Origin: Bacteroidales bacterium
GTDB lineage: Bacteria; Bacteroidota; Bacteroidia; Bacteroidales; UBA932
Assembly (NCBI GenBank): GCA_028690215.1
Contig: JAQVBQ010000015.1
Coordinates: 1 to 42,985, forward strand
DNA: 42,985 bases
Reading direction: 5' to 3'
Both the position numbers and the translations under genes were made by a program. Positions 1-42,985 of the stretch are shown here, in pieces (position 1 is the stretch's first letter; every line of letters begins with the position of its first letter). The notes below the pieces were generated by a model. It was not told the DNA's origin and ran no database searches. It worked only from the letters and a program-made list of their open reading frames with translations.

Positions 1-578
1 TCGGAGGATTTGTCTGCTACATGAGAATGTCAAAAAATAAGCTTTTGCTTGGTTTTGCAAAGGGATATATTTCAGTTCTCAGGGGAACACCTGTTCTGGT
101 TCTATTGATGATTATTTTCTATGTTGTGTTTGCTTCTGTAAACATCAGCCCTGTAATTGCAGCTATTGTCGCTTTTGCACTGAATTTCGCCGCCTATGTA
201 TCTGAGATGTTCAGAACTTCAATCCAGGGCGTTGACAGAGGGCAGGCTGAGGCAGGAATAGCAGGTGGTTTCACTAAGGTAGAGACATTCATCTATATTA
301 TCATGCCTCAGGCTATGAGGCAGGTACTACCTGTTTACAAGGGTGAGTTTATCTCTCTTCTGAAGATGACCTCAATAGTCGGCTACATAGCTGTTCAAGA
401 TATAACAAGAGCTAGTGACATAATCCGCAGCCGCACATTTGATGCGTTCTTCCCTCTTCTGATGGCTGCTGCCATATATTTAGTATTGGCATGGTTGCTT
501 ACATATGCGCTTGATAAAGTGGAAATTTCAGTGGATCCTAAGAGAAAAAGAGTAAAAAAAGTAGAGGAGGCAGTGTAA
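1..578 (+). CDS. Amino-acid ABC transporter permease, 5'-truncated
   Basis: Inner-membrane permease of a polar amino-acid ABC importer (HisM/GlnP type). The reading frame is open from base 3 to the stop at 576-578, so the start lies outside the window; the first visible residues are already inside the membrane domain. Visible are hydrophobic segments, the family signature RGTPVLVLL, and an EAA-like loop (AGIAGGF ... [10 protein letters not shown]) that docks on the ATPase. The C-terminus ends in a basic tail (KRKRVKK). The stop overlaps the start of the ATPase gene by one base (TAATG), so the two are translationally coupled. In Bacteroidota this permease is often fused behind a substrate-binding domain; whether that holds here cannot be seen. 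Substrate specificity is not readable from the sequence. Confidence 0.9.
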
Positions 579-1654
579 TGATTTCAGTTAAGAATCTTTC
601 AAAAAAATTCGGGGATATTGTTGTTCTCAGGGATATTAATGCAAATATTAATAAAGGCGAGGTAATTTCCATAATCGGCCCATCCGGTACCGGAAAGAGT
701 ACTTTTCTCAGATGCCTTAACCTTCTTGAAACACCATCGGGAGGAAGCATTTCTATTGATGGAATTGACCTTTTGGGTAAAGAGACTAATGTGCCGAAAA
801 TCAGACAGAGGATGGGGATGGTATTCCAGTCATTTAACCTCTATGCTCATTTGACCATACTTGAAAACCTCACAATAGGGCCCATAAAGCTGCTCAAGAA
901 AAAAGAGAGCGATGCAAACAAAAAGGCCATGGAGTTGCTTAAACTTGTGGGTTTAGCCGAGAAGGCATATAATTTCCCGGACGAACTCTCAGGCGGACAA
1001 AAGCAGAGAGTTGCCATAGCAAGGTGTCTTGCAATGGAGTGCGAGATAATACTATTTGACGAGCCTACATCTGCGCTTGATCCGACAATGGTCAGTGAGG
1101 TGCTCTCCGTGATACGTAAGTTGGCAAAAGAAGGATTGACCATGCTTATAGTAACACACGAAATGGAATTTGCGAAGAATATTTCAAGCAGGGTGTTCTA
1201 TATGGATGAAGGCATAATATACGAAGAGGGAACTCCCGAGCAGATATTTGAAAACCCGCAGCAAGAGAAAACCCGTGCATTTATACACAGAGTAAGGAGC
1301 ATGTATTACAACATTTCCAGCAGTAATTACGACCTATACAAACTTCAGGGAGACATAGCTCGATTCTGTGAGAAACATGTCATATCGCAAAAAACAAGCG
1401 AATATGCGCAGATGCTTGCAGAAGAGGTAATTGTAATGCAGAAGGATTATTCTGACATAAACATTATACTCTCCTATTCAGAAAAAGAGGGAACACTGGT
1501 ACTCACTTGTGAAAGCGGAGGGGAACAGTATAATCCTCTTGAAGATGAGTTCCATGAGATTGCCGTTATGATTATAAAGGGGCGTTGCAAAAGTGTTGAA
1601 TACTCATTCTCAGAAGGTAAGAATGTGTTGACCCTCGGTATAAAGAACGAATAG
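578..1654 (+). CDS. Amino-acid ABC transporter ATP-binding protein with extra C-terminal domain
   Basis: Cytoplasmic ATPase powering the importer encoded just upstream. Residues 1-242 are a complete GlnQ-type nucleotide-binding domain: Walker [10 protein letters not shown] (34-42), Q-loop Gln84, signature LSGGQ (137-141), Walker B IILFDE (157-162), H-loop His194. The family normally ends near residue 240-250; this protein has 358. The extra ~115 residues (about 243-358) are not a TOBE or ACT domain as far as I can tell. They resemble a degenerate RsbW-like/HATPase_c_2 fold: a LAEEV helix, alternating strands, then [10 protein letters not shown] and a closing [14 protein letters not shown] strand pair, but without the Asn of the N-box or an intact DxG box. 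Tail-to-tail with the GNAT gene, with 2 bases between stops. The ATPase assignment is certain; the extension is inference. Confidence 0.95.
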
Positions 1655-1656
1655 GG

Positions 1657-2508
1657 CTATAAATTCTTAATCATCTCGTATTGTTTCCCGCTCAGAGAGA
1701 TTGAGTTGGACTCAAGAAATCCGGATATTGATGCACATTTTACATCTGTATTAACCACTTTTACACATTCGTTTTCATTGAGTTGTAATGCATGTGATAG
1801 CAGAGATGTACCAACACCTTGTCTGCGATATCTTTTATCTACGGCAATCTGTGTAATATCTCCCGATTTTGGTTCCAATATGCAGTATCCTATCAGTTTA
1901 TCATTATCAGAAGCACCAAGGAATTTGAATCCCTCCTGACTCCTGGCTATTGATTCTAGGCTATTCTGCCACGATGGAAGGAAATCCTGAAAAGTTGCAC
2001 AAGAAATAACCCGATCAAGCGATATTTCCTGAAAGCCAAACCAGGGCGAGTAGTTGCAATCTCTGAGCCTGATCTCCGATTGTCTAATACTATAATAGCC
2101 AAATTCACGAGTCGTGATAAAACCCTGATTCTTGTATACACTTATTGCCGTTGTGTTATGTTGAAGAACCTCTAGGAGATATTGGGTTACACCCGCCTTT
2201 TTCAAAAAAGGCAATGAGTAATTGAATACTTCAGAAGCCAGACCCTTGCCCCTGTGCTCTTCCAAGGTACCTGTGCCTGTGTCGTAAGCAGTCAGAAACC
2301 CATTATATAGTCCGATACCATTAAGCGTAAACGACACCAGTCTTTCACCGTCGAATGCTCCAAATGAGAGCTCCGGAACGAATCCCCTCCGTTTAAGCAT
2401 CAAACTCAATTCTTTTTTTGAGATCTGAATCTCATACTTACAGAAAGCTTCATTAAATGCATATGCAATAATATCAAAGCCCGTGTTTTCTAATGATTTT
2501 ATATTCAT
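1657..2508 (-). CDS. Tandem GNAT-family N-acetyltransferase
   Basis: Probable acetyl-CoA-dependent N-acetyltransferase of 283 residues with two GNAT modules. The first acetyl-CoA loop is EEHRGKGLASE (83-93) followed by LLEVLQHNTTAISVYKNQGF, a textbook motif B. The second is VDKRYRRQGVGTSLLSHAL (223-241), followed by a weaker end (AISGFLESNSI). Double-GNAT proteins occur in MshD- and Eis-like groups, but the acceptor substrate cannot be read here. The start is the first in-frame ATG; no clear TAnnTTTG element is visible in the 50 bases upstream (TAAATTTA is the nearest match), so its promoter is uncertain. It lies downstream of the tRNA-Arg terminator on the same strand. Confidence 0.85.
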   Translation of the reverse strand: MNIKSLENTGFDIIAYAFNEAFCKYEIQISKKELSLMLKRRGFVPELSFGAFDGERLVSFTLNGIGLYNGFLTAYDTGTGTLEEHRGKGLASEVFNYSLPFLKKAGVTQYLLEVLQHNTTAISVYKNQGFITTREFGYYSIRQSEIRLRDCNYSPWFGFQEISLDRVISCATFQDFLPSWQNSLESIARSQEGFKFLGASDNDKLIGYCILEPKSGDITQIAVDKRYRRQGVGTSLLSHALQLNENECVKVVNTDVKCASISGFLESNSISLSGKQYEMIKNL

Positions 2509-2554
2509 ACAGATAATTATTGTTCCATAAATTTATTTCATAAATGGTACAATA

Positions 2555-2591
2555 CAAAAAAAAGAGAGCCGGATGAATATATCCGACTCTC
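2555..2591 (-). terminator. Rho-independent terminator of tRNA-Arg
   Basis: Read on the minus strand, a GAGAG-x-CGGAT type stem (10 pairs with one C/A mismatch, 6-base loop) is followed by a run of eight T. It starts 5 bases after the tRNA 3' end and separates the tRNA from the GNAT gene downstream. Confidence 0.85.
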
Positions 2592-2595
2592 AAAG

Positions 2596-2667
2596 TAGCC
2601 CCACCGCGACTCGAACGCGAATTTGAAGTTTAGGAAACTTCCGTTCTATCCCTTGAACTATAGGGCC
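2596..2667 (-). tRNA. tRNA-Arg (anticodon CCT)
   Basis: A cloverleaf folds on the minus strand over 72 bases: acceptor GGCCCTA/TGGGGCT, D-stem GTTC/GAAC, anticodon stem GAAGT/ACTTC with loop TTCCTAA giving anticodon CCT (reads AGG), T-stem TCGCG/CGCGG around TTCGAGT, discriminator A. CCA is not encoded (the following bases are CTT). The first acceptor pair is G1-T72, a wobble, which is slightly unusual. Flanked by its own promoter element and terminator, so it is a single-gene transcription unit. Confidence 0.93.
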
Positions 2668-2683
2668 ATTAATTTTGGGATTG

Positions 2684-2691
2684 CAAATATA
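2684..2691 (-). promoter_or_regulatory. Bacteroidota -7 element for tRNA-Arg
   Basis: TATATTTG on the minus strand, 16 bases before the tRNA 5' end, matches the TAnnTTTG element of the Bacteroidota primary sigma factor. The distance is almost the same as at tRNA-Lys (17 bases). Confidence 0.65.
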
Positions 2692-2698
2692 AAAACTT

Positions 2699-4366
2699 TT
2701 AGCAAAACAACACCAATAATTGTGCCGTCAGGACTCTTAAAAACATTGTAAGAGGATAGACTGTTGCATAGCTTACTGCAGGGAGATCATTCCCGGATGT
2801 TGAATTTGCATAGGCAAGTGCGGGTGGATCTGTTGTGCTTCCTGCTATAAGTCCCATTAAAGAGAAATAGTTCATTTTAAATATTAATCGTCCTATTATC
2901 CCAACAATCAATATTGGTACTATGGTGATAATAAAGCCGTAGAGAATCCAGATTGCACCACCTCCGTTAACAATTGTATCAATAAAATTGCCTCCGGCAT
3001 CAATTCCCACACATGCAAGGAACAGAGAAATACCAATCTCTCTAAGCATAAGGTTTGCGCTCATTGTGGTGTAAGTCACAATCTTATATTTCGGCCCGAA
3101 TTTACTAATCAAAATAGCAACAATCAAGGGACCTCCGGCTAAACCGAGCTTTATAGGCTGTGGTATGCCAGGAATCATAAAAGGAATTGTACCGACTAAT
3201 ATACCTAGGGCAATACCCAGGAATATGGCTATTAGATTCGGTTCACGGAGCCTTTTCATAGAATTGCCAAGAAGTTTTGCTGCTCCGTCTATTGACTGTT
3301 GTGTACCCACGATAGTAAGCCTGTCCCCTATCTGCAATGCTGTATCAGGTTTGGCAAGCAGGTCAACTCCAGCCCTGTTGATTCTGGTTACGGTAATACC
3401 AAAAGCTTTACCAAGTTTCAACTCTGCAAGAGATCGCCCGTTAACGCTGTTATTTGTGACAAGCACCCTTCTCGGTACTACATCTACATCGAATATACCC
3501 CACTCATTCTCAGTCATCTCAACCTCACAACCAAAGAATCTCACAATATCTTCCACATTCTTCTTTTGTGTAATTATCAATACCCTGTCCCCCTCCTGAA
3601 TCTGAGTATCGGCAGTTGCAATTGTAATTTTTCTGTCCTTTCCACGAACTCTTGACATTACATAGTCAGCTGCATAGAGTTGCTTAAGATCCTTTACATA
3701 TCTGCCGAAAAGTTTTTTGTTTTCAACAACAATCGAGCATCTGACTGTCTCAACGGGATTCTCCTTTTGGAGCTCTTTTATTTTCTGGTTCTCCCCATCA
3801 GTTGTAATTGAAAAGAGTTTTCTGAGGACCACCATAGACAGAATAATACCAATAACACCAAGTGGATATGCTAATGCATAACCAGTAGCTATTGAAGGAT
3901 CGGTGGCTCCATGCATTTCTGTGTATGTCTGCTGAGCGGCTCCGAGACCGGGAGTATTGGTTATTGCACCAGAAAGGATACCTGTCATAGTTGATATAGG
4001 TAATCCGGAGATAAATCTTATTATAAGAGTGACTCCAACTCCCAAAAAGACAATAAGAACGGCAAGCATGTTCAGTTTAAGACCACCTTTCTTCAATGAT
4101 GCAAAAAAACCGGGTCCAACCTGCAAACCGACACTGTAAACAAAGAGTATCAATCCGAACTCCTTTACAAAATGTAGAGTGTGCACATCCATTACGAGGC
4201 CGAAATGGCTGAATGCAATGCCCACAAAAAGTATCCAGGTTACACCGAATGATATACCGGCAATTTTAATTTTTGACAGAATAAGGCCGATTGTAATGAC
4301 ACAGGCAAGAACTATCACTGATTGGGCAACAGATCCGCCAAAAAATAGGTTAGAAATCCACTCCAT
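2699..4366 (-). CDS. AspT/YbjL-type transporter with two RCK_C domains
   Basis: Predicted inner-membrane secondary transporter of 555 residues. Layout: about five hydrophobic segments (1-190), a cytoplasmic middle (about 200-365) with two TrkA-C/RCK_C-like domains (GDRVLIITQKKNVEDI and GDRLTIVGTQQSIDGAAKLL), then a second hydrophobic half (375-555). The two membrane halves carry paired motifs, TNTPGLGAAQQ in the first and TTDPPALAYA in the second, typical of the YidE/YbjL duplication seen in the aspartate:alanine antiporter AspT family. The substrate is unknown; members of this family include dicarboxylate/amino-acid exchangers. Start chosen as the ATG lying 18 bases after a TACTTTTG element. 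Divergent from mscL. Confidence 0.88.
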   Translation of the reverse strand: MEWISNLFFGGSVAQSVIVLACVITIGLILSKIKIAGISFGVTWILFVGIAFSHFGLVMDVHTLHFVKEFGLILFVYSVGLQVGPGFFASLKKGGLKLNMLAVLIVFLGVGVTLIIRFISGLPISTMTGILSGAITNTPGLGAAQQTYTEMHGATDPSIATGYALAYPLGVIGIILSMVVLRKLFSITTDGENQKIKELQKENPVETVRCSIVVENKKLFGRYVKDLKQLYAADYVMSRVRGKDRKITIATADTQIQEGDRVLIITQKKNVEDIVRFFGCEVEMTENEWGIFDVDVVPRRVLVTNNSVNGRSLAELKLGKAFGITVTRINRAGVDLLAKPDTALQIGDRLTIVGTQQSIDGAAKLLGNSMKRLREPNLIAIFLGIALGILVGTIPFMIPGIPQPIKLGLAGGPLIVAILISKFGPKYKIVTYTTMSANLMLREIGISLFLACVGIDAGGNFIDTIVNGGGAIWILYGFIITIVPILIVGIIGRLIFKMNYFSLMGLIAGSTTDPPALAYANSTSGNDLPAVSYATVYPLTMFLRVLTAQLLVLFC

Positions 4367-4384
4367 GGCAAATTTTTTTCACTG

Positions 4385-4392
4385 CAAAAGTA
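4385..4392 (-). promoter_or_regulatory. -7 element for the AspT-type transporter gene
   Basis: TACTTTTG on the minus strand, 18 bases before the transporter ATG; fits TAnnTTTG. It forms a divergent promoter pair with the mscL element 10 bases away. Confidence 0.5.
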
Positions 4393-4402
4393 TGGAATTT
4401 AT

Positions 4403-4410
4403 TATATTTG
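4403..4410 (+). promoter_or_regulatory. -7 element for mscL
   Basis: TATATTTG, 21 bases before the mscL ATG. Fits the TAnnTTTG pattern and the spacing seen at neighbouring genes. Confidence 0.55.
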
Positions 4411-4431
4411 TTAAAATAACATAACTAAGCT

Positions 4432-4857
4432 ATGAAAATAATAGACGAATTCAAACAGTTTGCCATGAGAGGCAATGTTGTAGACATGGCAGTAGGTATA
4501 ATCATTGGAGGGGCATTCGGAAAGATAGTCTCATCTTTGGTTTCAGACATTTTGATGCCACCTCTCGGTTTGTTGATAGGTGGGGTTAATTTCACAGACT
4601 TGAAAATTACAATAAAGCAGGCAGCTATTGATGCCAGTGGTGCCGCCATACCTCCTGTAACAATCAACTACGGCAATCTGGTTCAGGTTATTTTTGACTT
4701 TCTCATTGTTGCTTTCGCCATTTTCATGATGATAAAACTCATGAACAACCTTAACAGGAAGAAAGAAGAACCGGCTGCTCCGGCAACACCTCCTCCAACC
4801 CCGGAAGATGTAACACTTTTGAGAGAGATTCGTGACCTTCTAAGCAAACAGAAGTAA
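4432..4857 (+). CDS. mscL: Large-conductance mechanosensitive channel MscL
   Basis: Pentameric inner-membrane tension-gated channel that vents solutes on hypo-osmotic shock. 141 residues, normal for the family. The N-terminal signature [21 protein letters not shown] is intact and covers the amphipathic helix and TM1 with the Gly/Ala-rich pore lining; the periplasmic loop spans about 45-80, TM2 about 84-103, and a Pro-rich linker ([12 protein letters not shown]) precedes the cytoplasmic helix bundle ([13 protein letters not shown]). Monocistronic with its own promoter element. It is tail-to-tail with the AraC gene, with a single base between the two stop codons and no visible terminator. Confidence 0.97.
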
Positions 4858-4858
4858 T

Positions 4859-5695
4859 CTAAGCTTTTCTGTTTCTCAGTTGAGTCGGTGTTTTGCCAAA
4901 CATAGAACGGCAAAAACGGTTAAAGTGAGAGGCATCGGTAAAACCGAAGTCTCTCATGATTAAACCTATTGCCTCTACCCCATCTGTCAATCTTCTTTGT
5001 ATTTGATCCGCCCTTCTTGCCAAAATCCACTGATAAGGAGAATTTCCGAAGTGTTCTCTGAATTTTCTATTGAAAGTACTTTGAGTAAGCCCCGATAGCA
5101 ATATCAACTCCTCTACACCTCTGTACTTTGAGTAATTGTTGTTTATAAAATCGTAAAAAACGGACACTTCATCGTCAAGTAATGCCATAAATTGCAAAAG
5201 AGCTCTTTTGGGGTAAGCTTTTTTTAATTGAATACGCATCTCATCCTGAAGATCACGGGTATTATATTGCAATCCGTTTTCATCAAATATATCTTCAAAA
5301 AAGAGTGCCACTCCGGGCTTAATTTCCAGGGTAGGTAATCGGAAAAGTAACCTGTTTCCCTGAAGAGTCTGAGATTGGTCTTTAATCTCTTTATAAAGGG
5401 GATTCCAACCATCATCCAACATAATGAACACAATCTCAGAATTATAGATAATCTCAAGCATACAGCTGCCTGCCCTCATAAGAAACATCTCTCTGCTTGC
5501 AATGATCTCCTCTTTCTGGTTCCCTACAAGCATCCTTATCCGGCCACTTTTCAAACACACTAAAATCAACCCGGGTAGTTCAGAGCAATCAATGACAGAG
5601 CCTTTTTTTACTGACAAAGTTTTAAATCCGGATTTAAAGCCCTTTTCCTTGAGTTTTAGATTCTCTTTATTATTTATAGATGTTTGTATATTCAT
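4859..5695 (-). CDS. AraC-family transcriptional regulator
   Basis: 278-residue DNA-binding regulator. The last ~95 residues are the double helix-turn-helix AraC domain: GVEELILLSGLTQSTFNRKF (first HTH), FGNSPYQWILARRADQIQRRL, then MRDFGFTDASHFNRFCRSMF (second HTH) and the closing GKTPTQLRN. The N-terminal ~180 residues have a cupin-like strand pattern (about 28-100) without a family-specific motif I can name, so the effector is unknown. The start is supported by TAAATTTG 24 bases upstream. It faces the tRNA-Lys gene divergently and mscL convergently; neither location identifies a target. Confidence 0.9.
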   Translation of the reverse strand: MNIQTSINNKENLKLKEKGFKSGFKTLSVKKGSVIDCSELPGLILVCLKSGRIRMLVGNQKEEIIASREMFLMRAGSCMLEIIYNSEIVFIMLDDGWNPLYKEIKDQSQTLQGNRLLFRLPTLEIKPGVALFFEDIFDENGLQYNTRDLQDEMRIQLKKAYPKRALLQFMALLDDEVSVFYDFINNNYSKYRGVEELILLSGLTQSTFNRKFREHFGNSPYQWILARRADQIQRRLTDGVEAIGLIMRDFGFTDASHFNRFCRSMFGKTPTQLRNRKA

Positions 5696-5719
5696 CCCAA
5701 TTTTGAGCGCTTTTTACAA

Positions 5720-5727
5720 CAAATTTA
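5720..5727 (-). promoter_or_regulatory. -7 element for the AraC regulator gene
   Basis: TAAATTTG on the minus strand, 24 bases before the regulator ATG. Confidence 0.5.
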
Positions 5728-5770
5728 TTAAAAAAATCAATCTGAGAGTTCCTGATAAGAAAAATATTGC

Positions 5771-5778
5771 TATATTTG
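5771..5778 (+). promoter_or_regulatory. -7 element for tRNA-Lys
   Basis: TATATTTG followed by C, 17 bases before the tRNA 5' end. Confidence 0.65.
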
Positions 5779-5795
5779 CAGCCTCAAAAGAGAAT

Positions 5796-5868
5796 GGTTC
5801 TGTAGCTCAGTTGGTAGAGCACGACACTCTTAATGTTGGGGTCGTGGGTTCGAGACCCACCGGGACCA
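5796..5868 (+). tRNA. tRNA-Lys (anticodon CTT)
   Basis: 73-base cloverleaf: acceptor GGTTCTG/CGGGACC, D-arm GCTC-AGTTGGTA-GAGC, anticodon stem CGACA/TGTTG with loop CTCTTAA giving CTT (reads AAG), variable region GGGTC, T-stem GTGGG/CCCAC around TTCGAGA, discriminator A. CCA is not encoded. It has its own promoter element and a terminator just downstream. Confidence 0.95.
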
Positions 5869-5873
5869 CAGAT

Positions 5874-5913
5874 AAAAAGGACATCAATCACTATTTGATT
5901 GCTGTCCTTTTTT
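5874..5913 (+). terminator. Rho-independent terminator of tRNA-Lys
   Basis: A long hairpin: AAAAAGGACA and AATCA pair with TGATT and TGTCCTTTTT (two-base internal bulge, short loop CTATT). The stem itself ends in a T run. It lies 5 bases after the tRNA. Confidence 0.85.
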
Positions 5914-5916
5914 GAT

Positions 5917-5924
5917 TATATTTA
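5917..5924 (+). promoter_or_regulatory. Possible -7 element for the alcohol dehydrogenase gene
   Basis: TATATTTA, one mismatch from TAnnTTTG, 28 bases before the dehydrogenase ATG. Weak candidate. Confidence 0.3.
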
Positions 5925-5952
5925 CATCTAACAACAATGAATTTTAAAGATT

Positions 5953-7098
5953 ATGAACAATTTTATATTCCACAACCCTACCAAGCTTATTTTTGGCAAA
6001 AACACAATTTCAAACCTCAGTACAGAGATTCCTGCAGGTAAAAAGATTCTTGTAACATTCGGTGGCGGAAGCGTTAAAAAGAATGGCGTTTACGAACAGG
6101 TAACAAAAGCCCTGGAGAAATTCGAATATGTTGAGTTTTGGGGTATTGAGCCTAACCCTACTGTTGAAACTCTAAGGAAAGCAATAGTAATTGTCAAGTC
6201 AGAGAATATCGACTTTATCCTTGCAGTTGGCGGCGGATCTGTCATTGACGGCTCCAAACTAATAGCTGCAGCAGCTTTAATAGAGGAAGATGCCTGGGAT
6301 CTGGTTAGAAATCCATCTTTATATAAAGGGGTCCTGCCCCTTGCATCTGTTCTGACACTTCCTGCCACCGGCTCCGAAATGAACAAGGGTGCTGTCATAA
6401 CAAACCTGGAGCTTAAAGAAAAATTTGCATTTTATAGTGCATATCCGGTATTTTCGATACTAGACCCACAGGTGACATTCTCTCTTCCTCAATATCAGAT
6501 AGCCTGCGGACTTACAGACACTTTCGTTCATGTTCTCGAACAGTATCTTACATCAACTGACCAATCTCAACTGATGGACAGGTGGGCTGAAGGTATATTA
6601 AGCACTATTGTTGAAATCGCTCCAAGAGTGTATGGCAACGATCTTGATTACAACGACATGGCAACATTTATGCTCTCTGCCACAATGGCCCTCAATGGTT
6701 TCATCGCTATGGGTGTCACACAGGACTGGGCGACACATATGATTGGACATGAGTTGAGTGCCTTGCACAATCTTACACACGGTCACACCCTTGCAATTGT
6801 TTTGAAAGGTACAATGTGGGTAATGAGAGAGGAGAAGGGAGATAAAATTGTCCAAATGGGCAGAAGAATCTGGGGCATTGAAGAGACAGACAAAGAGATG
6901 GCAATTAAAATGACAATAGAATGCACTGACGGCTTTTTCAGATCTCTCGGACTAAAGACTAGCTTGTCTGAAAACAACATTGGCGAGGAGACCATAGAGG
7001 AGATAGTGGCAAGATTCAGAGAGAGAGATGTTCACTTTGGCGAGAACCGCTCTGTGGATGCAAACAATACCCGTAAAATACTGGAATATGTCCTGTAA
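5953..7098 (+). CDS. Iron-containing alcohol dehydrogenase (YqhD/butanol dehydrogenase type)
   Basis: 381-residue cytosolic group III alcohol/aldehyde dehydrogenase, probably reducing short-chain or toxic aldehydes with NAD(P)H. The N-terminus FHNPTKLIFGKNT matches the BDH/YqhD subgroup; the dinucleotide loop is GGGSVIDGSK; the metal ligands fall in LTDTFVHVLEQYLT (Asp and His) and in HMIGHELSALHNLTHGHTLAI (two further His). Length is normal for the subgroup (about 380-390). The ATG before NNFIFHNP gives the family N-terminus. It overlaps the patatin gene by 11 bases, so the two are one unit. The exact substrate is not readable. Confidence 0.93.
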   Translation: MNNFIFHNPTKLIFGKNTISNLSTEIPAGKKILVTFGGGSVKKNGVYEQVTKALEKFEYVEFWGIEPNPTVETLRKAIVIVKSENIDFILAVGGGSVIDGSKLIAAAALIEEDAWDLVRNPSLYKGVLPLASVLTLPATGSEMNKGAVITNLELKEKFAFYSAYPVFSILDPQVTFSLPQYQIACGLTDTFVHVLEQYLTSTDQSQLMDRWAEGILSTIVEIAPRVYGNDLDYNDMATFMLSATMALNGFIAMGVTQDWATHMIGHELSALHNLTHGHTLAIVLKGTMWVMREEKGDKIVQMGRRIWGIEETDKEMAIKMTIECTDGFFRSLGLKTSLSENNIGEETIEEIVARFRERDVHFGENRSVDANNTRKILEYVL

Positions 7099-7858
7099 GT
7101 ACAAATTGGGGATAGCTCTCTCCGGAGGCGGTGTAAAGGGTTTTGCACATGCGGGAGCCTTAAAGGCAATGGAAGAGTATGGTCTGGTGCCGGAGGTAAT
7201 CTCAGGTACCAGCGCCGGGGCAATCGTAGGGTCTATGTACGCTGCCGGACTCTCTCCAGAGACAATAAAGGGGCTTTTCAAAGAGAGGTATATCAATAAT
7301 TTCATTGAGTTCACCCTGCCAAAATCCGGGCTATTCGGGACAGCAGATTTTATAAAATTTCTTGAGTCCAGCATACCGGTAAAAACCTTTGAAGAGCTGA
7401 AAATTCCGCTGAATGTTGTAGCGACCGATTTTGATCATGGAAAAAGTGTTGTCTTCAACTCCGGTGAACTTTCAAAACGTGTCATGGCATCTGCTTGTGT
7501 ACCGATTTTTTTTAAACCAATAGAGATTGAAGGTGTCCGATATGTAGACGGAGGCCTCTTCATGAATTTTCCGGTATCGGTTATAAGAAAGGATTGCGAA
7601 AAAGTTATTGGAATCAATGTAAGTCCATTGTTGACAGACAAATATTCAACAAGCATCATCGGTGTTGCTGAAAGAACCTACCACTTCGTTTTCAGGGCAA
7701 ATACAATAGTTGAAAAGAAATTGTGTGACACTCTAGTTGAAGTAGAGGAGGCAATGCAGTTCAAGGCATTTGACCTTGCCAAAGTAGATACAATATATGA
7801 CCTTGGATATCAGGCTATGAAATCTGCTCTTGAGAGGCAGAAGGTAAAGTTACAGTAA
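7088..7858 (+). CDS. Patatin-like phospholipase/hydrolase
   Basis: 256-residue serine hydrolase of the RssA/NTE-like patatin family, probably acting on acyl lipids. It carries the oxyanion loop GGGVKGFAHAGAL, the nucleophile elbow GTSAG and the catalytic Asp motif DGG (VDGGLFMNFPV), i.e. a complete Ser-Asp dyad. The frame is open 60 bases further upstream, but the ATG at 7088 (MSCKYKLGIALSGGG) gives the usual short N-terminus and leaves an 11-base overlap with the dehydrogenase stop; I prefer it. No signal peptide, so cytosolic or membrane-associated. Its last 44 bases overlap the end of the histidine kinase gene on the other strand. Confidence 0.92.
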   Translation: MSCKYKLGIALSGGGVKGFAHAGALKAMEEYGLVPEVISGTSAGAIVGSMYAAGLSPETIKGLFKERYINNFIEFTLPKSGLFGTADFIKFLESSIPVKTFEELKIPLNVVATDFDHGKSVVFNSGELSKRVMASACVPIFFKPIEIEGVRYVDGGLFMNFPVSVIRKDCEKVIGINVSPLLTDKYSTSIIGVAERTYHFVFRANTIVEKKLCDTLVEVEEAMQFKAFDLAKVDTIYDLGYQAMKSALERQKVKLQ

Positions 7859-9560
7859 AACGGCTCCACTTACCATACTCGCTTTCAGCAGAGATTGAAC
7901 CTCCTTGTTTTTCAACAAATTCCTTGCAAAGTATAAGTCCAAGTCTGCTTCCGGGCTCTCTGTTTGTACCCGGGACGGATCTCTCTTTTGTCCATGAAAA
8001 CAGAGATGCCAGAATTGCTTCACTCATGCCTATACCATTGTCTTCGATAACAATACCGATATTGTTACCTTTTTTGTGTGCAGAGACAGTCACAACTCCT
8101 CCAATATTGCAATACTTGACAGAATTACTTAAAATATTTCTGAATACAATACGGGACATCTCAACATCAGCCAAAACCTCTACATCTTCATCTATTTGCA
8201 ACTCAACAGAGATCTCCTTTGCATTCAATGAGGGAGAGAGGATATCGGTTACTTCTGAGATTAGTGTCTTAACCTTAACATTTTGAAGTGTACGGACAAT
8301 CTGACCCAACTGACTTCTTGACCAGTAAAGAAGATTCTCTATAAGCCTGTATGTGGTTTGTGTCTGCGAATCCAGAATTTTCATCATCTCCTTGATCTCA
8401 GAGGTATCCATCGAGTCATACTGTTCATTTATCAATGTCAGGAGATTCATCATATTGCCCATTGGTCCGCGCAGATCATGTGCCACAATAGAGAATAGCT
8501 TATCCTTTGTCTCGTTTGACACACGGAGCTTCTCCCTGGATATTGTCTCCTCTGTTATGTCATATAGCATAACAGCCTGACCTATAGTCATATCTCTTTT
8601 ATCCATTATCGGCATCACCTTCGCTTGCACATACATCAGACTATTGTTGTTGTCCATGCTGAATGTAAATACCTCGTTGTTCTTCTCCTCAATTTTTACC
8701 AGAAGTCTCTCCTGTTCCTTGGAGAGTCTGTTTACATTCTCTCCTATCACCTCTTTGCCGAGAGATTTAAAAATACAATTTGCCGCAGGGTTGTAATTCA
8801 TTATCCTGTTTTTCGAATCCAACAGGATAACTCCATCATGCATTGAACTGAAAACATTTTCAAGAGCAATTGGAATAAAACCCAGAAGATGGTAGTTAAA
8901 GAGCGCAAATGATATGAATATAGCTGTAAACATAAAGCCGAAAGCGCTGAAATCAACCCCGTCGGGACTTTCCCGCAAAAGGTATAAAGCATTTATAAAC
9001 CAAGGAGGAAGAGTTGACAGTAAAATAAGCACTGATTGTGTTCTGAAACTGCCTCTCTTTTTGATAATTATATCAATCAATAAAATTACTGCTATCAGGT
9101 TGAAGAGTGTTGTGTAGGCAATCAATGGCCAATACAGGACACCTCTTATAAGCACCAATACGGAAAACATGCCTACATCCTTTACCCATATATCGGTGTA
9201 GTATAAATGGTGCATCTCATTTGTATAATTTGCCAGAAGAGTAAAAATGGGAAGCACAACAATTAATCCTATCAGCCAGGGGGTAATATACTTTTCCTTT
9301 CCAGTGAAAGAGAGAACGAATAAAAGAAATAAGGGTGCAATTGTGGAAAGCCCCAAATAACTGGCTTTTAGCCAAAATATCTTATAGAATATTCTTTGAC
9401 TGTCAATCTCAAACGCATAGGAAAAAGAGAAAAGTGCAACAGAAAAAAGAAGCAGGAAGAAATACCTGCCACTGGCAGTCCCTCTGAATTTGAACGAATA
9501 AATAGCCAGTACAGTAATAAAGAAAGAGGTGAAAAGCAGCAGTATGCTAAATATATTCAT
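7815..9560 (-). CDS. Membrane sensor histidine kinase (7TM-PAS-HisKA-HATPase)
   Basis: 581-residue sensor kinase. Residues 1-225 hold about seven hydrophobic segments of the 7TM histidine-kinase N-terminal type; 230-340 is a PAS-like domain (MHDGVILLDSKNRIMNYNPAA); the H-box is FSIVAHDLRGPMGN with phospho-acceptor His361; the N-box is RNILSNSVKY (474-483), G1 is EDNGIG (506-511), and the G2-like GSRLGLILCKEFVEKQGG starts at 537. All catalytic motifs are present. No response regulator lies nearby, so it is an orphan. It begins 12 bases after pgl and is the last gene of the pentose phosphate operon by spacing. Its 3' end overlaps the patatin gene by 44 coding bases. Confidence 0.92.
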   Translation of the reverse strand: MNIFSILLLFTSFFITVLAIYSFKFRGTASGRYFFLLLFSVALFSFSYAFEIDSQRIFYKIFWLKASYLGLSTIAPLFLLFVLSFTGKEKYITPWLIGLIVVLPIFTLLANYTNEMHHLYYTDIWVKDVGMFSVLVLIRGVLYWPLIAYTTLFNLIAVILLIDIIIKKRGSFRTQSVLILLSTLPPWFINALYLLRESPDGVDFSAFGFMFTAIFISFALFNYHLLGFIPIALENVFSSMHDGVILLDSKNRIMNYNPAANCIFKSLGKEVIGENVNRLSKEQERLLVKIEEKNNEVFTFSMDNNNSLMYVQAKVMPIMDKRDMTIGQAVMLYDITEETISREKLRVSNETKDKLFSIVAHDLRGPMGNMMNLLTLINEQYDSMDTSEIKEMMKILDSQTQTTYRLIENLLYWSRSQLGQIVRTLQNVKVKTLISEVTDILSPSLNAKEISVELQIDEDVEVLADVEMSRIVFRNILSNSVKYCNIGGVVTVSAHKKGNNIGIVIEDNGIGMSEAILASLFSWTKERSVPGTNREPGSRLGLILCKEFVEKQGGSISAESEYGKWSRFTVTLPSASQEQIS

Positions 9561-9572
9561 ATTAAAAACAGG

Positions 9573-10250
9573 CTATTTATCCCAAAATATTCTGCAATTT
9601 AATCTATTTTCCAGGAAAAATAGTGCAGGAAAAGAATAATTATCAGGCTTAACGGAGATCTTTTCAATAATTGCTTTTTTAGATTCTCCATATAAGTAGA
9701 AAACTAGTTCTGAAGCATTCAGAATAGTTGGCGCAGTCATTGCCACCCTCTTTTGGCCTGAAGATGGATTGACGGAGGGAGCATATGGTTCTGGATATGT
9801 CAGCAGATGATCCTGTCCGGGAAATATTGAAGATGTATGCCCATCCTCACCTATCCCGAGAATAACCATATCGAACTGAGGTAAAGAGTTATACTGAGGA
9901 ACTAATTCGTATACTAATTTAGAATATCTAGATGCCTCTAGAACATTGTCATTCTCTCCTACAATTCTGTGTATTCTGCTTTCTAAAACAAATACCTGAT
10001 CCAAAAGCTCTCTTTTTGCATTTCCAAAGTTGCTTTCAGGATGATCGGCGGGAACACATCTCTCGTCAACCCAAAAGAGTTCTATCTTCTCCCAGGGAAT
10101 CAAGGCAGAATAGATATCCCTCCAGAGCTTGAAGAGTACTGAAGCGCCATTCCCTCCGGAAACAGCCAAATAGAAGAATCCATCCTTTTCCTTGACGGCA
10201 TTAATCAGGATCTCTGTTAATTCTCGAGCTTGGGGATAATTATAATTCAC
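9573..10250 (-). CDS. pgl: 6-phosphogluconolactonase
   Basis: Hydrolyses 6-phospho-glucono-1,5-lactone to 6-phosphogluconate, the second step of the oxidative pentose phosphate pathway. 225 residues, DevB/SOL type, normal length. Diagnostic motifs: AVSGGNGASVLFKLW, IELFWVDERCVP followed by SNFGNAKRELLD, and MVILGIGEDGHTSSIFPG with the catalytic His. Start overlaps the zwf stop by 11 bases (ATG at 10248-10250), consistent with translational coupling; gene order gnd-zwf-pgl follows the pathway enzymes. Confidence 0.96.
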   Translation of the reverse strand: MNYNYPQARELTEILINAVKEKDGFFYLAVSGGNGASVLFKLWRDIYSALIPWEKIELFWVDERCVPADHPESNFGNAKRELLDQVFVLESRIHRIVGENDNVLEASRYSKLVYELVPQYNSLPQFDMVILGIGEDGHTSSIFPGQDHLLTYPEPYAPSVNPSSGQKRVAMTAPTILNASELVFYLYGESKKAIIEKISVKPDNYSFPALFFLENRLNCRIFWDK

Positions 10251-11751
10251 AATACAAGTCAGTATTAATTAAATTTTTACAAGGATTTGTCCATTTCCCT
10301 GCCCGGGAGAATAGGGTCTCACTCTCCAATGGGCCCCATGTCCCGGCAGGGTAACCATACAACGGAGGATTGTTGTTCTTCCAGAATTTGAGAATCCTGT
10401 CAAAAAACCTCCAGCTCTCTATAACGGCATCGCTTCTGGTAAACAGGATCGGTTCGCCGTTCATACAATCCTCGATCAATCTTGAATAGGCATCCTCAGT
10501 CGGGAGTACTCCGAGTTTATCGTAGGTAAAGTCCATTGCAACTTGCTTTACTTCGAATCCAGGGCCCGGAACCTTCATGTCAAGTTTAAGAAGGGAGCCT
10601 TCATTAGGTTGTATTCTTATGATCAACTGATTATTTGCCGGGACCTCTTTTCTTCCTGAAAAAAGTGTGTGTGGGGTTTGCCTAAAGTGTATTACAATCT
10701 CTGTTACTTTGGTTGGCATCTCCTTACCTGTTCTTATGTAAAAAGGCACACCCTCCCATCGCCAGTTATTGATAAAGAGCTTCATTGCAAGGAATGTTTC
10801 CGTATGTGATTCAGGGTCTACCCCTCTCTCCTGCCGGTATCCCACTTTGCCCGGCAAAGAGGATGATGTGTACTGTCCCCTGATTACATTTGATTCTATA
10901 TCTTTGTCTGATAATGGTTTGAGAGATTTGTAAACCTTCACCACTTCATCTCTGAACTCCTTTTCGTTGTACTCTCTTGGTGGTTCCATTGCAACCAAAG
11001 CCAATAACTGCACCAGATGGTTCTGAACCATATCCCTCAATGCCCCGGTCCCTTCATAATATCCTCCCCTGCTTCCAACACCAAGATTTTCAACAGCAGT
11101 TATCTCTACCCTTTCAACATAATTTCTGTTCCATATAGGCTCGAGAATACCATTAGCAAAACGGAGGGCAAGAATGTTCTGTACAGTCTCTTTCCCCAGA
11201 AAATGGTCAATTCTATAAATATTTTCCTCTTTGAAAACACCATGGAAGATCTCGTTGAATCTCTCGGCAGAATCGAGGTTATAACCGAATGGTTTCTCCA
11301 CAATCACCCTTCTGATACCCTGACCGGCTCCACTGCATTCAGCAATATTAAGCCCTGAAGATTTAAGAAATAGGGGGATTTTGTCATAGAGGAGAGGAGG
11401 AGTTGCGAGGTAATAGATGTAGTTGCCACAGCCTGAATCAATCTCTCCGAGTTTGCTCTTCAATCTCAGATATTCAGACTCCTGAGTCTGATCCATCGAA
11501 AAATAATGTATTCCAGAGAGAAACCTCTGAGCAGCCTCTTCGTTCCACTCATCTTCTCTGATCTGCTTGACTAAATACTCCCTCAGATGAGACCTATATG
11601 TCTCATTGGTATAGTTGGTACGGCCTACGCCAAGAATCCTGAAAAATTCAGGCACTCTCTTTTCTCTGTAGAGATTGTACAATGCGGGGATCAATTTGCG
11701 TCTTGTAAGATCTCCCGACCCTCCGAATATTACAAATATCAGATTTTCCAT
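10240..11751 (-). CDS. zwf: Glucose-6-phosphate 1-dehydrogenase
   Basis: Oxidises glucose 6-phosphate to 6-phosphogluconolactone with NADP(+) (or NAD(+)), the entry step of the oxidative pentose phosphate pathway. 503 residues, full length. The coenzyme motif is FGGSGDLTRRKLIPALYNL (8-26); the lactone/substrate motif is RIDHFLGKE with the catalytic His; VEKPFGYNLDSA precedes it. The start is the ATG 5 bases after the gnd stop; overlaps pgl by 11 bases at the 3' end. Confidence 0.98.
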   Translation of the reverse strand: MENLIFVIFGGSGDLTRRKLIPALYNLYREKRVPEFFRILGVGRTNYTNETYRSHLREYLVKQIREDEWNEEAAQRFLSGIHYFSMDQTQESEYLRLKSKLGEIDSGCGNYIYYLATPPLLYDKIPLFLKSSGLNIAECSGAGQGIRRVIVEKPFGYNLDSAERFNEIFHGVFKEENIYRIDHFLGKETVQNILALRFANGILEPIWNRNYVERVEITAVENLGVGSRGGYYEGTGALRDMVQNHLVQLLALVAMEPPREYNEKEFRDEVVKVYKSLKPLSDKDIESNVIRGQYTSSSLPGKVGYRQERGVDPESHTETFLAMKLFINNWRWEGVPFYIRTGKEMPTKVTEIVIHFRQTPHTLFSGRKEVPANNQLIIRIQPNEGSLLKLDMKVPGPGFEVKQVAMDFTYDKLGVLPTEDAYSRLIEDCMNGEPILFTRSDAVIESWRFFDRILKFWKNNNPPLYGYPAGTWGPLESETLFSRAGKWTNPCKNLINTDLYCEL

Positions 11752-11756
11752 TTCAT

Positions 11757-13169
11757 CTACTCCTCACTTATCCAGTTCTCATGGTAGAACTCACCTCTTG
11801 GTTTATCTACTTTTTCAAAAGTATGTGCTCCGAAATAGTCTCTCTGGGCCTGCAGTAAGTTTGCAGGAGATCTTTTTGTTGTGAGCGAGAAAAAGTAGTT
11901 CAGAGAGGCAGACATTACCGGCAAGGACAACCCCGCAGACAATGCATCAGAGACAACCTCCTTCCATATATCAATGTGCTTGTCTATCTCCTCTACAAAC
12001 AGTGGCGAGAGCAAGAGTGTATTATCACTCTTTTTCTCCTCATATGTCTTAGCTATGTCATCTAAAAAAGCTGAACGAATGATACATCCGTTTCTCCATA
12101 TTTTTGCTACTGCTGCAAGATCCAACTCCCAGCCATACTCTTCAGAAGCTTTCTCCATCAGGTCAAATCCCTGTGAATATGAGGCCACCTTTGAACAATA
12201 CATGGCATTGAACACCTCATCCGGATCCTCAAGGTATCCTGCATGAAGTTTACGTTGATAAATATATTCGCCATTATCCCTCTGTTCTGTGAGGGAAGAG
12301 AGTGCTCTCTCAAATACAGATGTCGCTATTATATTCAGAGGAACTCCCAGCTCCATGGCACTGCTGACTGTCCATCTTCCGGTACCTTTTTGCCCTGCGG
12401 CGTCAAGGATAGTGTCCAGAACATAATTACCCGATTTGTCCTTGTGTCTGAGTATATCGGCAGTAATCTCCATCAGATAACTCTTAAGCTTTCCCTCGTT
12501 GTATGACTGGAAATAGTTTCCTATTTCATCATTGCTCTTCTTATAGAGCCTCTTTAAAAGAAAATAGATCTCACTTATTAGCTGCATGTCGGCATACTCA
12601 ATGCCATTGTGTACCATCTTTACAAAATGTCCGGCACCACCGGGGCCTGTCCACTCACAGCATGCTGTTCCATCATCTGCCTTTGCTGCAATATTCATAA
12701 ATATCGGCTTTATGTGGGGCCAAGCCTCTTTTGACCCTCCGGGCATTATGGAAGGACCTTTCAATGCTCCCTCCTCTCCTCCTGAAATACCTGTTCCTAT
12801 ATAATAGAGCCCCTTGGATTCCACATATTTCACCCTTCGGTCTGTATCTTTGTAAAAAGAGTTTCCTCCGTCAATAATTATATCTCCTTGAGAGAGAATC
12901 GGAAGAAGTTGGTCAATTATAGTGTCAACAGCCTCCCCGGCCTTAACCATTAGCATTACTCTCCTTGGTGAGGCAAGAGACCCTACAAACTCTTCCAGAT
13001 TGTAAAATGGTATGATATTCTTCCCTTTCGCCTTGCCGGAGGCAAACTTCTTCGTAACTTCCCCTGTCCGGTTATACACCGAAACTTTATATCCTTTACT
13101 CTCGATGTTGAGAACGAGATTCTCACCCATTACGGCCAGGCCGATAAGTCCTATGTCAGTTTTTTCCAT
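11757..13169 (-). CDS. gnd: 6-phosphogluconate dehydrogenase (decarboxylating)
   Basis: Converts 6-phosphogluconate to ribulose 5-phosphate and CO2. About 470 residues with this start. Motifs: IGLIGLAVMGENLVLNI (Rossmann), DGGNSFYKDTDRR, GTGISGGEEGAL with substrate-binding residues, and KMVHNGIEYADMQLI with the catalytic Lys; the C-terminal tail DKPRGEFYHENW closes the active site of the partner subunit. The frame extends 12 codons further upstream, but the ATG at 13167-13169 gives the family N-terminus MEKTDIGLIGL and lies 17 bases from a TAAATTTA element. First gene of gnd-zwf-pgl-kinase. Confidence 0.97.
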   Translation of the reverse strand: MEKTDIGLIGLAVMGENLVLNIESKGYKVSVYNRTGEVTKKFASGKAKGKNIIPFYNLEEFVGSLASPRRVMLMVKAGEAVDTIIDQLLPILSQGDIIIDGGNSFYKDTDRRVKYVESKGLYYIGTGISGGEEGALKGPSIMPGGSKEAWPHIKPIFMNIAAKADDGTACCEWTGPGGAGHFVKMVHNGIEYADMQLISEIYFLLKRLYKKSNDEIGNYFQSYNEGKLKSYLMEITADILRHKDKSGNYVLDTILDAAGQKGTGRWTVSSAMELGVPLNIIATSVFERALSSLTEQRDNGEYIYQRKLHAGYLEDPDEVFNAMYCSKVASYSQGFDLMEKASEEYGWELDLAAVAKIWRNGCIIRSAFLDDIAKTYEEKKSDNTLLLSPLFVEEIDKHIDIWKEVVSDALSAGLSLPVMSASLNYFFSLTTKRSPANLLQAQRDYFGAHTFEKVDKPRGEFYHENWISEE

Positions 13170-13186
13170 ATTTTTCAAATCGAATC

Positions 13187-13217
13187 TAAATTTAGAAATA
13201 AACAATATTTATCGCAA
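13187..13217 (-). promoter_or_regulatory. Candidate promoter of the gnd-zwf-pgl operon
   Basis: On the minus strand a TTG (13215-13217), 20-base spacer and TAAATTTA (13187-13194) fit the TTG-N19/21-TAnnTTTG arrangement with one mismatch. The element ends 17 bases before the gnd ATG. Confidence 0.4.
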
Positions 13218-13225
13218 CAAGTTTA

Positions 13226-13233
13226 TAATTTTG
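13226..13233 (+). promoter_or_regulatory. -7 element for the thioredoxin-fold lipoprotein gene
   Basis: TAATTTTG, matching TAnnTTTG, 22 bases before the ATG at 13256. Confidence 0.5.
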
Positions 13234-13255
13234 TATGTAAAGTAAACCGCATATT

Positions 13256-14194
13256 ATGAATTTAGCCAAATCAGCATTAATAATTATATGCTCAACAGCA
13301 ATTTTAATCTCTTGCAAAGGGAAAAGAGAAGCAGCACCGGTGTCGGAAAAAGGTATCCTGAAGATGATAGAGGTCCCATCCATAATTACTGATCCGAAGG
13401 AGGAAGCCCTCTATATTGCTGACCACTTCTGGGATAATGTAGACTTTAATGATACTTCATATATAGCAAACAAGCAGGCTCTCAATACACACTTCAGTGC
13501 CTATGTTCAAAATCTGACCACCGTTCCCCACGATGCAGCCCTGAAATCTGTTACAAAACTTGCAGACAGCTCCATAGCAGGTAATCCAAGGATGATGATG
13601 AAGATACAGGAGATGTTTGAGACAGCTTTTTACCACCCAAACTCAATATTCAGAAATGAAGAGCTCTATATTGCCATACTGCAACGATATATTCAATCTG
13701 GCAAGCCTGAGGAGGTTGTCAGGGAGCGCCTCACAAATCAGTTGAACCTTGCATTGAAAAACCGTTTGGGAACTAAAGCCCTCGACTTCTCATTTGTAAA
13801 TGCCGACGGAAGGGAGAGCTCTCTATATAAAATTTCATCAGATTATCTGATTTTAATGTTTTATGATCCGGATTGTCCGACTTGCAAAGCAACAATGCAG
13901 AGTATGGAATCTTCTCCGATTCTGGCAGCAGCTGAAGGGAAGTTGAAGATTTTGACAATATATGCAGGGGTAGATTTTGAGAATTGGAAATCTCATGTTC
14001 CAAAACTGAGTAAAAAATGGATAAACGGGTGTAATAAGGATCTTACGATAATGGATGGATCTCTTTACGACATGAGACCGACTCCATCTCTATACATGCT
14101 GGACAGATCCAAGACTGTTCTGATGAAAGATGCACCTTACGAGGCAATTGAGGCTTTCGTTGCAGATCAAGTCACAGGAAAAGCTGTTAGATAA
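13256..14194 (+). CDS. Thioredoxin-fold lipoprotein with DUF5106-like helical region
   Basis: 312-residue exported lipoprotein. Signal peptide 1-19 with lipobox ILISC, so lipidation at Cys20. Residues about 40-170 are helical (DUF5106-like: FETAFYHPNSIFRNEELYIAILQRYI), and 172-305 a TlpA/thioredoxin fold with FYDPDCPTCKATMQ, active cysteines 207 and 210, and the cis-Pro loop RPTPSLYMLD. Likely a periplasm-facing disulfide oxidoreductase or redox chaperone; partner unknown. Its domain plan is repeated twice in the protein at 41188-42687. The last 8 bases overlap the addA 3' end on the opposite strand. Confidence 0.85.
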   Translation: MNLAKSALIIICSTAILISCKGKREAAPVSEKGILKMIEVPSIITDPKEEALYIADHFWDNVDFNDTSYIANKQALNTHFSAYVQNLTTVPHDAALKSVTKLADSSIAGNPRMMMKIQEMFETAFYHPNSIFRNEELYIAILQRYIQSGKPEEVVRERLTNQLNLALKNRLGTKALDFSFVNADGRESSLYKISSDYLILMFYDPDCPTCKATMQSMESSPILAAAEGKLKILTIYAGVDFENWKSHVPKLSKKWINGCNKDLTIMDGSLYDMRPTPSLYMLDRSKTVLMKDAPYEAIEAFVADQVTGKAVR

Positions 14195-17177
14195 CCTCAA
14201 TAACTTCGTTGCTCTCCAGATACCATAAATATCCCTGCACCGGAGTCCCTGAAATTTTTTCTACCTGTCTGACATACCCGGCAACTTGATTAATGTAAGA
14301 GCTTTTCTTGATATCTCCGAACTTAAAATCGATAACGATTGCCCTATCCTTGTCAATGAGTACTCTGTCAGGGCGACTAACATCGCCTCCAGGATTCAGA
14401 ATCTCCAGTTCATTGTATATCCTGTATGTGGAATCAAACCAATGCCTATCCCTTACTCCTGAGAGTAATAAAGAGAGATGAGAGGTTATCTCTTGTTCCT
14501 CTTCTGCCCGGAGTTCACCTGCTGTAACAGCCCTCCTCACACATGCAGGAAGGTCCTCTTCGGTGTAGACCCCGGCAAGAATGTTGTGCATTATGACGCC
14601 ATAATTTCTCTTACTCTCCTTATCAAAAAATTCCCCTGCCTTTAATGCAAGTCGCAGCCTTTTTCCGGGAGCCACAGATATGTATTGATCTTCATATATT
14701 ATTCTGTCCTGACGACTCTCCTGTTTCACTTCTGACCAGCTTCCCATGTTGAATTCCAGATTCTCATTCAGCTGTTCACTTAAAAAATCGTACATGATAC
14801 CGGAAAGAGTATTCGGGTTTTTTCCCTTATCCTTTCCATCAGAGAGTGGTTTCGGCGAATATACTATAAGTTCCTGCTTTGCTCTTGTAAAAGCTACATA
14901 GGCGATATTCAGATTGTCGATAAAGGCTTTTTCTCTCTCCTGCAGGTAGTCTTTTGCAAAAATCGTCATTGCTAGATCTTTTTTATAGGTTACAGGCAGG
15001 TAAGGAATCGTGTTGAATGGTTTTCTGTCCGGTTTGCACCATATTGTAGGGCCCTTCGTATGATCCAGGCCAATGTCAAAAAACGGAACTATCACCGCCT
15101 TCATTCCCAAGCCTTTTGATTTGTGAACAGTCATGACTCTGATTGCGTTCTGTTCATCGGGTGATGCTAGTGAGAGTTTATCCCACTTTGTATCAAACCA
15201 TTCAAGGAACGAGTTGAGGTCCGGTTTCTTGTTTATAAGATACTCAGAGACAGCATCCATAAATCCCTGAATATATGGATAATCCGATTGATCAACACCT
15301 CCCGGCAAGAATTCAATGACTTTTTCACACATCTCGTATAATGGTAACCGGATAATCTCCCCTGCCGGTATTCCGCGTACTCCCTCAAATTCCGCAATTG
15401 TTGCGTTTATCGGGTCTTCGGGGTTATTGAGATACCTCAGTAGGGAGATAATCTTTCTGACTCCGGAGGATGAAGAGACAAGCAGTGACTCATTGGAGAC
15501 AACAGGAAATCCGCTTTCAATAAGCTTGTTGACAACCATCACACCCTCTTTGTTTGCTCTTACGAGAATTGCAATATCACTGTAAGGGAATCCTGACTCT
15601 TTAAGAGCAGTAATCTGGGAAGGCAACTCTTCCAGTACACTCTCCTTCCATTTTTTGTCTTCATTGTCAACGAATTTTACCTTGACGTGTCCCTCTCTGC
15701 CCTTGTTCACAATACAGACACTCTGTTGAGAATCTGAATATATTGATCTTGCCGTGCTGCTCTCTTCTCCCAGCAAAATGTCGCATCTGGCTGCTGCATA
15801 TGAAAAGAAGCGGTTATTGAATTCTACGATATTTTCAAACGAGCGCCAGTTCTCGTCAAGTGGTCTCTCTTCAATCTGATCCGGTGAAAAATCATTATAA
15901 ATTCCTGTGTTCAGCAGTGTCCATTCCGACCCTCTCCATCGGTAGATGCTCTGTTTTATATCACCTACTAAAAGATTCAGATTACCTGAAGCCACACTAT
16001 TTTTTATCAATGGCTTAAAATTGTTCCACTGCATCAGAGATGTATCCTGGAACTCGTCCAGCATGAAGTGGTCATATCTGGTCCCTATCTTTTCGTATAT
16101 GAACGGGGTATCACTTCCGTCAATTATATTGTTCAATATCTCAGTGGTCTCTGAAAGGAGCAATATATTGTTCTCCTTTGAATACTTCTGTACCTTATTG
16201 TTGATGTCAATCAGTATACCAAGAGTATAGATATTACTTCTGACATACTGTGCTGATTTTCGCTCAATCCACCTCTCCTGAAGCTGAACAGTTCTTGTTA
16301 CAAGTTCAAGTAATGATTCTCTGTAGGCAGACTCAATCGCATTGAAAAGTGGCGGATCACTCTTTATAATAGAATTTGCATACCAATTGCCGAAATCCTC
16401 AGTCAGTGAAATAAGGCTCTCCGGAGCAACATCATAATCACCATTAGCTATCTTATCGTAAAACTTTAGTTTACTTCTATTTCCATTCTTAAAATTATCA
16501 CTTCTCAGTCCATACTTATCTAGGGTTGAAATGAACTCCTTTGCGATTTCTGTAACCTCACTATCGTAGCTTTTGATTACCACATCAAGATCGTCAATAA
16601 ACCCGCGCAAAGTTTTCTTTGTCAATGTCTCCCCGTCAAACTCTCCTTTAACAACCTTGAAACTCTCTTTGAACATATTCTTGGCCAGCGCATTGATTCC
16701 ACCCCTGACATCCCAGGATTTCTCATCCTCTATAGAATCAGAGGAGAATTGAATCAGCCAGTCAAGCAGCTCTTCGTTTTCGGTAAGGTCCAGCTCCTGT
16801 ATCATCAGATCTATCGCCTCACTTATCACAAGATCATCATCCAGCTCTATATTGTAAGATCCGCTCTTGCCGATTTCTCTGGCAAATGCTCTCATTGTCT
16901 GTTGAAAAAAACGGTCAATAGTGCTTATATTGAACGATGAGAAGTTATGAAGTATCCCTATCAATCTCTCTCTTGCAACAGGATTGGATGCAGATCTCTT
17001 GAAAAGCTCCTCAATCACCCTGCGCTTCATCTCCTCTGTCGCCTTGTTGGTAAAGGTGACTGCCAGCACATGCCTGAATGCCTCCTTATTATGCTCGATA
17101 AGATTGAGGTACTCTGCGGTAAGATTATAAGTCTTTCCCGAACCTGCCGATGCTTTCAATATTTTGAGATATCCCAT
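14187..17177 (-). CDS. addA: AddA-like UvrD-family helicase/nuclease (RecBCD/AddAB type)
   Basis: About 996-residue helicase-nuclease subunit of the double-strand-break resection complex. Walker A is KASAGSGKTYNLTAE (from residue 8), motif II FMLDEFQDTSLMQW, then GDIKQSIYRWRGSEW, motif V RVMTVHKSKGLGMK, motif VI YVAFTRAKQELIVY. The C-terminus has a RecB/PD-(D/E)XK nuclease: RPDRVLIDKDRAIVIDFKFG. The frame continues upstream to a TTG inside addB, but the ATG at 17175-17177 is 2 bases after the addB stop and gives MGYLKILKASAGSGKT, so I use it. With addB it forms a full AddAB pair; Chi-like recognition cannot be judged. Confidence 0.93.
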   Translation of the reverse strand: MGYLKILKASAGSGKTYNLTAEYLNLIEHNKEAFRHVLAVTFTNKATEEMKRRVIEELFKRSASNPVARERLIGILHNFSSFNISTIDRFFQQTMRAFAREIGKSGSYNIELDDDLVISEAIDLMIQELDLTENEELLDWLIQFSSDSIEDEKSWDVRGGINALAKNMFKESFKVVKGEFDGETLTKKTLRGFIDDLDVVIKSYDSEVTEIAKEFISTLDKYGLRSDNFKNGNRSKLKFYDKIANGDYDVAPESLISLTEDFGNWYANSIIKSDPPLFNAIESAYRESLLELVTRTVQLQERWIERKSAQYVRSNIYTLGILIDINNKVQKYSKENNILLLSETTEILNNIIDGSDTPFIYEKIGTRYDHFMLDEFQDTSLMQWNNFKPLIKNSVASGNLNLLVGDIKQSIYRWRGSEWTLLNTGIYNDFSPDQIEERPLDENWRSFENIVEFNNRFFSYAAARCDILLGEESSTARSIYSDSQQSVCIVNKGREGHVKVKFVDNEDKKWKESVLEELPSQITALKESGFPYSDIAILVRANKEGVMVVNKLIESGFPVVSNESLLVSSSSGVRKIISLLRYLNNPEDPINATIAEFEGVRGIPAGEIIRLPLYEMCEKVIEFLPGGVDQSDYPYIQGFMDAVSEYLINKKPDLNSFLEWFDTKWDKLSLASPDEQNAIRVMTVHKSKGLGMKAVIVPFFDIGLDHTKGPTIWCKPDRKPFNTIPYLPVTYKKDLAMTIFAKDYLQEREKAFIDNLNIAYVAFTRAKQELIVYSPKPLSDGKDKGKNPNTLSGIMYDFLSEQLNENLEFNMGSWSEVKQESRQDRIIYEDQYISVAPGKRLRLALKAGEFFDKESKRNYGVIMHNILAGVYTEEDLPACVRRAVTAGELRAEEEQEITSHLSLLLSGVRDRHWFDSTYRIYNELEILNPGGDVSRPDRVLIDKDRAIVIDFKFGDIKKSSYINQVAGYVRQVEKISGTPVQGYLWYLESNEVIEVI

Positions 17178-17179
17178 TT

Positions 17180-19906
17180 TTATCTGCAAATAATTTTAAA
17201 AGGACAATACTCACAATTTTTATCATTTTGGGTCTGGCTGAAAGGTGTCTCCTTATCAAAAAGCTCTGACAATTTTGAGGCAAGGAGTGGCATAAAGCTC
17301 TCTGACACTTCGTTATCAATAGTCCTGAGATAACGTTTTGTTGTAAAAATGCTTCTTAGCATATATGGTTCTATAACATCAGCCATCATTTCGTCAAGAA
17401 CTACCGCATAGAGAATGAGTTGCAGCATTATTGCATCGCCCTTATCCTGTTTATCGGAAAACATCCTCTCATAATTAAATCCAACCGTGAACGCCCCTTT
17501 TCCTGTCTTATAATCGACTATTCTCCTCCCATCAGCAGTTCTATCCAGCCTATCAATGACACCCTTGAATTTCAAAGAAAAGCCCTCTCTCAATTCAACT
17601 GTCTTTTCTACAATCTTTTCAGAATCTAAATAATCAAAAGGAGCTATTTTTGAATCGAAAGAGATGGTCTGCCTTACATACTTTTTGATCAGAGTCTTTA
17701 TTAACAGATTACGACCGGTAATCTCCTGCATATTCATAACTTTCAGAAATGAGTCCTTAATAGCTCTTTCAATCAGCTCATCACTCTTTAGAAGCATCTT
17801 TAACATTTCCGGTGATACCACATTACCCTTGAATCCGGAATAGAGGTTGTTCATCACATCATGGAATATGGAACCGAAAGTTTTCGCTTCAACTCCCTCC
17901 TCAACTGTCTCCTCCTCTTTCAGACCTTTAATGTACTGAAAATAAAACCTCAACGAGCATGTTATATAAGTGTTGATAGCACTGGCAGAGAGAGCACTGC
18001 TCCCTCCGGGCATATACATTTCGTTCAACTTTTTGATTATCACATCACTCTTTGAGATTGAAATCTCTCTGACAGGCGGTATCTCACTCCTCTGTGCAGA
18101 TATGCTCTCCTTAATCTCTACACCGAAGTGGTATTTCAGTTGATATATGTACCTGCTCATCTCTCCACTTTTAAAACCCTCACTTCTTGTATCATACAAC
18201 AAGAATACCCTCTTGGCTCTTGATATCAGCCGGTAAAAAAGATAGGCTGAGACAGTGTCATTGTACTCCATGTCCGGGAGAGAGAACCCTCGTCTTAATG
18301 TGGCAGGGATAAAGGAATTAGAGAATGATTTGCCCGGGAAAACCCCTTCATTCATTGAGCATATTATCACGTTCTCAAAATCGAGTGCTCTTGTCTCAAG
18401 CACACCCATTACCTGAAGACCACTCAAAGGCTCGCCTCTGAAAGGAATAGTGGTGCTGTTTATGATCTGTTCCAAAATCCTGATATAGGTATCTGTGTTG
18501 ACCTGAGGCAAAAGATCTCTGAGTCTTGTTATGGAAGTATATAGGGTATATATAAACTCCTTCTCTACAGCCCCAAGCTCAACAGAGTTATTCATATGGC
18601 CCAGGATGTCAAGCAAGTACGATGAAACATCCTTAACCTCCCTGAAAATTAACTTAAACAGAGGGTGACTATCAAATTCAGAACTCTTTATATAGACCAT
18701 ATTGAATTTGACTATCCTCCCTATTAGAGTCGTAGCCTCATCACCTGCAATTGTCCTGATATAGTTGTGTCTCAAGACAGGCAGTACTCTCCTGTAGTAT
18801 GAAACACCTCTCTGAAGTTCCAGAATACTCTCTATAAGCGATACTATTGAACCCTGTTTAAGAGGATATCCCATAGTGACATTTACCCCCTCAACCTCCT
18901 CCGGGATTGAATATATAACCGGCATGAGCAAAGACTCATCAGGAAGCACTACGGCCGTATCGATTCCACCTCCAACATCTTTTATAATATTCATCACCCT
19001 CTTTGCCTGTCCGGTTGATGAAGGGACCCCTGTCACCTCAATGGAACAGGCTGGCGTGTCATCTATATTTAGCTGCATGGAAGAGGGAAAGTTGCTCAAA
19101 TTTTCATCCATAAAAAATGAGGAACGGTTATCCCTGTTCTTTATCATCTCTCCTGCATAATCCCAGTAAAAATCGGCAAGGCCTCTCTTTTTCAGCATGT
19201 TCATCAGGATTTTCTCGCATGGATTCAATGCATTAAATCCGATAAATACCACTTTTCGATAGGCGAATAGTGACTTAAAGAGAGTCTCTTCCAGATAAGT
19301 TCCCTCTTTGATTGATGAGGCCACTTTTCTGTATATCATCCCCTCGTATCCGACAGAGCGCTCAGAAAGCTCTTTCGTAAAACTCTCATATAGAGGAGAA
19401 AGCACCTCCCAGACTGCCCTGAATTTCTGTTTTTCATCGCTGTTACCCACAGGAAGAAAATTATTCCAGAATTGTCGGATAGCCTCCATCTGCCTTTGAG
19501 TCAGAAAAGAGTAATCACTCTCGATCTCCTTGAGGTCTTTTATATTTGCAAAAAGCATGGCAGCATCAGCCATGTATTTGTCAACATCATCGAAATCTGA
19601 GAGTATTATATCTCCCCAAAAGATAAACTCGTCAAAGCTCTCTTTTTTAGATGAGATATTGTTGTAATTCTTCCATAGAATTGTAAGTGCCTCAATCCTC
19701 TCTACCTGTTCATATCCGGAAAGACTCGTAAACAGATCGTTTATTGTGGTTATTTTTGGCGAAAAGAGAGGTTCCCGCGCAACTGAGGCTAATGCCCTCT
19801 GGAAAAAAAGGCCTGCCCTGCGATTTGGAAAAACGAAACAGTAATCTGAAATCGCCCTTCCCTCTTTCTCATAAAAAAGTGATGCTATGGAGGTGAGAAA
19901 ATTCAT
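17180..19906 (-). CDS. addB: AddB-like nuclease subunit (PD-(D/E)XK, iron-sulfur)
   Basis: 908-residue second subunit of the AddAB exonuclease. The N-terminal helicase-like part lacks a canonical Walker A (it begins YCFVFPNRRAGLFFQRAL), so it is expected to scaffold rather than translocate. The nuclease domain is near the C-terminus: GVIDRLDRTADGRRIVDYKTGKG holds the D...DxK core. Four cysteines fit the AddB-type iron-sulfur staple: one in YITCSLRFYFQYIKG and three in CEYCPFKIICR at the very end. Start ATG overlaps the pgi stop by one base (TGATG); the stop is 2 bases before the addA ATG. Confidence 0.9.
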   Translation of the reverse strand: MNFLTSIASLFYEKEGRAISDYCFVFPNRRAGLFFQRALASVAREPLFSPKITTINDLFTSLSGYEQVERIEALTILWKNYNNISSKKESFDEFIFWGDIILSDFDDVDKYMADAAMLFANIKDLKEIESDYSFLTQRQMEAIRQFWNNFLPVGNSDEKQKFRAVWEVLSPLYESFTKELSERSVGYEGMIYRKVASSIKEGTYLEETLFKSLFAYRKVVFIGFNALNPCEKILMNMLKKRGLADFYWDYAGEMIKNRDNRSSFFMDENLSNFPSSMQLNIDDTPACSIEVTGVPSSTGQAKRVMNIIKDVGGGIDTAVVLPDESLLMPVIYSIPEEVEGVNVTMGYPLKQGSIVSLIESILELQRGVSYYRRVLPVLRHNYIRTIAGDEATTLIGRIVKFNMVYIKSSEFDSHPLFKLIFREVKDVSSYLLDILGHMNNSVELGAVEKEFIYTLYTSITRLRDLLPQVNTDTYIRILEQIINSTTIPFRGEPLSGLQVMGVLETRALDFENVIICSMNEGVFPGKSFSNSFIPATLRRGFSLPDMEYNDTVSAYLFYRLISRAKRVFLLYDTRSEGFKSGEMSRYIYQLKYHFGVEIKESISAQRSEIPPVREISISKSDVIIKKLNEMYMPGGSSALSASAINTYITCSLRFYFQYIKGLKEEETVEEGVEAKTFGSIFHDVMNNLYSGFKGNVVSPEMLKMLLKSDELIERAIKDSFLKVMNMQEITGRNLLIKTLIKKYVRQTISFDSKIAPFDYLDSEKIVEKTVELREGFSLKFKGVIDRLDRTADGRRIVDYKTGKGAFTVGFNYERMFSDKQDKGDAIMLQLILYAVVLDEMMADVIEPYMLRSIFTTKRYLRTIDNEVSESFMPLLASKLSELFDKETPFSQTQNDKNCEYCPFKIICR

Positions 19907-21246
19907 CAGACTCTTTTTCTCAGCTCTTCAGCCAGTTTTTCGTATCCAGGTTTACCCAAAAGCGCAAACATATTTTTTTTGTAATCCTCAACTCCCGGTT
20001 GGTCAAAAGGATTTATGTCAATCATATAAGCACTTACTCCACATGCAAATTCAAAGAAATAGAAGAGTGCACCAAGTGTATATTCAGATATCTCCTCTAT
20101 CTCAACCTGAATGTTAGGTACACCACCGTCCACATGAGCTATGCGTGTACCAAGCTCTGCCATTTTATTGCACTCATCAAGCCTTTTACCTGAGAGAAAA
20201 TTGAGTCCGTCAAGATTTTGCGGATCATCAGATATTACCATCTTCCTGGCAGGTTTCCTGACACTTAACACTGTTTCAAACAAAATTCTCTCTCCGTTCT
20301 GTATGTATTGGCCCATTGAGTGAAGATCTGTCGTGAAATTCACCGATGATGGGTAAATACCCTTCCCCTCCTTGCCTTCGCTCTCTCCGAAGAGCTGTTT
20401 CCACCACTCTGCAAAATATTGGAGCTTCGGGTTATAGTTGACCAGAATCTCAATTTTCCACCCTTTTGAATAGAGGGCGTTCCTGACAGATGCATACTCA
20501 ATGGCCGGATTATCTTCACTTTTATTGTAACAGATATCTTTCATATCTGAAGCCCCCTTAAGCATTGATTTTATGTTAAATCCTGCAAGAGCTATCGGGA
20601 GAAGCCCCACAGGTGTCAATACTGAGTAACGGCCTCCAACATCATCAGGTATAACGAATGTAGTATAACCCTCCTGGGTTGCAAGTCCTTTCAAAGCTCC
20701 TCTGGCCTGATCGGTTACCGCAACAATTCTTTCTGAAGACTCCTGTTTACCATATTTTTCCTCAAAGTGCTGCTTTATTATTCTAAAAGCGACAGCCGGC
20801 TCAGTTGTTGTCCCGGATTTTGAGACCACAACACATGCTGAAGATCTCTCCTTCAAAAGCTCCATGAGCTCAGACATATAGTCCTCCGAGAGGTTCTGAC
20901 CCGCAAATACTATAGCCGGAGTGCTGTTTTTGCCTAAATGAAGCGAGAAAGAATGCGATAGTGCGTCGATTGCAGCTTTTGATCCCAGATAGGAGCCGCC
21001 GATACCAACGACAACGACTACCTCAACACTGTTCCTCCATCGGGTGGCAACGTTTTCAATCTTATCAATAAGCTCATCACCTATCTGTGATGGAAGTTCA
21101 AGCCAGCCCAGAAAGTCGTTCCCTCTTCCGGTTCCATTTATAAGTGTGTCGTATGTTTCTAAAGCCCTCTTTTTTGCAGAAGAGATCTCATCTTCTCTCA
21201 AAAAGCCTTTAACTGATTGCCAGTCAACCTTTATTATATTTTTCAT
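19906..21246 (-). CDS. pgi: Glucose-6-phosphate isomerase
   Basis: Interconverts glucose 6-phosphate and fructose 6-phosphate in glycolysis/gluconeogenesis; supplies the substrate of Zwf, encoded elsewhere in the window. 446 residues, the shorter bacterial PGI form. Motifs: VVVGIGGSYLGSKAAID, VVSKSGTTTEPAVAF, GGRYSVLTPVGLLPIAL and the active-site loop FGESEGKEGKGIYPS. It starts 21 bases after gpsA and its stop overlaps addB by one base, so a glycolytic isomerase is translationally coupled to a DNA-repair nuclease. Confidence 0.97.
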   Translation of the reverse strand: MKNIIKVDWQSVKGFLREDEISSAKKRALETYDTLINGTGRGNDFLGWLELPSQIGDELIDKIENVATRWRNSVEVVVVVGIGGSYLGSKAAIDALSHSFSLHLGKNSTPAIVFAGQNLSEDYMSELMELLKERSSACVVVSKSGTTTEPAVAFRIIKQHFEEKYGKQESSERIVAVTDQARGALKGLATQEGYTTFVIPDDVGGRYSVLTPVGLLPIALAGFNIKSMLKGASDMKDICYNKSEDNPAIEYASVRNALYSKGWKIEILVNYNPKLQYFAEWWKQLFGESEGKEGKGIYPSSVNFTTDLHSMGQYIQNGERILFETVLSVRKPARKMVISDDPQNLDGLNFLSGKRLDECNKMAELGTRIAHVDGGVPNIQVEIEEISEYTLGALFYFFEFACGVSAYMIDINPFDQPGVEDYKKNMFALLGKPGYEKLAEELRKRV

Positions 21247-21267
21247 ATCTCAACATTTTTTATTTTT

Positions 21268-22278
21268 CTATTCTAACTTGTCAGAGAGTTCCCTCATGAC
21301 TATAGAGGCTTTCTCATTACCGTAAAGTATTCTGTACATTGCATCTGCTACAGGCATATCTGCATTATAAAGGCAATTGAGCTCATTAATGCATTTAGTG
21401 CCATAATAGCCCTCTGCCACCATTTTTGTCTCCAGCAAGGCACTTCTGACAGGATAACCCTTACCTATCATTGTACCAAAAGTCCTGTTTCTGCTGAACT
21501 GAGAATAACATGTTACCAGCAGGTCGCCCAGATATGCACTCTTGGTTGTAGCTCTTTCTGAATCCGGATGAGCGACATGCAGAAAACGCCTCATCTCATG
21601 AAATGCATTTGTAACAAGTACAGCCATGAAATTATCTCCATAGCCCAGCGATATGGCAACACCTGCAGCAATGGCATATATATTTTTTAAAACGGCTGCA
21701 TATTCGACTCCGAAAATATCAGTTCCTGGAATGGTTCTTATATAATTACAAGAGAGCAGTTTACAGAGACTTTTTGCGGTTTCCTTGTTCTTACTTGACA
21801 AGGTAAGATATGAAAGCCTCTCCAAGGCAACCTCCTCTGCATGGCACGGTCCGCTTACAACACCTATTCTGCTGAATGGTATTTTGTGGACACGATGGAA
21901 ATACTCGGCAATAGTTATATTGTCTCCGGGAATGATGCCTTTTATTGCAGAAATGACAAACTTATCCTTCAGGCTCCTGATTTTGGATGCCTCTGCCGGA
22001 AAATATGCAGACGGGATACAGAAGAGAAGGACATCTGCACTCTCAACAGCATAGTTTATATCGTTTGAGAAAGTTATTCTCGATGTGTCAAATTTTACCC
22101 CTTGGAGATATGACGGGTTATGTCCGGTAGATATTATTGAATCAATAACTTCCTGACTTCTGATATACCATACAATCTCCCTGCAGTTGTTCAGCATAAG
22201 CTTTACCAATGCAGTAGCCCAACTTCCTCCTCCTATGACTGCGTAGCGTAGATTGCCTCTTTCCAGATAATTTTCCAT
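21268..22278 (-). CDS. gpsA: Glycerol-3-phosphate dehydrogenase [NAD(P)+]
   Basis: Reduces dihydroxyacetone phosphate to sn-glycerol 3-phosphate for phospholipid synthesis. 336 residues with the ATG at 22276-22278. Motifs: YAVIGGGSWATALVKLM (Rossmann loop), FCIPSAYF, SAIKGI, VSGPCHAEEVALE, and EYAAVLKNIYAIAAG with the catalytic Lys, then GYGDNFMAVLVTNAFHEM. The frame is open 10 codons further upstream, but a TATATTTG element lies inside that extension (22286-22293), which argues for the downstream ATG and predicts an almost leaderless message. First gene of gpsA-pgi-addB-addA. Confidence 0.95.
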   Translation of the reverse strand: MENYLERGNLRYAVIGGGSWATALVKLMLNNCREIVWYIRSQEVIDSIISTGHNPSYLQGVKFDTSRITFSNDINYAVESADVLLFCIPSAYFPAEASKIRSLKDKFVISAIKGIIPGDNITIAEYFHRVHKIPFSRIGVVSGPCHAEEVALERLSYLTLSSKNKETAKSLCKLLSCNYIRTIPGTDIFGVEYAAVLKNIYAIAAGVAISLGYGDNFMAVLVTNAFHEMRRFLHVAHPDSERATTKSAYLGDLLVTCYSQFSRNRTFGTMIGKGYPVRSALLETKMVAEGYYGTKCINELNCLYNADMPVADAMYRILYGNEKASIVMRELSDKLE

Positions 22279-22285
22279 AATAAGA

Positions 22286-22293
22286 CAAATATA
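22286..22293 (-). promoter_or_regulatory. -7 element for the gpsA operon, leaderless geometry
   Basis: TATATTTG on the minus strand ends only 7 bases before the gpsA ATG, against 17-24 for most other genes here. A normal start point would fall within a few bases of the ATG. Confidence 0.5.
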
Positions 22294-22324
22294 CCGAAAA
22301 TAGGACATTCTCGAAATAAATCCA

Positions 22325-22332
22325 TACTTTTG
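22325..22332 (+). promoter_or_regulatory. -7 element for mqnC
   Basis: TACTTTTG, 21 bases before the ATG at 22354; fits TAnnTTTG. Confidence 0.5.
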
Positions 22333-22353
22333 TGATGTTCTAAGAGCTTAAAT

Positions 22354-23439
22354 ATGAAATATAAAAGATTGTACGACAAGGTTTTGAACAGGGAGTTCCT
22401 GAGTTGTGGGGAGGGCATTGATCTGTTCAGCAAAATACCTGTCAATGAGCTTTTTTCACTTGCCGACAAGGTTCGTTTCATCCATAATCCGGCTTCGAGA
22501 GTAAGCTGGCAGATTGACCGCAACGTGAACTATACAAACGTATGTATTTCCGGCTGCCTTTTCTGCAATTTTCACTGCACACTCTCTCAGAAAGAGAAAA
22601 GTTTCACTATATCCAAAGACGAATACCTGAAAAAAATAGAGGAGCTTCACAATCTCGGAGGAGACCAGTTGCTGCTCCAGGGAGGCTTACATCCCCACTA
22701 TGGGATTGAGTTTTATGAAGAGTTATTCAGAGAGATAAAATCCATTGACCCTCTGATAAAGCTGAATGCTCTCGGACCTCCTGAGGTTGCTCATATATCA
22801 AAAGTCAGCAACATATCTATAAAAGAGACTCTGGAACGGCTTGCAAAAGCAGGATTGAGCTCTCTTCCGGGAGCCGGGGCAGAGATACTCTCAGAGAGAG
22901 TTAGAAAAATCATCTCACCTGGTAAGCCATCTGCCGCTAAGTGGATTGAGGTGATGAAAGAGGCCCATAAATCAGGATTAGGTACAACTGCAACAATGGT
23001 CTACGGCCATATTGAGACTCTGGAGGAGAGAATTGAGCATCTGATCACCATAAGGGATTTGCAGGCTCAGAAACCGGAGGATTGCCCCGGCTTCAGGGCA
23101 TTTATAGGATGGCCTATGCAAGTTGAGGGAACTAAGCTTTCGCAGTTGTATGATATTAAGCCATTATCGTTGTTGGAACATCTGAAGATGGTGGCAATAT
23201 CGAGAATAATGCTTTGCAATATAGACCACATACAGGCATCGTGGCTCACAATAGGAAGGTCTGCGGGAATAATGGCCCTTCACTGCGGTGCAGATGACAT
23301 GGGGTCAATAATGATTGAAGAGAATGTGGTCTCATCCGCAGGTGCAAGCAACTATATGGATGCCGCAAAGATGCAGGAATCAATCAGGGAAGCAGGGTTT
23401 GACCCGTGGCTGAGGAATCAGGATTACTCTCCAAGATAG
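22354..23439 (+). CDS. mqnC: Radical SAM enzyme, cyclic dehypoxanthinyl futalosine synthase type
   Basis: 361-residue radical SAM protein of the CofH/MqnC/MqnE group. The cluster motif is YTNVCISGCLFCNF (CxxxCxxC); GGDQLLLQGGLHPHYGIE follows. LPGAGAEILSERVR and TTATMVYGHIETLEERIEHL match MqnC better than MqnE, which supports cyclisation of dehypoxanthine futalosine in the alternative menaquinone pathway. The other futalosine genes (mqnA, mqnB, mqnD, mqnE) are not in the window. Monocistronic by orientation; its last 56 coding bases overlap the end of rnhA on the other strand. MqnC versus a close paralog is the main doubt. Confidence 0.85.
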   Translation: MKYKRLYDKVLNREFLSCGEGIDLFSKIPVNELFSLADKVRFIHNPASRVSWQIDRNVNYTNVCISGCLFCNFHCTLSQKEKSFTISKDEYLKKIEELHNLGGDQLLLQGGLHPHYGIEFYEELFREIKSIDPLIKLNALGPPEVAHISKVSNISIKETLERLAKAGLSSLPGAGAEILSERVRKIISPGKPSAAKWIEVMKEAHKSGLGTTATMVYGHIETLEERIEHLITIRDLQAQKPEDCPGFRAFIGWPMQVEGTKLSQLYDIKPLSLLEHLKMVAISRIMLCNIDHIQASWLTIGRSAGIMALHCGADDMGSIMIEENVVSSAGASNYMDAAKMQESIREAGFDPWLRNQDYSPR

Positions 23440-23881
23440 ACTGGTAGCCGATATCAGGAGGCAGATCGGGACGCAGGGCTGCCTCGACCGCCAACTTGTC
23501 ACATCTTTCATTTTCAGGATGCCCGGCATGGCCTTTGATCCATACAAATTTCACTCTGTGCTTTCTGTAAAGTACCAGGAACTCTTTCCAGAGATCCGGA
23601 TTCATTTTTTTTGCAAAATTCTTTTTCTCCCAACCGAAGAGCCATCCTTTGTTAACAGCATCACACACATAGGAGGAGTCACTGTATACACAGATCTCTG
23701 CATTTTTCCGCTTGACAGCCTCAATCCCCCTGATGACAGCCAAGAGTTCCATTCTGTTATTGGTAGTTAAGGAGAAGCCCTCAGACAACTCTTTATAGTG
23801 GGAACCTGATTTTAGTACAACCCCATAGCCTCCGGGCCCCGGGTTTCCCCTTGACGCTCCGTCGGTAAATATCTGGATCAT
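23384..23881 (-). CDS. rnhA: Ribonuclease HI
   Basis: Degrades RNA in RNA/DNA hybrids. 165 residues. All four carboxylates are visible: FTDGASRGNPGPGGYG (Asp7), NRMELLAVIRG (Glu), VYSDSSYVCDAVNKGW (Asp), and WIKGHAGHPENERCDKLA (His and Asp). The core ends near residue 137; the remaining ~28 residues (PDLPPDIGYQSILE ...) are a Pro/Ser-rich tail, part of which is encoded antisense to the end of mqnC. Start ATG overlaps the pdxA stop by 4 bases (ATGA). Confidence 0.96.
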   Translation of the reverse strand: MIQIFTDGASRGNPGPGGYGVVLKSGSHYKELSEGFSLTTNNRMELLAVIRGIEAVKRKNAEICVYSDSSYVCDAVNKGWLFGWEKKNFAKKMNPDLWKEFLVLYRKHRVKFVWIKGHAGHPENERCDKLAVEAALRPDLPPDIGYQSILESNPDSSATGQTLLP

Positions 23882-24939
23882 TGTTGTCTCTCCGAAGTAG
23901 TTTGTTCCGAAACCAGAATGTTTGACCTTAATTCGTCAAAATCCTGCCTGTTTCTGTATATATCACATGCACAATAGATGGCAGACAACATAGATGAAGC
24001 ATTCGCCCTGTTTTTGCCAGCAATTTCAAACGCAGTTCCGTGATCCGGAGATGTCCTGACAACAGGCAGTCCTGCAGTAAAATTCACGCCATTTTCAAAA
24101 GCAAGGGTTTTGAATGGTATCAATCCCTGATCGTGGTACATAGCAAGTACAGCGTCGAACTTACCCATCATCTCGCTGCCGAAGAATCCGTCAGGTGAAT
24201 ATGGCCCGAAAGCAAGTATACCCTCATCGGATGCCTGCTTGACAGCCTGTTTTATAATCTCTGTCTCCTCATTTCCGATAAGACCCTGATCACCACAATG
24301 CGGATTGAGTCCCATAACGGCTATTTTTGGTGAGTGGATAGCAAAATCCCTTTTCAGAGAGTGAGACATTATCCGGAGTTTATCTACTATCAGTTTTGTT
24401 GTAATGTGGGATGAAACCTCTGAGAGTGGTATATGATTGGTAACAAGACCTACTTTTATCCTATCAGAAACCATAAACATAAGGGTGTCCTTGGTGCCAA
24501 AAACATTGCCAAGATATTCAGTGTGGCCTGTAAAATTGAATCCTCCCTTACTGACCTCGAACTTATTGAAAGGACCGGTTACAAGTACATCGATATTTTT
24601 CATTTTCAAATCCTTGACAGCCTCCTCAAGTGCCATCATTGCGGCTCTCGCTCCATCCTCACTTTGCTTTCCCGGATCTGACTGTATAGTGTCGGGAATG
24701 CAGTTGATTATGTTCACTCTCTTGCTGTGTGCCTCTCTTGGTGAGTTGATAACATTGGCAGAGAAGTTTTCTGTATCAGGACTATGTTTCTTATAAATAC
24801 CAATTACCTTAGATGAACCGTATATTACAGGGATGCATGAGTCGAGCAGTCTTGAGTCTGAAAGTGCCTTTATTATTACTTCTGAGGATATGCTGTTTAT
24901 ATCTCCTTGTGAGATCCCTACAACTATTTTATTATTCAT
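23878..24939 (-). CDS. pdxA: 4-hydroxythreonine-4-phosphate dehydrogenase
   Basis: NAD-dependent oxidation of 4-phosphohydroxy-L-threonine, feeding PdxJ in DXP-dependent vitamin B6 synthesis. 353 residues with the ATG at 24937-24939 (MNNKIVVGISQGDINSIS); the frame is open 11 codons further upstream but those residues are not family-like. Motifs: FTGHTEYLGNVFG, GLNPHCGDQGLIGNEE (metal-binding His region), MYHDQGLIPFKTLAF with a second metal His, and RTSPDHGTAFEIAGK with the third. No convincing -7 element is seen upstream. Translationally coupled to rnhA. Confidence 0.96.
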   Translation of the reverse strand: MNNKIVVGISQGDINSISSEVIIKALSDSRLLDSCIPVIYGSSKVIGIYKKHSPDTENFSANVINSPREAHSKRVNIINCIPDTIQSDPGKQSEDGARAAMMALEEAVKDLKMKNIDVLVTGPFNKFEVSKGGFNFTGHTEYLGNVFGTKDTLMFMVSDRIKVGLVTNHIPLSEVSSHITTKLIVDKLRIMSHSLKRDFAIHSPKIAVMGLNPHCGDQGLIGNEETEIIKQAVKQASDEGILAFGPYSPDGFFGSEMMGKFDAVLAMYHDQGLIPFKTLAFENGVNFTAGLPVVRTSPDHGTAFEIAGKNRANASSMLSAIYCACDIYRNRQDFDELRSNILVSEQTTSERQQ

Positions 24940-24989
24940 CAGCTTTATATCTAAATTTGATGCAAGATACAAAAAAACAATAAGATTCT

Positions 24990-24997
24990 TATATTTG
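24990..24997 (+). promoter_or_regulatory. -7 element for recG, leaderless geometry
   Basis: TATATTTG followed by C, ending only 5 bases before the recG ATG. A second match, TAAATTTG at 24952-24959, could instead give a leader of roughly 38 bases. Confidence 0.45.
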
Positions 24998-25002
24998 CGT
25001 AT

Positions 25003-27108
25003 ATGTCATCTATTCTGGACAGCGATATTAAGTTTCTCCCCGGTATCGGCCCCAAAAGAGCTGAACTGCTAGCCTCTGAGCTGAACATCAGAACCTTCAG
25101 GGACATGCTTTATTTTTTCCCTTTCCGATATCTGGACAGAACCCGGATCTACTCGATTTCCGAGATAGATCCCGAGATGAGTCATATTCAGCTGAGAGGA
25201 AAGATTGTCAGAATTAATCTAAGCGGAGATAAGGGCAGGAAAAAGAGGCTGGTAGCAACCCTTGCAGATGCAACAGGTGTAATAGACCTTGTTTTCTTTC
25301 AGGGAATCAAATGGATAAAGGATAAGATTAAAATCAACAATGAATATATTGTTTTTGGTAAACCTACAGTCTTTAACCAGACAATCAATCTTGTCCATCC
25401 GGAGATAGACCCTGCCAATGATGATAACTCGCTATACAGCGGGAATATGATAGGAATCTATTCATCCACCGAGAGACTCAAGGAGGCGGGATTCACCAAC
25501 AAACAGGTTGCAAAACTGGAGGCGCTTCTTATAAAGATGGCCGGAGATTCTATCTATGAAACACTTCCACCATACATTACCGAGGCAAGAAAGCTTCTCC
25601 CGTTAAGATCCTCTTTAAAACTAATACACTTCCCGACAAACCAGACTTTATTAAATCAGGCACGTTACAGGCTCAAGATGGAGGAGCTGCTCTATCTTCA
25701 ACTCTCACTGCTGCGTCAGAAAAATTTAAGAGAGGGTTATACTCGAGGATTCATAATGCCGCGGGTCGGTGATTATTTCAACTCCTGCTTTAAGAATATC
25801 CCGTTTGAACTGACTAATGCACAAAAAAGAGTAATAAAAGAGATCCGTGCTGACATGATAAGCGGCAAACAGATGAATCGGCTTCTTCAGGGCGACGTCG
25901 GCAGCGGCAAAACCATGGTGGCTGTATTGTGTGCGCTCTTGGCTGCAGACAATGGATTTCAGTCATGTATCATGGCACCGACTGAGGTGCTTGCCAATCA
26001 GCACTACAAAGGTGCGACAAAGACAATCGAAGGTTCGGGAATCAAGATTGCCATTCTTACAGGTAATACAAAGGCATCTGAAAGAGATAGAATACTGGAA
26101 GAGCTCTCTCAGGGTAAAATACATATTCTTTTCGGCACCCATGCACTCCTAGAAGACAGAGTAATATTTAAAAATCTGGGATTGGCAGTTATTGACGAAC
26201 AACACCGGTTCGGAGTAGATCAGAGGGCCAGATTGTGGACAAAATCAGAGGAGTTTCCTCATATACTTGTTATGACAGCCACTCCTATCCCAAGGACTCT
26301 TGCAATGACACTGTATGGGGATCTGGACATCTCTGTAATTGATGAGTTGCCACCCGGCAGGAAACCGGTTAAGACCATACATGCCTCAGAGAATCAGAGA
26401 ATGAGAATATTCGATTTCATGAAAGAGCAGATAAAATCCGGGAGACAGGTTTTTGTCGTCTACCCTCTTATCAAAGAGAGTGAAAAGATGGACTACAAGA
26501 ATCTTCAGGATGGTTATGAACAGATTGTCAAATATTTTCCTGCACCAGAATATATAACTGCCGTAGTTCACGGCCAACAGAAAAATGAAGACAAGGCATA
26601 CGATATGTCACTTTTTTCTGAGGGTAAGGCAAACATTCTTGTCTCGACATCTGTTATTGAAGTTGGTGTGGATGTACCAAACGCCTCTGTGATGGTTATC
26701 GAGAGTGCTGAAAGGTTTGGTCTCTCCCAGTTACATCAGCTGAGAGGTCGTGTCGGCAGAGGAACAGAAAACTCATATTGCATACTCATGACCGGATACA
26801 AGATGAGCAAGGAGTCCAAGCAAAGAATCGACCTTCTCTGTTCAACACAGGACGGTTTTGAGCTGGCAGAGGCTGATCTGAGGATGAGAGGTCCGGGAGA
26901 TCTTGAGGGGACACAGCAAAGCGGTCTGGCAATGGAATTACATATTTCAGACCTGGCAAAGGACTCTCAGATATTGGAGGAGGCAAGGAAAATTGCCACT
27001 TCGGTACTAACAGAGGATCCATACCTTGAGAACGAGAAAAACAGAATTTTAAAAGAGGTACTCTCAACTCTAAAAAAAGAGGAGAGGGACTATTCGAAGA
27101 TAAGTTAG
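25003..27108 (+). CDS. recG: ATP-dependent DNA helicase RecG
   Basis: Branch-migrating helicase that reverses stalled forks and processes recombination intermediates. 701 residues, full length. N-terminal wedge/OB region (about 60-160, LRGKIVRINLSGD); Walker A LLQGDVGSGKTMVAVL; Ia APTEVLANQH; DEQH box VIDEQHRFGVDQRA; motif III VMTATPIPRTLAMT; motif VI QLRGRVGRGTENSYCIL; the TRG-like C-terminal segment DLRMRGPGDLEGTQQSG. The ATG at 25003 gives MSSILDSDIKFLPGIGPKRAELL, with the family's N-terminal GIGPKRAELL. Followed by nfo after 15 bases. Confidence 0.97.
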   Translation: MSSILDSDIKFLPGIGPKRAELLASELNIRTFRDMLYFFPFRYLDRTRIYSISEIDPEMSHIQLRGKIVRINLSGDKGRKKRLVATLADATGVIDLVFFQGIKWIKDKIKINNEYIVFGKPTVFNQTINLVHPEIDPANDDNSLYSGNMIGIYSSTERLKEAGFTNKQVAKLEALLIKMAGDSIYETLPPYITEARKLLPLRSSLKLIHFPTNQTLLNQARYRLKMEELLYLQLSLLRQKNLREGYTRGFIMPRVGDYFNSCFKNIPFELTNAQKRVIKEIRADMISGKQMNRLLQGDVGSGKTMVAVLCALLAADNGFQSCIMAPTEVLANQHYKGATKTIEGSGIKIAILTGNTKASERDRILEELSQGKIHILFGTHALLEDRVIFKNLGLAVIDEQHRFGVDQRARLWTKSEEFPHILVMTATPIPRTLAMTLYGDLDISVIDELPPGRKPVKTIHASENQRMRIFDFMKEQIKSGRQVFVVYPLIKESEKMDYKNLQDGYEQIVKYFPAPEYITAVVHGQQKNEDKAYDMSLFSEGKANILVSTSVIEVGVDVPNASVMVIESAERFGLSQLHQLRGRVGRGTENSYCILMTGYKMSKESKQRIDLLCSTQDGFELAEADLRMRGPGDLEGTQQSGLAMELHISDLAKDSQILEEARKIATSVLTEDPYLENEKNRILKEVLSTLKKEERDYSKIS

Positions 27109-27123
27109 TTAAAATAGGAAATT

Positions 27124-27972
27124 ATGAAATATATCGGAGCACATGTAAGCGCATCAGGCGGTGTTGAAAACGCACCTGTAAATGCACATCAGATCGGAGC
27201 AACAGCTTTTGCACTCTTCACAAAGAACCAGAGGCAGTGGTTTTCCGCCCCACTGAGCAAGAAGAGTATTGAGCTCTTCAAGGAGAGATGTAATGAGTTA
27301 GGGTACAAACCGAACCAGATACTCCCTCACGACAGCTATCTGATCAATCTAGGACATCCTGAGAAAGAGGGGCTTGACAAATCTAGGGCGGCATTCCTCG
27401 ATGAGATGCAGCGCTGTGAACAGTTGGGACTCGACCGTCTGAACTTCCACCCGGGGAGTCACCTTACAAAGGTGAGTATTGACGAGTGTCTGCGAACCAT
27501 TTCAGAATCTATCAATTTTGCTCTGGACAAAACCAAAGGAGTAATAGCAGTAATTGAGAATACTGCAGGACAGGGCAGTAATCTGGGTCACACCTTTGAA
27601 CAGATTGCCCAGATTATTCACTATGTTGAAGACAAGCAAAGGGTCGGCGTATGCATCGACACATGCCACTCATTCGCTGCAGGTTACAATCTTTCAACAA
27701 CCGAGGGATTCACAGATACCTTCAGCCATTTCGAGAAGACCGTAGGCATACAATACCTCAAGGGTATGCACCTTAACGGAGCCAAAAAGGATTTAAACTC
27801 GAGGGTGGACAGACATGACTCAATAGAACAGGGGACACTAGGTACAGAGGTGTTCAAATTGATAATGAAAGATCCTCGATTTGATGATATGCCACTTATC
27901 CTGGAAACCCCTAACGAGGAGATCTGGAAAGAGGAGATTGAGCTTCTTAAAAGCTATGTTTTACCACGCTGA
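27124..27972 (+). CDS. nfo: Deoxyribonuclease IV (AP endonuclease)
   Basis: Zinc-dependent endonuclease IV that cuts 5' of abasic sites in base-excision repair. 282 residues, TIM-barrel, normal length. Metal ligands lie in [56 protein letters not shown] and ILETPNE. It follows recG by 15 bases, giving a two-gene repair operon. Its last 12 bases overlap glnS on the opposite strand. Confidence 0.97.
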
Positions 27973-29625
27973 TTTCAGCCCTACGGTTCTGTTAAAAATA
28001 GGGTTCTCTGCCGATGACTCAGAATCCTTTACAAAGTAGCCGATTCTTTCAAACTGAACCGCAATATTTGATTTATCCTCAAAGAGTGCGGGTTCACAAT
28101 ATCCTGTCGCATATTCAAGCGAATGAGGATTCAGAAAATCTGTGTATTGTTTGTCCTCAGGAATAGAATCCATCTCTGCTTCTGTGAAGAGTCTGTCAAA
28201 AAGGCGAACCTGAGCTGTCTTTGCATGCTCAACCGATACCCAGTGAATAGTACCCTTTACAGATCTCCACTCTCCGCCACCCGGACGGCTTGTAGGATCG
28301 TAGGTACATCTGATTTCAGTTATATTACCTTCACTATCCTTTATCACCTCCTCACACTTGATTATATATGAATATTTCAAGCGAACCTCACCGCCTGGCT
28401 GCAGTCTGAAGTATTTTTTAGGAGGATTCTCCATGAAATCGTCTCTCTCGATATATAACTCCTTTGAGAACGGAATGGTCCTGGTTGGTCCCTCTGTGTC
28501 AGCAGGGTTCATAAGCGCAGTCATATTCTCTGTCTGGCCTTCAGGGTAATTTGTAATGACAAGCTTCACAGGATTCAATACTGCCATGTAGCGGTTTGAT
28601 CTCTTGTTCAAATCCTCCCTTACACACCACTCCAGAAGAGAAAGGTCTATTATATTATCCCTTTTGGCAACACCGACCTTGTCTGCAAACATTCTTATAC
28701 TCTCCGGAGTATATCCCCTTCTTCTCAAACCACAGATAGTCGGCATACGGGGATCATCCCAACCGGATACAACATTTGTCCTCACAAGCTCAAGAAGTTT
28801 TCTCTTGCTCATAACAGTATATGTCAAGTTGAGACGCGCAAATTCATATTGATGAGACGGGAAAATCTCAAGCTTCTCAATAAACCAGTCATAGAGCGGT
28901 CTGTGTACATCAAATTCAAGAGTACATATTGAGTGAGTGATATTCTCTATAGAGTCGCTCTGACCATGAGCATAGTCATACATAGGATAGATGCACCATT
29001 TGTCACCAGTTCTGTGGTGACTTGTATGAATTATCCTGTACAATATAGGGTCACGGAATAGCATATTTGGATGAGCCATATCAATCTTTGCTCTTAGAAC
29101 CTTCTCCCCGTCCATATATTTCCCCTCTCTCATCTCAGCAAAAAGCTTCAGGTTCTCTTCAACACCTCTCTCTCTGTAAGGGCTCGGAGTACCGGGCTGA
29201 CTTACTGTTCCTCTAGTCACTCTTATCTGCTCCTGATTCTGGTCATCAACATATGCTAGACCCTTTTGAATGAGTTTTTGCGCCCACTCATAAAGCTGTT
29301 CGAAGTAGTCAGATGCATAGAGCTCCTTTGCCCATTTAAATCCAAGCCAGGCAATGTCTTCTTTGATGGAATCCACATACTCAACATCCTCCTTTGCAGG
29401 ATTTGTGTCGTCGAACCTTAGGTTAGTAGCACCTCCGTAGCGTTGGGCAAGTCCGAAATTGAGGCATATGCTCTTCGCATGGCCTATGTGGAGATATCCG
29501 TTTGGCTCCGGCGGGAAACGGGTAAGTATCGATTTGTATTTACCTGCGGCCAGGTCATTTTCAATTATCTCTTCCAGAAAATTCAGCGAACGCTCTTTTT
29601 CAGGTTCTTTTAACATTTCTTCCAT
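27961..29625 (-). CDS. glnS: Glutaminyl-tRNA synthetase
   Basis: Charges tRNA-Gln directly. 554 residues, the usual GlnRS length. Class I motifs: [20 protein letters not shown] (HIGH) and VMSKRKL (KMSKS variant). [21 protein letters not shown] and the two C-terminal beta-barrels ([19 protein letters not shown]) distinguish it from GltX. Start either at MEEM or at its second Met (29616); the TATATTTG element lies 20 bases before the first ATG and favours it. Presence of GlnRS suggests the indirect Glu-tRNA-Gln amidation route is not required. Confidence 0.97.
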
Positions 29626-29645
29626 ACATCTGTCTTAAATCGGGG

Positions 29646-29653
29646 CAAATATA
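29646..29653 (-). promoter_or_regulatory. -7 element for glnS
   Basis: TATATTTG on the minus strand, 20 bases before the glnS ATG; divergent from the yicC element 13 bases away. Confidence 0.55.
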
Positions 29654-29666
29654 AGATTTCTTTACA

Positions 29667-29674
29667 TAACTTTG
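29667..29674 (+). promoter_or_regulatory. -7 element for the yicC-type gene
   Basis: TAACTTTG, 20 bases before the ATG at 29695; fits TAnnTTTG. Confidence 0.5.
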
Positions 29675-29694
29675 CAGTTTAAAGTATACAAATT

Positions 29695-30567
29695 ATGGTA
29701 CAGTCAATGACCGGCTATGGTAAGGCAGAGTGCATACTCGGCCAGAACAAGGTGACAGTGGAGATCCGCTCTGTCAATGGTAAAAATTCAGATATTAACC
29801 TGAAAACCTCTCTTATACCGAGGGAGAAAGAGACAGAGACAAGACAGCTGGTGACAAAATATCTGCAACGAGGCAGTATTGACCTTTATACAACTTCCGA
29901 TTCACTACAGGAGAACACAGGCAAGAGTATAAACAAAGAGGCATTTATGGCATACTACAATCAAATCAAAGAGATAAACAGTATGCTAGGGGAAAAATTC
30001 GATGAGGCCGGGCTTCTGTGTACTATTCTGAAATTGCCTGATGTTATCGAAAATCAGAAAAAAGAGGAGAAAGATGAGACTTGGGACGAACTCAGGCAAT
30101 GCATAGAGAATGCACTGATAATGCTTTGCGGATTCCGGGCAACCGAGGGGGCAAGACTCGCCGAAGATGTAAAAAGCCGCGTCGCTTTGATAACCGGATA
30201 TGTATCATCTGTAGAGAAATATGAGACACAAAGGGTTGATGCAGTAAAACAGAGACTTGCCTCACGTCTTGAAGAGCTAGCCTGCTCTCCTGACCAAAAC
30301 CGTCTTGAACAGGAGATTATTTTTTATCTTGAGAAATTGGATATTACCGAAGAGAAGGTTCGTCTGAGACAACACTGCAGCTATTTCCTGGATTGCATGG
30401 AAAACGAGCCATTCCCGGGCAAGAAGCTGGGTTTCATTGCTCAGGAGATGGGACGTGAGATAAACACTCTTGGTTCAAAGGCAAATCATGCAGAAATCCA
30501 GAAGATTGTCGTCATGATGAAGGATGAACTTGAAAAGATAAAAGAGCAAACTCTTAATATTCTATAA
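29695..30567 (+). CDS. yicC: YicC-family endoribonuclease
   Basis: 290-residue protein of the YicC/YloC stress-induced family, some members of which act as endoribonucleases. The N-terminal signature MVQSMTGYGKAE is exact; EIRSVNGKNSDINLK follows. The C-terminus carries the DUF1732-type end: LEQEIIFYLEKLDITEEKVRLRQH, FPGKKLGFIAQEMGREINTLGSKAN and a charged last helix. Full length. In many bacteria yicC is followed by gmk; here it instead ends tail-to-tail with a peptidase gene, overlapping it by 6 bases. Confidence 0.95.
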   Translation: MVQSMTGYGKAECILGQNKVTVEIRSVNGKNSDINLKTSLIPREKETETRQLVTKYLQRGSIDLYTTSDSLQENTGKSINKEAFMAYYNQIKEINSMLGEKFDEAGLLCTILKLPDVIENQKKEEKDETWDELRQCIENALIMLCGFRATEGARLAEDVKSRVALITGYVSSVEKYETQRVDAVKQRLASRLEELACSPDQNRLEQEIIFYLEKLDITEEKVRLRQHCSYFLDCMENEPFPGKKLGFIAQEMGREINTLGSKANHAEIQKIVVMMKDELEKIKEQTLNIL

Positions 30568-32592
30568 TTTAAGAAGAGTTTTCCTCCAAAACATCATCTC
30601 CTCGTTATCGGAATGATCGTTCTGGTATCCTCTGTATCCGTGCATACCTCCTGGGTAAAGCATTAGCTCAAAGTGTTTTCCCTCTTTCTGTAATGCATCA
30701 ATAAGTTGTATCGTGTTCTGCATGTGAACATTGTCATCACCTGTTCCATGTGAGAGGTACAGCAGCGAACCATCTTTGTCCTTGTATTTAGAGACCTTGC
30801 CTAAAACGGAAGCACGCTTGTATCCTTCAGGATTATCAGAAGGAGTGTCCATAAATCTTTCGGTATAGTGTGAGTCATATAGCAACCAGTCATAAACTCC
30901 TCCTCCGGCAAAACCATACTGAAAATAGTCTGATCCTTCTGTTAGTGCTAAAAGTGTGATTGTTCCACCATAGCTGAATCCGGTTATACCAAATCTGTTT
31001 CCATAAACAAAAGGCATTGCTTTGAACAACTTGGCCCACTGGATATAATCCTGAATCTCATAGTTTCCTAAATCTCTGTAAACATAATTGATTCCTTTCT
31101 TGCCACAATGTCCTGATGCCCGGTGGTCTATCGTCACCTGAATAACTCCCTCCTGCGCCAGTTTCATAACATTACCGTTAGGTGTTTTCCATGTATCCAT
31201 AACACTACCTGAGTTCGGACCTCCATAGACATAGAAAAGAACCGGATATCTCTTATTTCTGTCCATATTGACAGGCCAGATCACAGATGCAGGCAGTTTA
31301 CACCCTTCGTCTGTTCTGATATATGTCATGTCAAATTCAGGGAGAGCCATGAAAAGAGAGTCTGCCCCTTTGCTGTTTTCTATAACCCTGATCTCTCCTG
31401 CGGAAACGATAACGGATGCAGGTGGGGTCTTTAAATTTGAGATAATTGCCGAAAACTTGCTCTTGTCAGGAGAGAGGGCAACAGATGTGTAATTGAAATT
31501 TCCTGAAGAGATCTTTTCAACTTTTGTTTTACTATGATTTTTCTTCCAGTTAACAACATAAACATCATTTCTGACAGAGGTCTCTCCTCTTGAGGTAAAA
31601 TACAAGGCTGAGGCAGTTTCATCCACTTCAACCAATTTTGTACCCCAGAAATTTCTTTCAGTCAGTTTTATAGTATTGCCACCTTTGTAATCAATGTAAT
31701 AAACCTGTTCCCAAAGATCAAAATCCCTGACAAAATAGAGACCCTCCTTACCGGTGCGAAACTCCTCAATCCACTCTATCCATGTAGGTTGTGACTCTTT
31801 ATATACCACACTCTTCATGCCTTTTTCCGGAGATACTGAATATAGTCTGAAATCATTCTGGTCGCGGTTCATCCACTGCACCAGCAATGCATCCGAAGTA
31901 GGAGTCCATATAGGAAGACCAAAATACTGGTCTGTGTTCTTATCAAAATCAGCCCAAATAATCTTACCTGAAGCAATCTCAGCAATACCAATTGTAACAT
32001 TAGGATTGTTATCTCCGGCTTTTGGATACCTCGTCTCAATGATAGAGCCGTGTTTGCCTTTTGCATCATAAATAGGGAACATTGGCACCTTTGAATCATC
32101 AAACTTAAAGAAAGCCAACCTCTTACTATCCGGTGACCACCAGAAAGCCTTGTACATGCTGGAACGGCCAAAAATTTCCTCATAATAGACCCATGAAGCA
32201 CGTCCATTTAGGATCACAGCTGATCCGTCAAATGTATGTCTGGTTTCTGTCCCTGTTTTGATGACCATTGTATAGAGGTCATTGCTCTTTGTATATGCCA
32301 GCATTGTACTGTCCGGAGAGAATGTAGGATTCTTACACTCTTTAGAAATAAGAGCGGATATGTCAATAGTTGATCTCTCCATTTTTGGTGTCTCACGGAG
32401 AGATCCCGTTTTCGAGTCATATTCATATGTTACCCGCTTCATATCACTCATTCCGATGAGCTCGAGAGTATTATTATCCTTCCATTGAACAGGTCTTGCG
32501 ATGTTCTTTACAGCCTGACCCGAAGCTGCCGAGACAATAATCATGGCAGAAACAGAAAGCAATGTCTTCCTTAATTGATTCAAAGTATGCAT
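30562..32592 (-). CDS. Dipeptidyl-peptidase IV-like serine peptidase (S9B)
   Basis: 676-residue exported prolyl dipeptidyl peptidase. A signal peptide (about 1-26, LLSVSAMIIVSAASGQA) points to the periplasm. Beta-propeller 40-420 with the DPP-IV double-Glu motif YYEEIFG (Glu138-Glu139) that binds the substrate N-terminus; alpha/beta hydrolase domain with Ser540 in GFSYGG, Asp619/620 in HGTGDDNVH and His651 in GGMHGYRG. All catalytic residues are present; slightly shorter than typical (about 720). Begins 2 bases after the RecD-like helicase stop, so probably the last gene of the HAMP-trkH-helicase transcript. Confidence 0.93.
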   Translation of the reverse strand: MHTLNQLRKTLLSVSAMIIVSAASGQAVKNIARPVQWKDNNTLELIGMSDMKRVTYEYDSKTGSLRETPKMERSTIDISALISKECKNPTFSPDSTMLAYTKSNDLYTMVIKTGTETRHTFDGSAVILNGRASWVYYEEIFGRSSMYKAFWWSPDSKRLAFFKFDDSKVPMFPIYDAKGKHGSIIETRYPKAGDNNPNVTIGIAEIASGKIIWADFDKNTDQYFGLPIWTPTSDALLVQWMNRDQNDFRLYSVSPEKGMKSVVYKESQPTWIEWIEEFRTGKEGLYFVRDFDLWEQVYYIDYKGGNTIKLTERNFWGTKLVEVDETASALYFTSRGETSVRNDVYVVNWKKNHSKTKVEKISSGNFNYTSVALSPDKSKFSAIISNLKTPPASVIVSAGEIRVIENSKGADSLFMALPEFDMTYIRTDEGCKLPASVIWPVNMDRNKRYPVLFYVYGGPNSGSVMDTWKTPNGNVMKLAQEGVIQVTIDHRASGHCGKKGINYVYRDLGNYEIQDYIQWAKLFKAMPFVYGNRFGITGFSYGGTITLLALTEGSDYFQYGFAGGGVYDWLLYDSHYTERFMDTPSDNPEGYKRASVLGKVSKYKDKDGSLLYLSHGTGDDNVHMQNTIQLIDALQKEGKHFELMLYPGGMHGYRGYQNDHSDNEEMMFWRKTLLKL

Positions 32593-32594
32593 AT

Positions 32595-34010
32595 TCAGTT
32601 TTTAAAAAATTTCTTGTTAAAATTCACGAGGTAGAGATGTTCAACACCCCTCGTGAAAGCTGTGTAGAGCCACTTAAGGTCATCAACAGTAAGTTCATCC
32701 CTCCAGAACGGATTATCAACAAAGACCCGCTTCCACTGGCCTCCTTGTGATTTGTGGCAAGTCACAGCTGCAGCAAATTTTATCTGTAAGGCATTGAAAT
32801 AGCGATCTTCTCTGACTGCTGCAATCCTTTTCCTCTTTGTCCTGTAATTTGAATAGTCGGCATATACCTCATCAAAGAGTCTTTTCTGCTGTTCAGCAGT
32901 AAGCGATGCACTCTCACTCTCTAGTGTATCCAGTATTATCTTAGCCTTTATCTCGACATCGTGATAATCCGGAAAACGAAGAGTGGCATCCGCAAAGTTG
33001 AGACCATACCGCTCCTCATAATGATTTATATTGAGAAGCTCCGCCACATCACCATTAGCAATAAAGTCAAGCTCCTCAACCTTTTCCAGAAACTGGTAAC
33101 AATTCTTTACAACCATCACTTTATCACCCTTATTAAGTCTCTCCTCTCTGTAAAGTATAGTTGAGCGTATTCCTTTGTTGTAAAGATTTGCCCTCTTATT
33201 TGAACGACAAAGAACAAGTGTTTCGTCCATACCTGCTTTATCGTAACACTCTCCTAGCCTCTCGATAAGATCTCCCCCTGTTATACTCTCTATATCCTCA
33301 AATCCTTCAAGATCTATTTTAGGAAAATCAGTTTTCTCCTCCTCTATCATTTTCCTTAATATCGTTGCATTATGAAGTATCCCTGACAATTGAGCCTGTC
33401 TCACCACATTTGTCAGACGTGCATAGGTAACACCACCCCAAATACTCAAATAATCTGGATCCAATGCCTTGGATATATCCATACCAACCGGAGGTAATTG
33501 TGCCGAATCTCCGATAAGTATGAGTTTATTTCCATTTTTGGAGAATACGTACTTTATAAGATCATCGAGAAGATTTCCTGAACCGAACAGAGAAAGATCA
33601 CTATTGCCGGTAGAGATTAGAGATGCCTCATCAACAATGAAAAATGTGTTCTCCGACGGATTTACATTTAGCACAAACTGCCCGAACCCGTCAGACAACG
33701 ATTTCTGTCTGTATATCTGTTTGTGTATGGTAAGCGACTTGGCATTTGTGTAGCCTGAAAGAACCTTGGCAGCCCGGCCGGTAGGAGCCATCAGTATATA
33801 GGATTGGCTAAAATCACTCAATGTAGAGACTAATGCCGAGATTGCCGATGTTTTGCCTGTTCCGGCATAACCATTGATAATCATCAACTTGTTATCATCA
33901 AGTCCACTAACAAATTTTGACAAGAGATGAAACAGAGAATCCTGACATGGAGTTGCTTCAAAACCAAGATGTAAAACCATCCGTTCGTACAAGAAAACAT
34001 CCACTGCCAT
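32595..34010 (-). CDS. RecD-like ATP-dependent DNA helicase
   Basis: 471-residue superfamily 1B (RecD/Pif1-like) helicase. Walker A INGYAGTGKTSAIS, Walker B FFIVDEASLI, motif III LIGDSAQLPPVG, then a UvrD_C_2 segment AAVTCHKSQGGQWKRVFVD and motif VI YTAFTRGVEHLYLV. Much shorter than RecD2 and lacking its N-terminal extension; this compact form is common in Bacteroidota. No nuclease domain is visible. Start is the ATG 9 bases after trkH; a second Met at residue 11 is possible. Role in repair or replication inferred only from family. Confidence 0.88.
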   Translation of the reverse strand: MAVDVFLYERMVLHLGFEATPCQDSLFHLLSKFVSGLDDNKLMIINGYAGTGKTSAISALVSTLSDFSQSYILMAPTGRAAKVLSGYTNAKSLTIHKQIYRQKSLSDGFGQFVLNVNPSENTFFIVDEASLISTGNSDLSLFGSGNLLDDLIKYVFSKNGNKLILIGDSAQLPPVGMDISKALDPDYLSIWGGVTYARLTNVVRQAQLSGILHNATILRKMIEEEKTDFPKIDLEGFEDIESITGGDLIERLGECYDKAGMDETLVLCRSNKRANLYNKGIRSTILYREERLNKGDKVMVVKNCYQFLEKVEELDFIANGDVAELLNINHYEERYGLNFADATLRFPDYHDVEIKAKIILDTLESESASLTAEQQKRLFDEVYADYSNYRTKRKRIAAVREDRYFNALQIKFAAAVTCHKSQGGQWKRVFVDNPFWRDELTVDDLKWLYTAFTRGVEHLYLVNFNKKFFKN

Positions 34011-34019
34011 TATCTCACG

Positions 34020-35465
34020 CTACCTCCATCTATTTACTGACAAAACAAGAATAAGAGGGTATATCTCAAGACGACCGAGTAACATCTCCACACCAAGAAG
34101 TAACTTGCCCATTTCAGGTAATGAGGAGTAATTTCCCAAAGAGCCAACAGCACCGAAACCCGGACCACAGTTTGCCATATTTGCAATTGAACCTGAAATT
34201 GCTTCTGTAAGCCCGACTCCCATCAGAGATAAGAGCATTGCAACAGCCAATACTATAAACATATAGAGAGCAATAAAGAGGTTAACGGAATGGACAATAT
34301 CCGGCTCTAAGGCACTGTTACCCACTTTTATAGAGACAACTGCATTTGGGTGCAACTGCCTTACAATCTGCGCTTTTACCGATTTAAAGAAAATCCATAT
34401 TCTGTCAATTTTTATTCCTCCAGTAGTTGAACCAGAACATGCACAAGAAAGAGTAAAATATGTTATGACTAATATAGAAAATCCCGGCCACACAGATGAA
34501 TCTTCAGACGCGAATCCTGTTGCCGTACCACATGAAATCACCTGAAAATATCCGTGTCTGAGACATGTTGACAAGTCTTCATATACTCCTGTGAAATAAA
34601 GATTCAGGCTTACAATAAACCCGCCCAGAAATATTAATCCAACGTAGAGTCGTACAATAGGCGATTTGAATAGCTGTTTTGAACGTCCTGACACTGCACT
34701 GAAAAGTAATCCGAAGTGTAGCCCTGATAAAAGCATAAACACCATTATTATAAGCTCAATATAGAAAGAGTCAAATGACTTGACTGATAGGTTTCTTGTA
34801 CTGAAACCTCCTGTTGCAATTGTGCTGAAAGAGTGAATTATTGCCTCATATAGAGACATGCCTGCAAACATCAGCAAAATTGTTTCAAGCAATGTTAATC
34901 CAACATAAACCGTGGTTATTATTCCAATTGTCTGACGCGCTTTGTATCTGAAATTCTCCTTAGACAGATCGGAAATCTCCATCTTGCTTATCTTCATTCT
35001 GAATGACCCTACAGTTGGAAGTATCAACAACATAAACAAGACTACTCCAACTCCGCCAATCCAGTGTGTTGATGCTCTCCAAAAATGCAGTCCTTTGGGA
35101 ATCCCCTCGACGTTATTGAGAATCGTCGCTCCTGTCGTTGTATAACCTGATACACTTTCAAACCAGGCATTAGCAATCGAGAACTCTCCTCCGTAAAGTA
35201 TATATGGAAGCATCCCGAATATGCATGAGAAAATCCAGGCAAAGACAACGATTACAAATCCCTCTTTAATATTGATCTCATACTTGCTACTGACAAAAAT
35301 CAGCGGAAACGCACCGCACACAAATGTAATTATAGCACTCATCATCAATGGCGAGAAAGAGGCATCATAGCCATTCATCGCTGAAACCATTGCTGATATC
35401 AACATGAAGACGGCATTCAGAAAGAGAGCCATCCCGATATACCTGCTTACTATGCTATAATTCAT
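34020..35465 (-). CDS. trkH: TrkH/KtrB-family potassium uptake channel
   Basis: 481-residue inner-membrane K+ translocation subunit. The four selectivity-filter repeats are visible: TTTGAT (about 109-114), STIATGGFSTRN (214-225), CGTATGFASED (312-322) and NCGPGFGAVGS (432-442), each flanked by membrane helices. The regulatory partner TrkA is not in the window. Its ATG lies within the last 11 bases of the HAMP-protein gene, so the two are translationally coupled. Ends with LILVLSVNRWR, the conserved C-terminus of this family. Confidence 0.95.
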   Translation of the reverse strand: MNYSIVSRYIGMALFLNAVFMLISAMVSAMNGYDASFSPLMMSAIITFVCGAFPLIFVSSKYEINIKEGFVIVVFAWIFSCIFGMLPYILYGGEFSIANAWFESVSGYTTTGATILNNVEGIPKGLHFWRASTHWIGGVGVVLFMLLILPTVGSFRMKISKMEISDLSKENFRYKARQTIGIITTVYVGLTLLETILLMFAGMSLYEAIIHSFSTIATGGFSTRNLSVKSFDSFYIELIIMVFMLLSGLHFGLLFSAVSGRSKQLFKSPIVRLYVGLIFLGGFIVSLNLYFTGVYEDLSTCLRHGYFQVISCGTATGFASEDSSVWPGFSILVITYFTLSCACSGSTTGGIKIDRIWIFFKSVKAQIVRQLHPNAVVSIKVGNSALEPDIVHSVNLFIALYMFIVLAVAMLLSLMGVGLTEAISGSIANMANCGPGFGAVGSLGNYSSLPEMGKLLLGVEMLLGRLEIYPLILVLSVNRWR

Positions 35466-36237
35466 GTTGCTGTTGAGCCTTCTTAAGGTTCTTGTTTTCG
35501 TCTATGATACTTTTCACCTCCGTATTCAAATCCTGAAGTTCATCATCATTGTCAAACTGCACATTATAACTCTTCCGGTACTCCCTGAAGTTCTTGATAC
35601 CTCTTGAAATGAGTATTATCGGTGATATGAAGTAGAGGTTCAGGAAATAGTTGAACAATATAACAAGTAAAACTCCTGCTCCAACTGCTATGATACCCGG
35701 CATGATACTCCTGTAATACCCCTCTTGCAGCTCTCTTGTATTGTTTGCAAGAGCAGCCTGCGTAAGCAGTCCCAACTGTTTCTTGTATTTTTTGAGATTA
35801 TAATAGACCGGTCTTAACTCTTTCTGATACCAATCAATTCTTGCAGCTACATCCTGCACCATAATATCTGGCGTCCTATTTATAACTGCAATATAGTCTG
35901 AGTATGCATTAGAGAGAGAATCGGCAACAGCAACCTCTTCCACAGAGGTGAAGCTCTTCTTGATAGTTCCTATGTAGTTGTCAAACCTGTCATCAAAGAT
36001 TATATCTGCACTGCTCGCAGTGGAATCCTTTATAACACGGCTGAGCAATTCAAAATTATACTCGTCCGTTAGTTCAAGAAGCAGCCTTGATGTGTTGATA
36101 CTGTTTATGTTATCCTTCATGAGGCTTGTGACAGAGTGCCTCATTCTGCTGAACTCAAAGACTGATATGACACTGGAGATAAAAAGGATCACTCCTATAA
36201 TCACAAAGCCGAGAGAGATTTTTCTGCGGATTCCCAT
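35455..36237 (-). CDS. Membrane sensor-like protein, four-helix + HAMP, no output domain
   Basis: 260-residue protein with the architecture of a chemoreceptor or kinase input half: TM1 (about 9-28), an all-helical extracytoplasmic domain (30-175, 4HB_MCP-like), TM2 (about 179-200), then a HAMP-like segment (ISPIILISRGIKNFREYRK ... DDELQDLNTEVKSII) and a short coiled coil (NKNLKKAQQQ). There is no HisKA, HATPase, GGDEF or MCP signalling domain; the reading frame ends right after HAMP. It overlaps trkH by 11 bases, which suggests it works with, or regulates, potassium uptake. Function is inference; the domain outline is read from hydrophobicity and pattern only. Confidence 0.75.
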   Translation of the reverse strand: MGIRRKISLGFVIIGVILFISSVISVFEFSRMRHSVTSLMKDNINSINTSRLLLELTDEYNFELLSRVIKDSTASSADIIFDDRFDNYIGTIKKSFTSVEEVAVADSLSNAYSDYIAVINRTPDIMVQDVAARIDWYQKELRPVYYNLKKYKKQLGLLTQAALANNTRELQEGYYRSIMPGIIAVGAGVLLVILFNYFLNLYFISPIILISRGIKNFREYRKSYNVQFDNDDELQDLNTEVKSIIDENKNLKKAQQQHEL

Positions 36238-36254
36238 AATTTAAGTTTTATATG

Positions 36255-36262
36255 CAAATATA
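36255..36262 (-). promoter_or_regulatory. -7 element for the HAMP-trkH-helicase-peptidase operon
   Basis: TATATTTG on the minus strand, 17 bases before the HAMP-protein ATG. Confidence 0.55.
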
Positions 36263-36273
36263 AAGAAAGGTTT

Positions 36274-36308
36274 AAAAAAAGATAACCTTCCGGAAATAAT
36301 CCGGAAGG
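36274..36308 (-). terminator. Rho-independent terminator of gapdh
   Basis: A perfect 9-bp stem CCTTCCGGA/TCCGGAAGG with a 5-base loop, followed on the minus strand by a T run (TTATCTTTTTTT). It lies about 30 bases after the gapdh stop and insulates the downstream operon. Confidence 0.88.
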
Positions 36309-36337
36309 CTAACATATTTTTTTACCGATAAATTTAA

Positions 36338-37420
<1,083 letters not shown>

Positions 37421-37424
37421 TTAC

Positions 37425-37432
37425 TATTTTTG
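37425..37432 (+). promoter_or_regulatory. -7 element for the surE operon
   Basis: TATTTTTG followed by C, 36 bases before the surE ATG; divergent from the gap element. Confidence 0.5.
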
Positions 37433-37468
37433 CATTCTCGATTTTTAAATTGTTGAATAACACACAAT

Positions 37469-38236
37469 ATGAGGAAGATTCTGATTACTAACGACGACGG
37501 AGTAAAATCAAAAGGCATATCACAACTGATAGAGATGATGAGACCTTTCGGAGAGATAACAGTTGTAGCACCTTTTGAAGCCCAATCCGGCATGTCGGCT
37601 GCATTGACAATAGGCAAACCACTAAGACTCACAGAATTAAGAAGTGATGACGGATTGAAAGTTTATGCATGTTCCGGTACACCTGCCGATTGCGTAAAGA
37701 TGGCAATGAATCAGATATTTAAAAATGTCCCGCCGGATATGCTCGTATCGGGTATCAATCATGGATCAAATGCGTCTGTAGCATCTTTATATTCAGGCAC
37801 TTTGGGTGCAGCAATAGAGGGAACAATATACGGAATTCCGTCAATAGGACTCTCACTCTGTTCTCATAGGCCCGATGCCGATTTCTCAGGAGTTTTGCAT
37901 TATGGGAAAATTATTATTGACAATTTTCTACAAAATCCAGTAAGTCCAAATGTCTATTTAAACGTGAATTTCCCCGACCTGAAACCTGACAAGATCAAGG
38001 GCATCAAATTCGCTCAACAAGGAAAGGGACAATGGATAAAAGAGTTTGAGCAGAGAGAGGATCCTTACGGATTCAAATACTACTGGATGACAGGTGAGTT
38101 TTTCAACCTTGAACCCAATAACGAAAAATCTGACAACAACATAATTGATAAGGGATATGTGAGCATTGTCGCACATAAGATTGACAATACTGATTACGAA
38201 GAGGTCAGAAGGCTTGAATCAATCTGGAAATTATGA
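37469..38236 (+). CDS. surE: 5'/3'-nucleotidase SurE
   Basis: Metal-dependent nucleoside monophosphatase of stationary-phase survival. 255 residues, full length. N-terminal metal motif ILITNDDGVKSKGI, then VVAPFEAQSGMSAALT, the Asn/Ser motif VSGINHGSNASVASLYSGT and GAAIEGTIYGIPSIGLSL. First gene of a six-gene run; its stop overlaps lpxB by 4 bases (ATGA). SurE next to LpxB is, to my knowledge, a recurrent arrangement in Bacteroidota. Confidence 0.97.
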   Translation: MRKILITNDDGVKSKGISQLIEMMRPFGEITVVAPFEAQSGMSAALTIGKPLRLTELRSDDGLKVYACSGTPADCVKMAMNQIFKNVPPDMLVSGINHGSNASVASLYSGTLGAAIEGTIYGIPSIGLSLCSHRPDADFSGVLHYGKIIIDNFLQNPVSPNVYLNVNFPDLKPDKIKGIKFAQQGKGQWIKEFEQREDPYGFKYYWMTGEFFNLEPNNEKSDNNIIDKGYVSIVAHKIDNTDYEEVRRLESIWKL

Positions 38237-39885
38237 AATATTACATCATTGCCGGTGAAGCATCCGGAGATCTTCACGGCTCAAACCTGATGAAGGCTCT
38301 CCTGGAAAAGGACCCCGGTGCAGATATCCGGTTCTGGGGCGGCGATCTGATGTCCTCCGCAGGGGGTACTCTGGTGAAGCACTACAAGGAGACGGCAGTG
38401 ATGGGAATAGTTGAGGTGATTTCAAAACTGGGGCAAATTGCCAAAAACCTTGATTTTTGCAAGAAAGACATTCTGGAATACAATCCAGATGTGGTAATAC
38501 TTATCGACTACCCGGGTTTTAATTTCAAAATTGCAAAATTTGCACGTAATAATTCAATAAAAGTCTTCTACTACATTCCGCCTACCGTTTGGGCGTGGAA
38601 AGAGTGGCGTATTAAGAGTCTAAAAAAATATGTCGACAGACTCTTCATCATATTTCCGTTTGAGGTTGATTTTTACAAAAATAGAGGTATGAAAGCCTTT
38701 TATTTCGGCAACCCTCTTTCAGAAAGCATCGCCAATCATGAATGCATGAAAGAGAGCGACGAGTCATTCCGCAAGAGATGCGATTTGAATGACAAGCCGA
38801 TAATAGCTCTTCTTGCGGGAAGCAGAACCAACGAGGTAAATATTCTCCTGCCCACATTCGTTCAGCTTGAGGAGAGATTCCCTGAATATCAGCTTGTAAT
38901 AGCAGGAGTAAATTCAATAGACAGAGAGTTATACGAAAAACATATCTCCGGTACAGACATAAGGCTACTGTTTGGAGAGACCTATCACCTGCTGCGTCAT
39001 GCAAAAGCAACAGCACTATGTTCCGGGACCGCAAGCCTTGAGGCTGCTTTGATCGGTACACCGCAAGTTGTCTGCTATAAAGTAAACATAATTACTGCTG
39101 TTATATTCAAAATCCTTATAAAGGTAAAATATGTAAGCCTTACCAACCTCATCTTCAACCAACAGGTTGTCAAAGAGCTACTGCAGTATGATTGCACAGT
39201 GGATAATATTTCAAGAGAACTTGAGCGGATTCTCACTGACAAAGAACAGGGCAAGATTCAAAAGCGGTATGACAAACTAAGAAAATTGCTCGGAGAGGCA
39301 CACGCATCCAGGGATATCGCAAAAGCAATGGTTGAAGAGCTTCACTCAATAATGGATGAAACCCGTTTTTTCAGATATTACAGATCCCCTATGGGCCTCT
39401 TCAAGTTGATAGCCGACTCTGAGGCTCTTGTTGAGATAAGATATATCAATGAAGAGGATGAGCAGACATTAAACTCAAAAGGGGCAGTAAAAAGTAACAC
39501 AATATTGGATGAAACCGCAAGTCAGCTCGATGAGTACTTTTCAGAAAAAAGAAAAGAGTTTGACTTGCCAATCAAGCTTTCAGGCACAGCGTTTCAGAAG
39601 AGAGTCTGGAGTGAGCTGTCAATGATACCTTACGGCAAGGTGAAAACATACGGTGAAATTGCATCTATTGTTGAGACAAAAGATGCGAGCAGGGCTGTCG
39701 GGAATGCATGCAGGATGAATCCTTTGCCAATAATAATTCCGTGTCACAGGGTGATCGGGGCTAACAATAAACTTACAGGGTTTAATATGGGAATTGACAA
39801 AAAGAGCTATTTGTTGGGGCTAGAAAAGGTGTTTGACAATTCTGACATAAATCTATTCAACGCAAACATTAATCAGGATAAATGA
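38233..39885 (+). CDS. lpxB: Lipid-A-disaccharide synthase fused to O6-alkylguanine-DNA alkyltransferase
   Basis: One 550-residue frame holding two complete enzymes. Residues 1-373 are LpxB, which condenses UDP-2,3-diacylglucosamine with lipid X in lipid A synthesis: IAGEASGDLHGSNLM, the LLAGSRTNEV motif, SGTASLEAAL and VSLTNLIFNQQVVKELLQ; it ends, as LpxB normally does, with ASRDIAKAMVEEL. Residues 374-535 are an MGMT/Ogt repair protein: N-terminal region from MDETRFFRYYRSPMGLF, then FQKRVWSELSMIPYGKVKTYGEIA, Arg487 finger, and IIPCHRVIG with acceptor Cys504. There is no linker. An ATG at 39352 starts the second domain, and an out-of-frame TAA overlaps it (TAATG), so a single-base change could have merged two genes. 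Sequencing error is the main alternative. Confidence 0.9.
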   Translation: MKYYIIAGEASGDLHGSNLMKALLEKDPGADIRFWGGDLMSSAGGTLVKHYKETAVMGIVEVISKLGQIAKNLDFCKKDILEYNPDVVILIDYPGFNFKIAKFARNNSIKVFYYIPPTVWAWKEWRIKSLKKYVDRLFIIFPFEVDFYKNRGMKAFYFGNPLSESIANHECMKESDESFRKRCDLNDKPIIALLAGSRTNEVNILLPTFVQLEERFPEYQLVIAGVNSIDRELYEKHISGTDIRLLFGETYHLLRHAKATALCSGTASLEAALIGTPQVVCYKVNIITAVIFKILIKVKYVSLTNLIFNQQVVKELLQYDCTVDNISRELERILTDKEQGKIQKRYDKLRKLLGEAHASRDIAKAMVEELHSIMDETRFFRYYRSPMGLFKLIADSEALVEIRYINEEDEQTLNSKGAVKSNTILDETASQLDEYFSEKRKEFDLPIKLSGTAFQKRVWSELSMIPYGKVKTYGEIASIVETKDASRAVGNACRMNPLPIIIPCHRVIGANNKLTGFNMGIDKKSYLLGLEKVFDNSDINLFNANINQDK

Positions 39886-39886
39886 T

Positions 39887-40711
39887 ATGAATATCAAAGC
39901 TTACAAGTATCAGGGTGCAGGCAATGACTTTGTCATTATTGACAATAGAGAAGGTGAAGTTTCACTCTCTCCTGAAAATATACGTCAATTGTGCCACCGC
40001 CGGTTTGGCATAGGTGCAGACGGGCTCATGCTTCTTGCAAAGAGTGAGAAATATGATTTTTCAATGAAGTTTTTCAACGCGGATGGAAGCGAAGGCTCAA
40101 TGTGCGGGAACGGAGGCAGATGTCTGGTAGCTTTTGCATATCACAGAGGCATAAAAAACTATCACTTTGAAGCTATTGACGGGGAGCACCATGCCACAGT
40201 GCTTGTTGGTACTCCTATAAAATGTATTGTTGAACTCGAGATGATCGATGTGAATGAAGTTAAGGAATACTCTCCAAAATCGTTCTTTCTGAATACCGGA
40301 TCACCTCATCTGGTCAATTTTGTAGAGAAGTTGAAGGATTACGACGTTTTGGAACAGGGAAAGTTCTGGAGACATCATCCTAGTTTTCCGGGAGGGACAA
40401 ATGTAAATTTTGTGCAAGGGAACTGGGGACGGAGTGCCATACCTGATGGTGTAGATCTCTATGTAAGAACATTTGAGCGGGGAGTTGAAGACGAGACATA
40501 TGCATGCGGCACAGGTGTGACAGCCTCTGCCATTGCATACCATAAGCTTTTTCAGAGGAACCTCTACCCATACGGTACTGTATCAACAAGAATACAGACT
40601 GTTGGTGATATCCTTGATGTCAAATTTGACTACAACGGGGCAGACAGCTACACAAATATCAAGCTGAAAGGTCCCGCTACTTTTGTTTTTTCCTGCGATG
40701 TTGAGATATAG
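39887..40711 (+). CDS. dapF: Diaminopimelate epimerase
   Basis: Converts LL- to meso-diaminopimelate for lysine and peptidoglycan. 274 residues. YQGAGNDFVIIDNR opens the protein; the two active cysteines are in GSMCGNGGRCLVAFA and ETYACGTGVTASAIA. The ATG follows the upstream stop by one base. Lies in an operon otherwise devoted to lipid A and coenzyme A synthesis. Confidence 0.98.
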   Translation: MNIKAYKYQGAGNDFVIIDNREGEVSLSPENIRQLCHRRFGIGADGLMLLAKSEKYDFSMKFFNADGSEGSMCGNGGRCLVAFAYHRGIKNYHFEAIDGEHHATVLVGTPIKCIVELEMIDVNEVKEYSPKSFFLNTGSPHLVNFVEKLKDYDVLEQGKFWRHHPSFPGGTNVNFVQGNWGRSAIPDGVDLYVRTFERGVEDETYACGTGVTASAIAYHKLFQRNLYPYGTVSTRIQTVGDILDVKFDYNGADSYTNIKLKGPATFVFSCDVEI

Positions 40712-40714
40712 AAT

Positions 40715-41191
40715 ATGAATACTGCGATTTTTCCCGGATCTTTTGACCCCTTCACACTGGGGCATATGGACATTCTGAATTCTGCATTGAAGCTTTTTGA
40801 CAAGGTCGTCATTGCCATCGGATACAATATGCAGAAAAAAGGGCTTTTCGATGTTGATGAGAGAATCTCTATAATAAAAGAGGCTCTCAAAGGGATGGAA
40901 AATGTAGAGGTTGTATCCTACACAGGACTTACAGTTACATTCTGCCGTCAACTTGGAATAAAGTTCATCATTCGTGGCCTCAGGACTACAACCGACTTTG
41001 AAATGGAGAGAGTCGTCGCACAGGCAAATTCAAGAATGGCCCCTGAGATCCTTACAGTATTCATCCCGTCCGGTCATGAATTCTCATTCATATCATCAAC
41101 AGTAGTCAGGGATGTCCTGATTAATGGCGGAGATGCCTCACTCCTTCTGCCTGAAGGAGTAGATATCTCAAGATATATTAAAGGTAAATGA
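40715..41191 (+). CDS. coaD: Phosphopantetheine adenylyltransferase
   Basis: Makes dephospho-CoA from 4'-phosphopantetheine and ATP. 158 residues, full length. Nucleotidyltransferase motif FPGSFDPFTLGHMDIL (TxGH), FIIRGLRTTTDFEMERVVAQAN and the ISSTVVRD motif near the C-terminus. Starts 3 bases after dapF; its stop overlaps the next gene by 4 bases (ATGA). Confidence 0.98.
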   Translation: MNTAIFPGSFDPFTLGHMDILNSALKLFDKVVIAIGYNMQKKGLFDVDERISIIKEALKGMENVEVVSYTGLTVTFCRQLGIKFIIRGLRTTTDFEMERVVAQANSRMAPEILTVFIPSGHEFSFISSTVVRDVLINGGDASLLLPEGVDISRYIKGK

Positions 41192-42687
41192 TCCGTAAAA
41201 GACTCTTAATACTGTTTCTTTTCATCGGAGTATCGTTCTCAGCACACTCTCAGCAGAGAGAGAAGCTGGAGAGATATATCGAGGAGTATCTATCTATGAC
41301 TCCACCCATTACCGACTCTCTGATAACTGCTTGTGACTATCTGATCGGCTTCAGCGAGGATACACTTATTAAGACCCACATAGCCGGTTATCTTTTTGAC
41401 AGATTTTACTCTTCAAAGGTTATGGGTATGGAGAGTGTTGCCATTCACATTGCCAAGAACTATTTCATAAACAAAAAGCTGGAATGGAAGGGAGAGGACG
41501 GAATGTTGCTCCTGCGACTCTTTGTAGAATTCAACGAACACTCTCTTATCGGTATGGATGCTCCGGAGCTGAATCTGGAGGATACCTCAGGCAATATGCA
41601 CTCTTTAAGGGACCAAAACTCCAAATTCACCGTTGTCTATTTCTTTGACACAGACTGTAGTCTCTGCAAAAAAGAGCTTCCCGGCCTGAAGGAGACAATA
41701 AAAAAATATCAGGGAGAAGATGTTGGAGTATATGCAGTCTACACACAATCCGATGTTAACCGTCTGAAACAATTCATACAGCAGGAGTTTTCACAGGATA
41801 ACGAAGGCTGGTTATTTACAATAGATACCGATTTTTCAAGCGGATTTCACAAGTTATACAACGTTCTGAAGACTCCCCAGATTTTTCTACTTGACAACAA
41901 TAAAAAGATAATCGGAAGGAATCTTGACCATAACACACTGAGTCAATTGCTGGAATCTGCCACAAAGAACGAAAGGCAGCTCTCAGAAAACATAAAAATT
42001 TTTCTGACCGACTATCTAAAAGTTGTAGATATCAGCGACACATCGGCTATGAGGGCGGCCATTGAACCTCTTTTCATCAAAAGCATCGAGGGCGGCCCGG
42101 ATCTCTATAGAATGATGTTCCTCCGTCTATTTGACATTTTACAGCTTTCAGATGACACCACTTATCAGAAATGTGCCCTCTTTGTAGCAGAAAACTATAT
42201 ATCAAACAGGTCTGACCTGTGGTGGGACAACTCAGTTCCCGGAGAGTATGTCCCAAAAATGGCTGAGAGAATAAAAAGTAACATGATTGGAGCTATTGCA
42301 AATGACTTCACCTTTTATACAAAAAAGATGAAACCGACACGTTTGCATGGGATAGACTCTAAGTACACAATTCTCTATTTTTACAGCCCTAAATGTGCAA
42401 TCTGCAAGCCTTTCGGAATGGATCTGAAGAGTATGTACAAATCTCTGAAAAAAAGAGGGGCAGAGGTCATAGCCGTAGATGTAGAAAGTGACTTTTACAC
42501 ATTTAAAAAAGAGTTAAAAAATTCGAAGGTTCCCTGGCAGAGATGTTTTGTCAAAGATGAGGACCGGCTGGATCTGTTTTATAAATTCAGGAAAGAGGAG
42601 GTCCCTATGATATACCTTCTGGACAGTGAGAGGAGAATAATAGCTAAGAAAATAAATACAACAACAATAAACACATTGGTAAAATGA
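41188..42687 (+). CDS. Secreted protein with two helical-thioredoxin units
   Basis: 499-residue exported protein with a type I signal peptide (1-21, cleavage likely near AHS-QQ). It is built as a tandem repeat: helical part (about 25-120) + TlpA-like thioredoxin fold (122-258) with DTDCSLCKKELP (Cys157/160) and cis-Pro loop KTPQIFLLD; then helical part (260-370) + second thioredoxin fold (372-499) with SPKCAICKPFG (Cys403/406) and EVPMIYLLD. The helical parts align with each other (AGYLFDRFYSSK versus LRLFDILQLSDD; IAKNYFINK versus VAENYISNR) and with the lipoprotein at 13256. Probably a periplasmic thiol-disulfide protein; partner unknown. Coupled to coaD and to the next gene by ATGA overlaps. 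Confidence 0.85.
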   Translation: MIRKRLLILFLFIGVSFSAHSQQREKLERYIEEYLSMTPPITDSLITACDYLIGFSEDTLIKTHIAGYLFDRFYSSKVMGMESVAIHIAKNYFINKKLEWKGEDGMLLLRLFVEFNEHSLIGMDAPELNLEDTSGNMHSLRDQNSKFTVVYFFDTDCSLCKKELPGLKETIKKYQGEDVGVYAVYTQSDVNRLKQFIQQEFSQDNEGWLFTIDTDFSSGFHKLYNVLKTPQIFLLDNNKKIIGRNLDHNTLSQLLESATKNERQLSENIKIFLTDYLKVVDISDTSAMRAAIEPLFIKSIEGGPDLYRMMFLRLFDILQLSDDTTYQKCALFVAENYISNRSDLWWDNSVPGEYVPKMAERIKSNMIGAIANDFTFYTKKMKPTRLHGIDSKYTILYFYSPKCAICKPFGMDLKSMYKSLKKRGAEVIAVDVESDFYTFKKELKNSKVPWQRCFVKDEDRLDLFYKFRKEEVPMIYLLDSERRIIAKKINTTTINTLVK

Positions 42688-42985
42688 TATCAGGAAAATA
42701 CAAGGAGCTCTATAATGAACTGTTAAAAGGAATCCCTGCTGAAAGAATGCATCACGACTCTCTAAGCACTCTTGCTTTCGGCACAGATGCATCTTTTTAC
42801 AGACTCATTCCGAAACTGATTGTTAAAGTTAAGGATGAGCAGGAGCTTCAACTTGTAGTGCGTAAGGCTGAGGAGCTCTCAATACCAGTAACCTTCAGGG
42901 CTGCCGGTACATCTTTGTCAGGCCAGGCGATAAGCGATTCAGTTCTTGTAATTGCCTCACACGGCTGGCAAAAACACCAGATTCT
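42684..42985 (+). CDS. FAD-linked oxidase (GlcD/D-lactate dehydrogenase type), 3'-truncated
   Basis: First 100 residues of a flavoprotein cut by the window edge. The start overlaps the preceding stop (ATGA). FGTDASFYRLIPKLIVKVKDEQELQLVVR and VTFRAAGTSLSGQAISDSVLV are the start of an FAD_binding_4/PCMH domain of the glycolate/D-lactate dehydrogenase family; RAAGTSLSGQ is the flavin pyrophosphate loop. Bacteroidota often have a long version that continues into an iron-sulfur CCG domain; that part is not visible. Confidence 0.88.
   Translation, partial: MISGKYKELYNELLKGIPAERMHHDSLSTLAFGTDASFYRLIPKLIVKVKDEQELQLVVRKAEELSIPVTFRAAGTSLSGQAISDSVLVIASHGWQKHQI

Follow-up and report, generated by a model that had tools for sequence, protein, structure and literature searches.

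An in-frame fusion of LpxB with an O6-alkylguanine-DNA alkyltransferase, conserved in one family of Bacteroidales

Two natural fusions of an O6-alkylguanine-DNA alkyltransferase (AGT, hereafter MGMT) are described in passages of a review on these enzymes from 2023, namely AGT-EndoV of Ferroplasma acidarmanus and AGT-2 of C. elegans, the latter with a histone-like domain (PMC10779285). The word LpxB is absent from the main text of that review (PMC10779285). A fusion of IspH with a helicase has been reported in Bacteroidales bacterium CF, according to a passage of the report on it (PMC4746011). In an open-licence PMC full-text search, no fusion of LpxB with an alkyltransferase was described in the titles and abstract openings of the papers listed. 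Here we analyze such a fusion, found on the forward strand of a Bacteroidales contig. The window, that is, the whole stretch of 42,985 nucleotides that was analyzed, is an entire contig of a 153-contig genome bin, which is 90.1% complete and 6.58% contaminated.

Positions 38233-39885 (+) form a single frame of 550 codons with an ATG start and 0 internal stops. The features of the frame are given below. Counts out of 34 refer to the fused sequences whose residues were examined, 22 from the genus of the window (g1) and 12 from another genus of the same family (g45).

38233..39885, + strand: LpxB-MGMT fusion ORF, 550 amino acids plus stop; same frame in 22/25 genus genomes
38242..39312, + strand: lipid-A-disaccharide synthase domain (PF02684), residues 4-360; Pfam 306.1 bits, cut-off 22.6
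38818..38826, + strand: GSR motif of LpxB, residues 196-198; 34/34 fused sequences, invariant in alignment A1
39022..39042, + strand: SGTASLE motif of LpxB, residues 264-270; SGTASLE in 22/34 and SGTATLE in 12/34 fused sequences
39313..39372, + strand: junction, residues 361-380, where the LpxB end runs straight into the alkyltransferase N-terminal domain; stop-free in 22 genus loci
39328..39330, + strand: Met366, in-frame ATG, candidate internal start; 33/34 fused sequences, the only well-conserved candidate
39352..39354, + strand: Met374, internal start put forward by the sequence-only reading of this DNA; ATG in 2/34
39373..39579, + strand: alkyltransferase N-terminal domain, Methyltransf_1N (PF02870), residues 381-449; Pfam 39.5 bits, cut-off 21
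39589..39831, + strand: alkyltransferase catalytic/DNA-binding domain, DNA_binding_1 (PF01035), residues 453-533; Pfam 109.7 bits, cut-off 27
39691..39693, + strand: Arg487 (SRAVG); Arg in 34/34 fused sequences
39742..39744, + strand: Cys504 in PCHR (PCHRV); Cys in 34/34 fused sequences

The sequence-only reading had described LpxB and an alkyltransferase within one 550-residue frame, and the ORF, Pfam and NCBIfam analyses bear this out. The fusion protein scored 262 bits against the lpxB equivalog TIGR00215 (cut-off 190) and 111 bits against the ogt model TIGR00589 (cut-off 46). In sequence searches, residues 5-359 matched the PDB chains 5w8n and 5w8s, named lipid-A-disaccharide synthase and presumably the E. 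coli LpxB of family GT19, and residues 380-542 matched the alkyltransferase chain 4bhc at 112 bits. Cys504 in PCHRV and Arg487 in SRAVG stand where that reading had placed them; GSR lies at 196-198 and SGTASLE at 264-270. Its description of the two halves as joined without a linker is a fair one, the roughly 20 residues between the Pfam domains holding the natural end of LpxB.

The assignment of the N-terminal half to LpxB rests on a score above the curated equivalog cut-off, on the retention of GSR, SGTA(S/T)LE and Asp92 (D92, the Asp of the IDYPGF motif, which we take to be catalytic in LpxB), and on the presence of lpxC and lpxK elsewhere in the bin. The C-terminal half has both alkyltransferase domains above their cut-offs together with Cys504, which we take to be the acceptor cysteine, and Arg487, which presumably occupies the position of the base-flipping 'arginine finger'. 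Two related identities were considered and rejected. In alkyltransferase-like (ATL) proteins the acceptor Cys is replaced, and Cys504 is intact. Ada carries an N-terminal Ada metal-binding domain and an AraC-type DNA-binding domain, and the Pfam scan of the window protein gave LpxB and the two MGMT domains only. The AlphaFold model of the window protein, computed with 12 relatives, was good for the LpxB half. In the MGMT half the pLDDT was below 50 at residues 384-455, 465-474 and 479-550, where the model is unusable.

The spread of the fusion was analyzed with a profile of 11 fused sequences (alignment A2), which covers the C-terminal half of LpxB and MGMT in full. Among 398 genomes of the family, 35 matched the profile across the junction at 464-581 bits, and the best match below them, at 242 bits, was the bare LpxB of one member of the window's genus, G005. 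The LpxB-MGMT architecture is thus present in related Bacteroidales. Within the genus the fusion was found in 22 of 25 genomes, or 22 of the 23 in which lpxB was found, each time as one frame of 546-578 amino acids with the LpxB SGTASLE and the MGMT PCHR. As to the three remaining genomes, the LpxB of G005 stands alone and its MGMT is separate, and neither G003 (82% complete) nor G014 (76% complete) gave any match at all to the fusion protein. The sister genus g12 has the fusion in its one sampled genome (1/1, G035), with LpxB split over two contig ends. In g45 it was found in 12 of 13 genomes, one of the 12 (G147) being cut by a contig end; the remaining genome, G167, gave no match. In another of the 12, G176 (L114, 2896-4448), the N-terminal part of LpxB is out of frame with the rest of the fusion, owing either to a sequencing error or to decay.

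In a 296-genome sample of the phylum searched with the A2 profile, the window's own genome alone matched across the junction (561 bits); the next match, at 201 bits, was LpxB alone, and the other matches listed (at least about 147 bits) covered one domain, some of them overrunning its end across stop codons. When the whole protein was run against 393 genomes of the order, the three sampled members of the genus scored at least 706 bits, and the best other among the matches listed reached 418 bits with LpxB only. In the samples searched, the fusion does not extend beyond one family. We also observed the fusion at about 91% identity on SAAM01000075.1 (L034), a contig labelled as belonging to a Clostridia MAG, which is probably mis-binned or mislabelled.

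It was necessary to consider that the fusion is an assembly error, a frameshift artefact or a chimeric contig. The bin of the window (G000) contains two closely similar rpoC genes, on contigs C149 and C152, and is therefore probably a mixture of two closely related strains or species; this mixture and the contamination of 6.58% would favour an artefact. The same architecture, however, is repeated in 34 other genomes of the family in all. These include the closed chromosome CP006772.1 ('Bacteroidales bacterium CF, complete genome'), where a 91% identical fusion lies on a single contig, and synonymous changes dominate between the sequences. The independent genomes, the single-contig complete one among them, refute the artefact reading, to which we attach practically no weight. 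A stop between the two domains was also looked for in the relatives. The proposal of an uninterrupted chain held in the 22 genus loci, where no such stop occurs, but not in G005, where LpxB lacks the repair domain. Counts of TAA in the relatives' loci were rejected as evidence of inter-domain stops: since 22/22 genus loci are single frames with both motifs, the counted TAA stops lie outside the fusion frames.

The conservation of the two halves was then compared. Cys504, Arg487 and GSR are present in all 34 fused sequences, as is either SGTASLE or SGTATLE. D92 is kept in 32 of the 34; the two exceptions lack an intact sequence at this position (G147 is cut and G176 is out of frame). In alignment A1, GSR, the second motif and D92 are invariant except for the S/T and the S of the second motif. 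The dN/dS values were calculated by the Nei-Gojobori method for 13 close pairs, of which those with no changes or with saturation were uncomputable. In LpxB they were 0.03-0.11 (12 pairs), in the N-terminal domain of MGMT 0.05-0.19 (10 pairs), in its catalytic domain 0.00-0.11 (10 pairs) and in the junction of 20 residues 0.00-0.35 (10 pairs). Both halves are under purifying selection. The dN/dS values and the kept active-site residues suggest that the MGMT half is not a dead passenger domain. Together with the occurrence in 35/398 family genomes, the purifying selection on both halves and the retained active-site residues argue for the bifunctional protein that the sequence-only reading had offered as one possibility.

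The surroundings of the frame in the window are as follows.

36338..37396, - strand: divergent upstream neighbour, putatively gapA from its sequence features; beside the fusion in 8/8 wide-flank genus loci
37469..38236, + strand: surE, overlapping the fusion start by ATGA (38233-38236)
39887..40711, + strand: dapF, beginning one base past the fusion stop
40715..41191, + strand: coaD, by NCBIfam
41188-42687: thioredoxin-like gene, the last of the run, 499 amino acids with thioredoxin-like regions in the NCBIfam scan

The order gapA (reverse)-surE-fusion-dapF-coaD-thioredoxin-like was the same around the fusion in all eight genus loci with wide flanks (L122, L132-L138). The best reading of this arrangement is that the fusion sits in a tightly packed surE-lpxB-dapF-coaD operon.

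The tight packing bears on a further possibility, namely that the fusion was frozen by accident and is neutral to selection, both halves being needed and their joining having brought nothing. Close packing in an operon eases the loss of a stop, and the fusion has been lost in G005, both of which agree with an accident. The conservation of both halves is by itself no argument against neutrality of the joint. The joint itself, however, persists in g45 and, within the genus, in 22 of the 23 genomes with a recovered lpxB, and we consider a neutral accident very unlikely.

The history of the fusion was examined with trees of RpoC (30 rows), LpxB (76 rows) and MGMT. In the RpoC tree, g12 is joined to g1 (98/97), and the place of G005 is within g1, together with G016 (100/99). 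In the LpxB tree, G005 stands among the fused sequences (98/93). From these two positions it follows that G005 lost the MGMT domain secondarily. In G005, dapF directly follows lpxB (loci L025/L121), and a separate MGMT of another type is found on contig C19, which is assigned to the G005 bin (L045). Since G005 lost the repair domain, its bin holding a separate alkyltransferase, LpxB does not need the fusion. The MGMT tree unites g1 and g12 in a clade (100/99). The LpxB tree, against RpoC and MGMT, places the g12 fragment nearer g4 and g10 (82/87).

The relation of the g45 fusion to that of g1 and g12 is less straightforward. The RpoC tree places g45 away from g1/g12, with other genera (99/98), and the g45 LpxBs are 38-42% identical to that of the window, the pieces of G176 aside. 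Behind the g45 fusion lies a frame of 375-383 amino acids in 12/12 loci; a scan of one of these loci identified it there as dnaN. A single clade of g1, g12 and g45 was weakly rejected by RpoC (p-AU 0.040). A single origin of the g1/g12 and g45 fusions was rejected neither by LpxB (p-AU 0.387) nor by MGMT (p-AU 0.169), and an LpxB tree constrained to the RpoC grouping was not rejected (p-AU 0.402). Two independent fusions were also considered; RpoC speaks weakly for them (p-AU 0.040), the LpxB and MGMT trees are compatible with a single origin, and there may have been one fusion event or two. Between the g1/g12 and g45 groups the junction can be aligned without a gap, for which reason we lean towards one origin of the fusion, followed by losses or transfer. 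No MGMT match at E values up to 1 was found beside lpxB in 82 unfused lpxB loci, some of which share a genome and many of which extend only about 1.5 kb beyond the gene, so that no adjacent but unfused intermediate stage was seen.

A second, shorter product from the fusion frame is possible. The sequence-only reading had suggested internal initiation at Met374. As a conserved feature this start was not upheld, because an ATG occurs at that codon in only 2/34 sequences, namely the window and its 91% relative; in 10/34, all from the window's genus, an ATG lies at most one codon away. Met366 is the better candidate. Its ATG, kept in 33/34 sequences, would give an MGMT of 185 residues, which is a normal size, and the residue is Ile in G005, from which the MGMT domain was lost. 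In synonymous conservation, residues 361-380 stand somewhat high, at the 86th-87th percentile of the gene, the gene peak lying at 400-420. It could therefore be supposed that two products are made, a full-length LpxB-MGMT and a free MGMT arising by internal initiation at Met366 or nearby, or by proteolysis, the translation of ogt being partly embedded in lpxB. Residue 366, however, lies near the end of LpxB, and in unfused LpxBs (G005 excluded) it is Met in 5/12 and Ile in 7/12. The windows over 346-370, the place expected for a ribosome-binding signal, show ordinary synonymous conservation (8th-58th percentile), and Met374 is not conserved. The window contains no exact match to the Bacteroides promoter consensus, for which 1.5 matches would be expected by chance. 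On balance we regard two products as rather unlikely.

Other fusions of MGMT were observed in the same family. In genus g6, MGMT is C-terminal to a GNAT acetyltransferase (L117, 1103-2404 (+); L142, 709-1986 (+)), and in 12 further g6 genomes it lies in frames of 378-435 amino acids. In genus g37 it stands behind UbiD (L118, 2076-4466 (-); L141, 1891-4221 (-); L189, 3-2156 (+)), and in genus g4 behind an HhH-GPD glycosylase (L120, 1364-2524 (+); L184, 235-1464 (+)). A scan of the other long MGMT frames, L180, L185, L186, L187 and L188, found no partner domain. The HhH-GPD glycosylase is a repair enzyme; the GNAT and UbiD partners are not obviously related to repair.

These partners bear on whether repair and lipid A synthesis are functionally coupled. 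LpxB is a peripheral membrane enzyme, so that the fusion attaches the repair domain to a protein able to sit at the membrane. Coupling could take either of two forms: alkylation of Cys504 would destabilize the whole chain, so that LpxB falls and envelope synthesis slows under alkylation stress, or LpxB would bring the repair domain to the membrane. The physical link has been conserved for long. In the studied cases described in passages of one paper, alkylated alkyltransferases are destabilized and degraded (PMC7216122), and repair could therefore cost the cell LpxB. The same passages, however, describe an exception, an archaeal alkyltransferase that is soluble and relatively stable after the reaction (PMC7216122). 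The link was lost in G005, so coupling is not essential. Moreover, the occurrence of MGMT behind such different enzymes in related genera points to a frequent, ready fusion partner in this family rather than to a specific LpxB-repair pathway. We therefore consider functional coupling improbable. A still bolder form of the idea treats the alkyltransferase as a damage gauge: alkylation of Cys504 would lead to removal of the chain, lipid A synthesis would go down and envelope growth would be slowed, and, given the LpxB, UbiD and GNAT partners, such a switch from damage to metabolism might be recurrent. We offer this as speculation and give it little credence.

The reading that we favour, and hold with reasonable confidence on the basis of sequence comparisons, is that of an old bifunctional fusion in the surE-lpxB-dapF-coaD operon, through which a repair protein would be steadily co-expressed with an essential enzyme. 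Most likely, a standalone ogt (MGMT) gene in frame behind lpxB lost the intervening stop and start. Every LpxB chain would then end C-terminally in a complete alkyltransferase domain, as a single unprocessed product. At the inner membrane, the LpxB part would form the disaccharide of lipid A by its usual chemistry, and the MGMT part would transfer the alkyl group of O6-alkylguanine to Cys504, once. PF02684 and PF01035 each have one match in the 90.1% complete bin of the window, both in the fusion. With the fusion protein as query, 21 of the 22 fused genus genomes gave one match in all; the exception, G011, has a second, partial MGMT. Because no other alkyltransferase was found in the window's genome and 21/22 genomes show single matches, O6-alkylguanine repair in the cell probably falls to the fused domain. 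A protein that works only once is needed in number, and a tie to an essential enzyme would give it a constant supply. The benefit, if any, would most likely be this steady supply of a stoichiometric repair protein, not a direct biochemical coupling.

The locus presents a conserved natural fusion of two proteins that are not known to be functionally connected; in the samples searched, three genera carry it. Since the fusion occurs in a completely sequenced genome, it is directly testable. Provided that both activities are real, an essential envelope enzyme bears a single-use repair domain on each of its copies, and it may be asked whether the use of repair costs the cell LpxB. The locus also calls for caution, because inference from gene fusions ('Rosetta stone') could wrongly link lipid A with DNA repair; the meaning of the fusion may be no more than convenient co-expression.

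Compared with known systems, the window protein shares with LpxB (5w8n, 5w8s) the whole domain and its motifs, and lpxC and lpxK in the same genome, but differs by a C-terminal repair domain of about 170 residues. With Ogt/MGMT (AGT, e.g. 4bhc) it has both domains, the PCHR cysteine and the RAVG arginine in common; Ogt/MGMT, however, is a free protein of about 18 kDa, whereas the N-terminus of the window's MGMT is joined to LpxB. Ada of E. coli has the C-terminal alkyltransferase domain in common, and the window protein is without the Ada metal-binding or AraC-type domain. According to the review passages, AGT-EndoV and AGT-2 keep the C-terminal AGT part alone (PMC10779285), while the fusion described here keeps both AGT domains. 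The AGT is joined to an endonuclease in the one and to a histone-like domain in the other (PMC10779285), whereas the partner in the window is an envelope glycosyltransferase. The IspH-helicase fusion of Bacteroidales bacterium CF, as presented in the passage of its report, is likewise an unexpected fusion of enzymes, although of different genes (PMC4746011).
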